From contig JABDLJ010000005.1 of the NCBI GenBank assembly GCA_013003075.1, positions 39,268 through 103,267 on the forward strand: 64,000 bases of DNA, given 5' to 3'. The position numbers and the translations under genes were made by a program. Below, in pieces: positions 1-64,000 of this stretch. Source of the stretch: Paracoccaceae bacterium (GTDB lineage: Bacteria; Pseudomonadota; Alphaproteobacteria; Rhodobacterales; Rhodobacteraceae). A model generated the notes under the pieces. That model was not told the DNA's origin. It did no database searches and saw only the letters and a list, made by a program, of their open reading frames with translations. The first letter of the stretch is position 1. Every line of letters starts with the position of its first letter.

Positions 1-2186
1 TGGTAGTCGGCATCGAGATGAATGGATCCGCCATGAACATCGACGATGCGTTTGCAGATGGTCAATCCCAGACCGGATCCCTCGACCTCGTCCTGGGGCT
101 GCAGCCGCTGCATCGGCTGGAAGATCCGCTCTGCGAATTCTGCCGGAATGCCGAGCCCGTTATCGGCGACGGCCAGCGCGATTGCGCCGTCTGGAAGCTC
201 GGTCGCGCTGATGTCGATGCGCGGAGTGCGGCCCGGGTCGCGATATTTCAGCGCATTGCCGAAAAGGTTGAGAAAGAGCCGCAGCATCAGGCGCTCGTTG
301 ACCAAAAGCGTCGGCAGCGCGCCGATCGTGATCTCTGCGCCGGTTTCCTGGACCTGGGCGGACAGCATCTCGCGGACGTCCGCTGCGATCCGGCCAAGGT
401 CGGCGGATGCGAAGTGGTGTTCCTGCTCGCGGATGACCGCCAGTTCCAGAAGCCCGCTTGTCAGATCGGACAAACGGTTGGCCGAGTTCTGGGCAATTGC
501 GTGGGTCTGCTTGACCACGTCTTCATCGAAATTCTCTTCGCTCATGATATCAAGCGCCATGCTGATCCCGCGAAGCGGCGCCTTCAGGTCGTGTGCCGCC
601 GAGGCTGCAAATTGGCGCAGCGACGCATTTTCTTCCTTCAGCAAAAGCTGCGCTGCGATGATGTCGAGGAATTCCTTGAAGATCTCGCGCGCGCTTTCCA
701 GCTCTGACGGACGCCAGGGCGCGCTTTCATCGCAGTGCTCCTGAAGCCACTTGTCGAAGGATTGCCGCGGGCCCAGCGTGCCCGTTGTGCCGTCCGATTT
801 CGGCCGTCCCTCGGCAGCCTCGCGCCCGGCCCACTGGACCGTGCGGGTGATCGGCCCGCGAAACCAGATCAACTGGCAAACCCTGTGAACGACGATCGGC
901 TGGATCAACACCCCGCAGGCGGTGTCGATATAATCTTTCGCGGGCGCCCATTCCTTGTGAAGCGATGTGGTCTGGAACTGATCAGAGGTTTCTCGCTGGC
1001 GCATCGCCCATTGGATCATCTGGGGAATGAATTCGCGTGGTGGTGTGTGACCCGATGTGTGCAACGTGTTCCCATACTGAAAGGCGAACCCGTCCGCGCC
1101 GAGAAATTCCTGCAAGATCGGCACCAGCGTCTCGATCACCGATTCGACATCGCCGCTTTGCCGCAACGCCGCAGCGAAGCGGTTCTCGATCCTGCGAAGG
1201 CCCGAGATCTTGTCGGCGGTATCCACGCGCTGCTGCTGGTCGTATCGCAGCATCAGGGAGGTTCCCAACTCGTGCAGCAAATTCCAGCTGTCGAAAGGAA
1301 CAAAGCCCGGCTCGTCATTATGCGCCGCGATCAGCCCCCAAAGTTCGCCATGATGCATGAGACTGCACGAAAAGGTTGCCTCAACCCCCATGTTTCGAAG
1401 ATAGGCGGTGTGCATGGGCGAAACCGACCGGATGACCGACCAGGTCAGATCGAGCGCATCGCTGGCGCCCGCGGCCGTGCGAATGCCGATGGTTTCGTCA
1501 GAGACATCGCCAATCGCGCGATAGGGCACGATCTTCATGATCTGTCGAACCTGGCGCGGGATGTCGGTGTCGGGGAAATGCAAGCCAAGATAGGACGGCA
1601 TCGCGTCGTTGCGGCTTTCGGCGATGGTGTGGCCCGACCAGTCGAGCAAAAAGCGATAGATCTTCACCCGCGAAAAGCCGGTGATCTGGCGCGCCGCGGC
1701 GACCACGATTTGCATTGCCTCCTCGAAATCCTCGGCGCGCATAACGCGCGCGCAGCTTTTGCTGCAATTGCGCATCTTGGCACGCACTGCGCTGGGGCTG
1801 GGGCTTGTGTTCGGGACGAACTCGATCATCCGCCTGCCGGCATGGGCGTGACTGATCGCATCGTACTGGACCCCGCCGAGCGAGGTCTCGAAATCCAGAA
1901 CCTCGTGGAGGATCTGGGTGTCTTCCGAGAACCCTGCGATCTCTTCGGCCAGATCCTGATTGATGTCCGCAAGCGGCGTGGAGATCAGCGCTTCGGTCTT
2001 CACCCCCAGAAGCTTGCCGGCATTTTCGGAAGCACCGGTGATGACGTTGGTGTCGGGGTCTAGCACCAGCAAGGCGCAGCCGCGCTGGATCAGGCCGGAC
2101 AGATGGATCGGCTCCTGGTCGCAGGTGTCCAGCGTCGAGGTTTCGGGGCGCGCAAAAAACGCGGAGAGGGACTGCATATCGTTCAT
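1..2186 (-). CDS. bphP: Bacteriophytochrome (PAS-GAF-PHY-histidine kinase), C-terminus truncated by window edge
   Basis: Own translation of the minus strand from ATG at 2186 gives MNDMQSLSAFFARPETSTLDTCDQEPIHLSGLIQRGCALLVLDPD (PAS with N-terminal Cys), PSYLGLHFPDTDIPRQVRQ (PASDIP-like), SPMHTAYLRNMGV, GPRQSFDKW (PRxSF tongue motif) and HDLKAP / GSGLGLTICKRIVDVHGG kinase motifs. Reading frame stays in register to base 3. The ORF has no stop inside the window, so the ORF track omitted it. Confidence 0.93.
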   Translation of the reverse strand, partial: MNDMQSLSAFFARPETSTLDTCDQEPIHLSGLIQRGCALLVLDPDTNVITGASENAGKLLGVKTEALISTPLADINQDLAEEIAGFSEDTQILHEVLDFETSLGGVQYDAISHAHAGRRMIEFVPNTSPSPSAVRAKMRNCSKSCARVMRAEDFEEAMQIVVAAARQITGFSRVKIYRFLLDWSGHTIAESRNDAMPSYLGLHFPDTDIPRQVRQIMKIVPYRAIGDVSDETIGIRTAAGASDALDLTWSVIRSVSPMHTAYLRNMGVEATFSCSLMHHGELWGLIAAHNDEPGFVPFDSWNLLHELGTSLMLRYDQQQRVDTADKISGLRRIENRFAAALRQSGDVESVIETLVPILQEFLGADGFAFQYGNTLHTSGHTPPREFIPQMIQWAMRQRETSDQFQTTSLHKEWAPAKDYIDTACGVLIQPIVVHRVCQLIWFRGPITRTVQWAGREAAEGRPKSDGTTGTLGPRQSFDKWLQEHCDESAPWRPSELESAREIFKEFLDIIAAQLLLKEENASLRQFAASAAHDLKAPLRGISMALDIMSEENFDEDVVKQTHAIAQNSANRLSDLTSGLLELAVIREQEHHFASADLGRIAADVREMLSAQVQETGAEITIGALPTLLVNERLMLRLFLNLFGNALKYRDPGRTPRIDISATELPDGAIALAVADNGLGIPAEFAERIFQPMQRLQPQDEVEGSGLGLTICKRIVDVHGGSIHLDADY

Positions 2187-2398
2187 AGGGTGTTCCAAAT
2201 AGGTCGAGTTTGCACTGCATTGGCGACCGGGTGCATGCGCTGCATCAGACACCATGAAGCAAACGGGGCTCAAATCAGTATGTCTGACTTACGGCGATCA
2301 GGCTTAAGATTTCGGAAAAATGCGGGCGGCCAGATGCGTGTGAACCGGCGGCGGCCGGATCGGATACGCGCAATTGCCAAGGGCAGGGGGCGGCCTTG

Positions 2399-3586
2399 TC
2401 AGACGGTGCGCGGCGGCCCAAGCGTGTCGCGCATCTGCAAGGTGGTCTGCAGCTCGATGCTGGCTTGCGGCGCGCCACCTTCGACCATATCCACCAGCAT
2501 CCGTGCGGCCTGGCGTCCCATCTCGCGGTGCGGGACATGCACTGTCGTCAGGGCCGGCTCCAAAAGCCTTGCAAGCTCGATATCGTCAAATCCGGTAATC
2601 GAGATATCCTCTGGCACGCGCAATTTCATCTGTCGCGCGCGCTTCAATGCGCCGGCGGCCAGCACGTCGTTGCCGCACATGACGACGGTGGGCCGCGTCT
2701 CGGCCGCCATCAGCGCAGAAAACGCATCCGCTCCGCTTTCGATACCGTAGGTGGTTTCCATCAGGCGCAGGCTTTGCGGCTCAAGGCCGCTCAGCTCCAT
2801 CGCATCGCGCACGCCGCTCACGCGGTCGCGGGCACGGTCGTTGAAGGCCTGCCCGGCCGAGATCATCGCAATGTCGCGGTGGCCAAGCTCGATCACCCGG
2901 GCGGCGAGCGCCCTCATCGAGGATCTGTTGTCGAACCCGATCGAGGGCTGCGGGTTGTTCGGATCATAGACCCACGCCACGAGCACCGGCACGCCCTGCC
3001 GTTTCAGAAAACTGTAGATCTCCGAGTTGCGGTCATGGCCGATCAGCAGGAACCCCGCCGCGCCGCGCGCGGTCAGCGTGCGGATCTGATCCGCTTCCTG
3101 GTCCGGCCGGTAGGACGAGCTTGCAATCAGCAGCGTCAGTTTGTGGGCACGCAACTCTTCCTGGAACGCCTGTATGCCGCGTGCGAAGATCGAGTTTTCC
3201 ATCGTGGGGATGATCGCGCCGATCGTGTCGGTGCGGCGGGCGGCCAGTGCCCGCGCGCCGAAATTGGGCGAATAGCCAAGCCGGTCGACCGCTGCCAGAA
3301 CGCGAAGGCGGGTCGCTTCGACAACGCGCTCGGGCGAGTTGAGGCACCGCGACACCGTCGCTGTCGAGACCTGCGCCGCGCGCGCGACATCTTCCAGGGT
3401 CGGGGCTCCGGGGCGTATCAAATCGGTCTGTGCCTCGCTTTTTCCTTTCCGCCCGATCCGCTTTGTACCGCAAACCCGCCAGCGCCGGCGCGAAGAAAAC
3501 AAATCCGCACAAGGAGAATGTAAGCGCTTGCAAAAAGAATTGCAAACGCCTAAAAAGGACGAGACGGTGCACAGACACCGCGGCAC
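2399..3586 (-). CDS. LacI-family transcriptional regulator (true start probably downstream, possibly TTG at 3421)
   Basis: HTH 'PTLEDVARAAQVSTATVSRCLNSPERVVEATRLRVLAAVDRLGYSPN' and periplasmic-binding-like effector domain; divergent from the TRAP/hps operon. Confidence 0.92.
   Translation of the reverse strand: MPRCLCTVSSFLGVCNSFCKRLHSPCADLFSSRRRWRVCGTKRIGRKGKSEAQTDLIRPGAPTLEDVARAAQVSTATVSRCLNSPERVVEATRLRVLAAVDRLGYSPNFGARALAARRTDTIGAIIPTMENSIFARGIQAFQEELRAHKLTLLIASSSYRPDQEADQIRTLTARGAAGFLLIGHDRNSEIYSFLKRQGVPVLVAWVYDPNNPQPSIGFDNRSSMRALAARVIELGHRDIAMISAGQAFNDRARDRVSGVRDAMELSGLEPQSLRLMETTYGIESGADAFSALMAAETRPTVVMCGNDVLAAGALKRARQMKLRVPEDISITGFDDIELARLLEPALTTVHVPHREMGRQAARMLVDMVEGGAPQASIELQTTLQMRDTLGPPRTV
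3519..3532. promoter_or_regulatory. LacI/GalR-type operator TGTAAGCGCTTGCA
   Basis: Near-perfect palindrome with central CG between the LacI gene and the divergent operon; matches the general TGNAANCGNTNNCA form. Confidence 0.75.
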
Positions 3587-3604
3587 ATAGGGAGAACGAC
3601 TACC

Positions 3605-3790
3605 ATGTACATGGGCGCAACCGCGGTTCTCTTTGCAATCTTTTTTCTAAACGTGTTTCTTGGCGCAACGGGTCAGGGGACGTATCTCAGCGAAGTACAG
3701 GAAATGCTTCTGCTCTCGGTCTCCATGCTCTTTTTCGTGGCGGCCATCCTGAAGCGGGAAGCAGCCGCAAAAAAATCGAACGACAAGTAA
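3605..3790 (+). CDS. Small predicted membrane protein (61 aa) heading the TRAP operon
   Basis: MYMGATAVLFAIFFLNVFLGATGQG...LLLSVSMLFFVAAILKREAAAKKSNDK; two hydrophobic segments; GGGAGA upstream of the ATG; 14 nt before the next gene. Confidence 0.7.
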   Translation: MYMGATAVLFAIFFLNVFLGATGQGTYLSEVQEMLLLSVSMLFFVAAILKREAAAKKSNDK

Positions 3791-3803
3791 AAACCACAGG
3801 GAG

Positions 3804-4949
3804 ATGACAATGAAAGATGAACTGAAATCCGCCGAGCGCAGGAATTTCCTGAAACTGACCGGTACCGGAGCCTTTACCGCGGCGATGGTCGCCGGTGGCG
3901 CCGGGATGCTCTGGTCGGACGAGGCCGTGGCCCAGACCGCCAAGGAAGAGCAGGACCGCCAGGCGGCGGCAGAACATGTGATGACAATCGCGACCGCCTA
4001 TGTTCTGGGCGCATCGCGCAGCTACCCGATCATGCAGCTGGATCTGAAAGAGAACATCCAGAATGCCACGAACGGCAAGATCTACGTCAAGCTTGCGCCC
4101 GGCGGCCAGCTTGGGGCAGGCGGCGCGCTTGTACAAAAGGTACAAGGCGGCACGATCCAGGCCGCGCAGCACTCGCTGTCGAACTTCGCGCCCTTCGCGC
4201 CGACGGTCGACCTGATCAACATGCCGTATTTCTGCGGCTCCAATCAGCGCTTCGTGAACCTTGTGCATTCCGACGCATGGCAAAGCGACGTGCACCCGAA
4301 GGTCGAAGCTAAGGGCTTCAAGACGCTCTTTTACGTCGTGATCGACCCGCGCGTTGTCGCGGTGCGTAAAGGCGGCGCCGGCGCGGTCATCACGCCAAGC
4401 GACCTCAGCGGCGTGAAATTCCGCGTGCCGGGTTCGAAGATGCTGCAACAGTACTATCGCATGGTCGGCGCCAACCCCACGCCGGTCGCCTGGGGCGAGA
4501 CGCCTTCGGCGATCAAGCAGGGCGTTGCAGACGCGCTTGATCCCTCGGTCGGTGCGCTGTTTGTCTTCGGCTTCAAGGACATCCTCAGCCACGTGACCTT
4601 CACGCAAGCGGTGCCGGACAGCCAGGTCTTCTCGTGTAACCTGGAATGGTTCGAATCGATGCCCGCCGACATTCAGGAAGGCATTGAGTTCGCGGCAGAG
4701 ATCACCGCGCAGCAGAACCTCGCCAAGGTGCCCTCGGCACGGAACTACGCGATGGCCGAGCTGCGCAAGTCCGGCGTCGAGTTCCACTCGCTGTCCGACG
4801 ATCAGCTGGCCGAATGGCAGGCGGCCGGCGGCCACCAGAACTCTGAGTGGGACAGCTTCAAGACCGAGCTTGCCGGATCCATGGGAGCCTTCGACAAGCT
4901 GAACGAGGCGGCAAGCACCATGGGCCGCTATTACGTCCACGACGCGTAA
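3804..4949 (+). CDS. hpsK: TRAP transporter substrate-binding protein DctP family (DHPS/sulfonate type, HpsK-like)
   Basis: Tat-like signal 'RRNFLKLTGTGAFTAAMV', DctP-like body; followed by DctQ and DctM genes and hpsN. Confidence 0.85.
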   Translation: MTMKDELKSAERRNFLKLTGTGAFTAAMVAGGAGMLWSDEAVAQTAKEEQDRQAAAEHVMTIATAYVLGASRSYPIMQLDLKENIQNATNGKIYVKLAPGGQLGAGGALVQKVQGGTIQAAQHSLSNFAPFAPTVDLINMPYFCGSNQRFVNLVHSDAWQSDVHPKVEAKGFKTLFYVVIDPRVVAVRKGGAGAVITPSDLSGVKFRVPGSKMLQQYYRMVGANPTPVAWGETPSAIKQGVADALDPSVGALFVFGFKDILSHVTFTQAVPDSQVFSCNLEWFESMPADIQEGIEFAAEITAQQNLAKVPSARNYAMAELRKSGVEFHSLSDDQLAEWQAAGGHQNSEWDSFKTELAGSMGAFDKLNEAASTMGRYYVHDA

Positions 4950-4958
4950 AACCCCTTG

Positions 4959-4995
4959 GGGGCCGCCTGCTCGGATCTTGCGGGCGGCCCTTTTC
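4959..4995 (+). terminator. GC-rich hairpin followed by TTTT between TRAP SBP and permease genes
   Basis: gggccgcctgc-N9-gcgggcggccctttt. Confidence 0.7.
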
Positions 4996-5073
4996 CGACA
5001 CGCATGCAATCGCTTTGCCGCCCAACCCGATTGGGCGAACAGAGGCGGTGTGCCCGCATAGCGAGGTTCTGAC

Positions 5074-5589
5074 ATGGAACGGTTTCTCTCTGCCCTGAAC
5101 AAGAACGCCGAGCGATGGGCGCTTTTGTTCTTTTACGTGCTTTTGGTGGTGACGATGGTGGTCGAGGTTATCCGGCGCGAAGTGTTCTCATACTCCTCGA
5201 TCTGGGGTGAAGAAATTGTGCGCTACGCGTTCATCTACCTCGCCTGGATCGGAGCGGCCTCGGCCGTGCGCGAGCGGGCCCATATCCGCATCGACGTGAT
5301 CATGCACTATGTGCCGCCGCAGGTGAAAACGCTGATCTATATCCTCGGCGATCTGGTGATGTTCGTCGTGGCGTTGATTGCGCTCTACTGGTCGTTCGAA
5401 ACTGTGCTGGTGTCGGCCGAGTTCGGCTCTGTCAGCCACGGTCTGCGCGTCTCGATGGTCTGGTTTCTCGCCGCCGTGCCCATCGGCTTCACGCTGATGA
5501 TCTTTCGTCTAATCCAGTCGCTGATCCGCGACGTCAAGGCTTTCGCAGCGGGCACCCCCGTCTACGAAGGCGACAAACTGTTTGATTGA
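5074..5589 (+). CDS. hpsL: TRAP transporter small permease DctQ family (HpsL-like)
   Basis: 171 aa, 4 TM; 'EVIRREVFSYSSIWGEEIVRYAFIYLAWIGAASAVRERAHIRIDV' DctQ signature. Confidence 0.88.
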   Translation: MERFLSALNKNAERWALLFFYVLLVVTMVVEVIRREVFSYSSIWGEEIVRYAFIYLAWIGAASAVRERAHIRIDVIMHYVPPQVKTLIYILGDLVMFVVALIALYWSFETVLVSAEFGSVSHGLRVSMVWFLAAVPIGFTLMIFRLIQSLIRDVKAFAAGTPVYEGDKLFD

Positions 5590-6929
5590 GGCGCGCGATG
5601 CTATTTCCAGGACTTCAGGAACAAACCGTCATTCTGGGCTGGGATTTCTACATCCCGGTTCTGGTCTTCGTTCTCTTTTGCGCGCTTGCGATCCCGATCT
5701 GGGCCGCCATCGGCTCGGCCGCGATCGCGATGCTGCTGCTGTCGGGCGCACTGCCGCTCTCGCTTGTGGGCGAATCGCTCTTTGACGGCATCGACGCCTT
5801 CGCGCTGACCGCCGTTCCGCTCTTCATCCTCACCGGTGACGTGCTGGTGCGTACCGGGCTCAGTCGAAAGTTTCTCAATGTCGCAGAGGCGCTGACCTGC
5901 TGGACCAAGGGCGGCTTCGGCTCGGCCACGGTTCTGGTCTGCGGCATGTTTTCGGCGATCTCCGGATCTGACGCGGCCGGCGCCGCAGCGGTTGGCCGGA
6001 TGACCATCGACCGGCTTGTCGAAAGCGGCTATCCGCGGCCCTATGCCTGTGCGCTGGTCGCTTCGGGCGCCTGTACCGGCGTTCTGATCCCGCCGTCGAT
6101 CGCCTACATCATCATCGGCCTTGTGCTGGGTATTTCGGCCTCGACGCTGTTCATCGCGGCGCTGATCCCCGGCGTTGCCATTCTGGTCGCGATCCTCGTC
6201 ACCAACCTGGTGATGAACCGGATCTACTCTTACGAGGGCGGCGGACGGATGAGCGTCGGCGAATGGGCCTCTAACCTGGGCTCGACGGTTGCCAGCGGCT
6301 GGTATGCCTTCCTGGTGCCCGGCATCATCTTCTATGGCATCTTCTCGGGCCGGCTGACCCCGACCGAGGCCGGCGCCACGGCCGTCGTCGTCACCATCAT
6401 CATCGGCTTCATCCTGGGCACGCTGAAGTTCTCGGACTTCCCGGCGATGCTGGTCAGCTCTGCCAAGGTGAACGGCGTGATCCTTCCGATCATCGCCTTC
6501 TCGCTGCCGCTGGCCCAGGCGCTGGCGATCCTCGGCGTGCCGCAGGGCTTCGTGACTTCCGTCTCGGCGCTGACCGAAGATCCCAACATGCTGATCCTGC
6601 TGATGATCGGCATCCTGATCCTGGCCGGCTGCGTCATGGAGACGACACCGAACATCGTGATCCTCGCACCGATCCTGAAGCCTTTGGCCGACTCGATCGG
6701 AATGCACGAGATCCAGTTCTGCATCATGATGATCACGGCGCTGGGCGTGGGCTTCATCACGCCGCCGCTCGGACTGAACCTTTTCGTTGTGTCTGGCATT
6801 ACGGGCGAGTCCGTTCTGAGGATAGCCTCGCGTGTCGGTCCGTTCGTATTCTTCATGCTGGTGGTCACGTTGATGATCGCGTACATCCCCGCGATTTCTT
6901 TGACGATGCTTCCGGACAACCTCAGATAG
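5586..6929 (+). CDS. hpsM: TRAP transporter large permease DctM family (HpsM-like)
   Basis: 447 aa, many TM; 'GSDAAGAAAVGRMTIDRLVESGYPRPYACALVASGACTGVLIPPS' DctM signature; overlaps the DctQ stop. Confidence 0.9.
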   Translation: MRRAMLFPGLQEQTVILGWDFYIPVLVFVLFCALAIPIWAAIGSAAIAMLLLSGALPLSLVGESLFDGIDAFALTAVPLFILTGDVLVRTGLSRKFLNVAEALTCWTKGGFGSATVLVCGMFSAISGSDAAGAAAVGRMTIDRLVESGYPRPYACALVASGACTGVLIPPSIAYIIIGLVLGISASTLFIAALIPGVAILVAILVTNLVMNRIYSYEGGGRMSVGEWASNLGSTVASGWYAFLVPGIIFYGIFSGRLTPTEAGATAVVVTIIIGFILGTLKFSDFPAMLVSSAKVNGVILPIIAFSLPLAQALAILGVPQGFVTSVSALTEDPNMLILLMIGILILAGCVMETTPNIVILAPILKPLADSIGMHEIQFCIMMITALGVGFITPPLGLNLFVVSGITGESVLRIASRVGPFVFFMLVVTLMIAYIPAISLTMLPDNLR

Positions 6930-6938
6930 GAGATCAAG

Positions 6939-8246
6939 ATGCCCAGAGAGTATCTTAAGAAAGCCACCAAGACGGCCCAGACCGATGCGTCGGACGTGCG
7001 TGACACGGTGCAGGGCATTCTGGACGACATCGAAGCCGGCGGCGACGCCGCGGCCCTGCGCTATGCCCAGAAGTTCGACCAGTACGAGGGTGCGATCCTG
7101 CTCAGCGCCGACGATATCGCCGCGGCATCGGATCGGGTGCCCCAGAAGCTGAAGGACGACATCGCGTTCGCGCATGACAATGTGCGCCGTTTTGCCGAGC
7201 TTCAGCGCTCGACCATGCGGGATGTCGAGATGGAGATCGTCCCCGGTCTTGTCGCCGGTCAGAAAGCCATCCCGTGCCAGGCGGCCGGCTGCTACGTGCC
7301 CGGAGGGCGCTACAGCCACATCGCCAGCGCGATCATGACGGTGACGACGGCCAAGGTGGCCGGATGCAAGCACATCACCGCCTGCTCGCCGCCGCGCAAG
7401 GATGTCGGCATCGCGCCGGCGATCATTTATGCCGCCAACCTGTGCGGCGCCGACAAGATCATGGCGATGGGCGGCGTGCAGGGCGTGGCTGCGATGACCT
7501 TCGGCCTTTTCGGTCTGCCTGAGGCGGATATCCTCGTCGGGCCCGGCAACCAGTTCGTTGCCGAAGCCAAACGGATCCTCTTCGGCCGGGTCGGCATCGA
7601 CATGATCGCCGGACCGACCGACAGTCTGATCCTGGCCGACAAGACCGCCGATCCCTTCATCGTCGCCACAGACCTCGTGGGGCAGGCAGAGCACGGTTAC
7701 AACTCGCCGGTCTGGCTTGTGACCGATGACCGCTCGGTGGCCGAAAAGACGCTGGAGATCGTGCCCGGCCTGATCGCCGATCTGCCCGAAGTCAACCGGG
7801 TCAACGCCGAGGCCGCCTGGCGCGACTACGCCGAGGTGATCCTGTGCGACGATCGCGAGGAGATGGCCGCGACATCCGATGAATACGCGCCCGAGCACCT
7901 GACGGTGCAGGCGCAGGATCTGCCGTGGTGGCGCGACCGGCTGCAATGCTACGGCTCGCTGTTTCTGGGCGAAGAGACCACCGTGGCCTTCGGCGACAAG
8001 GCGTCGGGCACCAATCACGTTCTGCCGACCTCTCGCTCGGCGAAATACACTGGCGGTCTTTCGGTTCACAAGTACATGAAGATCGTGACATGGCAGCAGG
8101 CCACGCGCGACGGCGCCCGCCCGGTGGCGGAAGCCACGGCGCGCATCTCGCGGCTTGAGGGCATGGAAGGTCACGCCCGTACAGCGGACGCCCGGCTTCA
8201 CAAGTACTTCCCCGAGCAGAACTTCGATCTGTCGGCCGCCGATTAG
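6939..8246 (+). CDS. hpsN: Sulfopropanediol 3-dehydrogenase (histidinol-dehydrogenase family, HpsN-like)
   Basis: Histidinol dehydrogenase fold ('YVPGGRYSHIASAIMTVTTAKVAGC', 'VGPGNQFVAEAKRILFGRVGIDMIAGPTDSLILAD') embedded in a TRAP/SDR/ADH operon, not a his operon. Confidence 0.88.
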   Translation: MPREYLKKATKTAQTDASDVRDTVQGILDDIEAGGDAAALRYAQKFDQYEGAILLSADDIAAASDRVPQKLKDDIAFAHDNVRRFAELQRSTMRDVEMEIVPGLVAGQKAIPCQAAGCYVPGGRYSHIASAIMTVTTAKVAGCKHITACSPPRKDVGIAPAIIYAANLCGADKIMAMGGVQGVAAMTFGLFGLPEADILVGPGNQFVAEAKRILFGRVGIDMIAGPTDSLILADKTADPFIVATDLVGQAEHGYNSPVWLVTDDRSVAEKTLEIVPGLIADLPEVNRVNAEAAWRDYAEVILCDDREEMAATSDEYAPEHLTVQAQDLPWWRDRLQCYGSLFLGEETTVAFGDKASGTNHVLPTSRSAKYTGGLSVHKYMKIVTWQQATRDGARPVAEATARISRLEGMEGHARTADARLHKYFPEQNFDLSAAD

Positions 8247-8251
8247 CATCG

Positions 8252-9004
8252 ATGGCTCCGCTCTTCGATATCAGCGGGAAGATCGCATGCGTGACCGGGG
8301 CCAGCAGTGGCCTCGGGCGCGCGGCGGCAACCTGTCTTGCGGGCGCCGGAGCCAAGGTGGTGGGCGTCGCCCGGCGCCTCGATCAGCTTGACGACTGGCG
8401 CGCCGAGGCGGGCGGCGAGACCGCCGCGATCACCGCAGATCTGGCCGACAGACACGGGCTGGCCGAGGTGGCGCAGCGCGCGGCCGAACCCTTCGGCGCA
8501 CCGGATATCCTGATCAATGCGGCCGGGCTCAACACCCGCCAGCACGCCGACGAGGTGACCGGTGAAGGCTGGGATGCTACGCTCAACCTCAATCTCGCGG
8601 CGCCGTTCTTCCTGGCGCAAGCCATGGTTTCGGGCATGAAATCAAAGGGCTGGGGGCGGATCGTGAACTTCGCCTCGCTGCAGTCGCGCCGCGCTTTCGC
8701 CAATGGGATCAGCTACGGCGCGTCCAAGGGCGGGGTCGAGCAGATGACCCGCGCCATGGCCGAGGCCTGGTCGCGCTTCGGCATCACCGCAAACGCGGTG
8801 GCGCCCGGTTTCGTGCGCACCGAATTGACCGCTCCGGTCTTCTCAGATCCGGTCCTGTCCAAGCAGCATGCTGATCAGACCTGCATCGGCCGCAATGGCG
8901 AGACGTCGGATCTTGACGGGCCGATCCTGTTTTTCTGCTCGGATGCATCGGGCTACGTCACAGGTCAGGTGCTTTTCGTTGATGGAGGATACACGGCGAA
9001 ATGA
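8252..9004 (+). CDS. hpsO: SDR-family dehydrogenase (HpsO-like)
   Basis: TGASSGLG cofactor motif, YGASKGG active site; directly downstream of hpsN. Confidence 0.82.
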   Translation: MAPLFDISGKIACVTGASSGLGRAAATCLAGAGAKVVGVARRLDQLDDWRAEAGGETAAITADLADRHGLAEVAQRAAEPFGAPDILINAAGLNTRQHADEVTGEGWDATLNLNLAAPFFLAQAMVSGMKSKGWGRIVNFASLQSRRAFANGISYGASKGGVEQMTRAMAEAWSRFGITANAVAPGFVRTELTAPVFSDPVLSKQHADQTCIGRNGETSDLDGPILFFCSDASGYVTGQVLFVDGGYTAK

Positions 9005-10029
9005 AGGCTTTGGTTTACACAGGTGTCGAGACGCTGGAATACGGCGATGAACCGCGCCCGGTTCCGAAAGAGGGCGAGGCGCTGGTGCGCATCCTGGCTT
9101 CGGGCATCTGCGGCTCGGACATGCACGCCTTTCTGGGCCATGACGAGCGCCGCCCGGCGCCGCTGGTTCTTGGCCACGAGGCGGCCGGCGTGGTTGTGGG
9201 AGGGCCGGAGGATGGCCGCCGCGTGACGATCAACCCGCTGGTCAACTGCACCGAATGCGCCGATTGCCGATCCGGCCGCGAAAACCTGTGCGCGCGCCGC
9301 CAGATCATCTCGATGCCGCCGCGGCCCGGCGCGTTCGCCGAATACGTCGCGATCCCGACGCGCAACCTTGTCACCGTGCCCGAGGCGACATCCCTCGAGC
9401 ATGCGGCGCTCGCCGAACCCATCGCGTGCGGCTGGCATGGGGTGCGCCTTGGCCTATCCGTGCTGGGCGGTCCCGAGGGCCGGCGCGCTCTGGTCCTTGG
9501 CGGCGGCGCAATCGGGCTTGGTGCGGCGCTGAGCCTGACCGCGCAGGGCGCCGGCGACATCCGGATCGTCGAGCCGCACCCCGGCCGGCGCGCCTTCCTG
9601 AAGGACGTCTGCGGCCAGAACGCCATCGGCCCCGATGACCTTGCCGCGGATGACATGTTCGATCTGGTGATTGACGGCGTTGGCTTTGCAGCTACCCGCG
9701 CCACGGCATCGGCCCACGCCCGGCCCGGCGGCGTCATCGCGCATATCGGTCTTGGCGAGGCGACCGGCGGGCTCGATATCCGCCGCATGACCCTGCAAGA
9801 GATCACCTTCATCGGCACCTACACCTATACCAAGGCCGATTTCGAAGCGACGGCACAAGCGATCTTCGACGGCCGGCTGGGCCCGCTCGACTGGATCCGG
9901 ACCGCACCGCTGGCCGACGGCGCCGAGGCGTTCCGCGCCATCCGGTCCGGAGAGATCGCCGCCCCGAAAACCATTTTGCTGCCCGAACATGCGGACCTTG
10001 CGTCGGGCCAGTCCCAAACTCCTGCCTGA
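9001..10029 (+). CDS. hpsP: Zinc-dependent alcohol dehydrogenase (HpsP-like)
   Basis: GHEAAGVV, NCTECADCRSGRENLC zinc-site cysteines; overlaps the SDR stop (ATGA). Confidence 0.82.
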   Translation: MKALVYTGVETLEYGDEPRPVPKEGEALVRILASGICGSDMHAFLGHDERRPAPLVLGHEAAGVVVGGPEDGRRVTINPLVNCTECADCRSGRENLCARRQIISMPPRPGAFAEYVAIPTRNLVTVPEATSLEHAALAEPIACGWHGVRLGLSVLGGPEGRRALVLGGGAIGLGAALSLTAQGAGDIRIVEPHPGRRAFLKDVCGQNAIGPDDLAADDMFDLVIDGVGFAATRATASAHARPGGVIAHIGLGEATGGLDIRRMTLQEITFIGTYTYTKADFEATAQAIFDGRLGPLDWIRTAPLADGAEAFRAIRSGEIAAPKTILLPEHADLASGQSQTPA

Positions 10030-10046
10030 GCAAAAAAGGAAGCGCC

Positions 10047-10451
10047 ATGTACAAGAAAATTATCGTATCGCTCGCCCTCGACCACGGCATAGGAGAGCAG
10101 GCGTTGCAGACCGCGCGCCAGCTGCGCGCGGATGACGGCAAGATCTTCGCCGTGCACGTCTACGAGCCGCTGCACGGCTCGGTTGCCACATATGTCGACG
10201 ATGAAGCGGTCACGGCGGCCGTGGACGGTGCCAAAAGCCGGCTGAATGACCGCGTGGCGGGCATGGCGGATGTCGAGCCGGTTCTGCTTAAGGGCCATAC
10301 CGGCCAGGCGCTGGTCGACTACGCCCACAAGATCGATGCCGATTGCATCATCATGGGATCACACAAACCGGGCCTGCGGGACTTCCTGCTGGGCTCGACA
10401 GCGGCCCGCGTGGTGCGCCACGCGCCATGCTCTGTTCACGTTCTAAGATGA
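10047..10451 (+). CDS. Universal stress protein UspA family
   Basis: 'ADCIIMGSHKPGLRDFLLGSTAARVVRHAPCSVHVLR' C-terminal Usp motif. Confidence 0.9.
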   Translation: MYKKIIVSLALDHGIGEQALQTARQLRADDGKIFAVHVYEPLHGSVATYVDDEAVTAAVDGAKSRLNDRVAGMADVEPVLLKGHTGQALVDYAHKIDADCIIMGSHKPGLRDFLLGSTAARVVRHAPCSVHVLR

Positions 10452-10528
10452 TCGGATCGCGCCATCCCGCGGCGTTTTCCGGCGTTTCTGCCCCAACCCG
10501 AATGCTTTAATTCCAGGAGGCCAAGCCC

Positions 10529-11032
10529 TTGTCCATAAATACGAAAATCGTGGACGATTTCGTCGCCAACGGCGTCGATTTCGTGACCACGGTGCCCTGC
10601 AAACAGCTTGCCGGCGTGATAGACGAAATCGAAGCGCGCGAAGAGATCTACCACATTCCGGCCAACAAGGAAGACGAAGGCATGGGCCTGTGCGCCGGTG
10701 CCTTCATGGGGGGCAAGCGCCCCGCGATCATCATGCAGAACACGGCCATCGGCGTGACGGTGAACACGCTGGTGACGCTGACCCAGTTCTACCGGATGCC
10801 ACTGCCGATGCTGATCTCGTATCGCGGCGAGTTGAAAGAGCCGGTGGCCTGCCAGGTCGAAATGGCGGTGCACACCAAGGCGCTTCTGAACCAGCTTCTT
10901 ATTCCGACCTACCATTTCCACCACAAATCGGACGCGGACGAGCTGGACGCGATCCTGAAATACACCTTCATGTGCAACAAACCCGTCGCAATCCTGACCG
11001 ATGCGACCTTCTGGGGAGGATATGGCGAATGA
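10529..11032 (+). CDS. comD: Sulfopyruvate decarboxylase subunit alpha (ComD-like), TTG start
   Basis: TPP-enzyme PYR-domain-only protein 'ANKEDEGMGLCAGAFMGGKRPAIIMQNTAIG'; AGGAGG SD upstream; followed by a PP-domain subunit. Confidence 0.85.
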   Translation: MSINTKIVDDFVANGVDFVTTVPCKQLAGVIDEIEAREEIYHIPANKEDEGMGLCAGAFMGGKRPAIIMQNTAIGVTVNTLVTLTQFYRMPLPMLISYRGELKEPVACQVEMAVHTKALLNQLLIPTYHFHHKSDADELDAILKYTFMCNKPVAILTDATFWGGYGE

Positions 11033-11583
11033 TCCGGTCTGAGGTTCTGCGCGACATCGCGCCCATTCTTCGCGATCAACTGGTGATCTGCAACATCGGG
11101 TTGCCCAGCCAAGAGCTGCACATGATCGACGATCAGCCGACCAATTTCTACATGCTCGGAACGATGGGGCTCTCGTCGTCGATCGGGCTGGGCGTGGCGC
11201 TTGCGCAGTCCAAGAAGGTGATCTCGATTGACGGTGACGGATCGGTTCTGACCAATTTCGGAACCTTGCCGACGATCGCCAACAACGTAGCGGACAATTT
11301 CATCCTGCTGATCATCGACAATGGCAGCTATGGCTCGACCGGCGACCAGCCGACCTATGCGGGCAAGAAGACCTCGCTGACGGCGGTGGCCAAGGCCTGC
11401 GGTTGCGAAAATGTCGTGGAATGCAAGGCCGAGGACACCGGAAAGGTGCTGCAGGCCGCGCTGGACAGCAACAAGATGACCATCATCGTCTGCAAATGCG
11501 AAAGCGGCAACATCAAGCTGCCGGTCATCACCAAGGACCCTGTCGTGATCCGCGACCGCTTCATGACCGCCGTTCAAAGCTGA
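11029..11583 (+). CDS. comE: Sulfopyruvate decarboxylase subunit beta (ComE-like)
   Basis: TPP-binding 'GDGSVLTNFGTLPTIANNVADNFILLIIDNGSYGSTGDQPT'; ATGA overlap with comD. The track ORF begins upstream at 10690. Confidence 0.86.
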   Translation: MIRSEVLRDIAPILRDQLVICNIGLPSQELHMIDDQPTNFYMLGTMGLSSSIGLGVALAQSKKVISIDGDGSVLTNFGTLPTIANNVADNFILLIIDNGSYGSTGDQPTYAGKKTSLTAVAKACGCENVVECKAEDTGKVLQAALDSNKMTIIVCKCESGNIKLPVITKDPVVIRDRFMTAVQS

Positions 11584-11593
11584 TCCCGCGCCG

Positions 11594-12715
11594 GTGTTCG
11601 CAGCGCCCCGGATCCATTCCTATGCAGATGCCCGCGCGCTGGCGCGCCGGCGTCTGCCGTGGATGGTGTTCGACTATATCGACGGCGCGGCGGGCGAGGG
11701 CGCCGGCGAGGCGGTCAACCTTGCGGCGCTCAGCGCGATCCGGCTGCAGCCGCGGGTCCTGGTCAACGTCTCAAAGCGCGAGCTGGGCGTGCCGGTGCTC
11801 GGCCATGACGCGCAGCTTCCTTTCGGGATCAGCCCGATGGGGATGTGCAACCTTTCTGCCCCCGGCGCCGATCTTATGCTGGCGCGCCTTGCCGCGCGCG
11901 AGCAGGTCCCGGTGGGCGTCTCGACGGTTGCCTCGACCTCGATGGAAAAGATGATCGAGGCGGCCGAGGGGCATGCCTGGTTTCAGCTGTATTTCAGCGG
12001 CGATGGTTCGGGTACCATGAAACTCGTGGAGCGGGCCAAGACGGCTGGCTACAAGACGCTGGTGCTGACACTCGATGTGCCCGAGGTCGGGCGGCGGCCC
12101 CGAGAGCTTCGGCGCGGCTTCAAGATGCCGTTCCGGATCGGGCCGTGGCAGTTTCTCGATTTCGCGCTGCATCCCCGCTGGTCGCTCAGCAGCCTGGCAC
12201 ATGGCAAGCCGGACATGGCGAATTTCCAGATACCGGGGTTCGAATTCGATCGGACCGAAAGCCGGGCGGCGGCTGACTGGGAGGTTCTGGCACGGCTGCG
12301 CGAGGCCTGGCCGGGCAATCTTGTGGCCAAGGGCGTGACGTCGGCAGAAGATGCGCTGCGCCTCAAGGACGCCGGGGTGGACGCGATACAGGTCTCGACC
12401 CATGGCGGCCGGCAGCTGGAGGCCGCCCCGCCGCCGATCCTGGCGCTTGCCGACATCCGCAAGGCGGTCGGCGCGGATTATCCACTTTTCTATGACACCG
12501 GACTGCGCTCGGGCGAGGATGTGGTCAAGGCCTACGCGATGGGCGCCGATTTCGTGTTCTTCGGCCGCGCGATGCAATTCGCGATCGCAGCCGCGGGCGA
12601 GGACGGGCTGCGCCAGTTCGCCGAAATTATCAAAAGCGATGTCAGCGTGACGCTGGCGCAGATCGGGGCGACGACCATGGCCGGCGCCGGCGCAGCGCTG
12701 GTGCCGCCAGCCTAG
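11594..12715 (+). CDS. FMN-dependent alpha-hydroxy acid dehydrogenase (LldD/glycolate oxidase family)
   Basis: 'DYIDGAAGEG', 'VSTHGGRQLEAAPP', 'YDTGLRSGEDVVKAYAMGADFVFFGRAMQFA' FMN-binding motifs. Confidence 0.9.
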   Translation: MFAAPRIHSYADARALARRRLPWMVFDYIDGAAGEGAGEAVNLAALSAIRLQPRVLVNVSKRELGVPVLGHDAQLPFGISPMGMCNLSAPGADLMLARLAAREQVPVGVSTVASTSMEKMIEAAEGHAWFQLYFSGDGSGTMKLVERAKTAGYKTLVLTLDVPEVGRRPRELRRGFKMPFRIGPWQFLDFALHPRWSLSSLAHGKPDMANFQIPGFEFDRTESRAAADWEVLARLREAWPGNLVAKGVTSAEDALRLKDAGVDAIQVSTHGGRQLEAAPPPILALADIRKAVGADYPLFYDTGLRSGEDVVKAYAMGADFVFFGRAMQFAIAAAGEDGLRQFAEIIKSDVSVTLAQIGATTMAGAGAALVPPA

Positions 12716-13698
12716 ATTTCCTCTTTCTGGCTGGCTCGCGGGATCTTCACGTTGCGCCCGCCTTCTTGGAAGTCGTCCATCTTCATGGTCCAGACGGTAC
12801 CCGGCCACCGGATCTCCATCTCCTGCAGGCGTGGTCGGTAGACGGCCGTGTAAATGGTTCCGAACCCGGCGCTGTAGGCCGTCGAATAGAGCGGAGGCTT
12901 GAGAAACGCGCCTATGAAGACGTCCTCGGGATCGCGGTGCAGGGTCAAGCGGTGCAATAGAAAGCGCTCGCGCTCCACGGTCGAGGTAAACCGCGCGTGG
13001 CTTACCCATTCGACGTTTTCCTGATGGTTGGTCGCGACCGCAGCATGGGTGAGGATCGCCGGCCGGTCCGGGGCCATCATCGCCGTCAGGTAGCGCCGCT
13101 TGGCATCCAGAACGGTGACGTTGTAGCTCATATGCGTGGGCACCCGCGCCAGCACCTTTCCGGCTTCTTCGGTCGTCGAGCAGGTCTGCAGGACGTAGCG
13201 CAGGATCAGCGGAACGCCGAAGCCTTCGCCGACCACGCGCCGGCCGCCAAATGTCAGCGAAATCGCCAGCCCGGCATCGTTCATCCCGTCGACCAGGCCG
13301 AAAAGACCGTCGGTCGTTCCCATTACCTTGCGGCCCTGCCAGGCAGTGCGCAGGATCAGGCTGTCGAAGGCATCGGGGTCGTAGTCATAGTTGCGGACCA
13401 TGACCGGCTCGGCGCCGGTCCAGATCGCCTGGCTGCATCCCGAAAGGTAGGGGGGCGGGCAATAAAAGCTGAGAAACCGCGCCGCCTGGTCGCCGCCGCC
13501 GGCAAGATCGCACAGCTGCTCGTAAAGCGGCAGGATCTCGGGCATGTGCGCTTCGAGCGCATTGCGACACTCCAGGTAGGTTGGCCGCGCGCCTTCGCCC
13601 TCACGCAGCCACCAACGCTTGTAGTGCGGCCAGTACTCGGCGAAAAGCCTGGCCCATTTGGGGCCAGGCTCGTCTTCGGTGATGGCGCGCCATAACAC
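12712..13698 (-). CDS. C45-family (isopenicillin-N N-acyltransferase/carcinine hydrolase-like) Ntn autoproteolytic acyltransferase/hydrolase
   Basis: 'FLSFYCPPPYLSGCSQAIWTGAEPVMVRNYDYDPDAFDSL' (GCS nucleophile, RNYDY) and 'FGLVDGMNDAGLAISLTFGG' are C45 hallmarks. Confidence 0.85.
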   Translation of the reverse strand: MLWRAITEDEPGPKWARLFAEYWPHYKRWWLREGEGARPTYLECRNALEAHMPEILPLYEQLCDLAGGGDQAARFLSFYCPPPYLSGCSQAIWTGAEPVMVRNYDYDPDAFDSLILRTAWQGRKVMGTTDGLFGLVDGMNDAGLAISLTFGGRRVVGEGFGVPLILRYVLQTCSTTEEAGKVLARVPTHMSYNVTVLDAKRRYLTAMMAPDRPAILTHAAVATNHQENVEWVSHARFTSTVERERFLLHRLTLHRDPEDVFIGAFLKPPLYSTAYSAGFGTIYTAVYRPRLQEMEIRWPGTVWTMKMDDFQEGGRNVKIPRASQKEEI

Positions 13699-13716
13699 TT
13701 GGGCTATGTGTCCTTG

Positions 13717-15177
13717 CTACATGATCTTGAACGCCGGGTCCGCGAGTGCCGGTCCGGCCTCGGCCTGCGGCAAGGGCTGGCCGGCGACCGACTGCTTGAT
13801 ACCGTGAATCCACTTTTTCGCGCGATCATTCAACTCAAAACCCTTGGTCATCGACCGGCCGCGGGTCACCAGGATGCCGATATCGGCGCCTTCGTAGCGG
13901 TAATCGCCCGGCTGAAGGATGCGCAGGAAGAAGGCCTCGTTCTCGCTTTCCACGGCCCGGCGGTGGTAGTCGAAGCGATCGTAGACCACGCGGCCGTCCT
14001 CCAGCATCTTGTAGATGCCGGTCTCGGGTGAGGCGGTACAGATATCGACGTTATCCTCGGTGTGCTTGATCACCATCTGCGACCAGCTGTCGATCATGTC
14101 GGGGTCGGCCCAGCGGCTGTTCAGCTCGTCCACGTCGAGTTTGAACTTCTTGCGCGAGAATTCCAGAAGGTGGAACAGGAACAGCGGCGCGTCGGCATGG
14201 GCGAAGGCGGCGTGGTTGGTCATCGACGAGGCGCCGGTGATCCGCGGGTTCAGCTCTCCCAGCCAAAGATCGCCGGTTTTCTTGTCGATCAGGAAATCGA
14301 GCTCGAAATAGCCCCGGTAGCCTTCCTTGCGCAGTTGCTCACCGAATTTGAAGGTCAGATCACGGGCTTGCTCGCGGACCTTCTTGGGAAAGGCGGTGGC
14401 CAGGATTTCATTTCCGCACCAGCCGCCGCGATAGGGCGTCAGTTCCTTGAAGCCCACCAGTTCGGTCATCAGCGGGTCGACGATGGTGCCTTCCTTGGTG
14501 GCGCAGGCCTCGATCGCCGAGCCGCGGCAATCGATGCGCTTCATGATCTTGATCTCGCCCTCGCCGATGATCTCGTGCTCGTGGCGGCGGAAGTCGGCTT
14601 CGCTTTTGATGAAGAAGGTGGTGTGGCCGCTGTCGCCGAAGGCCGATTGCAGCACCAGATCGTGACCGATCCCGGCGCCTTCGCAGACCTCGCGCAGCTG
14701 CTCATAGCTGGTGACTTCGGCAAGAACGTTCGGCACCGAGGGCACGCCAGCCTTGTTGCCGATCCGCACGGTCTCGATCTTGTTGTCCATGCTGGTGCGC
14801 AGCTTGGCCTTGGGGAACCAGACATCGGCGCCCAGCTCTTTGGACAGCCGCTCGGTTTCCTCGTCGAACATCAGGAAGACGAATTTCGGCTTGCCGCCCC
14901 GCCGCTTGATGAAGTCGATCACTTCCTTGTGCTGCAAGAGGTAGTTGTTGATGTCCTCGATCGACTGGAATTCCGCGTGCGGCTGCTCGGAAGGGCAGAA
15001 CACGTTTGGATGCTTGCCGCCGTAGCAATCGATGTAGCAGATATACTTGAAGTTCTTGACCCACTCGTCGAGGCCCAGAAGATTGAAGTTGGTTGCCGAG
15101 ATGAAATAGACAGGGTCTTCGTTCCGGTGGAAATAACGGCGTATCTCCGAGATATTCTTGAGCACGGTAGATGACAT
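13717..15177 (-). CDS. ATP-grasp domain ligase (biotin-carboxylase-like, amide-bond-forming type suspected)
   Basis: 'LVLQSAFGDSGHTTFFIKSEADF', 'GYRGYFELDFLIDKKTGDLWLGELNPRITGASSMTNHAAF' ATP-grasp motifs; no biotin carrier partner nearby. Confidence 0.88.
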   Translation of the reverse strand: MSSTVLKNISEIRRYFHRNEDPVYFISATNFNLLGLDEWVKNFKYICYIDCYGGKHPNVFCPSEQPHAEFQSIEDINNYLLQHKEVIDFIKRRGGKPKFVFLMFDEETERLSKELGADVWFPKAKLRTSMDNKIETVRIGNKAGVPSVPNVLAEVTSYEQLREVCEGAGIGHDLVLQSAFGDSGHTTFFIKSEADFRRHEHEIIGEGEIKIMKRIDCRGSAIEACATKEGTIVDPLMTELVGFKELTPYRGGWCGNEILATAFPKKVREQARDLTFKFGEQLRKEGYRGYFELDFLIDKKTGDLWLGELNPRITGASSMTNHAAFAHADAPLFLFHLLEFSRKKFKLDVDELNSRWADPDMIDSWSQMVIKHTEDNVDICTASPETGIYKMLEDGRVVYDRFDYHRRAVESENEAFFLRILQPGDYRYEGADIGILVTRGRSMTKGFELNDRAKKWIHGIKQSVAGQPLPQAEAGPALADPAFKIM

Positions 15178-15188
15178 GTCGTCCCTTT

Positions 15189-17927
15189 CTATTCTGCAGC
15201 AGTTGAGAGTTTTGTGCCGGATACGCGGGCCAGCGCCTCTGGCGTGAAGACGCGCAAACCCAGATCCGGGCGGTAGCCGTGGATCTCGTTCACATCGAGT
15301 GCGCGCATGAAATCGAGAATTTCGGCGCTGATCACCTGCCCGGGTACCAGGATCGGAAAGCCGGGCGGATACGGGATGATGAAGCTGGCCGAGACAACTT
15401 CCTGCCCGGCATCCATTGCGTCCTTCAAAGAGCCGTTGAGCTCCAGATAGTCGCAGTTCTTCTCGTCGTAGCTGAGAAAGAATGCGGACCTGATATCGCC
15501 CTCGGTGGTGATATCGTCGGCGCGGAAGGCGTCATGAAAGCGCGAGAAATCGGGCAGGGGCGGCAAGTCCTCAAGAAGGTTCTTCACCCGCTTGTCAAAC
15601 GCCAGCCGCTCCATCCGCGAGGCGTCGTCCAAAAGCTCGTCGAGATCCTTGGCGATCTCGACCAGCACCTCGATCAGGTAGGCCACCGACGAACGTGTCG
15701 TGCCGATATTGGTCATGAAGAGCACGGTATTGCGCGAGGTCTTGTTGATCTGGATGCCGTACTTGTCCATCAGGATCTGGGTCTTGAACGTGTCGCCGTC
15801 CCAGCCGGTACCGCCCACGGCAAGCGTCACGCGCGTGGCGTCGAGCACGAAGTCGTCCTTTTCCCAGCAGTCCCAGATATCGGTCCATCCCTGGTGGGGA
15901 TCATAATAGGACTGGACACCGCTTTGCCGGAACTCTTCGGGGATCATGTCACCGGCGGTCAGCACCTTGAAGTATTTCTTCAAAAGCGGATGCGTCGAGA
16001 TCGCCCGCCGCATCGACATCGCGGCTTCCACTTGCCGCTGGACGAACTCGAAGCCCTCAAGTTCGACCTGCCGGCGCCCGACGTCGAGCGACGCGATGAT
16101 CTGATAGTTCGGCGATGTCGAGGTATGCGTCATGTAGGCTTCGTGGAAGCTTTGCTCGACCTCGCCTTTGAAATCCTGGTCATGGACATGGATCATCGAC
16201 CCCTGCCGCAGCGAGGTCAGCGTCTTGTGGGTCGATTGCGTGGTATAGACCCGGACCCGTGAATTCGGGGGCGGGATCAGCCGCGTTTTCAGAAGCTGCT
16301 CTTCGTCCGCGTCCTTCAGCTTGGCCTGCTGCTTGTCATAGGCCGCCTTGTGCTCGGCCGACCGGAACTTCTCGCGCAGTTGCTCGGCGGCATACATGCC
16401 GGTGCGCTGGCGGTAGGTGGGGCCAAAGCGGGCGAAGGCGAACCACGCCTCGTCCCAGAGGAAGATCAGGTCCGGCTTGATCGCAAGGCATTCCTCCATA
16501 ACCCGCTGCACGTTGTACACCACGCCGTCAAAGGTACAGTTCGTCAAAAGCAGCATGCGAACCCGGTCGAGCTTGCCGGCCGCTTTCAGTTTCAGAAGCT
16601 GGTGCTTGATCTCGCGCAGCGGGACCGCGCCGTACATCGAGTATTCATTAAGCGGATAGCTGTCGAGATAGACGACATTGGCCCCCGCTAGCACCATCCC
16701 GTAGTGGTGGGACTTGTGGCAGTCCCGATCGACCAGAACGATATCGTCTGGACGAACAAGGGCTTGCACGACGATCTTATTGCAGGTCGAGGTGCCATTG
16801 GTGGCAAAAAACGTGTGCTTGGCGCCGAACGCGCGCGCCGCCAGTTCCTGGGCTTCCTTGATCGGGCCGTGCGGCTCCAGAAGGCTGTCGAGCCCGCCGG
16901 ACGTGGCCGAGGTTTCGGCCAGGAATATATTGGGCCCGTAGAACGCGCCCATGTCCTGGATCCAGTGGCTGCGCGAGATCGACTTGCCGCGGCTGATCGG
17001 CATGGCGTGAAATACACCCGTCGGCTGCTTGGAGTATTCCACAAGCGCGGTGAAGAACGGCGTCTTGTTGCGGGCCTGAACGCCGCGAAGGATGTTCAGG
17101 TGCAGCTCCATGAAGTCTTCCTGGTTGTAGAAGACGCGGCGGCAGATCCCCAGATCCATGCCGGCGATATCCTCGACAGAGCGTTCGGTCACCAGATAGG
17201 CATCCAGTTCGGGGCGCACCCGCGCCACCAACCGGCAAAGCTCGGGTCCGAGGTTCTCCGATGCCACGCTTTCGATCTCGTCCTGGCCACCGGCGCGGTT
17301 GAGATACCGGGTCAGGATCGGCTGATCCATCTTCGATTTGCGCACCAGACCGGGCCGCACGACAATGGCCTGGATGTTATGATTGAATAGCACCGCAATC
17401 AGCGCGTCTTCCAGGCTGGGCACGACCACGGCCTCGTAGATGAACGGGTCCTCGTGACGGCGCATCCGCAGGACGTTGGACTTCAGCCAGCGTTCCTGGT
17501 CCTCGTTGACGTTGTCGACGATCAGAATTTCGAAGTAAGGCTTGCTCAGCGCCCGCGCTTCGGGCGACAGGAGCGCCTCGTCGTCATGCTCTTCGCCGTC
17601 GGTGCCATCGCGGTCGAGCGGGATGTGGCGCCGGCGATACCCGCCGGTTGTCAGCGCGCGGGTGACGCGGTGCACCGCAAACGCCAGTTCCTCGTAGTTG
17701 CGATGCTCGAACTGGCGCCGCATGTGGTCGAACGCGGACATGCCGGGAAATGCCCAGTAGGGTTCGATGATCGCAAGCGATTCGAAGAGCTCCTCGATGC
17801 GGCTGAGCGTCTTGGCGGCCGACTTTCTCGTCGGATCGCGGTGCAACGCGCCGGTTGCCTCGCGTAAAGCGCTCCACCTGTCAGACCTGAGCTGGATTGC
17901 CGAGTAATAGTCGTTGACAGAATGCAT
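15189..17927 (-). CDS. Orn/Lys/Arg decarboxylase class-I, PLP-dependent (912 aa)
   Basis: 'ATNGTSTCNKIVVQALVRPDDIVLVDRDCHKSHHYG', 'LIFLWDEAWFAFARFGP', 'TQSTHKTLTSLRQGSMIHV' (PLP lysine). Confidence 0.93.
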   Translation of the reverse strand: MHSVNDYYSAIQLRSDRWSALREATGALHRDPTRKSAAKTLSRIEELFESLAIIEPYWAFPGMSAFDHMRRQFEHRNYEELAFAVHRVTRALTTGGYRRRHIPLDRDGTDGEEHDDEALLSPEARALSKPYFEILIVDNVNEDQERWLKSNVLRMRRHEDPFIYEAVVVPSLEDALIAVLFNHNIQAIVVRPGLVRKSKMDQPILTRYLNRAGGQDEIESVASENLGPELCRLVARVRPELDAYLVTERSVEDIAGMDLGICRRVFYNQEDFMELHLNILRGVQARNKTPFFTALVEYSKQPTGVFHAMPISRGKSISRSHWIQDMGAFYGPNIFLAETSATSGGLDSLLEPHGPIKEAQELAARAFGAKHTFFATNGTSTCNKIVVQALVRPDDIVLVDRDCHKSHHYGMVLAGANVVYLDSYPLNEYSMYGAVPLREIKHQLLKLKAAGKLDRVRMLLLTNCTFDGVVYNVQRVMEECLAIKPDLIFLWDEAWFAFARFGPTYRQRTGMYAAEQLREKFRSAEHKAAYDKQQAKLKDADEEQLLKTRLIPPPNSRVRVYTTQSTHKTLTSLRQGSMIHVHDQDFKGEVEQSFHEAYMTHTSTSPNYQIIASLDVGRRQVELEGFEFVQRQVEAAMSMRRAISTHPLLKKYFKVLTAGDMIPEEFRQSGVQSYYDPHQGWTDIWDCWEKDDFVLDATRVTLAVGGTGWDGDTFKTQILMDKYGIQINKTSRNTVLFMTNIGTTRSSVAYLIEVLVEIAKDLDELLDDASRMERLAFDKRVKNLLEDLPPLPDFSRFHDAFRADDITTEGDIRSAFFLSYDEKNCDYLELNGSLKDAMDAGQEVVSASFIIPYPPGFPILVPGQVISAEILDFMRALDVNEIHGYRPDLGLRVFTPEALARVSGTKLSTAAE

Positions 17928-17992
17928 TCCTAACTCTCCTTGTTCAGATCTGTCCGCGCGCGCCCGCGGGCGGTGCAGCGGTCGGCAGGCAT

Positions 17993-18964
17993 TCAGCCGC
18001 CGGCCGTCTTGCCGTGGATCGGCGTGATGCCACGGGCAGTGGTGAAATCCGGCACGCCGCGATCGGTGGGCGTATCGGACGGAACATCGACCTTGAGGCC
18101 GGCGCGCGAGCCCTGGTGCGGGATCTCAAGCGGTCCCAGCGTCTGCAGAAAGGCGTCCGTCCCGCTGGTGCGGTCATAAACCGAAAAATCGGTCGACCGG
18201 TCGCGAAAGCTTTTCAGCACCTGTCCAAGGCCTTTCATGCCGGTCTCGCGCTGGCGGCGCACCATGTCCATGTCGACCTCGATGGGGAACATGTCCTCCT
18301 GGCCGGCGGATTGGTGCAGGACCGTGGCCGCCGGATCGACCACGAGCGATTTGCCGACGCCGCCGGCGCCCAGCCCGTTGACCGAGAAGACATAGCACTG
18401 GAACTGCGCCGCAGTTGCGCGCGCGATGGCCAGCTCGGCGTCGCGGTCGGTGGTGCCGGTCAGGATCGGTGTCAGCAGCACCTCTGCACCTTGCGATGTC
18501 AGCTGGCGCGTCGTCTCGGGGAACCACATATCGTAGCAGATCGACAAGCCGAAGCGGCCGATTTCGGGGACGTCGAAGACGCAAAACTCCGTCCCGGCCG
18601 CGATCCCGGCCTCGTAGGGGCGGAAGGGAAACATCTTGGCATAGCGCGTGACGATTTCGCCGTCGGGATTGATGACGACCGAGGTGTTGTAGACCTTGCC
18701 GTCGTCATGCTTGAGGAACATCGAGCCCGGTATCAGCCAGACGCGGTGCTTCTTGGCGGCCTCGCAGAACTGCGAGAGGGTCTCGTTCTCGGGCGGAAGC
18801 GAGAAACGCTCCAGCGGCCCGAAGGGCGCAAGTTCACTGAACAGGACCATCTGGGTCCAGGGAAACCGCGCCATCAATACATCGAGCCGGTGGATCATGC
18901 CGTCGACATTGGGTTGAAGGGCATGGACGTACATCTGCACGCCGGCAATCGCAAAAGGGGTCAT
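17993..18964 (-). CDS. Carbon-nitrogen hydrolase (nitrilase superfamily amidohydrolase)
   Basis: 'MVLFSELAPFGP' (Glu), 'GRFGLSICYDMWFPETTRQL' (Cys) and a conserved Lys region. Confidence 0.9.
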   Translation of the reverse strand: MTPFAIAGVQMYVHALQPNVDGMIHRLDVLMARFPWTQMVLFSELAPFGPLERFSLPPENETLSQFCEAAKKHRVWLIPGSMFLKHDDGKVYNTSVVINPDGEIVTRYAKMFPFRPYEAGIAAGTEFCVFDVPEIGRFGLSICYDMWFPETTRQLTSQGAEVLLTPILTGTTDRDAELAIARATAAQFQCYVFSVNGLGAGGVGKSLVVDPAATVLHQSAGQEDMFPIEVDMDMVRRQRETGMKGLGQVLKSFRDRSTDFSVYDRTSGTDAFLQTLGPLEIPHQGSRAGLKVDVPSDTPTDRGVPDFTTARGITPIHGKTAGG

Positions 18965-19034
18965 TCAGTCAGGTCTTTCCGCCGCAAAACGGCACAGCTC
19001 ACGATCTTGTCTTCTACATGGTACTCAAACAGCC

Positions 19035-19466
19035 TCAGGCCCGAACAACCAGCACCGAAACCGGTGAGCGCCGCACCACCCGGTCGGCATTGGATCCGAC
19101 CAGGAACTCGCGCACCCGGTCGGGGGCGTGCGAGGCCATCACCACCAGATCGCAGCCGATATCTTCGATCATCGACAGGATCTTGGTGTGTATGTTGCCG
19201 AAGGCCAGGTGCTGCCTGACGTCGATGTCGCCGGGCACATTCTCGGCCACCAGATCGGCCATCGCCGAACTCGCCCGCGCCAGCACCTTTTCCTCCAGAT
19301 CGTCGGGAAAGAAGCTCTCGACGAGCGGCGTGCCAGGATCGGGCACCACCGTCAGTATATGCAGCTCGCCGCCCGAGGCGCGTGCCAACTCCACTGCCTG
19401 GGGCAGCGCCTTTTCCCAGGACGCATCGTGGCCCAGATCGATTGTCAGCAGAATGGAATTGAACAT
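19035..19466 (-). CDS. Universal stress protein UspA family (TRAP-associated)
   Basis: 'MFNSILLTIDLGHDASWEKALPQAVELARASGGELHILTVVPDPG...CDLVVMASHAPDRVREFLVGSNADRVVRRSPVSVLVVRA'. Confidence 0.9.
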   Translation of the reverse strand: MFNSILLTIDLGHDASWEKALPQAVELARASGGELHILTVVPDPGTPLVESFFPDDLEEKVLARASSAMADLVAENVPGDIDVRQHLAFGNIHTKILSMIEDIGCDLVVMASHAPDRVREFLVGSNADRVVRRSPVSVLVVRA

Positions 19467-19476
19467 CTCAGCCTCC

Positions 19477-22242
19477 TCATGCCGCCGCGGCTTGCGGCTC
19501 TTTGCGGGCGCGGCCGCGCTGCAGGAATGCCACCGCGCCAAGCAGCAACAATGCCGGAAGGAACATCAGGTACTTGCTGGGCTGATCGACCGGCTGGAGC
19601 ACCCGAAGCACTTCCTGGTCCCAATCGAGGCCCGCATCCTGCGCCGCGCTTCCAAAGAGCACATCATCGACGAAAAGCTTGTCGCCGTCGGTCCGCGTGA
19701 CAATGCCCGCCGCTTCCAGTTTATCTTCGCCGGTCTCACCCTCCAGTATGGGCAGGATCGCGACGAACTCGATTGGATCGCCGAGGTCATTGAGCCCCGA
19801 GACGCGCAAACGAAGCTCTTCGCCCGCGGGCGTCGCCGCGGCGGTCTGCACGATTTCGGCCGGGTCCTGCTCGACGAAGGGCGGCGCGACCATGTCCATC
19901 CAGAAGCCCGGACGGAACAGGGTGAAGGCCACCAGCAAAAGCGCAATCGTCTCGTAGAACCGGTTGCGCGCCATGAACCAGCCTTGCGTTGCCGCCGCAA
20001 AGAGCAGCATCGCGATCGTTGCGACAACGAAGACGAAGATACCTTGCGCCCATCCCACGCCGATCAGAAGAAGCTCGGTGTTGAAGATAAAGAGGAAGGG
20101 CAGGGCGGCTGTGCGCAGCGAATAGAAGAACGCCACCACACCGGTCTTGATCGGATCGCCGCCAGAAACCGCCGCCGCCGCGAAAGAGGCAAGCCCCACC
20201 GGCGGCGTCACGTCGGCCATGATGCCGAAATAGAAGACGAAAAGGTGCACCGCGATCAGCGGTACGATCAGCCCGTTCTGCTGACCGAGCGTCACGATCA
20301 CCGGCGCCAGCAGCGCCGACACCACGATGTAGTTCGCCGTTGTCGGAAGCCCCATGCCCAGGATCAGCGACAGAACGGCGGTCAGCAGCAGGATCGCCAT
20401 GATATTGCCGCCCGACAGCACCTCGACCACGTCCGCCAGCGCAGAGCCGACGCCCGTCTGGCTGACCGCACCCACGATGATACCGGCCGTCGCCGTGGCG
20501 ATGCCGATGCCGATCATGTTCCGTGCGCCGGTCACAAGCCCGTCGATCAGGTCGACAAAGCCGGCCACGATATCGGCGACCAGCCGGCTTTCACCGCGGA
20601 AGATCGCCATCAGCGGGCGCTGGGTGAGCAGGATAAAGATCATGTAGGACGCCGCCCAGAAGGCCGACAGGCCCGGCGACAGGCGATCGACCATCAGCGC
20701 CCAGACCAGCACCACAACCGGAAGGATGAAGTGCAGACCAGAGCGAACCGTCGGCCCCGGCAGCGGCAGATGCGTGACCGGCGCGTCGGGATCTTCAAGC
20801 TTCAGCGGCGGCTCTTTTGAGGCCACGTACAAAAGCCCGACATAGACCGCGGTCAGGAAGGCGAAGATGATATAGCCGGCCGTCTCGGGGAACGCCGGGC
20901 GGATCCAGCCCATACCGTAGTAAACGGCGTAACTCAGTGCGCAGATCAGGGCCACGGTGAAGGCAATGCCGATGAGGCGCTGCACGATCGGCTTGGGCGT
21001 GTAAGAGCGGGGCAGCCCCTCCATGCCGGCTTTGAGGGCCTCAAGATGCACGATGTAGACCAGCGCGATGTACGAGATCACCGCCGGCAGGAAAGCATGC
21101 TTGACCACGTCGAAATAAGGGATGCCGACATATTCGACCATCAGGAAGGCGGCGGCGCCCATCACCGGCGGCATGATCTGACCGTTCACCGACGAGGCCA
21201 CCTCGACCGCGCCGGCTTTTTCGGATGAAAAGCCGACCTTCTTCATCAGCGGGATGGTGAATGTGCCGGTGGTGACCACGTTGGCGATCGACGAGCCGGA
21301 GATCAGGCCGGTCATGGCCGACGACACGACCGCAGCCTTGGCGGGACCGCCCTTCATGTGGCCCATCAGGCTGAAGGCGACCTGGATGAAGTAGTTGCCC
21401 GCTCCGGCGCGGTCCAGAAGTGAGCCGAAGAGCACGAAGAGGAAAACGAAAGAGGTCGACACCCCCAGCGCGATGCCGAACACGCCCTCGGTCGTGATCC
21501 ACTGGTGGTTCACGATTTCCGACAGGTTGTTGCCTTTGTGGGCAATGATGGCGGGCATGTAGGGGCCCAGCACGGTGTACATCAGAAAGACCGAGGCCAC
21601 GATCATCAGGGCCGGGCCCAGCGCGCGGCGCGTAGCTTCCAGAAGGATCATGATGCCGATCACCGAGACCACGAAATCCTGCAAGATCGGCGCGCCGACA
21701 CGGCCCGAGATGTCCCGGTAGTAGGCATAAAGATAGATCGCGGTCGCGGCGCCGACGATGGCCAGCGCCCATTCCCAAGGCGGAATGCGGTCCTTTGGAG
21801 ATCCCAATGCGATCGCGGCGACGACGGCCAACGCCGCAACGGGTATCCACCAGACCGAGGTGCCCTCCTTCGCGCCGGTCATGAAGAGAAAGGCCAGGAT
21901 CAGCGGGATCGCAATGCCAAGTCCCAGCTGGAACTTGGTGCGGGTCGCCGGAAACGCCATGAAGGCGAGGAATATGGCGAAGGCAAGGTGGATCGAGCGC
22001 GCCTCGGTATCGTTGAAGACGCCCCAGCCGACGATGAACGGGATGGGCGAGGCGAACCAAAGCTGAAACAGAGACCACGCCAGGGCGACCAGCGTCATGA
22101 AAAGGCCAATGGGACCTGCAACCGATCGCCCGCCGGTGTCGGAAGACGCGACAATTTCGTCGAGTTCCGTCTGACTGAGCCCGCCACGTCCCGCGGCCTC
22201 GGCTTCGACGGCGGCCGCTTGTTGCTGATCTTTGTCTGTCAT
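19477..22242 (-). CDS. TRAP transporter fused permease (4TM-12TM), TAXI-associated
   Basis: 921 aa multi-TM; 'VVSSAMTGLISGSSIANVVTTGTFTIPLMKKVGF' DctM signature with fused N-terminal small-permease region. Confidence 0.92.
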   Translation of the reverse strand: MTDKDQQQAAAVEAEAAGRGGLSQTELDEIVASSDTGGRSVAGPIGLFMTLVALAWSLFQLWFASPIPFIVGWGVFNDTEARSIHLAFAIFLAFMAFPATRTKFQLGLGIAIPLILAFLFMTGAKEGTSVWWIPVAALAVVAAIALGSPKDRIPPWEWALAIVGAATAIYLYAYYRDISGRVGAPILQDFVVSVIGIMILLEATRRALGPALMIVASVFLMYTVLGPYMPAIIAHKGNNLSEIVNHQWITTEGVFGIALGVSTSFVFLFVLFGSLLDRAGAGNYFIQVAFSLMGHMKGGPAKAAVVSSAMTGLISGSSIANVVTTGTFTIPLMKKVGFSSEKAGAVEVASSVNGQIMPPVMGAAAFLMVEYVGIPYFDVVKHAFLPAVISYIALVYIVHLEALKAGMEGLPRSYTPKPIVQRLIGIAFTVALICALSYAVYYGMGWIRPAFPETAGYIIFAFLTAVYVGLLYVASKEPPLKLEDPDAPVTHLPLPGPTVRSGLHFILPVVVLVWALMVDRLSPGLSAFWAASYMIFILLTQRPLMAIFRGESRLVADIVAGFVDLIDGLVTGARNMIGIGIATATAGIIVGAVSQTGVGSALADVVEVLSGGNIMAILLLTAVLSLILGMGLPTTANYIVVSALLAPVIVTLGQQNGLIVPLIAVHLFVFYFGIMADVTPPVGLASFAAAAVSGGDPIKTGVVAFFYSLRTAALPFLFIFNTELLLIGVGWAQGIFVFVVATIAMLLFAAATQGWFMARNRFYETIALLLVAFTLFRPGFWMDMVAPPFVEQDPAEIVQTAAATPAGEELRLRVSGLNDLGDPIEFVAILPILEGETGEDKLEAAGIVTRTDGDKLFVDDVLFGSAAQDAGLDWDQEVLRVLQPVDQPSKYLMFLPALLLLGAVAFLQRGRARKEPQAAAA

Positions 22243-22312
22243 GTCCGGAAGTCCCTGATGCGCGCGCCCATCAATGCCGGCGCGAGTGTTTCTCTTGGGT
22301 ACTGGAGAAGGC

Positions 22313-22335
22313 GGGGCGGCCGAACCGGCCGCCCC
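22313..22335. terminator. 10-bp perfect stem, 3-nt loop hairpin between TAXI SBP and permease genes (no T run)
   Basis: ggggcggccg-aac-cggccgcccc. Confidence 0.5.
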
Positions 22336-22353
22336 CGGAACAGGTGCGCAGGC

Positions 22354-23313
22354 TTACATCCAGCCGCGCTCTTTGTAGTACTTCTCTGCACCGGGGTGCA
22401 GCGGAGCGGACAGACCGTCCTGGATCATTTCCTCTTCCTTGAGGTTTTCAAAGGCCGGGTGCAGCTTCTTGAAGCGATCGAAGTTGTCGAACACCGCCTT
22501 GACGACCTGGTAGATCACTTCGTCATCGACGTCCGCCGAGGTCACGAAGGTCGCCTTCACGCCGAACGTGGTCGTGTCGCTGTCCGACCCTTTGTACATG
22601 CCGCCCGGGATCGTGGCCTTGGCGTAGAACGGGTTGTCGGCCACCAGCTTGTCGATCGCATCGCCGTTCACCGGGACGAGCACTGCGTCGGTGGTGGAAA
22701 CCGCTTCCTGGATCGACCCGTTGGGGTGACCCACGGTATAGACGATCGCGTCCACCTTGTTGTCACCCAGTGCCGCGGCCTGCTCGGCCGGCTTCAGTTC
22801 TGAGGCCAGGCTGAAATCGCCCATCGTCCAGCCCTTGGCGTCCAGCACGACTTCCATCGTGGCCAGCTGTCCCGAGCCGGGGTTGCCGACGTTCACGCGC
22901 TTGCCCTTGAGGTCATCGAAATTGCCGATGCCGGCATCGGCGCGGGCGATCACGGTGAAGGGCTCGCCATGGACCGAGAATACCGCGCGCAGGTTGCCGA
23001 ACGCGCCGTCTTCCTCGAATTTCGAGCTGCCGTTGAAGGCGTGGAACTGCCAGTCGGACTGGGCCACGCCCATATCCATGTCGCCGGCCTTGATCGCGTT
23101 GATGTTGGCGATCGAGCCACCGGTCGACGGCGCGGTGCACTTGAGATTGTGGTCGGCGGTGCCGCGGTTCACCAGACGGCAGATCGACTGGCCCACCACG
23201 AAGTAGACGCCGGTTTGGCCGCCGGTCCCGATCGTGATGAAGGTTTCTTGCGCCATCGTCGCCGTTCCGCCCATCATGGCGGCGGCGAATGCAAGATATT
23301 TAACAGATTTCAT
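22354..23313 (-). CDS. TAXI-family TRAP transporter solute-binding protein
   Basis: 'FITIGTGGQTGVYFVVGQSICRLVNRG' N-terminus characteristic of TAXI SBPs after a signal peptide. Confidence 0.93.
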   Translation of the reverse strand: MKSVKYLAFAAAMMGGTATMAQETFITIGTGGQTGVYFVVGQSICRLVNRGTADHNLKCTAPSTGGSIANINAIKAGDMDMGVAQSDWQFHAFNGSSKFEEDGAFGNLRAVFSVHGEPFTVIARADAGIGNFDDLKGKRVNVGNPGSGQLATMEVVLDAKGWTMGDFSLASELKPAEQAAALGDNKVDAIVYTVGHPNGSIQEAVSTTDAVLVPVNGDAIDKLVADNPFYAKATIPGGMYKGSDSDTTTFGVKATFVTSADVDDEVIYQVVKAVFDNFDRFKKLHPAFENLKEEEMIQDGLSAPLHPGAEKYYKERGWM

Positions 23314-23726
23314 TACTTATCTCCCAGTTTTATCGTTGTCTTGTTGTTGCGCTGCAAATGCAGGTCTTGTGGGGCCGGGTGCGCTGTGGTCAAGGCCTTG
23401 GGCGGGCTGCCCGGACTGGCATATTGCGCCGCGACGGGCGCGCCAGAGGCCGTTCGGTGGCGCACGTCTTGATAGGACCTCCCCCAATTATTGTGCCGGT
23501 CGTGCCTGGCAGCGGCCGACATAGACCGGTTCACGGTATTTCCCCCGGCGCAGATAATCAAGCAATCTATCGTTTATTATTCTCAGCGCCGGCAAACCGA
23601 TCATCTGTGGAAATTCGTGAACGAGCGTTGCTCTACTGGGCCACTCTGGTAGAGGTCCCCCCAGTTTCTTGGCCACATCGTTTAAAATATCAAACACATT
23701 GCGAGGTTCAAATTCCAACCGCGCAG

Positions 23727-23757
23727 CAAAAAGGCGCGGGCTTTTCCGCCCGCGCCC
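23727..23757 (-). terminator. Intrinsic terminator downstream of the aminotransferase
   Basis: Minus strand GGCGCGGGC-ggaaaa-GCCCGCGCC-TTTTT. Confidence 0.8.
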
Positions 23758-23776
23758 TTGCCGTTTTCGTGATTCC

Positions 23777-25225
23777 TCAGACGCCCAGTTCGGCGACCGC
23801 ATCGGCCAGCGCGGCCTCGAAGATCGCCAGGCCCTCTTCGATGATCGCGTCCGATGCCGTCAGCGGCACCATGATGCGCAGCGCATTGCCATGCATGCCG
23901 CAGGACAGCAGGATCAGCCCGCGCTTCAGGGCGTGGGCGACGACCGATTTGGTCAAGGCGGTGTCGGGCCGTTCGGTCTCGAAATCGGTGACGAACTCGA
24001 TCGCCAGCATCGCGCCGAGGCCGCGGATGTCCCACATCCGGAACGGAGACGTCCGGCCGCCGATCTCGGCAAAGCGGGCGCGCATGGTCTCGCCGATCGC
24101 GGCCGAGCGGGGCAGAAGCCCCTCGGTCTCGATCGCGTCAATGGCGGCCAATGCGGCGGCGCAGGCCACCGGGTTGCCGCCATATGTGCCGCCCAGCCCG
24201 CCGGGCTCGACGCTGTCCATGATATCGGCGCGGCCGATGACACCGGCAATCGGGTAGCCGCCGGCCATCGACTTGGCCACCGTGATCAGGTCCGGCACAA
24301 CGCCGGAATGCTCGACGGCAAACCAGCTGCCGGTACGGCCGAAGCCGGCCTGGATCTCGTCCGCGATCAAGAGGATGCCGTGCGTGTCGCAGATCTCGCG
24401 AAGCGCTTGCATCATCTCGAACGGCACCGGGATATAGCCGCCTTCGCCGAGCACGGGCTCGATGATGATCGCCGCGATGCGGTCAGGCTGCGCGTCGGTC
24501 AAAAAGAGGTTTTGCAGGCCGGTCAGCGCATCGGCGACCGTGATCCCGTCGCGCACGCTGGGGAAGGGCGCGCGGAAGACATCCGCCGGGAACGGCCCGA
24601 CATTCTTCTTGTAGGGCGCGATCTTGCCGGTCATGCCAAGCGTCAGAAGCGTGCGGCCATGATAGCTGCCGGAAAACGCGATAACGCCGGTGCGCCCGGT
24701 CGCGACCCGCGCGATCTTCACAGCATTTTCAACGGCTTCGGCGCCGGTTGTCACCAGAAGCGTCTTCTTGGGATGCGCGCCCGGCGCCAATGCGTTCAGG
24801 CGCTCGGCCAGCGCCACGTAGGGCTCGTAGGGGACAACCTGAAAGCTGGTGTGGGTATAGTGGTCTTCCTGCGCCTTGGCGGCCTCGACGACCTTTGGAT
24901 GGCGGTGACCGGTGTTCAGAACCGCGATACCGCCGGCGAAATCGATGTAGCGGTTGCCTTCCACGTCCCAAAGCTCGGCGTTCTCGGCATGGCTTGCGAA
25001 GACCGGAGCGGCCGATGCGACGCCGCGCGGAACGGCAGCCTCGCGGCGCGTCAGAAGCGATGCGTTGGTCTGCGGCGCGCGCGGCGCGACCTTGGGCGCG
25101 CGGGTTGCGACGGGCTGAGACTGCTGCGCGGCCTTTGCGGCGGGCGCATTGCGGTTGCTCGCTTTTGCCTTCGCGCGCGGCGCCGTGCGTGTCTTCGGGG
25201 TTTTCCTGGGGGTAGTGCTCGACAT
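23777..25225 (-). CDS. Class-III aminotransferase (4-aminobutyrate aminotransferase-like) with basic N-terminal extension
   Basis: '[15 protein letters not shown]', '[15 protein letters not shown]', '[18 protein letters not shown]'; start [27 protein letters not shown] with AGGAG SD. Confidence 0.92.
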
Positions 25226-25430
25226 CCGGTAATCTCCTGTGTCAGCCGAACTTATGTTAATTTTGCTAATACGATGTTTATTATAATTGTCAAATGATTC
25301 TGGAACAGGCCTGCTCGGGCGCCCATATGTGTCGCGAAGCGGTTGCGCGCGGGGCTGTTCCGCGGTTTGAATTCGGGCTACGAGTTTAGGGCGTTGTATA
25401 CGCCGGGAAACCTGCAGGAGATAGAAGGAC

Positions 25431-26003
25431 TTGGACGTCGGAAGAAGGCTACAGGAAGCACGGAAGAAATGCGGTTTTTCGCAGCGCGAGCTTGCGGCGC
25501 GGGCCGGCCTGACGAACGGCGCGATCTCGCTGATCGAGAAGAACAAGACCAGCCCGTCGATCGCCTCGCTTAAAAGCCTGCTCGACGCGGTTGGCATGAA
25601 CATGTCCGATTTCTTTTCCGATCTCGAAGACAGCCAGCAGCAGAAATACTTCTTCACCGCGGCCGAGTTCACCCAGATTGCGCCGCAACTGGGGATGCAG
25701 GCCGAAGACGGGCTGGCGCGGATCTCGTTTCGCCAGCTTGGCAGCACCGCCGGCAACGCGCTGCAGGTGCTGCATGAGAAATACCCGCCCAACTCGGACA
25801 CCGGGCCCGAGCTTATCAGCCATGACGGCGAAGAGGCCGGCGTCGTGGTGGACGGCCGCATAGAGATCACGGTGGGCGAGCAGGTGCGCGAGTTGACCAA
25901 GGGCGACGGCTATCATTTCGACAGCCGGCTGCCGCACCGGTTCCGCAATACCAGCGACATGAGCTGCGAGATTGTCAGCGCCTGCACGCCGCCGACTTTC
26001 TAA
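25431..26003 (+). CDS. XRE-family regulator with C-terminal cupin domain (PuuR-like)
   Basis: HTH 'LQEARKKCGFSQRELAARAGLTNGAISLIEKNKTSPSIASLKSLL' and cupin 'GEEAGVVVDGRIEITVGEQVRELTKGDGYHFDSRLPHRFRN'; divergent from the aminotransferase. Confidence 0.92.
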   Translation: MDVGRRLQEARKKCGFSQRELAARAGLTNGAISLIEKNKTSPSIASLKSLLDAVGMNMSDFFSDLEDSQQQKYFFTAAEFTQIAPQLGMQAEDGLARISFRQLGSTAGNALQVLHEKYPPNSDTGPELISHDGEEAGVVVDGRIEITVGEQVRELTKGDGYHFDSRLPHRFRNTSDMSCEIVSACTPPTF

Positions 26004-26021
26004 GCCGGCGATCCGGGCGCG

Positions 26022-26945
26022 TCAGGTCAGCTCTTCGGCCCAGGGCGGGTTGGCGCCGGCGCGCGACACCGTGACCGCCGCGGCCTTCACCCCAAGCGAC
26101 AGCGCCGCGGCGATCTGCGCTTCGGTGAGCGACTTCAAGGCCGTCTTGTGCAGAAGGCCCTGCCGGTCCAGCGCCGCAAGCACGCCGGCGTTGAAGGTAT
26201 CGCCGGCGCCGACGGTATCGACGACGGTTGCGCGCTCTGACGGCACAAAGACCGCGCGCTCGCTTGTATAGCCGGTGGCGCCATTCGCGCCGGCGGTGAC
26301 GCAGACCAGCGCTGGCCCCCTGGCTAGGATCGCTTGCGCCAGCCCGGCCAGATCGCCGCTTCCTTCCAGCCAGTGCAGATCCTCGTCGCTGAGCTTGACG
26401 ATATCGGCGGCGGCGATCAAACGGTCGATCCGCCCGCGAAAGGCGGCTTCGTCCTTGATGAAGCCGGGCCGGATATTGGGATCGATCATCGTCACCCGCG
26501 ACGGCGCCTCGCGCAGCATCAGCGCCTCGTAGGCCCCAGCGCAAGGCTCCACAACAAGCGATATGCCGCCAAAGAATGCGGCGGTCACGGAAGCAGGCAG
26601 ATCGGGCAGATCATCAGGCGTCAGCATCCGCCCAGCGGTGTTCTCGTCATAAAATGCATAGCTTGCGTGACCATCGACCAGCTTGACGAAAGCCAGCGTC
26701 GTGGGCCGGTCGCTGCGCTGCGCCAGATCGCTCGCAACCTTCGACTGCGCCAGCCGCTCTGTCAGGATTTCGCCGAACAGATCGCTTGAAAGGCCCGAGA
26801 AGAACGACGTCTCGGCGCCAAGCCGCCCCAGGGCGACCGCGGTATTGAAGACCGCGCCGCCGGCGTAGGGCGCGAAGGCCGGCTCGCCATCGGTGGTCTG
26901 GCGGGGCAGCATGTCGATCAGCGCTTCGCCGCAACAGAGGATCAT
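26022..26945 (-). CDS. PfkB-family carbohydrate kinase (fructokinase-like)
   Basis: 'MILCCGEALIDMLP', 'VDTVGAGDTFNAGVLAAL'. Confidence 0.92.
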   Translation of the reverse strand: MILCCGEALIDMLPRQTTDGEPAFAPYAGGAVFNTAVALGRLGAETSFFSGLSSDLFGEILTERLAQSKVASDLAQRSDRPTTLAFVKLVDGHASYAFYDENTAGRMLTPDDLPDLPASVTAAFFGGISLVVEPCAGAYEALMLREAPSRVTMIDPNIRPGFIKDEAAFRGRIDRLIAAADIVKLSDEDLHWLEGSGDLAGLAQAILARGPALVCVTAGANGATGYTSERAVFVPSERATVVDTVGAGDTFNAGVLAALDRQGLLHKTALKSLTEAQIAAALSLGVKAAAVTVSRAGANPPWAEELT

Positions 26946-27017
26946 TGGCTCTTCCTTAGATGTTCACGCTAACAGGTCTTAGCGCCTGGGCTGCGGGGCG
27001 GCAATCTGGAACCGCGG

Positions 27018-28151
27018 TCACCCGCCGCCGCCGCCTTCCTGCAGCGCCACGAAATATCCCACCGCGGCTGCGGCGATGGCCAGGGCGATCGCGGCGAGCG
27101 CCAGCTTCCAGGCCGACCAGGGGCGCTCTCCCTGAACGCGGCCGGTGCGCCCGTTGACCACGAAGCGGTAGGATTTGCCGCGATACTTGTAGGCCGCCAG
27201 CCAGACCGGCAGCAGGATGTGTTTGAAGGTGATATCGGAAATCGCCGTGTCGATGGAATGAATGCGCTGGCGGTCGCCGCCGATGTCGAATTTCACATCG
27301 CGCGTAATGACCCGGTCCATATGTGCGCGGGCCAGCGTATAGCCCTCGGCCAGCTCGATCGTGTAGCCCTCGGCGCGAAATCCGGCCAGGTATTCGGGCC
27401 GGTAGGGCTCTAGCGCGGGCAGATCCCACGGCTCCAGCGCGTCGGTATATGCGCGCGGCAGCGAACGGGAGGCCAGCACCAGTACATCGTCGAAAAACCG
27501 CGCCACGCGCCCCGAAACCCGGCGCCAGCGAACTTTCTCGACGCTGATCCTCTCTGACTTGCCGTTTCGCGTCACCGTCCGGCTTTCGCTATAGACCGTG
27601 CCGCGCTCGCCGGAATAGCGCGAGCGGGTGTCGGCATCGAATGTCCAGTAGGGCACATAGATGCCCTGCATCCGGCGCCCCTTTCGGGCGTATTCCATCA
27701 GGCCGCCGGGGGCGAACCACAAAGATCCCAGCCAGCTCGTCATGGCGTGTCGCGCCTGATCCTCATCAAGAGCGAACGGCAACAGCCCGCGCGGCTTGAA
27801 ATGCCGGTGCAGGCCGGTATCGGTCACAACCGGCGTTGCACAAAACGGACATTCGGCGGCATGGACTGCGGGGGCGAATTGGACCTCAGCCCCACAATTG
27901 GGACACTTCAGGACACGGGTCTCTTCAAGATCCTCTTCGTTCAGTTGCCGGCGCAGCGCGGCCTGAAAATCCTGCTCCGACACCGCTCCGCGCCAGGGGC
28001 CGTCGCCCTCGATCGCTTCGGTATTGCCGCAATGGTCGCAAACAAGCCGCCCCTCGCCAGGGGCAAAGCGCAGATCAGAGCCGCAGGTCTCGCAGGGAAA
28101 CCGGTGCTCTGCGACGATGGCGACGGCGCCGTCGTTGTCTGCGTGCTCCAT
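27018..28151 (-). CDS. Zinc-ribbon protein with C-terminal TM segment (primosomal protein N'-like annotation group)
   Basis: 'FPCETCGSDLRFAPGEGRLVCDHCGN', 'LKCPNCGAEVQFAPAVHAAECPFCATPVV', C-terminal hydrophobic helix. Confidence 0.8.
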   Translation of the reverse strand: MEHADNDGAVAIVAEHRFPCETCGSDLRFAPGEGRLVCDHCGNTEAIEGDGPWRGAVSEQDFQAALRRQLNEEDLEETRVLKCPNCGAEVQFAPAVHAAECPFCATPVVTDTGLHRHFKPRGLLPFALDEDQARHAMTSWLGSLWFAPGGLMEYARKGRRMQGIYVPYWTFDADTRSRYSGERGTVYSESRTVTRNGKSERISVEKVRWRRVSGRVARFFDDVLVLASRSLPRAYTDALEPWDLPALEPYRPEYLAGFRAEGYTIELAEGYTLARAHMDRVITRDVKFDIGGDRQRIHSIDTAISDITFKHILLPVWLAAYKYRGKSYRFVVNGRTGRVQGERPWSAWKLALAAIALAIAAAAVGYFVALQEGGGGG

Positions 28152-28171
28152 GGGTCAAAAGCCCTTCGCGC

Positions 28172-29266
28172 CTAGCTGCCCGGCGGTGGCGGCGGCATCA
28201 CGGTGAAAAGCTGGGCCAGCTCGGTGACCTCTTCGGCGCGTTTCCAGCCGTCCTGGCCCTGGGTCCAGACCAGCGTGTCGCGACCGAAAGCGCCCTCTGT
28301 CGCCATCCGGCCCAGCCGCGCCTTGGAGAAGGGACCCGTCACGTCACTGCCTTTTGCGATGTGCCAGACATGCTCGACCGGCGGCGGCGGCGGGGCCGGC
28401 GGAACCGGGCCCCACGGACCGCTGCGCGCCATCTGCGCGCCGATCGCCATGCCAAGCCCGGCGCCCATTCCAGTCGCCATAGAGCTGCCGGCGCCGCTTT
28501 CGGGGTTGTTCAGCGCCTCGGCGGTAGCGAAATCGCGGTAGCGGTCGAGATCGTTCACAACCCCCATCGAGGTGCGTTTGTCGAGCGCATCTTCCACCAC
28601 CTTGGGCAGCGAGATGTTCTCGATGTACAGCTCTGGCACTTCCAGCCCGTAGCTGGCGATCGTCTCGGAGATTGCGCCGGCCACCAGCGCGCCCAGATCC
28701 TGGGTGTTGGCCGCCATGTCGAGCACCGGAATGCCCGAGCGCGCGATCACGCGGGAAAACTCCTGCACGATGATATTGCGGATCTGGTAGCTGATCTCGT
28801 CCATCGTGAACTCGCCATCGGTGCCGACGATCTCCCTGAGAAAGAGCGCCGGATCGATGACGCGCACCGCGTAGGTGCCGTAGGCGCGGATCCGCGTCGG
28901 CCCAAACTCGGGGTCGCGCAGGATGATCGGGTTCTTGGTGCCCCATTTGAGATCGGTGAAGCGCGTCGTCGAGACGTAGTAGATCTCGGACTTGAACGGG
29001 CTGCGGAACATGTGATCCCAGTGGTTCAGCGTCGTCAGGATCGGCATGTTGTTGGTCTCAAGCATGTAGAGCCCCGGCGTGAACACATCCGCCAGTTGCC
29101 CCTCGTGCACGAACACCGCCGACTGGCCCTCTCGCACGGTCAGCTTGGCGCCGTACTTGATCTCGTGATCTTCGCGCTCGAAGCGCCAGACCATGGTGTC
29201 GCGGGTATCGTCTGTCCAGTGGATGACGTCGATGAACTCGCCGCTCAGAAAATCGAATATGCCCAT
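28172..29266 (-). CDS. SPFH-domain protein with C-terminal GYF_2-like domain
   Basis: MGIFDFLSGEFIDVIHWTDDTRDTMVWRFEREDHEIKYGAKLTVREGQSAVFVHEGQ; C-terminal 'WHIAKGSDVTGPFSKARLGRMATEGAFGRDTLVWTQGQDGWKRAEEV'. Confidence 0.87.
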   Translation of the reverse strand: MGIFDFLSGEFIDVIHWTDDTRDTMVWRFEREDHEIKYGAKLTVREGQSAVFVHEGQLADVFTPGLYMLETNNMPILTTLNHWDHMFRSPFKSEIYYVSTTRFTDLKWGTKNPIILRDPEFGPTRIRAYGTYAVRVIDPALFLREIVGTDGEFTMDEISYQIRNIIVQEFSRVIARSGIPVLDMAANTQDLGALVAGAISETIASYGLEVPELYIENISLPKVVEDALDKRTSMGVVNDLDRYRDFATAEALNNPESGAGSSMATGMGAGLGMAIGAQMARSGPWGPVPPAPPPPPVEHVWHIAKGSDVTGPFSKARLGRMATEGAFGRDTLVWTQGQDGWKRAEEVTELAQLFTVMPPPPPGS

Positions 29267-29291
29267 GAAAATGCTCCTGTGATGGATGGCG

Positions 29292-30233
29292 TCAGCTTGG
29301 CCCGGCGACCAGCTCTTCGGCAATGCGGCGCGCGATCGGGCGCGCCTGGGACGCGCGCATTCCGGTGCGCAGGCGCGGATCGTAGAGAATGCGCAAAAGC
29401 TGTTCGTCATGGCGCGTCAAAAGGCCGAATTCCTCGTCGTCATTGAAGATCGAGGGCCGCACGAGCGGGCTGTCATTGGCCAGCCCGAGGCCTTGCGCAA
29501 GCTCTTCGTGGATGCACGAGCGGCGCAGAAGGTCGGGATGCTCGGCCCGGATCACCGCGACAGCCGTGTCATAGGCGCCGGTGCTGGTGGGGTTGGACGC
29601 GAAGACGAGGCAATAGCTGGTGCGGGGCAGGGTCTCGACGGTGCGGATCGCGGCGTCGCTGATGCTGGGAATGATCGCGCGGATCCGGGGGCCGAGGCTG
29701 CGAAGTTCGTTCTCGTTGACGATGAAGACGTGGTAGTTGGCGCCGGACGTCACGCGCCGCACCGGGTGGCCCGACACGCGCGCCAGGCGCGCGGCGTAGC
29801 GCTCGATCTCCATGGTGTCGCGTTGGCGGATCTCGCGGCTCACGGTCTCGCCATAGATCACGCCGATGCGCACCGGCGTCTCCCAGCGGCGCAAGGACGA
29901 GGCGCTCTGGCGCGAGATCAGCCGGCCGCCGGCTTCGGTGTATTCCTCGAAAAGCGCGATGCGAATGAAGTTCTCGGCCAGCATGTCGGCGGTGTAGGGC
30001 GTATCGATGCCGCCGCCGTCGACCCGCAACAGACCCTGCGTCAGTAGGCTGGACTGGATGCGCGTGTAATAGGTTTCCAGCGCCAGGCTTTCGGCCGAGC
30101 GCTGCGGCGGCGGCGCCGGCGGCTGAACCGGGACAGGCGCCACCGCGTTCGGCGCGCGCGCAGCCACAAGATCGCAGCCCGCCAGAGACAGGGCTGCGAG
30201 CAAGAGCGTCAGAGCAAGCGCGGCACGGGCCAT
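29292..30233 (-). CDS. DUF2927-type lipoprotein
   Basis: Lipobox 'LLLAALSLAGCDLV'; 'RRSCIHEELAQGLGLANDSPLVRPSIFNDDEEFGLLTRHDEQLLRILYDPRLRTGM'. Confidence 0.8.
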   Translation of the reverse strand: MARAALALTLLLAALSLAGCDLVAARAPNAVAPVPVQPPAPPPQRSAESLALETYYTRIQSSLLTQGLLRVDGGGIDTPYTADMLAENFIRIALFEEYTEAGGRLISRQSASSLRRWETPVRIGVIYGETVSREIRQRDTMEIERYAARLARVSGHPVRRVTSGANYHVFIVNENELRSLGPRIRAIIPSISDAAIRTVETLPRTSYCLVFASNPTSTGAYDTAVAVIRAEHPDLLRRSCIHEELAQGLGLANDSPLVRPSIFNDDEEFGLLTRHDEQLLRILYDPRLRTGMRASQARPIARRIAEELVAGPS

Positions 30234-30242
30234 TTGGCTCCC

Positions 30243-31436
30243 TTAGGAGGCCGGAACGCTGGTTCCGGCAGTGTCACCTACCTTGTCGCCACGCGCCTTG
30301 GCAGAGGCAAGGGCGTTTTTCAGCTCTTGCTCCATCGACTGAAGCTCTTCTTCGGCAGCGGCGCGGCGCGCTTTGCCTTCGTCGGCAATGGCAAGGCTTT
30401 CCTCGATCGTCGCGATCAGCTCGGCATTGGCTTCCTTGACGGCCTCGATATCGAAGACCCCGCGCTCCATCTCCTCGCGGACGGCCCTGTTGGCGGTGCG
30501 CAGGTTCTTGGCGTTGGCGGTCAGAAGCTCGTTGGTCAGATCGTTGGCCTCGCGCACCGCACCGGCGGCCTCGGCCGAGCGCTGGATGGTCACGGCCTGC
30601 GCCAGCTGCGTCTCCCAAAGCGGCACGGTGTTCACCAGCGTGGAGTTGATCTTGGTCACCAGCGACTTGTCGTTTTCCTGCACCAGCCGGATCGAGGGCA
30701 GGGACTGCATCGTGACTTGCCGTGTCAGCTTCAGATCATGCACGCGGCGCTCCAGATCGTCGCGCGCGGCACGCAGATCGCGCAGCTCCTGCGCTTTCAT
30801 CACGCCTTCGTTCTCGGGTGCGTCCGCGACCTCTTTTTCCTTGGCGGGAATGTCGCTTCGGTCAAGCCGGCTCAGCTTTTCCTCGCCGGCGGCGATGTAG
30901 ACGGCAAGCGCGTCATAGAAGTTGAGCGTCTTGTCATAGAGAACATCGAGCGACTTGATGTCCTTGAGAAGCTTGTGCTCGTGGCCCAGAAGGCTGTCGG
31001 TGATCCGGTCGATCTGGGTCTGGACCTGTTCGTAGCGCGCCACGAACTGCGCCATCGGCGCCATGCGGCCGGTCAGCCATTCCCACCACGACCGCTTGCG
31101 GCGCACATCAAGCTCGGACACCGAAAAGCCGCGGATCGTCGAGACGATGTCGCGCAGGGACTGGCCGGCGGGGCCGACGTCCTTGTTGCGCACATCGGCC
31201 AGCATCGCCTGGCTGATCTCCTGCAATTCGGACTGCGCCGCCGAACCGAACATCACGATGGAGTTGGTATCGTCCATGTCGATCTCGTCCATGCGTTTTT
31301 CGATCTCGGCGGCCAACGGCGCTTCGGCGGCCGTAAAGGGGATCAGGTCGGCAGCCGGCTCGGGCAGCACGGCCGCTGTCAGCTCTTCCACCATCTTCAG
31401 TTCGGCTTCCGCCTTCTTGCGCACATCTTCGGACAT
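30243..31436 (-). CDS. Toxic anion resistance protein TelA family
   Basis: 'NSIVMFGSAAQSELQEISQAMLADVRNKDVGPAGQSLRDIVSTIRGF' and coiled-coil body. Confidence 0.9.
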   Translation of the reverse strand: MSEDVRKKAEAELKMVEELTAAVLPEPAADLIPFTAAEAPLAAEIEKRMDEIDMDDTNSIVMFGSAAQSELQEISQAMLADVRNKDVGPAGQSLRDIVSTIRGFSVSELDVRRKRSWWEWLTGRMAPMAQFVARYEQVQTQIDRITDSLLGHEHKLLKDIKSLDVLYDKTLNFYDALAVYIAAGEEKLSRLDRSDIPAKEKEVADAPENEGVMKAQELRDLRAARDDLERRVHDLKLTRQVTMQSLPSIRLVQENDKSLVTKINSTLVNTVPLWETQLAQAVTIQRSAEAAGAVREANDLTNELLTANAKNLRTANRAVREEMERGVFDIEAVKEANAELIATIEESLAIADEGKARRAAAEEELQSMEQELKNALASAKARGDKVGDTAGTSVPAS

Positions 31437-31465
31437 TCAAATCCCTCCACAGGTTCAGGTCTTGT

Positions 31466-32344
31466 TCATTCGGCCGCTTTGACGCCTTCGCGTTCCAGAC
31501 GGGCGCGCAGGACGTCGATTTCGACATCCAGCCCGCTGCGGTCCCCCAATAGCATTTTGCGCGTTCGCGCGGCGAAACTGTCTTCCAGATCATCCAGAAG
31601 CGCCACGTAGTCATCGCGGGCCGTCTGGTCCCGGCTGCGGGCGTAGATATCGGCGAACTTGATGGTCGCGTCGCGCGCGCCCAGCAGGTACACGCCCAGA
31701 TAGCGCCGCGCCGCGCTCAGATCGCGCGGATCCTCTTCGACGGTTCGGAACATGTCGCGGGCGGTGGCCTGAAAGCGCTCGACCCGCAGCTCCAGCTTGC
31801 GATCGTTGGCGCGCAGGATCGCGTCGCGCATCGCGCCCAGGTGTTTTTCGGCCTCATCCACCGCGCGCGCCACGCGGCCGGCCTGAAATTCGTCGACGCC
31901 CTCGACGCCCTTGTCCTTCAGCGGATCCATACCGAAGGCGAAGCCGTGCAGCACCGCGCCGAGCACAACGAAGATCGCCGCTGCCGCAAGACCCGCGCCC
32001 GCGCTGTATCCCGCGATCGCAAGGCCCAAGCCGGTCAGCGCCGAGCCGAACATCTTGCGCGGGATGGCCGGGCGCTTGGCGACTTTTCGGATCTCGAACG
32101 CCTCTTCGGCGCGCAGGCCCTCGCGGGTCAGCCAGGCCGCCAGGATCAGAACGCCGAACGCCACAAACCCGGTGCCGAAGCCGACCGGGTCGCGGCCAAA
32201 AGCCGTGAAGATGAAGAACACCGGCAAGAGGAACAGGAAATTGACCCGCGCCGCGCCGCGCCGGGCGCGCCGGGCGCTCGGGGCCGGCTTGCCGGCGCCT
32301 GGATACCCCTTGGGGCTGTGCGGGCCACCATAGCGCTCGGCCAT
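31466..32344 (-). CDS. XpaC family (5-bromo-4-chloroindolyl phosphate hydrolysis) membrane protein
   Basis: Two TM segments followed by 'HLGAMRDAILRANDRKLELRVERFQATARDMFRTVEEDPRDLSAARRYLGVYLLGARDATIKFADIY'. Confidence 0.85.
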   Translation of the reverse strand: MAERYGGPHSPKGYPGAGKPAPSARRARRGAARVNFLFLLPVFFIFTAFGRDPVGFGTGFVAFGVLILAAWLTREGLRAEEAFEIRKVAKRPAIPRKMFGSALTGLGLAIAGYSAGAGLAAAAIFVVLGAVLHGFAFGMDPLKDKGVEGVDEFQAGRVARAVDEAEKHLGAMRDAILRANDRKLELRVERFQATARDMFRTVEEDPRDLSAARRYLGVYLLGARDATIKFADIYARSRDQTARDDYVALLDDLEDSFAARTRKMLLGDRSGLDVEIDVLRARLEREGVKAAE

Positions 32345-32433
32345 CAGCTTACACCAAGCGAGATGACATAGACATAAAGCACGACCAGCAGAAAAAAGGC
32401 CACTTTGCGCAACTGGTCCGTGCTTCGATCCAT
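32344..32433 (-). CDS. 29-aa single-TM microprotein, translationally coupled to XpaC
   Basis: MDRSTDQLRKVAFFLLVVLYVYVISLGVS; its TGA overlaps the XpaC ATG (TGATG). Confidence 0.6.
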   Translation of the reverse strand: MDRSTDQLRKVAFFLLVVLYVYVISLGVS

Positions 32434-32587
32434 CTTGCCCCCAAATCGGCGCGCCGCCTTAAAGGCCCGGCGCCGAAAAATCCGCGAGTCTTGCGCGCAA
32501 AGGCCGCCATTCAATACAGGCGCGCGGCGCAAAGCCGTCTGATTTTCCAGCATAAGGCGCTTGCGCCGGCCTTTCCATAGCTCTTTG

Positions 32588-33406
32588 TCAGTGCGTGTGC
32601 TGTGCGCTGCGTTCTGCCGCCAGCTTGCGCGCATAGCCCGACTGAATGATCTCGACGGCAAAGAGAACGACAACCGAGAAGTAGAAGGTCGTCTTGGACA
32701 TCGGGATCAACTCGTATCCGAAAACCCGGATCTGCAGGGTCTCGTCATGCATCGCGTGGCTTGCGGCAACGCCGGCCTCGCCCAAAAGCACGACCCCGAC
32801 GATCAGAAGGATGAAGAGCCCAAGCACCTCGTACATCCGGTTCTTCTCCAGAAACGCGGTCACGCCGTCGGCGAGCGCCAGCATGGCGACGCCCGACAGG
32901 ATGATTGCGGTCGCCAGGATCGGGAGGACATCGGTGATCGCCAGCGCCGACAAAACGGAATCGAACGAAAAGATCAGGTTCATCAGAACGATGAGGCTGA
33001 CCACCTGAAAAGCGGACTTGCCCGATTTGTGATCTATGTCGGCATCCAGATGCTCGATCGACAGCATGTGGCTGATTTCCTTGACCGCCGTGTACATGAT
33101 GAAGATGCCGCCTAAGATGAAGACGACCGTGGCGAAATTGATCCCGCCCTCCAGGATGCCGGGAAGATCGAAGACATAGAACGGCTCTGCCAGCGCATCG
33201 ATCAGCCGGATCATCGCAAAGAGCAGCACTACGCGCAGCGCCACGGCGATGATGATCCCCCAGTAGCGCACCGCACGCTGGTGCGGCACCGGGGCCCGCT
33301 GGCTTTCGATGCTGATGTAAAGAAGGTTGTCGAAGCCCAGAACGGCCTGCAGAAAGCACAGCATCAAAAGCGTGCCAAGGTTTTCGATTGTCAGTAATTC
33401 GGCCAT
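32588..33406 (-). CDS. TerC-family membrane protein
   Basis: 'LQAVLGFDNLLYISIESQRAPVPHQRAVRYWGIIIAVALRVVLLF', 'LIVLMNLIFSFDSVLSALAITD'. Confidence 0.92.
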   Translation of the reverse strand: MAELLTIENLGTLLMLCFLQAVLGFDNLLYISIESQRAPVPHQRAVRYWGIIIAVALRVVLLFAMIRLIDALAEPFYVFDLPGILEGGINFATVVFILGGIFIMYTAVKEISHMLSIEHLDADIDHKSGKSAFQVVSLIVLMNLIFSFDSVLSALAITDVLPILATAIILSGVAMLALADGVTAFLEKNRMYEVLGLFILLIVGVVLLGEAGVAASHAMHDETLQIRVFGYELIPMSKTTFYFSVVVLFAVEIIQSGYARKLAAERSAQHTH

Positions 33407-33469
33407 GATCCCTCGGTCCTGAAAATGATTTCCCGGTAAAAAGACAGAGTGTTGGCGTCAGGGCAAGCC

Positions 33470-34306
33470 TCAGCGGCGCGGCGTTCGCCGGCGGCTTTGT
33501 TCGGCAGCCGCCTTGCCACCTTTTCGGGCAGGGCGCGTGACGGAAGGTTTGCCGGACAGGCCCAGCTGATCGCGCATCACGCGGGGTTTGACCTCTTCGA
33601 CTTCGCCGGGCTTCAGATCGCCAAGCCGAAACGGGCCATAGCTGATGCGGATCAGCCGGTTCACCGGCAGCCCGATCGCCTCCATCGCCCGGCGGATCTC
33701 GCGGTTCTTGCCCTCGCGCAGCGCCACGGTGACCCAGACGTTGCTGGTCTGCTGGCGGTCCAGCGTCACCGTCATCGGCTGAAACCGCTCGCCGTCCACC
33801 GTGATGCCCTGGCGCAGCGGCTCGAAATCGGCATCCTGCGGCTTGCCGGTCAGCCGGGCGCGGTACTTGCGCAGCCAGCCGGTTGAGGGCAGCTCAAGCT
33901 TGCGCTTGATGGCGCCGTCGTTGGTCAAAAGCAAAAGCCCCTCGGACGTCAGATCAAGCCGCCCGACCGACAGGACCCGCGGCATCGCCTCGGGCAGCGC
34001 ATCGAACACCGTCTTGCGCCCCTTTTCGTCGCGCTCGGTCGTCACCAGGCCCGCGGGCTTGTGATATAGCCAAAGCCGCGGCTCTTCGGGCGCGCCCACC
34101 TCCGCGCCATCCACGGCCAGCCGATCGCCGGCCGTCACGTTCAGCGCGGGCGAGGTGATCACCTTGCCATTGACCGACACCCGGCCCGCCTCGATCATTC
34201 GCTCGGCCTCGCGGCGCGAGGCGATGCCGGCGCGGGCCAGGACCTTGGCGATCCGGTCGCCTGGCCGAGAGGGGGTATCTTTGCTCATCGAATGCCCCAT
34301 AGCCAA
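33470..34306 (-). CDS. rluB: 23S rRNA pseudouridine synthase (RluB family); start may be 34288
   Basis: S4 domain '[30 protein letters not shown]', '[18 protein letters not shown]'. Confidence 0.92.
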
Positions 34307-34364
34307 TGCGCGGGCAAAGGGAAAGCCGCTTGAAGGGCGCGGCCCGGCGCGGCATCAAGGCGCC

Positions 34365-34814
34365 ATGGCCGATCAAACCCCGATGTCCCGCGCGCTTGCG
34401 CAGGCCCGCGCCGCGGCGACGCGCGGCGAAGTGCCCGTGGGCGCCGTGCTTGTCGGCCCGGACGGCGCGATCCTGGCCGAAGACGGCAACCGGACCCGCG
34501 AGATGCGCGATCCCACCGCCCATGCCGAATGCCTGGTGATCCGCACCGCCGCCGCGGCGCTGGGCAGCGACCGGCTGACGGGCTGCGATCTCTACGTCAC
34601 GCTCGAGCCCTGCCCGATGTGCGCCGCCGCGATCTCCTATGCCCGGATCCGCCGGCTCTATTACGGCGCCTCCGATCCCAAATCGGGCGGTATAGAGCAG
34701 GGCCCGCGCATCTTCAGCCATCCGCAGGCCCACCACCGCCCCGAGATCTACAGCGGCATCGCCGAGGCCGAGGCGGCTGCGATCCTCAAGGCTTTCTTCG
34801 CGGCGCGCCGATAG
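34365..34814 (+). CDS. tadA: tRNA-specific adenosine deaminase
   Basis: 'DPTAHAECLVIR' and 'TLEPCPMCAAAISYARIRRLYYGASDPKSGGIEQG'. Confidence 0.92.
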   Translation: MADQTPMSRALAQARAAATRGEVPVGAVLVGPDGAILAEDGNRTREMRDPTAHAECLVIRTAAAALGSDRLTGCDLYVTLEPCPMCAAAISYARIRRLYYGASDPKSGGIEQGPRIFSHPQAHHRPEIYSGIAEAEAAAILKAFFAARR

Positions 34815-34824
34815 CCCGGCTGCT

Positions 34825-34855
34825 CCAAGTGTTTCAAATATCGCCGCCGGAGGCA
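34825..34855 (+). repeat. 31-nt dispersed 3'-flanking element, copy 1
   Basis: ccaagtgtttcaaatatcgccgccggaggca; identical to copy 2 in inverse orientation. Confidence 0.85.
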
Positions 34856-34916
34856 TGAAAACCAAAAAGTCCCGCCGGCGGCGGCCCGGCCGGCGGCGGC
34901 CCCCGCAAGGCGCCGC

Positions 34917-35609
34917 TCAAAGCAGGATAGGGCGCAAGACCTCCGGCTCGATCACGTCCACGCCGGGCAGGGCGTCGATCAGCGCCTGGGCCGATTGCTC
35001 CAGAACCGGGAACGTCTTGTAGTGGCAGGGAATGACGGTCTTGAAGTCGAAGAACTCCCGCGCGGCATAGGCGGCCCGGGCCATGTCCATCGTGTAGTGC
35101 CCGCCGGCGCACAAAATCCCGATATCGGGCGCGTGCAGATCGGCAAGCACCTTCATGTCGGCCATCACGTCGGTGTCGCCGGAAACATAGACCGTATGGC
35201 CCTCGCCCGCGATCATGTAGCCGGCCTCGCCGCCGGCATACCGCGTGCCGTCCGCCGTCTGAAAAGAAGACGAATGGACGGCATTGACCATCGTCACTCG
35301 AACCTTGCCAAGCGCGATGGTGCCGCCCTTGTTGAACCCGGTCGTTTCGATTTCTCGCCCGTCGCCGATCAGCCCCATGAGTTCGGGGATGCCCGAAACT
35401 CCGATGCCGAGCTCTTCGGCGATCCCGGGCGTTTGAGGCGCGTGGTCGAAATGCCCGTGCGTCAGCAGGATATGCGTCGCCCCGGCGATGGCCTCACCGC
35501 GCCGCTCTTCGGGAAACATCGGATTGCCGGTCAACCAGGGATCGATCAGCAGCACCTGATCCTCGATTTCGATCCGGAAGCCGGAATGGCCAAGCCAAAT
35601 GATTTTCAT
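34917..35609 (-). CDS. UPF0173-type metal-dependent hydrolase (metallo-beta-lactamase fold)
   Basis: MKIIWLGHSGFRIE... 'LLTHGHFDHAPQTP', 'VSGDTDVMADM', 'PCHYKTFPVLEQ'. Confidence 0.93.
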   Translation of the reverse strand: MKIIWLGHSGFRIEIEDQVLLIDPWLTGNPMFPEERRGEAIAGATHILLTHGHFDHAPQTPGIAEELGIGVSGIPELMGLIGDGREIETTGFNKGGTIALGKVRVTMVNAVHSSSFQTADGTRYAGGEAGYMIAGEGHTVYVSGDTDVMADMKVLADLHAPDIGILCAGGHYTMDMARAAYAAREFFDFKTVIPCHYKTFPVLEQSAQALIDALPGVDVIEPEVLRPILL

Positions 35610-35666
35610 CTCTCGCTTCCCCGTATTAGATGTGTCGCAGGTTTTCTCACCGTGCAGGCAGCTTAA

Positions 35667-36329
35667 ATGGATTGGCACTGGTCGCAACAGGTAGACGCAT
35701 ATTGCGAGCGAACCGATTTTTCGTTCTGGGCTGAGCCGCTGAACGCGCTCACCAATGGCGGGTTCGTGCTGGCCGGCCTGATCCTTTTCCTGCGCTGGCG
35801 CGGCATGGCACGCGGGCTGTCGGCCATCCTGGTGGTGATCGGGGTCAGCTCGCTGCTTTTTCACACCTACGCCACGCAATGGGCCTCGGCGGCCGACGTG
35901 CTGCCGATCCTGGCGTTGATCCTGACCTACCTCTACGCGATCAGCCGGCATGTCTGGGGCCTCAAGCGCTGGGCCGCCGCCGGCATCACGCTGGGCTTTT
36001 TTCCCTACGCCGCCGCCACGGTCCCGATCTTCGCGCTGCTGCCGGGGCTGGGCAGTTCGGCGGCCTATGCGCCGGTGCCGCTCTTGATCCTGATCGAGGC
36101 CGCGATGATCTCGCGCTTTGCCCCGTTCTTCGCGCGCCGGCTCGCGATCGGCGCGCTGATCCTGATCGTCTCGCTGACCTTCCGTACGCTCGATATGCCG
36201 CTTTGCGACGCGCTGCCCTTCGGCACGCATTTCGTCTGGCATATACTGAACGCGCTGATGCTGGGCTACATGATCGAAATCTATGCCCGCTTCCGGCGCG
36301 ATCGCGGCCCCCGGTCCCGGACCGCTTGA
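35667..36329 (+). CDS. Ceramidase-domain (alkaline ceramidase/PER1-like) membrane protein
   Basis: '[37 protein letters not shown]', '[18 protein letters not shown]', '[17 protein letters not shown]'. Confidence 0.82.
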
Positions 36330-36382
36330 AGCCCGCGCGGCAGGGCGCTAAACGGCGGGTGCAGAATTTCGCGGAGAGAGCC

Positions 36383-36670
36383 ATGTCGATCGATATCGAA
36401 ACCGCCCGGCGCGTGGCCAAGCTGGCCCGCATCAAGGTCGAAGAGGACGCCCTGCCGGCCCTGGCGCAGGAGTTCAACACCATCCTGGGCTTTATCGAAC
36501 AGCTCAATGAAGTCGATATCGAGGGTGTCGAGCCGATGACCTCGGTCACGCCGATGCGCCTGAAACGCCGCAAGGACGAGGTGACCGACGGCGATATGCC
36601 CGACAAGGTGCTCTCGAACGCGCCCGATGCCCGCGAGGGCTTTTTCGCCGTACCGAAGGTTGTCGAATGA
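36383..36670 (+). CDS. gatC: Asp-tRNA(Asn)/Glu-tRNA(Gln) amidotransferase subunit C
   Basis: '[48 protein letters not shown]'. Confidence 0.95.
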
Positions 36671-38157
36671 TGGCCGACCTGAACGCTCTGACGATCGCAG
36701 AGGCGCGCGACAAGCTGCGCGCCAAGGAGATCAGCGCAACCGAGCTGACCGAGGCGTGCCTCGCCGCCATTGACGGGGCCGGCGCGCTGAACGCGTTCGT
36801 GCACCATACCCCCGAGATCGCGATGGGTCAGGCAAAGGCGGCCGATGCGCGGCTGATCGCGGGGGACGCGCCGGCGATGTGCGGCATTCCGCTTGGGATC
36901 AAGGATCTCTTTTGCACCAAGGGCGTACCCAGCCAGGCTGCATCAGCCATCCTGAACGGCTTCAAGCCCGCGTACGAAAGCACTGTCAGCCAAAAGCTTT
37001 TCGACGCCGGCGCGATCATGCTGGGCAAGCTGAACATGGACGAGTTCGCGATGGGCTCGTCCAATGAAACCTCCACATACGGTGATGTGGTCAACCCCTG
37101 GCGGCGCGGCAACGACAGCGCGGACCTGACGCCGGGCGGCTCGTCCGGTGGCTCGGCAAGTGCGGTGGCGGCCGATCTTTGCCTTGCGGCGACCGGCACA
37201 GATACCGGCGGCTCGATCCGCCAGCCGGCCGCCTTCGTCGGCATCACCGGCCTCAAGCCAACCTACGGGCGCTGTTCGCGCTGGGGCATCGTGGCCTTCG
37301 CCTCTTCGCTCGATCAGGCCGGGCCGATGACCAAATCGGTGCGCGATGCGGCGATCATGATGGAGGCGATGGCCGGGCACGACCCCAAGGACAGCACCAG
37401 CGCCGATCTTGAGGTGCCCAATTTCGAGGCCATGCTGACCGGTGACATACGCGGCAAGACCATCGGTATCCCGCGCGAGTACCGTATGGACGGCATGCCC
37501 GACGAGATCGAGGCGCTTTGGGCCACGGGCCGCGAGATGCTGCAGGACGCGGGCGCGAAGATCGTCGATATCTCGCTGCCCCATTCCAAGTACGCGCTGC
37601 CGGCCTACTACGTCATCGCGCCGGCCGAGGCGTCGTCCAACCTGGCGCGCTATGACGGTGTGCGCTATGGGCACCGCGCCAAGCTGGCCCAGGGCGACGG
37701 CATCACCGAGATGTATGAAAAGACCCGCGCCGAAGGCTTCGGCGCCGAAGTGCAGCGCCGCGTGATGATCGGCACCTATGTGCTCTCGGCGGGCTTTTAC
37801 GACGCTTACTACAACCGCGCCCGCCGGGTGCGCGCGCTGATCAAGCGCGACTTCGACGCGGTCTTCGCCGAGGGCGTCGATGCGATCCTGACGCCGGCCA
37901 CCCCCTCGGCCGCCTTCGGGCTGGGCGAGATGGCCGACGCCGACCCGGTGCAGATGTATCTCAACGACGTCTTCACGGTGACGGTGAACCTTGCCGGGCT
38001 TCCGGGCATCGCGGTGCCGGCCGGGCTTGACGCGCAAGGCCTGCCCCTGGGCCTGCAGCTGATCGGCCGTCCCTGGGCAGAGGGCGATCTTCTGAACACC
38101 GCCTACGCGCTGGAAGATGCGCTTGGATTTGTTTCCAAGCCCGCCAAATGGTGGTAG
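36667..38157 (+). CDS. gatA: Asp-tRNA(Asn)/Glu-tRNA(Gln) amidotransferase subunit A
   Basis: Amidase signature '[51 protein letters not shown]'. Confidence 0.96.
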
Positions 38158-38224
38158 CATCGCGCAAAACATGTGCGGATCGCTGAACCTTCCGCATGAG
38201 GCTTAAACGAACAGGTACCTGCCC

Positions 38225-38854
38225 ATGACGCGCTTTCTTGCCCTTGCCGCTGCAGCCGCGCTGCTGACTGCCTGCGCTCCCAGTCCGCCCAACGATGTGG
38301 CCACCGGCGTGGGTTTCGGCTCGCTGGAAGATTTCGACGCTCAGCGCCGCGCCCGCGAGGCAGAACTTGTCGGCGCCTCGCCCACCAACCCGGTGATCTC
38401 GCAAGAGCCCGAAGGCGGATCGCCCGGTCCGGCGCCCGATGTCACCGTCAACAACCCCGGCATCTCGGACACCAATGATTTCGGCGCCGTCTCCGGGCGC
38501 GAGACGATCGAGGACAATGCCGAGCGCCTTGCCGCGCAGCGCGAGGTCTACGAAGTAATCCAGCCAACCGCGGTCCCCGAGCGGCCCAGATCGGACCGGC
38601 CCAATATCGTGGAATACGCGCTTGGCACGCGTCACCCGGTGGGGCAGGTGGTCTGGAAGCGGTCGGGCTTCAACTCCGACGACCGGTTCCAGCGCGCCTG
38701 TGCCCGCTATGCTACGCAAGACCAGGCGCAAGAGGATTTCCTGGCCCGCGGCGGCCCGCGCAACGACCGCTTCGGTCTCGATCCAGATGGCGACGGCTAT
38801 GCCTGTTTCTGGGATCCCAGCCCGTTCCGCACGGTCCAGTCGTCCGGCAACTGA
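38225..38854 (+). CDS. Excalibur-like calcium-binding-motif lipoprotein
   Basis: Lipobox 'AALLTACAPS'; C-terminal 'FGLDPDGDGYACFWDPSPFR'. Confidence 0.72.
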   Translation: MTRFLALAAAAALLTACAPSPPNDVATGVGFGSLEDFDAQRRAREAELVGASPTNPVISQEPEGGSPGPAPDVTVNNPGISDTNDFGAVSGRETIEDNAERLAAQREVYEVIQPTAVPERPRSDRPNIVEYALGTRHPVGQVVWKRSGFNSDDRFQRACARYATQDQAQEDFLARGGPRNDRFGLDPDGDGYACFWDPSPFRTVQSSGN

Positions 38855-38860
38855 TCCGGC

Positions 38861-39577
38861 ATGGCGCATCGCCAGTGCCCATCCCCGAATTTCGGACATC
38901 GGCGCGGCGGCGCCGCCCCGTCGCTGGTCGTGCTGCACTACACCGCGATGGACAGCGCCGATGCGGCGCTGCAACGGATGTGCGATCCCGGCACCGAGGT
39001 CTCGGCCCACTACCTGATCGACGAGCGCGGCGAGACGATCCAGATGGTAGACGAGGCGGACCGCGCCTGGCATGCCGGGGCCGGTCAGTGGCGCGGCATC
39101 GATGACGTCAATTCGCATTCGATCGGGATCGAGCTTGCGAATTCCGGCGCCGCGCCCTTCACGCATCGCCAGATGTGCGCGCTGGAAGCGCTGCTGGCCA
39201 GGATCATGCAGCGTCACGGCATCCCCGCAGAAGGCGTGATCGGCCACTCCGACATGGCGCCGGGGCGCAAATCGGATCCCGGGGCGCGGTTCGACTGGCA
39301 GCGCCTGGCGCGGCAGGGGCTTGCCGTCTGGCCCGGCCTGCCGGGGGATGGCGGAGCGGCCGCGCGAAACACCGGTGATCCCGATCCGCAAAGCTTCCGC
39401 ACAGCGCTTGGCGCCTTTGGCTATCCGTCCGGCGAAGAGATCTCGGATGAGACGCTGCTGCACGCCTTCCGAATGCGCTTTCGCCCCGGCGGCGCGGGCC
39501 TTGACCGGTTCGATCTCGCCATCGCCGAAAGCCTCGCGGACCGCTTTGCCGTTGACCGGGCATCGCGGAGTTCCTAA
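38861..39577 (+). CDS. N-acetylmuramoyl-L-alanine amidase (AmpD family)
   Basis: 'VVLHYTAMDSADAALQRMCDPGTEVSAHYLIDERGETIQMVDEADRAWHAG', 'GHSDMAPGRKSDPGARFDW'. Confidence 0.92.
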   Translation: MAHRQCPSPNFGHRRGGAAPSLVVLHYTAMDSADAALQRMCDPGTEVSAHYLIDERGETIQMVDEADRAWHAGAGQWRGIDDVNSHSIGIELANSGAAPFTHRQMCALEALLARIMQRHGIPAEGVIGHSDMAPGRKSDPGARFDWQRLARQGLAVWPGLPGDGGAAARNTGDPDPQSFRTALGAFGYPSGEEISDETLLHAFRMRFRPGGAGLDRFDLAIAESLADRFAVDRASRSS

Positions 39578-39580
39578 GTA
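39552..39580 (+). promoter_or_regulatory. Candidate rnpB promoter TTGACC-N17-TAAGTA overlapping the amidase 3' end
   Basis: -35/-10 spacing of 17 and -10 end 6 nt before the P1 helix 5' strand. Confidence 0.5.
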
Positions 39581-39584
39581 AGCA

Positions 39585-39985
39585 GTGCGCGGATGGCTGG
39601 ATGATCGCGGGTAGGGCAGGGCAACCTGCCACGGCCCGAGGAAAGTCCGGACTCCATGAAGCAACGGTGCCGGGTAACGCCCGGCCGGGGAAACCCGAGG
39701 GAAAGCGCCACAGAAATCAGACCGCCGCGGATCCGTCCGGGGCAAGGGTGAAACGGTGGGGTAAGAGCCCACCGCGGGACTGGCAACAGGACCGGCACGG
39801 CAAGCCCCACCGGGAGCAATGCCAAATAGGGACCTCGCGCGGGCCGTAAGGCGCCGCAGGGCCGCTTCAGCCCAGAGGTCCGGGTTGGCAGCTAAAGCGC
39901 GCTGGTAACGGCGGGCTTAGACGAATGATCATCCAGGGGCGGCGTGCCGCCCGGGACAGAATCCGGCTTACAGGCCATCCGCGCG
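39585..39985 (+). ncRNA. rnpB: RNase P RNA (bacterial type A)
   Basis: Conserved 'gaggaaagtccggactcc', 'gaaagcgccacagaaa', 'acagaatccggcttacaggcca'; P1 helix gcgcggatggc (39587-39597) pairs gccatccgcgc (39974-39984). Confidence 0.95.
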
Positions 39986-40177
39986 TTTTCACCCCCTCAC
40001 CGGGGTAGTTTGATTTCAGGCAAAATACCGTATAGATTGAAAAATTATGAGGTCCACACAACTAAAAGAAGATTGTTTCTTGTCTGGCCGCTGAAAAAGC
40101 TTATCTGACACCTGTTAACCATTCAGCAATTTGACTATGCTCCCCAAGGCCCCGAAGTCTCGCCGAAAGCTCGGTCT

Positions 40178-40663
40178 ATGTCCGAAGATGATCACAAGGA
40201 ACGATTGCCGGTGGCGCCGCGGCGCCAGGCGGCGATGGATATGTTCCACAACCAGCAGACGGGATTCTTTCCCCGGGGGCAAAGCATCACCCGCGAGACT
40301 GTCTTTGACTACCTGCGAACGTCGTCCGACAACGTGAAGCTTCTCGATACCACCGGGCGCGTGATTTTCGCCAACAAGCACAGCCGCGATTCGATCGGAT
40401 CGCGCGTGGTGAACGGGCGGTACTGGTGGGATCTCTGGCCGTCGGAATCGCACCCGCTTGTCATAGACGCGCTGAAGCGCGTGCTGCAGGGAAGCACGGT
40501 CGATTTTCTGGGCTTCCGCACCTCGCAAAACGGCTCGCCCGGCTGGTGGCAGGTCGAAATGGCCGCGCTTACCGATGAATTCGACCAAATCGACATGATT
40601 TTCATGGTTGCGCGCGATCTGACCCCGCGTGTCGGCGCACAGGCAGTGGCAAGCCGCTTCTAG
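40178..40663 (+). CDS. PAS-domain protein (stand-alone)
   Basis: 'VKLLDTTGRVIFANKHSRDSIGSRVVNGRYWWDLWPSESHPLVIDALKRVLQGSTVDF'. Confidence 0.7.
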   Translation: MSEDDHKERLPVAPRRQAAMDMFHNQQTGFFPRGQSITRETVFDYLRTSSDNVKLLDTTGRVIFANKHSRDSIGSRVVNGRYWWDLWPSESHPLVIDALKRVLQGSTVDFLGFRTSQNGSPGWWQVEMAALTDEFDQIDMIFMVARDLTPRVGAQAVASRF

Positions 40664-40781
40664 CCGCCGGCGCAGGCACCGCGGGATTTTCCGGTTGACT
40701 TGGCGCGCCCGGTGATTAAAACGCGGGCTTCATGGATTTCTGGGCGCCCGGACCGCGGGCACCCGCGCAGGAGACAGTCAA

Positions 40782-40949
40782 ATGGCGAAACCGACCACGA
40801 TCAAGATCCGCCTGAATTCGACAGCGGACACGGGCCATTTCTACGTGACCAAGAAAAACGCGCGCACGATGACCGAGAAAATGGTGGTACGGAAGTACGA
40901 CCCGGTTGCGCGCAAGCACGTCGAGTACAAGGAAGGCAAGATCAAGTAA
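40782..40949 (+). CDS. rpmG: 50S ribosomal protein L33 (55 aa, below ORF-track cutoff)
   Basis: Own translation: [62 protein letters not shown]16-TAAAAC promoter upstream (40695-40722) and terminator downstream. Confidence 0.97.
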
Positions 40950-40976
40950 CCTTCCGGCGCATCGACCCGGCAAAGA

Positions 40977-41003
40977 CCGCGCAGCATCCTGCGCGGTTTT
41001 TTT
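40977..41003 (+). terminator. Intrinsic terminator of rpmG
   Basis: ccgcgcag-catc-ctgcgcgg-ttttttt. Confidence 0.93.
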
Positions 41004-41041
41004 GTGCCCGATCCCGCAGGGCTGTAGAAAGGACGCTCGCC

Positions 41042-41593
41042 ATGACAAACCCATCGCCTGATATCCGCAGAGCGAGCCCGGCCGACAAGGCCGCAGTCGA
41101 TCACGTGCTGCAGGCAAGCTACGGGGCGCTTCTGAAGCCGGACTACACGCCCGGCACGCTGGCCGAGGTCTTGCCGCTGATCACCAAAGCCAAGCCGCAG
41201 CTTCTGACCTCTGGGACCTATTACATCGCCGAGCTGGACGGGCAGGCGGCCGCGGTCGGCGGCTGGACCGCCACTGTGCCGATGCGCGATGAGGCCGTGC
41301 CGGGCCAGGCGCATATCCGGCATGTGGCCTGCCACCCCAAGCATACCGGACAGGGGGTCTCGCGGGCGCTGATGGAGACGATCCTGAACGATATCCGCGC
41401 CGCGGGCCTGACCGAAATCATGTGCTACAGCACCCTGACGGCCGAGGGATTTTATGCCCGGCTCGGTTTCGAACGCCAGCGCGCCTTCGATTTGATGCTG
41501 ACCGAGACGGTCGCGCTCCCCTCGATCGTGATGCGCCGCCGCGCAAAAACTTGCCGGGCAGGGGCTGTTTCCAGATCAGATCGGACTAGTTGA
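41042..41593 (+). CDS. GNAT-family N-acetyltransferase
   Basis: 'HIRHVACHPKHTGQGVSRALMETILNDIRAAG' acetyl-CoA binding region. Confidence 0.88.
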   Translation: MTNPSPDIRRASPADKAAVDHVLQASYGALLKPDYTPGTLAEVLPLITKAKPQLLTSGTYYIAELDGQAAAVGGWTATVPMRDEAVPGQAHIRHVACHPKHTGQGVSRALMETILNDIRAAGLTEIMCYSTLTAEGFYARLGFERQRAFDLMLTETVALPSIVMRRRAKTCRAGAVSRSDRTS

Positions 41594-41599
41594 TAGCGC

Positions 41600-42094
41600 A
41601 TGGCGATCGAGCTTTTCTCTCTCCGCAAGGCGGACATGTCGGATATCTCTTCGATCGATGGGCTTTTGCGGCGCAGCTATCCCGCCTTGCTCAAGAAGGA
41701 CTACCCGCCATCGGTGATGGTTATGGCGGTGCCGCTGATTTCGCGTGCCAACCCTGACCTGATCCGGCGGGGAACCTATATATTGGTTGAGGCATCCGGC
41801 CGGCGCGCGGTGGGCGCGGGCGGCTGGAGCGTGTCGCGCCAGACAAAGGATGCCGCCGAGGTGCGGCACCTGGCGATCGATCCCGACTTCCTGCGCCGCG
41901 GTCTTGGAACGCTCATTCTGGAGCGCGTCGCCAGCGAGGCGCGCTCGGCCGGGCTGCGCCAGCTTTACGCACATGCCGCGCTTGGCGCGGTGCCGTTCTA
42001 CAGTGCCAACGAATTTGAGGCCCTGAACCCGGTCACAGTGCCGTTGCGGCCCGGGATCTCCTTCGAGGCGATGCGCATGGTGCGCCCCCTGTGA
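41600..42094 (+). CDS. GNAT-family N-acetyltransferase, tandem paralogue
   Basis: 'VRHLAIDPDFLRRGLGTLILERVASEARSAG'; same layout as the upstream GNAT. Confidence 0.88.
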   Translation: MAIELFSLRKADMSDISSIDGLLRRSYPALLKKDYPPSVMVMAVPLISRANPDLIRRGTYILVEASGRRAVGAGGWSVSRQTKDAAEVRHLAIDPDFLRRGLGTLILERVASEARSAGLRQLYAHAALGAVPFYSANEFEALNPVTVPLRPGISFEAMRMVRPL

Positions 42095-42127
42095 CGGCGG
42101 CGCGGATCCTGCGAGCCACGAAAACGA

Positions 42128-42155
42128 AAAAGGCCGGCGATATCGCCGGCCTTTT
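42128..42155. terminator. Bidirectional terminator between convergent genes
   Basis: Perfect palindrome aaaaggccggcgatatcgccggcctttt. Confidence 0.92.
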
Positions 42156-42176
42156 CGTCTTCAGTTGAACGTCGCG

Positions 42177-42917
42177 TCATTCGCGATTGCCCAGGAACTG
42201 CAGCAGGAACATGAACAGGTTGATGAAGTCGAGATAGAGGTTCAGCGCCCCCATGATCGCCGACTTGCCAAGCCATTCTTCGTCCATCGCATGCGCGTGC
42301 TGGATATAGTCGTTCTTGATCTTCTGCGTGTCATACGCCGTCAGCGCCGCGAATATCAGCACACCGATGATCGACACCGCAAACATGATCGCGGGCGACT
42401 GCAGGAAGAGATTGACGACCATCGCCACGATCAGGCCGATCACGCCCATGATCAGGAACGATCCCCAGCCCGAGATGTCTTTCTTCGTCGTGTAACCCCA
42501 TAGCGACAAACCCGCGAACGAGATCGAGGTTATCAGGAAGGTCTGCGCGATCGACAGGCCGGTGAAGGCCGCGAAGATCCACGCGATCGACAGTCCCATG
42601 ACCGCCGCGAAAGCGTAGAAGAAGGTTTGCGCGCCAGCAGCGCTCAGCCGGTTGATCATCGCGCCGAAGGCGAAAACCATGATCAGCGGTGCAAACATGA
42701 CGATCCAGCCAAGGATGTTCGGCGACAACGTCACCGGATCGCGGAAGATCGCCAGCAACGCCGGGCTGGTGCCCACGGCCCACGCCACGGCAGCTGTTAC
42801 CAGCAAACCAACGGACATGGTCCCGTAGACCTTGTTCATGTGGGCGCGAAGCCCCTCGTCAATCGCTGCACCGGCTGCGGTGCCGACACCGGTCCGTGCC
42901 GTCTGAAATTCAGCCAT
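42177..42917 (-). CDS. Bax inhibitor-1/YccA family membrane protein
   Basis: 7 TM; 'TFLITSISFAGLSLWGYTTKKDISGWGSFLIMGVIGLIVA', C-terminal 'ALNLYLDFINLFMFLLQFLGNRE'. Confidence 0.94.
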   Translation of the reverse strand: MAEFQTARTGVGTAAGAAIDEGLRAHMNKVYGTMSVGLLVTAAVAWAVGTSPALLAIFRDPVTLSPNILGWIVMFAPLIMVFAFGAMINRLSAAGAQTFFYAFAAVMGLSIAWIFAAFTGLSIAQTFLITSISFAGLSLWGYTTKKDISGWGSFLIMGVIGLIVAMVVNLFLQSPAIMFAVSIIGVLIFAALTAYDTQKIKNDYIQHAHAMDEEWLGKSAIMGALNLYLDFINLFMFLLQFLGNRE

Positions 42918-43061
42918 TATTAGCCTCCAAAAAAGCTCACCAATTGGGCCGCTCTCGTAGTTCGGCCGCCCTCGGAACCAATATTGGCTTAGGCGGCCTT
43001 GTTTTCAAGGGGAACCGTGCAAGAAGAATGGCTAAATAATGGGCATTGCAACTATGTCACG

Positions 43062-43280
43062 TCAGGCGCGCGGGAAGCTGGGGATATCGCGCATCGGCCG
43101 TGCCATCTCTGCGGCGATGTCGGCTTGGCTCAGCCCAAGGTCGCGCAGCCGTTCGGCGTCCATGTCGGCCAGCTTGCGGCGCTCTTGCCAGGCGGCGTAA
43201 ACGGCGACAAGCCGGTCCAGAAGCGTCGGCGCGCCAATGTCGGTCGCGGGGCGGGGCATGTGCAAGACGATGCTTTTCAT
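43062..43280 (-). CDS. DUF1127-domain small protein
   Basis: 'LVAVYAAWQERRKLADMDAERLRDLGLSQADIAAEMARP'. Confidence 0.88.
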   Translation of the reverse strand: MKSIVLHMPRPATDIGAPTLLDRLVAVYAAWQERRKLADMDAERLRDLGLSQADIAAEMARPMRDIPSFPRA

Positions 43281-43403
43281 GGCTACATCCTTTCTTATTC
43301 GTGATGCTTGAGGGATGTTTGATCACTTGATGTGATTTATCTAGTGCGCTAACATCCATAAGTAAACCGAATGATTTTGATATTTTGCATCAGGAATATT
43401 GAT

Positions 43404-44258
43404 ATGCCTCGAAACCTTGATCTGACCGCCTTGCGCTCGTTCGTCGCTGTTGCCGAAACCGGCGGCGTGACCAAGGCCGCTGGGTTCTTGCACCTCACGC
43501 AATCGGCGGTCTCGATGCAGCTCAAGCGTCTTGAAGAGGGGCTGGGCATATCGCTTCTGGATCGCTCGGCGCGCTCTGTGTCGCTGACCACCGCCGGTGA
43601 GCAGCTGCTCAGCTACGCGCGCCGGATGCTGGACCTCAACGACGAGGTGTTCGCTCGCATGACCCACCAGGCCTACGAGGGCGAGGTCGTGCTGGGCGTG
43701 CCGCATGACATCGTCTATCCGGCGATCCCGCGGGTTCTGCAGCAATTCAACAGCGACTATCCGCGCGTCAAGGTGCAGCTGATCTCGTCCTTTACCCGCA
43801 GCCTGAAGGACAGTTTCGCGCGCGGCGCGTGCGATCTGATCCTGACCACCGAAGACACCGTGGACCCCGGCGGGCAAACCCTGTGCGAGATCCCGCTGGT
43901 GTGGATCGGCGCGCCGAACGGGTCGGCCTGGAAGCAGCGCCCGCTGAAGCTGGCATTTGAGCATGACTGCCTCTTTCGCGGCTCGGTGCAGCGCGCGCTC
44001 GATGCCCAGGAGGTGCCATGGGAGATGGCGGTCGAGGCCGAAAGCACCCGCACCATCGAGGCCGGCGTATCGGCGGACCTGGCGGTGACGGCGATCCTAG
44101 ATGGCATGGCCCCGCCCTATATCGAGAAGATCGCCCATAACGGCGCCTTGCCCGACTTGCCGTCCAAGAAGGTCAACCTTTACGTGTCCGAGACCGGCGG
44201 CGGGCAGGTCCTGAAGGATCTCGAAAAGCTGGTCCGCGCCGCCTACCGGGGCGGCTAG
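43404..44258 (+). CDS. LysR-family transcriptional regulator
   Basis: 'LDLTALRSFVAVAETGGVTKAAGFLHLTQSAVSMQLKRLEEGLGISLLDRSAR'. Confidence 0.94.
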   Translation: MPRNLDLTALRSFVAVAETGGVTKAAGFLHLTQSAVSMQLKRLEEGLGISLLDRSARSVSLTTAGEQLLSYARRMLDLNDEVFARMTHQAYEGEVVLGVPHDIVYPAIPRVLQQFNSDYPRVKVQLISSFTRSLKDSFARGACDLILTTEDTVDPGGQTLCEIPLVWIGAPNGSAWKQRPLKLAFEHDCLFRGSVQRALDAQEVPWEMAVEAESTRTIEAGVSADLAVTAILDGMAPPYIEKIAHNGALPDLPSKKVNLYVSETGGGQVLKDLEKLVRAAYRGG

Positions 44259-44259
44259 A

Positions 44260-45240
44260 TCAAGGCTCGATGATGATCTTGCCGGTCGCCGCCCGCGCCG
44301 CCAGAAGCTCTTGCGCGCGGCCGGCCTCCGCAAGCGGCAAACGATGGCTGATATGCGGGGTCAGATCACCGCTGGCCACCCAGCCCAGAAGCGTGCGCAG
44401 GCTGCCGGTCAGCACGTCTGGTGCAAACGCCGGGTAGCCGCCCCAGTTGAGACCGATGACGTCGACGTTCTTCACCAGAAGATGCGCCGCGTTGATCTGC
44501 GGCACCGTGCCGCTGGCAAAGCCGATCGCAAGAAGGCGCGCCTCGGGCCGCAACGCCCGCAGCGCTGCATCGAAAAGCGCGCCGCCCACTGTGTCGTAGA
44601 CGACATCGGCGCGGCCAAGCTTCAGCATCTCTGATCTGAGATCGCTTGCATCGGTATCGACAACCTCATGTGCCCCGGCAGCGCGGGCGATGGCGCATTT
44701 GTCCGGCCCGCGCGCCGCCGCGATGACACGGGCGCCCATGCGCGCGCCGATCTCGACCGCCGTCAGGCCAACGCCGCCCGCGGCACCTGTGACCAGCAAG
44801 GTCTCGGACGCGCGCAGCCGGGCCCGGCGCTCAAGCGCAAGGTGGCTTGTGCCATACGCGATCGGAACCGCGGCGCCGACATCGAATGGCACGGGCCTTG
44901 GAAGCGGCAGGCACCGGCTGGCGGCCACGCTGGCATATTGCGCAAACGCGCCCTGTCCGCAGAACGCGACCACGCGGTCGCCAGGCTCGAAGCCATCAAC
45001 GCCCGGACCAAGGTCGACGATTTGTCCGGCCAGTTCCATGCCAAGCGTGAATGGCCTGTCCGGGGTGTCCTGGTAGCTGCCGCCGATCATCAACTGGTCG
45101 GCGAAATTGGCGCCGGCGGCCCTGACCGCGATCAGAATCTCGCCAGGCCCGGGCCTTGGCACAGGGCATTTGACCAACTGCGGTGCGGGCGCGCCGGGCG
45201 CCAGTCGGAAGGCGGTCATCTGGCTGGGAAGATCGGTCAA
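44260..45240 (-). CDS. NADPH:quinone oxidoreductase/zinc-type MDR alcohol dehydrogenase
   Basis: 'VTGAAGGVGLTAVEIGARMGARVIAAARG', 'DVVYDTVGGALFDAALRAL'. Confidence 0.9.
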   Translation of the reverse strand: MTDLPSQMTAFRLAPGAPAPQLVKCPVPRPGPGEILIAVRAAGANFADQLMIGGSYQDTPDRPFTLGMELAGQIVDLGPGVDGFEPGDRVVAFCGQGAFAQYASVAASRCLPLPRPVPFDVGAAVPIAYGTSHLALERRARLRASETLLVTGAAGGVGLTAVEIGARMGARVIAAARGPDKCAIARAAGAHEVVDTDASDLRSEMLKLGRADVVYDTVGGALFDAALRALRPEARLLAIGFASGTVPQINAAHLLVKNVDVIGLNWGGYPAFAPDVLTGSLRTLLGWVASGDLTPHISHRLPLAEAGRAQELLAARAATGKIIIEP

Positions 45241-45519
45241 GGCCGGCGTATTCCTTCAATTCGACGCACGAATAGCTTTATTTCCAGGGCCTTTTATGTC
45301 AAAACACGTCATACGGTACCAGCTTTGCCACCAGCCTGATCCCGATTTTCAGGCTCGGATCAAAGAATGACATTTTTTTTATTATACTTATCAGACGGTT
45401 ATGTTTTGTTAAACGTCTGCTGCCTATCCTAAAAGACAGGTTGCTGTATTATCTTGAATAGATAATTTACTCGCCGATAGGTATAGTACCGAAATTGAGA
45501 TATGTGACAGGAGCGGAAA

Positions 45520-45885
45520 ATGAAACATCCCGTAGATGTACACGTAGGTAAGCGCATCCGGCATCGGCGGTGGATGATCGGCATGACCCAGCAGCAGTTG
45601 GCCGAGAAGGTTGGCATCAAGTTCCAGCAGATCCAGAAATACGAAACCGGGATGAACCGCGTCAGCGCCTCCCGGTTGTGGGATATCTCCGAAGTCGTTG
45701 GTGTTCCGGTGTCCTATTTCTTCGAAGGTCTCTCTGAGGGCGAGATCGCCGAGACAGAGGGCGTTCAGGGCGACATCATGACCGACAAGGAAGCCCTGGA
45801 ACTGGTGCGATCCTATTATGCGATCCCGGAAAACCAGCGCCGGCGGCTCTTCGATCTGGCCCGGGTGCTGAGCGACGACAGCTAA
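45520..45885 (+). CDS. XRE-family HTH transcriptional regulator
   Basis: 'VGKRIRHRRWMIGMTQQQLAEKVGIKFQQIQKYETGMNRVSASRLWDIS'. Confidence 0.93.
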   Translation: MKHPVDVHVGKRIRHRRWMIGMTQQQLAEKVGIKFQQIQKYETGMNRVSASRLWDISEVVGVPVSYFFEGLSEGEIAETEGVQGDIMTDKEALELVRSYYAIPENQRRRLFDLARVLSDDS

Positions 45886-45993
45886 GATGGCAGCGGGGCG
45901 GGCCGCCACCCCGGCGCAGCCACGCCGCACCGATCCTTGACCGCGCCCGCCAGGATCGGATAACGCCGCTGCATGGCAATTCGGGCGGTCCCC

Positions 45994-46791
45994 ATGACAG
46001 ACATCCGCGGATACGCGACCCATGATGCGCTTGCGCTTGCAGGCCGGCTGGCCGATGCCGCGCGCATCGAGACGCTGCGCTATTTTCGCACCGACCAGCT
46101 CGCGACCGAAAGCAAAGAGGCGCAGTTCGATCCGGTAACGGTGGCCGACCGCGCCGCCGAGGCCGCGATGCGCGATCTGATCGAAGCCGAGCGGCCGCAG
46201 GACGGCATCCTCGGCGAGGAATATGACGACAAGCAATCCCGCTCTGGCCTGACATGGGTGCTCGATCCGATCGACGGCACCCGCGGCTATATCAGCGGCA
46301 CACCGACATGGGGCGTCCTGATCGCGCTCTGTGACGAGACCGGGCCGCGCCTTGGGATCATCGATCAGCCCTATATCGGCGAACGCTTCATCGGCGCTCC
46401 GGGCCTGGCGCAGCTGCAGGGCCCGCAAGGCCCGCGCAGCCTGAAGGCGCGCGCGCCCCGTGCGCTTGGCGAGGCGACGCTCTTCACCACCTTCCCCGAG
46501 GTCGGCACCGCCGCAGAGGGCGCTGCCTTTGCGCGCGTGGCCGCGGCCGCGCAGCTGGTGCGATACGGCACCGACTGCTATGCCTACGCGCTGCTTGCCG
46601 CGGGACAGATCGATCTCGTTATCGAGGCCGGACTCAACCCATACGATATCTGCGCGCCGATCGCGGTGATCGAGGCGGCCGGCGGCATCGTCACCGACTG
46701 GACCGGCGGTGCGGCCCATGGCGGCGGCCGCGTCATCGCCGCTGCAAACCCGCAGATCCACGCCGACGCGCTGGTGCTGCTTGCCGGATAG
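45994..46791 (+). CDS. Inositol-monophosphatase family / histidinol-phosphatase HisN-like
   Basis: 'ILGEEYDDKQSRSGLTWVLDPIDGTRGYISGTPTWG', 'YDICAPIAVIEAAGGIVTDW'. Confidence 0.88.
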   Translation: MTDIRGYATHDALALAGRLADAARIETLRYFRTDQLATESKEAQFDPVTVADRAAEAAMRDLIEAERPQDGILGEEYDDKQSRSGLTWVLDPIDGTRGYISGTPTWGVLIALCDETGPRLGIIDQPYIGERFIGAPGLAQLQGPQGPRSLKARAPRALGEATLFTTFPEVGTAAEGAAFARVAAAAQLVRYGTDCYAYALLAAGQIDLVIEAGLNPYDICAPIAVIEAAGGIVTDWTGGAAHGGGRVIAAANPQIHADALVLLAG

Positions 46792-46833
46792 CCCGCGGGT
46801 TTGCTAGAAGGGCTGCGCCGGGCAGGTCCTTCC

Positions 46834-46893
46834 CACTCTTTTCTGTCGCCCGGGACGCGGCGTTTGGTCCGAAAAGAGTGCCAGGACCAAACG
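46834..46893 (+). promoter_or_regulatory. Candidate structured 5' leader: two crossing perfect 10-bp inverted repeats next to the SD
   Basis: cactcttttc (46834-46843) / gaaaagagtg (46871-46880); cgtttggtcc (46861-46870) / ggaccaaacg (46884-46893); SD ggag 46893-46896. Confidence 0.65.
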
Positions 46894-46904
46894 GAGACTT
46901 CTCG

Positions 46905-48248
46905 ATGTCACAAATCCTGATCAAGGGCGCGGCGCTTTGCCTGACGATGGACGATGCGCAAAGCGAATTAACAGGCACCGATATCCTTCTGGAAAACGGG
47001 GCTATTTCCCGCATCGGACCGGGCCTCGATGCGCCGGGGGCCGAGCGCGTCGAAGCCGCTGGCTGTCTTGTCACGCCGGGGCTTGTGAACACGCACCATC
47101 ACCTGTTCCAGACCCTGACCCGCGGGGTGCCGGGCGGGCAGGACGCGCTGCTGTTCGGCTGGCTGCAGACGCTCTATCCGATCTGGGCGCGCTTCGGTCC
47201 CGACGAGATGCGCGTCTCGGCCAGTATCGGGCTGGCCGAGCTGGCGCTGTCCGGGTGCAGCCTGTCGTCCGATCACCTCTACCTTTTTCCCGGCGGCGCG
47301 CGGCTCGATGACACGATCGAGGCGGCGCAGGACATCGGGCTGCGCTTTCATCCCACCCGCGGCGCGATGAGCATCGGGCAAAGCGCCGGTGGGCTGCCGC
47401 CGGACCGGCTTGTAGAGCGGGAAGGCGCGATCCTGGAGGACTGCATCCGGGTCATCGACACCTTCCACGACCCAAAGCCCGGGGCGATGGTGCGTGTCGG
47501 CGTGGCGCCGTGCTCGCCGTTTTCGGTCAGCCGCGAGCTGATGCGCGATGCGGCGCTTCTGGCGCGCGACAAGGGCGTTCGGATGCACACCCATCTGGCC
47601 GAAAACGACGAGGACATATCCTATTCGCTTGCCACGTTCGGATGCCGCCCGGGGCAGTATGCCGAGGATCTGGGCTGGACCGGCGCGGATGTCTGGCACG
47701 CCCATTGCGTCAAGCTCGACAGCGCAGAGATCGATCTTTTCGCGCGCACCCGCACCGGGGTGGCGCATTGCCCGTGCTCGAACTGCCGGCTTGGCTCTGG
47801 CATTGCGCCGGTGCGCGCGATGCGCGATGCCGGCGTTCCGGTGGGCCTGGGTGTCGATGGCTCGGCCTCCAACGACAGCGGCAACCTTGTGGCCGAGGCC
47901 CGCCAGGCGATGCTTCTGCAAAGGGTGTCGCGCGGCGCCGATGCGATGAGCGCGCGCGAGGCGCTGTGGATCGCCACCCGGGGCGGCGCCGAGATCCTCG
48001 GGCGCGACGATTGCGGCCAGATCGCGCCCGGCAAGCGCGCCGATATCGCGATCTGGGATCTTTCGGGCGTCGAGAGCGCGGGAAGCTGGGATCCCGCCGC
48101 CCTGCTGCTCGCCGGTCCTACCGCGGTGCGCGATCTTTTCGTCGAAGGCCGCCAGGTGGTGCGGGACGGGCAGATCGCAACCCTCGATCTGGGCCGCCAG
48201 ATAGAGACGCAGAACCGCCTTGCCGCCGCGCTTGCCGCCGCAAGCTAG
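46905..48248 (+). CDS. Amidohydrolase, 8-oxoguanine deaminase / AtzA-TrzN family
   Basis: 'VTPGLVNTHHHLFQTLTRG', 'MHTHLAENDEDISYS', 'GLGVDGSASNDSGNLVAEARQAMLLQRV'. Confidence 0.87.
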   Translation: MSQILIKGAALCLTMDDAQSELTGTDILLENGAISRIGPGLDAPGAERVEAAGCLVTPGLVNTHHHLFQTLTRGVPGGQDALLFGWLQTLYPIWARFGPDEMRVSASIGLAELALSGCSLSSDHLYLFPGGARLDDTIEAAQDIGLRFHPTRGAMSIGQSAGGLPPDRLVEREGAILEDCIRVIDTFHDPKPGAMVRVGVAPCSPFSVSRELMRDAALLARDKGVRMHTHLAENDEDISYSLATFGCRPGQYAEDLGWTGADVWHAHCVKLDSAEIDLFARTRTGVAHCPCSNCRLGSGIAPVRAMRDAGVPVGLGVDGSASNDSGNLVAEARQAMLLQRVSRGADAMSAREALWIATRGGAEILGRDDCGQIAPGKRADIAIWDLSGVESAGSWDPAALLLAGPTAVRDLFVEGRQVVRDGQIATLDLGRQIETQNRLAAALAAAS

Positions 48249-48261
48249 GCCTTGCCGCGCG

Positions 48262-50043
48262 TCACAGCGGCCAGATAAGCGGGATCATCACCGAGGCCAG
48301 AAGGCCGACCGACAGGTTGAGCGGGATGCCGATCCGCATGAAATCGGTGAACCGGTATCCGCCGGGCCCGTAGACCAGCATGTTGGTCTGATACCCGATC
48401 GGCGTGGCAAAGGACGCCGAGGCCGCCACCATCACCGCGACGACCAGCGGGCGCGCATCGATGCCAAGCGCGGCCGCCAGCCCGATCGCAATCGGGGTGA
48501 CGACGACGGCGACGGCGTTGTTGGAGACAAGCTCGGTCAGGACCGAGGTCAGAAGGTAGATCGCCCAGACCACCAGGAACGGCGGCAGGCCGGCCAGCGA
48601 CGGGGCAATCGCGTTGGCAATCAGCGCAACCGCGCCGGATGCCTCCAGCGCCGCACCGACCGCCAGCATCGCGAAGATCAGCGCCAGAAGCCGCCCGTCG
48701 ACAAACCCGAACGCCTCGTCGGCGTCGATGCAGCGGGTGATCAGCACCAGCGCGACGGCCAGGATCGCCAGCAGGAAGATGGGCGCAACACCGATCGCCG
48801 CAAGGCCCACGATGCTCAGCAGGGCCAGCAGCGCGATCGGCGCATGGCGGCGCCGGAACGCGCGGTCGGACGGCGTCGATATATCCACCAGGTCCATATC
48901 CTGCGCGAGCCGCTTGATATCCGCCGGCGCGCCCTCCAGCAGCAGCGTGTCGCCCACGCGCACCACCAGATCGTCCAGTTGGCGCCCGATATTCTGGTTC
49001 CGGCGATGCACCGCCAGCGGATAGACGCCATAGCGCCGCCGCAGCCGCAGCGTTCCCAGCGACCGGCCGATCATCCGGCAGCCCGGCGAGATCAGCACCT
49101 CGACGGTCTGGGTCTCGACCGAGGACAGCTTATCGACCATGCGGATCTGCTTGCTTTGCTGCAGGCCCAGAAGCTCTGACATCTGGGTGCGCAGAACGAC
49201 GCGGTCGCCGGCCTGAAGCGCCACGCCGCCCATGTTCCGGCGCAGCGATGCATCGCCGCGCAGCACATCGATCAGCCGCACACCGTCGCGCTTGAACAGA
49301 TCGACATCGCCGACCGCCTCGCCGACCAGCGTGCTGTCTTCGGGGATCGCGACCTCGGTGAAGAACTTCATCTTCGATTTGTCCGACAACAGATCGGCCA
49401 TGCTGTCGCGGTCCGGCAATAGCCTCGGCCCGATAAAGCGGATATAGACCATCCCCCAGGCCACCAGAACAATGGCAAGCGGCGTGACCTCGAATATGGT
49501 GAACGCCGCAAGCCCGTTGGCGCGGGCAACGCCGTCGACCAGAAGGTTGGTCGAGGTGCCGATCAGCGTCAGCGTGCCGCCCAGGATCGCGCCATAGCTG
49601 AGCGGGATCAGCAGTTTCGAGGAGCTGACCCCAAGCTTGCGCGCCAGTTGCACGAAGACCGGGATCATCACCACGACGACTGGCGTGTTGGATACGATGG
49701 CCGATGACAGGATCACAAAGCCCATCAGCGCCGCCAGCGCCGATTTCGGCCGCGTGCCGGCCATGGCCTCGGCCTGGCGGGTAAACCAGTCAAGCGCGCC
49801 GGTCCGCACCAGCGCGCCCATGACGATGAACATCGCCGCGATGGTCCAAGGGGCGGGGTTCGACAAGACGTCGAGCGCGGCCTGGTACGGCAGAATGCCC
49901 AGGATCAGCAAAGCCGCGACACCGGCAATCGCAACGACTTCGGTGGGATAGATCTCGCGTATAAAAAGCGTGAACATCGCTCCGACGACGCCAAGCGCGA
50001 CGATTGCCTCGCCATTGGGGCCTAGAAAGGAAAGCTCTGTCAT
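48262..50043 (-). CDS. SLC13-family permease with two TrkA-C (RCK_C) domains
   Basis: 593 aa; 'KLLIPLSYGAILGGTLTLIGTSTNLLVDG', 'TPIGYQTNMLVYGPGGYRFTDFMRIGIPLN'. Confidence 0.92.
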   Translation of the reverse strand: MTELSFLGPNGEAIVALGVVGAMFTLFIREIYPTEVVAIAGVAALLILGILPYQAALDVLSNPAPWTIAAMFIVMGALVRTGALDWFTRQAEAMAGTRPKSALAALMGFVILSSAIVSNTPVVVVMIPVFVQLARKLGVSSSKLLIPLSYGAILGGTLTLIGTSTNLLVDGVARANGLAAFTIFEVTPLAIVLVAWGMVYIRFIGPRLLPDRDSMADLLSDKSKMKFFTEVAIPEDSTLVGEAVGDVDLFKRDGVRLIDVLRGDASLRRNMGGVALQAGDRVVLRTQMSELLGLQQSKQIRMVDKLSSVETQTVEVLISPGCRMIGRSLGTLRLRRRYGVYPLAVHRRNQNIGRQLDDLVVRVGDTLLLEGAPADIKRLAQDMDLVDISTPSDRAFRRRHAPIALLALLSIVGLAAIGVAPIFLLAILAVALVLITRCIDADEAFGFVDGRLLALIFAMLAVGAALEASGAVALIANAIAPSLAGLPPFLVVWAIYLLTSVLTELVSNNAVAVVVTPIAIGLAAALGIDARPLVVAVMVAASASFATPIGYQTNMLVYGPGGYRFTDFMRIGIPLNLSVGLLASVMIPLIWPL

Positions 50044-50070
50044 CTGCGCGGTGCCCGGTCTCTCTGCGCG

Positions 50071-50997
50071 CTATCTTTGCGGGGTATCGCGGCGAAGGGC
50101 AAGGCTCTGGCGGGCGCGGGGCTGCACCAGCAGCACCCCGGCCAGCATCAGCGCCATCGCCCCCCAGATCCAGCCCGAATAGCTCTCGCCGAGGATCAGC
50201 ATCGCCCAGAACACGCCGAAGCCGGTGACAAGGTAGCTGACCTGGACTGCAAAGACCGGACCGGCGCGGCCGACCATCCAGACATAGCCGGTATAGGCCG
50301 CCGCGTGGATCACCGAGGCCAGGATAAGCGCGTATTCGGGGCGTCCCAGGCCAGCGGCAGGGTTGATGAAGCTGCCGGTGGCCCATGTCAGGGGCAGGGT
50401 GAGGATCGCGCCCAGAAGCGATGCGCCCGCCAGCACCTGCAGCGGGCTCAGCCCCGCGGTGCCCCATCTGGCCACCACGTTGCCCTCAAGCCCATAGAAA
50501 AGCGGCGCGATCAAAGCCAGCGGGATGAAGGCGATCATCGCCCGGTCCGGCAGCGAGGCCTCGGGCCCCACGATCAGCGCGACGCCCGCCAGCCCCAGAA
50601 GCAGCCCGCCGAGGCGCAGAACGCTGAAGCGCTCGATCGCCAGCAACAGCGCGATGGGAAAGGCGAACATCGGCACCAACGACAGAAGGATCGAGATCAG
50701 CCCCGCAGGCAGCTCGGCGGCGGCGCGGTAAGAGGCCGAGTTGGGCAGGATCGTCCCGATCAGCGCGATCACCAGGTAGACGCGGATCTGCCGGGCACCG
50801 AATGGCAGCGGCGTGCCGCGCGCGGCAAGAAGGCCGCCCAGAAGCGCGGCGCCGATCACCATCTGCCAGAATACCAGGCCCAGGGGCGGGTTGCCCTCGC
50901 TGACCGCGATCTTGGCAAGCGGCTGGGTGGCGCCCCAGGCGGCACCGAGAATGGCCAGAAGAACGATCAGCCAGGCGGTTTGGCGCGGGCGGGACAC
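50071..50997 (-). CDS. EamA/DMT-family transporter
   Basis: 10-TM drug/metabolite transporter with two EamA repeats. Confidence 0.87.
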   Translation of the reverse strand: MSRPRQTAWLIVLLAILGAAWGATQPLAKIAVSEGNPPLGLVFWQMVIGAALLGGLLAARGTPLPFGARQIRVYLVIALIGTILPNSASYRAAAELPAGLISILLSLVPMFAFPIALLLAIERFSVLRLGGLLLGLAGVALIVGPEASLPDRAMIAFIPLALIAPLFYGLEGNVVARWGTAGLSPLQVLAGASLLGAILTLPLTWATGSFINPAAGLGRPEYALILASVIHAAAYTGYVWMVGRAGPVFAVQVSYLVTGFGVFWAMLILGESYSGWIWGAMALMLAGVLLVQPRARQSLALRRDTPQR

Positions 50998-51012
50998 CGG
51001 ACGCGGCGCCGC

Positions 51013-51825
51013 TCAGGGCTGGGCGGCGGCCAGCAGGCCGCCCGCGCGCAGCGGCGCGATGCGGGTGGCCTTGCCGGTTCTGTCGTCGGTTTCGACATAA
51101 ACCCCCGACAGGGTCGCCTCGCCGGCGGCTGGCGTGAAGCGCGCCTTGGGCATGCCGGTCACGAACCGCCGCAACGGCTCGGCCTTGTCCATGCCGATCA
51201 CCGAGTTGTAGTCGCCGCACATGCCCGCATCGGTCATGTAGCCGGTGCCGCCGGGCAGGATGATCGCATCGCCGGTCGGAACATGCGTGTGGGTGCCGAC
51301 GACAAGGCTCGCCCGGCCGTCGCACCAATGGCCGAACGCCATCTTTTCAGAGGTCGCCTCGCAATGGATATCGACAATGCTGACGTTGACCAGACCGCCC
51401 AGCGGGTGGCGTTTGAGCACCGTATCGACCGCCGAGAAAGGATCGTCGAAGGCACGCTTCATGAAGACCTGCCCCAGCGCCTGGGTGACGAGCACCTTGC
51501 GCCCGCCGGGCGCATCGAAGACCCGTGCGCCGCTGCCCGGTGCGTCCTTGGCGAAATTGAGCGGCCGGATGATGCGTGGCTCGGACGAGGCGAACTGCAG
51601 CATATCCTTCTGGTCGAAGGCGTGATCGCCCAGCGTCAGAACATCCGCGCCAGCTTCCAGCAGGGTCTTGGCATGGGCGCCGGACAGGCCGACACCGCTG
51701 GTTGCGTTCTCGGCATTGATGACCACGAAATCGAGCCTCAGATCCGCACGCAGCCCGGACAGGCGCTCGGTGACGGCCTTGCGGCCGGCGCGTCCCATCA
51801 CATCGCCAAGAAACAGAAGTCTCAT
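51013..51825 (-). CDS. YmdB-family metallophosphoesterase
   Basis: 'MRLLFLGDVMGRAGRKAVTERL', 'NAENATSGVGLSGAHAKTLLEAGADVLTLGDHAFD'. Confidence 0.92.
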   Translation of the reverse strand: MRLLFLGDVMGRAGRKAVTERLSGLRADLRLDFVVINAENATSGVGLSGAHAKTLLEAGADVLTLGDHAFDQKDMLQFASSEPRIIRPLNFAKDAPGSGARVFDAPGGRKVLVTQALGQVFMKRAFDDPFSAVDTVLKRHPLGGLVNVSIVDIHCEATSEKMAFGHWCDGRASLVVGTHTHVPTGDAIILPGGTGYMTDAGMCGDYNSVIGMDKAEPLRRFVTGMPKARFTPAAGEATLSGVYVETDDRTGKATRIAPLRAGGLLAAAQP

Positions 51826-51898
51826 GCGCCCAAGGGGTAGGGGCTGCGTGGGCGATGCGCAAGAGCCGGCGGCGGCACTCGGCGGAAAAGGGCAGGCT

Positions 51899-51929
51899 GC
51901 CTCCGGCGGCGATATTTGAAACACTTGGA
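51899..51929 (-). repeat. 31-nt dispersed 3'-flanking element, copy 2
   Basis: Minus strand ccaagtgtttcaaatatcgccgccggaggca, identical to 34825-34855. Confidence 0.85.
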
Positions 51930-51954
51930 CGCGGGCGGCGCGCCCTGGCGACCC

Positions 51955-52524
51955 TCAGGGCGCCTCGCCGCAGCGCGCGATGCCCCTTTCGGTGACGATG
52001 GCGCCGAGCGGCTGGTCGGTGGGCTCTTGCGGCAGCGGCGCGGGGGCGCGCTGTGCGCCGAAGGCAAAGCCGATCGCCAGAACCGGGCCGCGGGTGCGCA
52101 AGTGCTGCAACGTCCTGTCGTAGTAGCCGCCGCCATATCCAAGCCGGGCGCCGCCGGCATCGAAGGCGACAAGCGGCACGATCACGATATCGGGGATCAG
52201 CGGATCGGCCCTGGCCGGCACGCGTGCGCCGAAGGGGCCGTCGGTCATGTCGCATCCCGGCGACCAGCGGTGAAACTCCAGCGGCGTGCCGGCACCGGCG
52301 ATCACCGGAACGCAGACCGAAGTGGTCCAGGCGGCCATGACGGGGAGCGGATCGATCTCGGTGCGGATCGGCATGTAGCCGGCCAGGATGCCGCCCGCAT
52401 GGGGCGCAAGGCAGGCGGCCAGATGGGTCTGCGCGGCGCGCTCGGCGGCGGCGTCGGGTTTGGCGATCCTGCGCCGCGCGAAGGCCTCCTTTCGGGCGGC
52501 GGCCTTGGCGGCTTGAAGGCTCAC
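51955..52524 (-). CDS. 5-formyltetrahydrofolate cyclo-ligase
   Basis: 'AAARKEAFARRRIAKPDAA', 'IVPLVAFDAGGARLGYGGGYYDRTL'. Confidence 0.93.
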   Translation of the reverse strand: MSLQAAKAAARKEAFARRRIAKPDAAAERAAQTHLAACLAPHAGGILAGYMPIRTEIDPLPVMAAWTTSVCVPVIAGAGTPLEFHRWSPGCDMTDGPFGARVPARADPLIPDIVIVPLVAFDAGGARLGYGGGYYDRTLQHLRTRGPVLAIGFAFGAQRAPAPLPQEPTDQPLGAIVTERGIARCGEAP

Positions 52525-53903
52525 AGCAGCAGCACCACAGCGAGCCCCAGGAAGGCGAAAAAGCCCACGACGTCGGTGACGGTGGTCACGAATGCGCCCG
52601 AGGCCAGCGCCGGATCGACGCCGATCCGGTCCAGAACGACCGGGATCACGATGCCGGCAAGCCCGGCCATCACCAGGTTGACGACCATCGCGATGGCGAT
52701 CACCACGCCCAGCATCGGCAGCCCGAACCAGGCGATGCCGACGATGCCCATGATCACCGCGAAGATCGCGCCGTTGACCAGCCCCACCAAGACCTCGCGC
52801 CGGATCACGCGCCAGACGTTCGAGCCGGTGAGGTCGCGCGTTGCAATCGCGCGCACCGCCACCGTCAGCGACTGGGTTCCGGCATTGCCGCCCATCGAGG
52901 CGACGATCGGCATCAGCACCGCCAGCGCCACGATCTGGGCGATGGCGTCCTCGAACTGCGCGATCACGAGCGAGGCTGCGATCGCGGTTACCAGGTTGAC
53001 CGCCAGCCAGGGCAGGCGCTGGCGTGTTGTTTCGATGACCTTGTCAGACAGGCTGCCTTCGCCGACACCGGCCAGGCGCAGGATGTCCTCTTCGTGTTCT
53101 TCATCGAGCACCGCCATCGCGTCGTCGATGGTGATCACGCCGACCAGCCGGCCATCGCCGTCCACGACCGGCGCCGAGATCAGGTGGTACTGGTTGAACG
53201 CATAGGCCACGTCGCCCTCGTCCTGGTCGACGGGGATGGTGCGAAAGCTGTCCTCGACGATCGTATCGAGGCGCGTGGCGCGCGGCGATCCCATCAGCTT
53301 GCCCAGCGTGACATAGCCGGTGGGATGCATCCCCGGATCGACCAGGATGATGTGATAGAAATCCTCCGGCAGATCGTCATGGGCACGCATGTGGTCGATC
53401 GCATCGCCCACCGTCCAGTGCTGCGGTGCCAGCACGACCTCGCGCTGCATCAGTCGGCCGGCGGAAAACTCGGGATACGACAGCGCGCGCTCGACGGCGG
53501 CGCGGTCCGCATCGTCCAGCGCCGACAGAAGCACCTCCTGCTGGGGCTCTTCGAGATCCTCCAGAAGGTCCACGACATCGTCGCTTTCCAGGTCGCGCAG
53601 CGCCTCGCCAAGCGCCTCCTGCGGCAAAAGCGCGATCACGTCTTCGCGCAGACCCTCGTCGAGTTCGGAAAGCACTTCGCCATCGATCACGTCCGGCGCA
53701 AGCCGCAGCATGTCGCTGCGCACCGCATCGTCGATCTGTTCCAGAAGGTCGGCGATGTCGGCGGCGTGAAGCTGCGACAGGCTGTCGGAAATCCGGGCCC
53801 CGTCGCCGGCGGTAATCGCCCCACGCACTTCCGACAGGATGCGGTTGTCCAGCGCGTAGGCGTCGTCTTCGCGCACTTCGGTGATATCGCCCGCGTCTGT
53901 CAT
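52521..53903 (-). CDS. mgtE: Magnesium transporter MgtE
   Basis: MgtE_N, CBS pair 'VVDGDGRLVGVITIDDAMAVL', TM domain 'PIVASMGGNAGTQSLTVAVRAIA'. Confidence 0.95.
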   Translation of the reverse strand: MTDAGDITEVREDDAYALDNRILSEVRGAITAGDGARISDSLSQLHAADIADLLEQIDDAVRSDMLRLAPDVIDGEVLSELDEGLREDVIALLPQEALGEALRDLESDDVVDLLEDLEEPQQEVLLSALDDADRAAVERALSYPEFSAGRLMQREVVLAPQHWTVGDAIDHMRAHDDLPEDFYHIILVDPGMHPTGYVTLGKLMGSPRATRLDTIVEDSFRTIPVDQDEGDVAYAFNQYHLISAPVVDGDGRLVGVITIDDAMAVLDEEHEEDILRLAGVGEGSLSDKVIETTRQRLPWLAVNLVTAIAASLVIAQFEDAIAQIVALAVLMPIVASMGGNAGTQSLTVAVRAIATRDLTGSNVWRVIRREVLVGLVNGAIFAVIMGIVGIAWFGLPMLGVVIAIAMVVNLVMAGLAGIVIPVVLDRIGVDPALASGAFVTTVTDVVGFFAFLGLAVVLLL

Positions 53904-54022
53904 GCCTGCCCCGTCTTGCTGCGCCTGCCCTGATTTGCGGACAATAAGCGAAGGACTTTCAAAGAAACAGAGGTCTTCCCACGATTTACCTGCCATCGCA
54001 TGCGCCCTAGGCTGCAATCGAC

Positions 54023-55333
54023 ATGACCAAAGCCGACACACCGCAGCTGATCCTTGGCCAGACGTTGGCCTTTTCGGGCGATCCTTTCGCCGAGGGGCTG
54101 GCCGCGGCCCGGCACGAGCGGCGCGGCGGCGTCCTGATCCGGGGCGGCGTGATCGAAAAGGTCGGCGCCGCCGAGGCGCTGCGCGCCGCCAATCCGCAGG
54201 CCGCGGTCACCGATCATGGCGAGGCGCTTTTGTGCGCGGGCTTCGTGGATGCGCACGCCCATTACCCTCAGACGCCGATCATCGCCAGTTGGGGCAAGCA
54301 GCTGATCGACTGGCTGAACACCTATACCTTTCCCCAAGAGATGCGGTTTCAGGACGAGGCCTATGCCGCCGAGGTCGCGCACCGATACCTCGACCTGGTG
54401 CGCGCGCATGGCACGACGACCGTCTGCAGCTATTGCACGATCCATCCGCAAAGCGTGACCGCGTTCTTCGAGGCGGCCGCAACCCGCAACATGCGGGTGC
54501 TGGCGGGCAAGACCTGCATGGACCGCAACGCGCCGGATGGCCTGAAAGACACCGCGCAATCGGCCTATGACGACAGCAAGGCGCTTCTGGAGCGCTGGCA
54601 CGGGCAGGGCCGCGCGTCATACGTGATCACGCCGCGGTTTTCGCCCACCTCGACGCCAGAGCAGCTGTCGGCGCTGGGTGCGCTTTGGGCCGAGCATCCT
54701 GGGTGCCTGATGCAGACGCATCTTTCCGAGCAGACCGACGAATGCGCGTGGGTGGCGCGGCTCTACCCCGAGGCGCGCGATTATCTCGATACCTACGAGA
54801 TGCACGGGCTCTTGGGCGCTGGCGGGCTTTACGGGCACGCCATCCACCTGACCGACCGGGAAAAGGCGCGGCTGCTCGAGACCGGCGCGTCGCTCATCCA
54901 CTGCCCGACCTCCAATACCTTCATCGGCTCGGGGCTTTTCGACATGGACGGGCTCAGATCGGCCGGACACAGCGTCGGTCTTGCGACCGATACCGGGGGC
55001 GGGTCGTCCTTTTCGATGCTGCGCACCATGGCCTCGGCCTACGAGATCGCCCAGCTGCGCGGCCGCGCGCTGCACCCGGCAGAGCTTGTCTGGCTGGCCA
55101 CCCAAGGCTCGGCCCGGGCGCTGAAGATGGACCGCAGGATCGGCAATCTCGCGCCGGGGCTGGAGGCCGATATCGTGGTGCTGGATCTGGCCTCGACACC
55201 GGCCATTGCGCAGGCGGCCGAGCGCGCCGACACGATCTGGGCGGCGGTCTTTCCAACCATCATGATGGGCGATGACCGGGCGATCCGGCAAACCTACATC
55301 GCGGGCCAGCCTGCGCATGCGGGCGCGGGCTGA
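54023..55333 (+). CDS. guaD: Guanine deaminase
   Basis: 'LLCAGFVDAHAHYPQTPIIASWGKQLIDWLNTYTFPQE', 'MQTHLSEQTDE', 'GLATDTGGGSSFSMLRTM'. Confidence 0.92.
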   Translation: MTKADTPQLILGQTLAFSGDPFAEGLAAARHERRGGVLIRGGVIEKVGAAEALRAANPQAAVTDHGEALLCAGFVDAHAHYPQTPIIASWGKQLIDWLNTYTFPQEMRFQDEAYAAEVAHRYLDLVRAHGTTTVCSYCTIHPQSVTAFFEAAATRNMRVLAGKTCMDRNAPDGLKDTAQSAYDDSKALLERWHGQGRASYVITPRFSPTSTPEQLSALGALWAEHPGCLMQTHLSEQTDECAWVARLYPEARDYLDTYEMHGLLGAGGLYGHAIHLTDREKARLLETGASLIHCPTSNTFIGSGLFDMDGLRSAGHSVGLATDTGGGSSFSMLRTMASAYEIAQLRGRALHPAELVWLATQGSARALKMDRRIGNLAPGLEADIVVLDLASTPAIAQAAERADTIWAAVFPTIMMGDDRAIRQTYIAGQPAHAGAG

Positions 55334-55374
55334 CGCGGCGGTTTGCCTTGTTGGGCGCGCCGCGCCCGAAGCCC

Positions 55375-57156
55375 CTAGAGCGGCCAGAATACCAGGATCG
55401 CCGGGATCGAAACCGCGACCACCAGGATTTCCAGCGGCAGCCCCATGCGCCAATAATCGCCAAACCCATAGCCCCCGGGGCCCAGGATCAGCGTGTTGTT
55501 CTTGTGGCCGATGGGGGTCAGGAAAGCGCAGGATGCAGCCACCGCGACGGCCATCAGGAACGGGTCGGGATTGACGCCCAGCGACCGCGCCATCTCGATG
55601 CCCACCGGCGCGGCCACGATGGCCGTGGCGGTGTTGTTCAGCACATCCGACAGCGTCATGGTCACGATCATCAGCAAGGTGAGCACCGCCCAGGCCGGCA
55701 GCCCTTCGGAAAGGCCGACCAGCGCGCCGGCAATCAGCTCGGTTCCGCCAGAGCTGTCCAGCGCGGCGCCCAGCGGGATCATCGAGCCCAGCAGCACCAC
55801 CACCGGCCATTCGATATGCGTGTAAAGCTCTGACAGCGGGATGATCCGCGCCAGAACATACGCGACGACGACACAGCCAAGCGCAACCGGCAGGTAGACC
55901 AGCCCCAGCGCCGCGGCGCCGACCGCGACGCCGAAAAGTGCGATGGCCAGCCAAACCTTGCTGTTGTTAGTCACCGTCAGGCCGCGCTGGGCCAACGGCA
56001 GGCAGCCCAGCCATTCGGTGACGTCGCGCTCGGTGTCCTGCGGCACCAGCAGCAAAAGGATGTCGCCGGTCTGGACGACGGTCTTGCGTACCTGCGCGGT
56101 GATCGAGGTGCCCTGCCGCGAGATCCCCATCAGGACCGCGCGCTGCCGCCACGCAAGCCCGATCGCCTGCGCCGTCTTGCCGTTGATCCGGCTCTGGTCG
56201 GTGACCACGACCTCGATCACCGACACGCCCTCGCTTTCGGCGCGCAGATGCTCCTCGCGCGCATCGTCGGCGAAGTTGAGCGACAGGGCAGAGCGGTACT
56301 CGTCCAGCGCGTCGGGCCGCGCCTCCAGCACCAGCGCATCGCCGGCAAGCAGGCGCGTGTTCTGCGCCATCCCGTAAAGCCGCTTTCCCTGCCGCACCAG
56401 GCCCAGGATCGCGACGTCATTCTTTTCGGCCTCTTCGTAAAGCTCGTGCAGGCGCTGGCCGATCAGTTTGCTGCCGTCCGGCACCGTCAGCTCGGCGATG
56501 TATTCGGCGTAATCCTCCATCGGATCGCCCGATTGGTGGGTCCCGGTCTTTTGCGGGATCAGCCGCCAGCCAACCAGCGCGACGAAGGCAAGACCCACCA
56601 CGGCGGTGATGCCGCCCACCGGCGCGAAATCGAACATCCTGAAGGGTTCGCCAAGCTGGTCCTCGCGGATCGCTGCGATGATGATGTTGGGCGGCGTGCC
56701 GATCAGCGTGGCCATGCCGCCAAGGATCGTGGCAAAGGACAGCGGCATCAGCGACAGGCTGGGCAGGCGGCCGGCCTTGCGGGCGGTCTGGATGTCGACC
56801 GGCATCAAGAGCGCTAGGGCTGCGACGTTGTTCATGAAGGCCGACAGCACGCCGCCGATCGCGCCCATCAGCGCGATATGCGCCCCCAGCGCGCGCGCGC
56901 TGTCGATCAGGGTGCGGGTGATCAGAAACACCGCGCCCGAGCGTACCAGGCCCGCCGAGACCACCAGCACCAGCGCAACCACCAGCGTCGCGGGATGGCC
57001 AAAGCCGGCAAATGCGTCCTTGCCGGGGATGACGCCCGCAACGACCGAGATCATCAGCGCCGAGAAGGCCACCAGGTCGTAGCGGAAGCGGCCCCAGAGC
57101 AGCAGCGCGAAGACGAGACCGAAGAGGGAAAACAGGATGATCTGATCTTGTGTCAT
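55375..57156 (-). CDS. SLC13-family permease with TrkA-C domains (second copy)
   Basis: 'LSLMPLSFATILGGMATLIGTPPNIIIAAIRE', 'TPIGHKNNTLILGPGGYGFGDYWRMGLPLE'; paralogous layout to 48262..50043. Confidence 0.92.
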   Translation of the reverse strand: MTQDQIILFSLFGLVFALLLWGRFRYDLVAFSALMISVVAGVIPGKDAFAGFGHPATLVVALVLVVSAGLVRSGAVFLITRTLIDSARALGAHIALMGAIGGVLSAFMNNVAALALLMPVDIQTARKAGRLPSLSLMPLSFATILGGMATLIGTPPNIIIAAIREDQLGEPFRMFDFAPVGGITAVVGLAFVALVGWRLIPQKTGTHQSGDPMEDYAEYIAELTVPDGSKLIGQRLHELYEEAEKNDVAILGLVRQGKRLYGMAQNTRLLAGDALVLEARPDALDEYRSALSLNFADDAREEHLRAESEGVSVIEVVVTDQSRINGKTAQAIGLAWRQRAVLMGISRQGTSITAQVRKTVVQTGDILLLLVPQDTERDVTEWLGCLPLAQRGLTVTNNSKVWLAIALFGVAVGAAALGLVYLPVALGCVVVAYVLARIIPLSELYTHIEWPVVVLLGSMIPLGAALDSSGGTELIAGALVGLSEGLPAWAVLTLLMIVTMTLSDVLNNTATAIVAAPVGIEMARSLGVNPDPFLMAVAVAASCAFLTPIGHKNNTLILGPGGYGFGDYWRMGLPLEILVVAVSIPAILVFWPL

Positions 57157-57201
57157 ACCGCCGGAATAGCCCAAGCGGGCGGGCGCGTCACTTGCGATCT
57201 G

Positions 57202-57696
57202 TCACGCCTTGGGCTCGGACGTTCCGGGAAACGGGATGACCTTGGCCGAGGCGCCGTCGCCGGGATCGCCGGCTTTGCCGCCGGGCGCGGCCTGGAGCGG
57301 GCTCTCAAGCTCGGCAACCACGTCGCTCAGCGTTTCCTGGGTCAGGGGTTTGGGCACGTATTGCTGGATCTCGGTGAACTGCTCGGCGCGTTTGAGATCG
57401 CGCGGATCGAGCGATGTCGTCAGCATCACCACGACCGGGTTGCCGATGCCGCCGTCGATGCTTGCACGCGCAGCCTCGAGAAACTCAAAGCCGTTCATGC
57501 GCGGCATGTTGATATCGAGCAGGATCAGGTCGACATGTGCGCCGGGGTGCTGCTTGAAGTACTCAAGCGCCTCGGCCGCCATCGTGAATGTCGTGACATC
57601 CTCGAACAGACCACTGCGCGAAATGACCCGGCGGTACATCATCTGATCCACCGTGTCGTCATCGATAATTACTACGCTTCGCGCCGGATTTGCCAT
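57202..57696 (-). CDS. Response regulator (Rcp1-like single REC domain)
   Basis: 'VVIIDDDTVDQMMYRRV', 'LILLDINMPRMNGFEFL', 'MLTTS', 'YVPKPL'. Confidence 0.92.
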   Translation of the reverse strand: MANPARSVVIIDDDTVDQMMYRRVISRSGLFEDVTTFTMAAEALEYFKQHPGAHVDLILLDINMPRMNGFEFLEAARASIDGGIGNPVVVMLTTSLDPRDLKRAEQFTEIQQYVPKPLTQETLSDVVAELESPLQAAPGGKAGDPGDGASAKVIPFPGTSEPKA

Positions 57697-58895
57697 CAGA
57701 TTACACCATATAAATCTACCGAAGCGGTGGTTCCGCGTCCGATTTCAGAGGAAAGGATCAGCTCTGCGCCGTGGTTTTCGGCAATGCGCCGGCACAGCGC
57801 CAGCCCGATGCCCGAGCCGGGGATCTCGGTGCGCAGATGCAGCCGCTGAAACAGCTTCTGCACCCGCTCGAAATCCTCCTCGGCGATGCCAATTCCGTTG
57901 TCGGTGACCGACAGACGGCGGCGGCCATCAGCGCCCGGCTCTGCGGTGATGCTGATCGTTGCTGGCCGGCCCTCGGCGCGGAACTTGATCGCGTTGTCCA
58001 GAAGGTTCTGCAAGAGGATGCGCAGCTGCGTCTCGCTGCCCATCACGGGCGGCAACGGGTGCACTTGAAGCTGGGCGCCGCTTTCGCGCAACGGGGTCCC
58101 AAGCGCTGCGCAGACCTCGTCGGCCAGAGACGCAAGATCGACTTGCTGCAACTCGGGCTCTGCCTCGATCGTGCGGGTGAATTGCAGGATATCCTCGATC
58201 AGATCACGCATCCGTTCCACGGTCTCGTCGGCCATGTTCAGAAAATCGGCAACGTCCTCGGGAAGCTGGTCGGCGGGCAGGGCGTGTTTGATCTCTGACA
58301 GGAGCAGCGCCATGGTGTTGGCCGGCGATTTCAGATCGTGCGAGATCGCGTAGGTGAATTCGCGCAGCTCGTTGCGCATCGCTTCGCTGTCGCGCAGCGA
58401 ACTGGCAAGGCGCAGCGCGTTGCGGGCGCGAATGGCGTCGGTGACGCAGGCGCCCAGCATTTTCATGTAGTGCAGGTCCTGCTCGCTCCAGGCGCGCGGT
58501 GCCGGCTCGATCACGCAAAGCGCGCCCACCGGCTGGTCTTGCGGATCGTGGATCGGCACGCCCAGGTAGCCCACGACATCGAGATCCTCGATCGCGAGAT
58601 TGTCATTCACGCGCGGATCGTTCGGCGCATCGGTGACCACCAGCGGCGCATTCTGGCCGACCACGTACTGACAGAAGGAATGGCTGAGCGGGGTCTGGCG
58701 CGCCTCGGCAAACGGCCCTTCAAGTCCCGTCATGCTTTTGAAGAACTGCCGGTCGTTTTCGAAATCGAGGATCGAGATCAACGATACCGGAGCGCCCACC
58801 AGCGCCGAGGCAAGCCTGGTCAGGTTGTCGAACGGCGCTTCGGCAGGCGTGTCCAGCAAGGTGGGATCTTGTGTCATCGGTAAGCTCAGGGCCAT
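57696..58895 (-). CDS. GAF-domain sensor histidine kinase
   Basis: GAF '[40 protein letters not shown]'; '[23 protein letters not shown]'; 'NLLDNAIKF', '[20 protein letters not shown]'; TGATG overlap with the RR. Confidence 0.94.
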
Positions 58896-59051
58896 CCACT
58901 GTCCCGCAAATCCTGCGCTGCGGTGAGGCGCACCTGCCGTCTTTACCGCGCAAGTCTTAGCAAAGCTCTAAGTGGCGCAGCCGGCGCTTGCGGCTCCGGG
59001 CCTCGTTGCCTTATAGAAGCGCCGAGCATCGCGAATTCGTCGGAGAGCATC

Positions 59052-59798
59052 ATGGCAGGCCATTCCAAATGGGCAAATATCCAGCACCGGAAGGGGCGCC
59101 AGGACGCCGCCCGCTCCAAGCTGTTTTCAAAGCTGTCCAAAGAGATCACCATCGCCGCGAAGATGGGCGATCCCGATCCCGACAAGAACCCGCGCCTGCG
59201 GCTGGCGGTCAAAGAGGCCAAGTCGAACTCGGTGCCCAAGGACGTGATCGATCGCGCGATCAACAAAAGCCAGGCCGGCGAGGGCGATGAATACGAAGAG
59301 ATCCGCTACGAAGGCTACGGGCCCGGTGGTGTCGCGGTGATCGTCGAGGCGATGACCGACAACCGCAACCGCACCGCCTCGACCGTGCGCTCGACCTTCG
59401 GCAAGCATGGCGGCAACCTGGGCGAAACCGGCTCTGTCAGCTTCATGTTCGAGCGCAAGGGCGAGATCGTCTACCCCGCCGATGTGGGCGACGAAGACAC
59501 CGTGATGATGGCCGCCATCGAGGCCGGCGCCGAAGACGTGGAAAGCTCTGACGAGGGGCACATCATCTATTGCGCCGATACCGATCTGAACGATGTCTCG
59601 ACCGCGCTCGAGGCCGCGCTGGGCGAGAGCGAAAGCACCAAGCTGATCTGGCGTCCGACCACGTCCACCGAGCTTGATCTCGACGGCGCACAGAAGCTGA
59701 TGCGCCTGATCGAGGTGCTGGAAGACGACGATGACATCCAGCGCGTCACCGCCAATTTCGAGATCTCCGACGAGGTGATGGAGCAGCTTTCGCTCTGA
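59052..59798 (+). CDS. yebC: YebC/PmpR-family transcription/translation regulator
   Basis: [53 protein letters not shown]. Confidence 0.97.
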
Positions 59799-59810
59799 GC
59801 CCGCGGCGCG

Positions 59811-60797
59811 TCAGCCCATCCAGTCGGCAATCGGCCGGATCGCGGCGGGATTGGCCAGGTAGCCATAAAGCTTGTGCGGGTTCGACCGGCCCTCGTCGGT
59901 AAAGCAGTTGTAGATCCGGAAGTCCTTGATGCTTTGCACATATCCGCGTTTCAGCATGGCGCGGTAATCGTCGCGCATCGAGGCATCGTGCGAGATGAAA
60001 TCATCCATCGCCGCCACGTTTGTCCAGTGCTCGACGATGCGCTTGGGATAGCGGTCCTCGCCGCGCTCGCCGGCGTCGTAAAGGTTCGCCTTCACCCCGG
60101 CCTCTCCCAGGGGGCAGCCCAGCGTCAGCCAACAGCGGATCGGGTTTTCGGCCTCGCGCACATGGGCGTATTCGCTGAGATGCGAGAATTTCCACAGCAC
60201 GTCATAGGCGACAAGACAGCCCATCGAGTGCGAGACAAGGCAGATATCGTCGCCGCGCCGGATCGCGCGGCGCAGCGGCGCCTGCAGGCGCTCGCGCACG
60301 TCCGAGCCGATCTTGCGGCGCATCAGGTAGGCGCCCATATCGCTGGTTGCGGTGCGGATCACCAGCTCGTTGGCCAGCGTCGCGGTGGCCAGGCTGGCAA
60401 GGGTCGAGACCGCGCGCACGATGTCATCGACAAAGCGCAGATCCTTGTTTTCGCGCAAGACTTTGCGGTAGGCGCGCTTGTCGAAGCGGCCGATCCTGCC
60501 GAGACGGTCGATCGCCTCATGCAGGGTGCCCACCGGCAGGCAGGGCGCGCCGCCGGAATGGGGATCGCGCTCTGTCAGCTCGGCGCGTGCCTCGGGATCG
60601 CTCTCGGCGAGGATCCGGTTGGTGATGTCGCCGAAATAGACGAAATCGATCGGCACCGCGCCGCTGCGCAAGGCCTCGGCCTTGGCCGGATCGATCCGCG
60701 CCATGCCTTGGACCAGCGCCTCCTTTTGCAGTCTGGCGTATTGCGCCTTGGCCGGTTTGGTGGAGCGTCCGTGAACAAGGACCAGTCTTTTGCCCAT
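59811..60797 (-). CDS. Alpha/beta-hydrolase-fold protein of unknown function
   Basis: 'KRLVLVHGRSTKPA' and 'GDDICLVSHSMGCLVAYDVLWKFSH' (GxSxG-like nucleophile). Confidence 0.72.
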   Translation of the reverse strand: MGKRLVLVHGRSTKPAKAQYARLQKEALVQGMARIDPAKAEALRSGAVPIDFVYFGDITNRILAESDPEARAELTERDPHSGGAPCLPVGTLHEAIDRLGRIGRFDKRAYRKVLRENKDLRFVDDIVRAVSTLASLATATLANELVIRTATSDMGAYLMRRKIGSDVRERLQAPLRRAIRRGDDICLVSHSMGCLVAYDVLWKFSHLSEYAHVREAENPIRCWLTLGCPLGEAGVKANLYDAGERGEDRYPKRIVEHWTNVAAMDDFISHDASMRDDYRAMLKRGYVQSIKDFRIYNCFTDEGRSNPHKLYGYLANPAAIRPIADWMG

Positions 60798-60936
60798 GAC
60801 TTTGCCTTTCGATGTTGCAAGCCTCAGGCGAAGTATGCCCAAAAGATTGCCCTCTTGCGAGTGCCGCGCGCGTTCGGCGCGGGGCGCTGCGCCAAAGAGC
60901 GCTTGCACGCAAGGCCAGCCCCCGTAGAAAGCCCGA

Positions 60937-61539
60937 ATGATCAACGCCGCACTCAATGGCTTCGGCCTCGGGCTTAGCCTGATCCTTGCGATCGGGGCGC
61001 AGAACGCCTTCGTTCTGCGCCAGGGCGTGCGGCGCGCCCATGTGCTGCCGGTGGTGCTGACCTGCGCGATCTCCGATGCGGTGCTGATCGGCATCGGCGT
61101 GTCGGGCTTCGGCGTCGCCTCCGAGGCCTTGCCCTGGCTCGGTCCGGTCCTGCGCTGGGCCGGGGCGGCGTTCCTTTTCGGCTACGGCGCCTTGAATTTC
61201 CTCGCGGCCCTGCGTGGCACCTCGGCGCCCGATGCCGCCCCCGCCGATGCCGGCAGCACCCGGGCCGCGGTGACGACCTGCCTGGCGCTGACCTGGCTCA
61301 ACCCGCATGTCTATCTCGACACGGTGGTGCTTCTGGGCTCGGTCTCGACCCAGTTCGAAGGCGCGCGGCTGGCCTTCGCGCTGGGCGCGGTTCTGGCCAG
61401 CTTCGCGTTCTTCTTCGCGCTCGGCTTCGGCGCCCGGGCGCTGGGGCCGCTTTTCGCCCGCCCCGGCGCATGGCGCGTTCTGGATCTGGCCGTCGGCTGC
61501 CTGATGTGGTCGATCGCCGCCGGGCTGGTCTTTGCCTGA
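60937..61539 (+). CDS. LysE/ArgO-family amino acid exporter
   Basis: 'GFGLGLSLILAIGAQNAFVLRQGVRRAHVLPVVLTCAISDAVLIGIGVSGFG'. Confidence 0.93.
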   Translation: MINAALNGFGLGLSLILAIGAQNAFVLRQGVRRAHVLPVVLTCAISDAVLIGIGVSGFGVASEALPWLGPVLRWAGAAFLFGYGALNFLAALRGTSAPDAAPADAGSTRAAVTTCLALTWLNPHVYLDTVVLLGSVSTQFEGARLAFALGAVLASFAFFFALGFGARALGPLFARPGAWRVLDLAVGCLMWSIAAGLVFA

Positions 61540-61570
61540 TGCGGGGCGCGCTTTGCCCTCTGATAGCGCC

Positions 61571-62458
61571 ATGAGCCAGCCCGCGCCGCGTCCGATTGCC
61601 GGGATCTGCTGGATGATCCTGACCGGGCTGAATTTCGTGGCCGTAACCGTGGTCGTCAAATACGCCGCGACGGGACTGCCCGCGGCCGAGGCGGCGTTCT
61701 TGCGCTATGCGCTGGGGCTGGTCTTCGTGATCCCGATGCTGCGGCCGATGATCGCCGCCGGGCTGAGCCGGCGCCTTGCGTGGATCTACAGCTTGCGCGG
61801 CGCGGCGCACACCATCGGGGTGATCTTGTGGTTTTTCGCCATGACGCGGATCACCATCGCAGAGGTTACGGCGATGAACTATCTCACCCCGGTCTACGTG
61901 ACGCTGGGCGCGGCGCTTTTCCTGGGCGAGCGGCTGGCGGCGCGCCGGCTTCTGGCCGTGGCCGCCGCGCTGCTGGGCGCATTGGTGATCCTGCGCCCGG
62001 GGTTTCGCGAGTTGTCGGTGGGCCATGTCACCATGCTTGGAACCGCCGTCGCCTTTGCCGGCTCTTACCTTCTGGCCAAGCGGCTTTCGGGAGAGGCCAG
62101 CGCCGCGGCGGTCGTGGGCTGGCTGTCGGTGACCGTCACGCTGGGCCTTGCGCCCTTTGCCTTCGCGGTCTGGGTGCCGCCAAGCGGCGGCCAGATGGCG
62201 TGGATGTTTCTTGTCGCCTGCTTTGCGACCGCGGGGCATTACACGATGACGCTGGCCTTCGCGGCCGCGCCGGTGTCGGTCACCCAGCCGGTGACGTTTT
62301 TGCAGCTTGTCTGGGCGGTGCTACTGGGCTGGGCCCTTTTCGCCGAGCCGCTTGATGGCTGGGTGATCCTGGGCGGCGCGATCATCACCGCGGCGGTCAG
62401 CGTGATCGCCTGGCGCGAGCACGTTCTGAAGGCGCGCGCGAACTTGCGCCGGGCCTGA
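61571..62458 (+). CDS. EamA/DMT-family transporter
   Basis: 'LRYALGLVFVIPMLRPMI', 'EVTAMNYLTPVYVTLGAALFLGERLAARRLLAVAAALLGALVIL'. Confidence 0.9.
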   Translation: MSQPAPRPIAGICWMILTGLNFVAVTVVVKYAATGLPAAEAAFLRYALGLVFVIPMLRPMIAAGLSRRLAWIYSLRGAAHTIGVILWFFAMTRITIAEVTAMNYLTPVYVTLGAALFLGERLAARRLLAVAAALLGALVILRPGFRELSVGHVTMLGTAVAFAGSYLLAKRLSGEASAAAVVGWLSVTVTLGLAPFAFAVWVPPSGGQMAWMFLVACFATAGHYTMTLAFAAAPVSVTQPVTFLQLVWAVLLGWALFAEPLDGWVILGGAIITAAVSVIAWREHVLKARANLRRA

Positions 62459-62511
62459 GCCCGCTGCGGCGGGCAGGGGGCCTCGGCCCCCTCTGGCCGC
62501 GCTGCGGCCAT

Positions 62512-62541
62512 TCACCCCCGAAGGTATTTTCGGCCAGATGA
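62512..62541 (-). repeat. Diverged relative of the dispersed 3'-flanking element
   Basis: Minus strand tttcatctggccgaaaataccttcgggggt, immediately after the ProV-like stop; resembles tttcaaatatcgccgccggagg. Confidence 0.4.
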
Positions 62542-62545
62542 AACC

Positions 62546-63568
62546 TCAGCTGCGCGGATCGAGAAGCTTGGAAAGCACCGTGTCCTTGGTGATCTGGCCG
62601 ATCAGATCGCCGTGCTCGACCACGCCCACCGGGCGGCCGGTGTGCCGGACCGTTTCCATGACGTCGCGGATATCGGTCTCGGGGCCCACGGTTTCGGGTG
62701 GCGTGGCGCTGGCCGGCTCCATCACGTCGCGGGCGCACAGAACGCCGAGCGGGTTCATCTCGGCCACGAAGTCGGCCACGTATTCGCTGGCGGGATCCGA
62801 GAAGATCTCGCGCGGGGTGCCGCATTGCACGATCCGCCCGCCTTCCATGATCGCGATGCGATTGCCCAGCTTGAAGGCCTCGTCGAGATCGTGGCTGACG
62901 AAGATGATCGTGCGGCCGAGGCTTTGCTGCAGTTCCAGAAGCTCGTCCTGCAGCCGGTTGCGGATCAGCGGATCGAGCGCCGAGAAGGGCTCGTCCATCA
63001 GAAGGATCGGCGCGTCGGTGACAAAGGCGCGGGCAAGGCCCACGCGCTGCTGCATGCCGCCCGAAAGCTCGCCCACCTTGCGATCGGCCCAGTCGGCCAG
63101 GCCCACCAGCGCAAGCTGCTCGTCGACCTTGGCGGTGCGGGCTGCCTTGTCCATGCCGCCAAGCTCGAGCCCCAGGCCGACATTTTCGCGCACGCTGCGC
63201 CAGGGCAGAAGGCCGAACTGCTGGAAGACCATCGCGATCTGGGACAGGCGCAGCTCGCGCAGGGTCTTGCGCGACGCGTTGGTGACCGAGATCTCGCGAT
63301 CATCGAGTTCGATCCGCACCTCGCCGCGGACCACGGGGTTGAGCCCGTTGACCGCGCGCAGAAGCGTGGATTTGCCCGAGCCCGACAGGCCCATCAGCAC
63401 CAGGATCTCGCCGCTGGAGACTTCCAGGCTGCAATCGTGCACGCCCAGCACCTGGCCGGTGGCTTTCTGGATCTCGGACCGCTCTTGGCCGGCATCCATC
63501 CGCGGCAGGGCCTCTTCGGGGCTGTTGCCGAAGACGATCGAGACATTGTCGAAAATCACCCGGGTCAT
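62546..63568 (-). CDS. Glycine betaine/proline-type ABC transporter ATP-binding protein (ProV/OpuAA-like)
   Basis: Walker A 'GLSGSGKSTLLRAVNG', 'LSGGMQQRVGLARAFVTDAPILLMDEPFSALDP', C-terminal CBS-like tail. Confidence 0.94.
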   Translation of the reverse strand: MTRVIFDNVSIVFGNSPEEALPRMDAGQERSEIQKATGQVLGVHDCSLEVSSGEILVLMGLSGSGKSTLLRAVNGLNPVVRGEVRIELDDREISVTNASRKTLRELRLSQIAMVFQQFGLLPWRSVRENVGLGLELGGMDKAARTAKVDEQLALVGLADWADRKVGELSGGMQQRVGLARAFVTDAPILLMDEPFSALDPLIRNRLQDELLELQQSLGRTIIFVSHDLDEAFKLGNRIAIMEGGRIVQCGTPREIFSDPASEYVADFVAEMNPLGVLCARDVMEPASATPPETVGPETDIRDVMETVRHTGRPVGVVEHGDLIGQITKDTVLSKLLDPRS

Positions 63569-64000
63569 GAGCGATCCACCCGCAGCATCCGGTCGAGCAT
63601 GATCGCGACGACCACGATGATGAAGCCGCTTTCAAAGCCGAGCGAGGTGTTCACCTGGTTGAGCGCGCGCACCACCGGCACGCCCAGGCCGTCGGCGCCC
63701 ACCAGCGCCGCGATCACCACCATCGACAGCGACAGCATGATCGTCTGGTTGAGCCCGGCCATGATCTGCGGAAAGGCATAGGGCAGCTCGACCTTCCAGA
63801 GCGTTTGCGCCGGGGTGGCGCCGAAGGCCTCGGCGGCCTCCAGAAGCGGGGTCGGGGTCGAGGTGACGCCCAGATGCGTCAGGCGGATCGGCGCGGGCAG
63901 CACGAAGATCACCGTGGCGATCAGCCCCGGCACCATGCCGATGCCGAAGAACATGATCGCGGGGATCAGGTAGACGAAGGTCGGCAGCGTCTGCATCAGG
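63565..64000 (-). CDS. Glycine betaine/proline-type ABC permease (ProW-like), N-terminus beyond window
   Basis: 'EAAEAFGATPAQTLWKVELPYAFPQIMAGLNQTIMLSLSMVVIAALVGADGLG' EAA-type loop; 4-nt overlap with the ATPase; the Met at 63996 is probably internal. Confidence 0.9.
   Translation of the reverse strand, partial: LMQTLPTFVYLIPAIMFFGIGMVPGLIATVIFVLPAPIRLTHLGVTSTPTPLLEAAEAFGATPAQTLWKVELPYAFPQIMAGLNQTIMLSLSMVVIAALVGADGLGVPVVRALNQVNTSLGFESGFIIVVVAIMLDRMLRVDRS

Follow-up and report, generated by a model that had tools for sequence, protein, structure and literature searches.

NMT1, a riboswitch of the OFF type that responds to xanthine and urate, controls related purine-oxidation genes (PMC7373994). 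Like the leader studied here, it is a proteobacterial leader of purine-oxidation genes, including one for an 8-hydroxyguanine/guanine deaminase-like protein, PRK12393 (PMC7373994), but its published model is a two-stem junction with other conserved bases and no pseudoknot, and the gene at our locus belongs to PRK08203. The preQ1 and SAM-II riboswitches resemble our leader in having a pseudoknot aptamer beside the Shine-Dalgarno (SD) sequence, probably also with loop contacts in the deep groove, whereas in our leader a helix of its own (P3), and not the pseudoknot helix, holds the SD. Guanine-family riboswitches, which form a three-way junction with a loop-loop contact and include variants that bind 8-oxoguanine, share with it a possible purine ligand. 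In the SAM/SAH riboswitch, the pseudoknot involves the SD. This element (RF01727) is also a small pseudoknot leader, exclusive to the Rhodobacterales and located before a single gene, metK (PMC2864571), but it differs in its gene and in having no third helix over the SD.

The leader precedes a deaminase gene in the 64-kb stretch of DNA analysed here (the window, to which coordinates refer; its features given below lie on the + strand). The gene (46905..48248) was assigned to 8-oxoguanine deaminase by the NCBIfam equivalog model PRK08203 (672.7 bits, cut-off 532), in agreement with a preliminary description of this locus. The nearest solved structures of its product are 7ww2, an 8-oxoguanine deaminase, and 3hpa. 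Relatives of the enzyme take 8-oxoguanine, guanine and isocytosine as substrates (PMC6186785), and a sister cluster that includes one Rhodobacteraceae enzyme hydrolyses N2,N2-dimethylguanine (PMC13054789). The predicted substrate in these bacteria is 8-oxoguanine. The window also encodes another amidohydrolase at ~54125-55204 (+; G000:C18:93392-94471), which shares 27% identity with the deaminase.

The preliminary description had proposed a cmscan-type check against Rfam. With all 4227 families of Rfam 15, no match was found in the leader at the gathering score or up to an E-value of 10, nor in seven related leaders up to an E-value of 1. In particular, neither the leader nor its relatives matched the NMT1/xanthine covariance model (NMT1 being assumed to be among the Rfam families) or the purine, preQ1 and SAM-II families. 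Identity with the SAM/SAH riboswitch was rejected, as RF01727 matches its own site elsewhere in the genome (60.7 bits) and not the leader; that site lies outside the window, at contig C45:66111-66160. The window's sole Rfam match at the gathering threshold is a class A bacterial RNase P RNA at 39589-39986 (+; 277.6 bits). A literature search of limited coverage found no paper that joins "8-oxoguanine deaminase" with "riboswitch" or describes the element, and the main text of the 26- and 50-genome ncRNA surveys contains no such motif; the motifs of the 224-motif study are reportedly included in Rfam. As judged from its sequence and these comparisons, the leader is a previously uncatalogued RNA structure and a candidate for a new riboswitch class.

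Architecture of the leader RNA

The preliminary description was built on two perfect 10-bp inverted repeats, stem A (46834-46843 with 46871-46880) and stem B (46861-46870 with 46884-46893), both of which are present as described. Single repeats of this kind are less rare than it supposed: the window carries eight with loops of 3-40 nt, against 4.8 +/- 2.1 expected from first-order Markov shuffles. Its further point, that two together are very unlikely to arise by chance, holds up, as stems A and B are the sole crossing 10-bp pair in the 64-kb window and no such pair appeared in 60 first-order Markov shuffles of it. The two stems are two of the three helices, P2 and P3, of a conserved leader RNA; helix P1, which belongs to the same structure, had been overlooked.

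P1 is a covarying helix formed by CCGGGC (46818..46823) and GCCCGG (46848..46853), and in the window its six Watson-Crick pairs are followed on the loop side by an A46824.C46847 mismatch and a G46825-U46846 wobble. Stem A supplies the arms of P2 (46834..46843 and 46871..46880, with consensus cores at 46836-46843 and 46871-46878), and stem B those of P3 (46861..46870, located as an inverted repeat, and 46884..46893, supported by a permutation-tested stem score). Column counts mark as conserved the loop GUCCUU (46826..46831; 82 non-redundant leaders) and the UG between the 5' arm of P2 and the 3' arm of P1 (46844..46845). The SD, recognised by its sequence GGAG (46893..46896), adjoins the 3' arm of P3, and G46893 is both the final base of stem B and the first G of the SD; this GGAG and the ATG at 46905 had been correctly placed downstream of stem B.

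The hairpin loop of P1 contains the 5' arm of P2 and the hairpin loop of P3 contains its 3' arm, hence P2 is a loop-loop pseudoknot of the two hairpins. The elements are ordered as the 5' arm of P1, GUCCUU, 0-6 variable nucleotides, the 5' arm of P2 (CCNYUUUC), UG, the 3' arm of P1, a linker with the 5' arm of P3, CC, the 3' arm of P2 (GAARRGGG), variable nucleotides, the 3' arm of P3 with the SD, and the start codon. In orthologues, the linker from P3 to P2 often measures 2-5 nt and that from P2 to P3 mostly 4-10 nt. In 11 of 69 leaders, the window's included, the former linker is 0 and the 5' arm of P3 runs straight into P2.

Strain had been invoked in the preliminary description to argue that stems A and B exclude each other. 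This argument is not supported, as the orthologues are roomier and the conserved CC could span the required distance in a kissing-hairpin geometry: in A-form geometry ~10-12 A crosses the deep groove over 7-8 bp, with ~12 A for an 8-bp P2, and two nucleotides can bridge that distance. In the window, CC (46869-46870) makes up the inner two pairs of stem B and is probably a linker once P2 forms; these pairs could open for that role. Since P1, P2 and P3 may all coexist, strain alone favours no exclusive states, and the "candidate new RNA switch" of the preliminary description survives as a conserved, covarying and uncatalogued cis-regulatory candidate, shorn of its strain-based two-state case. 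Because the leader forms a pseudoknot, its minimum free energy folding (z = -0.49) is not informative. Pairing of the GUCCUU loop with the SD region, which that folding suggested, was rejected as a conserved switch partner, being feasible in just 36 of 94 leaders with G-U pairs allowed.

Covariation, distribution and promoter context

Orthologous loci were collected from GTDB genomes and from a sample of the family with a single genome for each genus, and 220 nt upstream of each start were read. The deaminase gene is present in 303 of 397 Rhodobacteraceae genomes (one per genus), and the motif is common to about half of the collected leaders. Similarity search with the leader DNA recovered one relative only among the 397 genomes, so a structure-aware search was needed. 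At a score of at least 32.9 bits, the covariance model found the element in 85 of the 397 genera, with one off-target match and all others at the deaminase gene. Weaker matches, which were checked by locus or against deaminase coordinates, raise the count to about 100 of the 303 gene-carrying genera. In these, 11-39 nt separate the element core from the deaminase start that follows it. No convincing copies before other genes were found in the 397 genomes, where non-deaminase matches reach at most 34 bits and those inspected lack the motif; a second model (R2, the less common type) run in search of such copies gave strong matches at the deaminase locus only. Matches in a class-wide sample of 386 genomes were confined to the same family.

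Covariation across orthologous leaders, which the preliminary description had named as a check, is present for both P1 and P2. Two alignments were used, one of 41 leaders made with MAFFT from sequence alone and one of 93 distinct leaders fitted to P1 and not to P2, so that the latter checks P2 independently and the former P1. In the MAFFT alignment, double changes were found in six of the seven pairs of P1 and four of the eight of P2, with a covariation score of 0.439 against 0.187 for shuffled data and 0.10-0.23 with the arms slid. The 93-leader alignment yielded double changes in all seven pairs of P1 and a score of 0.449; shuffling gave 0.180, with none of 500 shuffles reaching the observed value, and sliding the arms gave 0.07-0.20. 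Both sides had changed in 236 cells, against 86 expected. The compensatory changes in the helices include G-U pairs.

P3 sits at a variable distance and was therefore tested by permutation, in which the downstream (3') regions were swapped among the 82 non-redundant leaders; its mean stem score is 17.7, compared with 12.0 +/- 0.36 and a maximum of 13.1 in 200 permutations. Of the 69 leaders bearing P3, 52 have an SD-like site that shares two or more nucleotides with the 3' arm of this helix, consistent with the position of stem B at the SD that had been reported for the window. Masking of the SD by P3 is strongly suggested by this arrangement; it is not universal, because some compact leaders lack a clear P3. 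In these compact forms, found in Octadecabacter and its relatives (L049, L051, L063, L095, L096, L097 and L103), P1 and P2 lie directly before the SD with little or no P3, and they are the smallest candidates for structure work.

Upstream of P1 lies a putative -10 box, TAGAAG (46805..46810), and an 18-nt spacer separates it from a putative -35 box, TTGCCG (46781..46786), a consensus match that would be weak if taken alone. A -10-like box ends 4-11 nt 5' of P1 in 81 of 93 leaders, with a mean score of 9.8 against 7.1 +/- 1.2 for shuffled sequences, and from this spacing the transcript probably begins with P1, at a predicted start of ~46815-46818 on the 5' edge of that helix. The preliminary description had stated that a start downstream of stem A would refute the switch; the predicted start lies upstream of all helices. 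The conserved upstream neighbour is hisN (45973..46791; TIGR02067, over the cut-off), which precedes the deaminase gene in 73 of 80 related loci (L033-L112). The gap between the two genes measures 94-191 nt in 36 of 37 loci with the element (478 nt in the remaining one) and less than 30 nt in 24 of 36 loci without it. The element accompanies room for a putative separate deaminase promoter; since the genes are mostly less than 30 nt apart in the element-less loci, the hisN transcript probably serves for deaminase translation there.

These data bear on the idea that the repeats have no function as RNA and are either operators at the DNA level or palindromes due to chance. Single 10-bp inverted repeats are common enough in the window (8 against 4.8 expected) for that to be conceivable, but the helices cross each other and carry compensatory changes including G-U pairs, their variable arms flank constant loop bases, and the element lies downstream of the predicted start. 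The operator or chance reading is contradicted by the covariation of P1 and P2 and by the permutation results for P3, and we regard it as extremely improbable.

Near-invariant bases and two sequence types

In the 82 non-redundant leaders, the near-invariant bases are CUU in the P1 loop, UUC of P2 paired with GAR, the G that follows P2, and CC, and they are grouped at the junction of P1 and P2. The CUU of the loop would lie alongside GAA, in parallel orientation, within the deep groove of P2, an arrangement that would permit C+.G-C and U.A-U triples.

Such a grouping weighs against two other explanations of the leader. A protein, either the deaminase itself or another RNA-binding protein, might bind the leader and control translation, as association with one gene is typical for autogenous leaders. 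To our knowledge, however, amidohydrolases of the deaminase's family include no RNA binders, and near-invariant bases gathered at a helix junction are rather a feature of metabolite aptamers, which makes control by a protein quite unlikely. Only marginally more probable, and still doubtful, is a ligand-free structure that acts as a thermosensor, folds according to ions or pH, or is simply a fixed translation brake: the SD-masking P3 could melt, and contacts of the C+.G-C type could confer pH dependence, but neither a thermosensor nor a fixed brake calls for a conserved pseudoknot or for near-invariance of bases in the loop and junction.

The leaders fall into two sequence types, one combining CCUU, CUG and GAA (74 of 94) and the other UCUU, CCG and mostly GAG (17 of 94). 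The loop base before CUU (C or U) and the junction base after the 5' arm of P2 (U or C) switch together in four of four supported independent pairs on the deaminase tree; this coupled change is suggestive, the pairs being too few for significance. The UCUU/CCG/GAG type is found in L042, L044, L070, L076, L083, L100, L107 and others, and the type changed several times on the deaminase tree. The two types may mark different ligand specificities.

Proposed control of deaminase translation

The leader is probably a switch on deaminase production. A covarying pseudoknot core, near-invariant loop bases, a predicted mRNA 5' end, an SD helix and exclusivity to one gene together make it a candidate translational riboswitch. 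We put at roughly 0.55 the probability that the segment 46818-46896 acts as such a riboswitch, in which a ligand-stabilised P1-P2-P3 fold blocks the start (OFF). In this scheme, the segment would be the 5' end of the deaminase mRNA, and hairpins P1 and P3 would pair through their loops (P2) as a kissing hairpin or double pseudoknot. An aptamer-like core would be built from P1, P2 and the conserved GUCCUU, UG and CC, while P3 would take up the SD. A small molecule near the deaminase reaction would stabilise this fold and thereby deny the ribosome access to the start. The mismatch within P1 of the window counts against a riboswitch, and an enzyme that removes damaged bases is more naturally induced by its substrate than repressed, which counts against OFF control.

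The latter point fits an ON switch, in which the substrate, 8-oxoguanine or a related base, would bind the P1-P2 pseudoknot and P2 would open P3, freeing the SD. Such control suits an enzyme with a catabolic or protective role, and full P2 and full P3 do compete in the leaders where the linker is 0. The linkers of most leaders, however, permit P2 and P3 together, and known pseudoknot leaders beside the SD are mostly OFF switches, which leaves the ON arrangement unlikely, though the strongest of the competing accounts. By analogy with those leaders and with NMT1, OFF is slightly favoured over ON, by about 60:40.

Because one gene only is associated with the element, gene context narrows the ligand through the enzyme alone; it points to 8-oxoguanine, guanine, xanthine, urate or isocytosine, and our bet is a purine close to the substrate or product of the enzyme. 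A more specific proposal is put forward tentatively: the leader would represent a new riboswitch class with an intramolecular kissing-hairpin pseudoknot, its ligand would be 8-oxoguanine or urate, the product of 8-oxoguanine deamination, and it would set the level of deaminase translation.

Rfam 15 lacks this RNA family, which covaries strongly and which, within a large bacterial family, was linked in each verified case with a single enzyme that removes oxidised purines, an association that yields a short ligand list. An SD-bearing hairpin locked to an aptamer hairpin by loop-loop pairing would be a compact design. Should 8-oxoguanine, urate or a related base prove to be its ligand, the leader would reveal how these bacteria gauge oxidised nucleobases.
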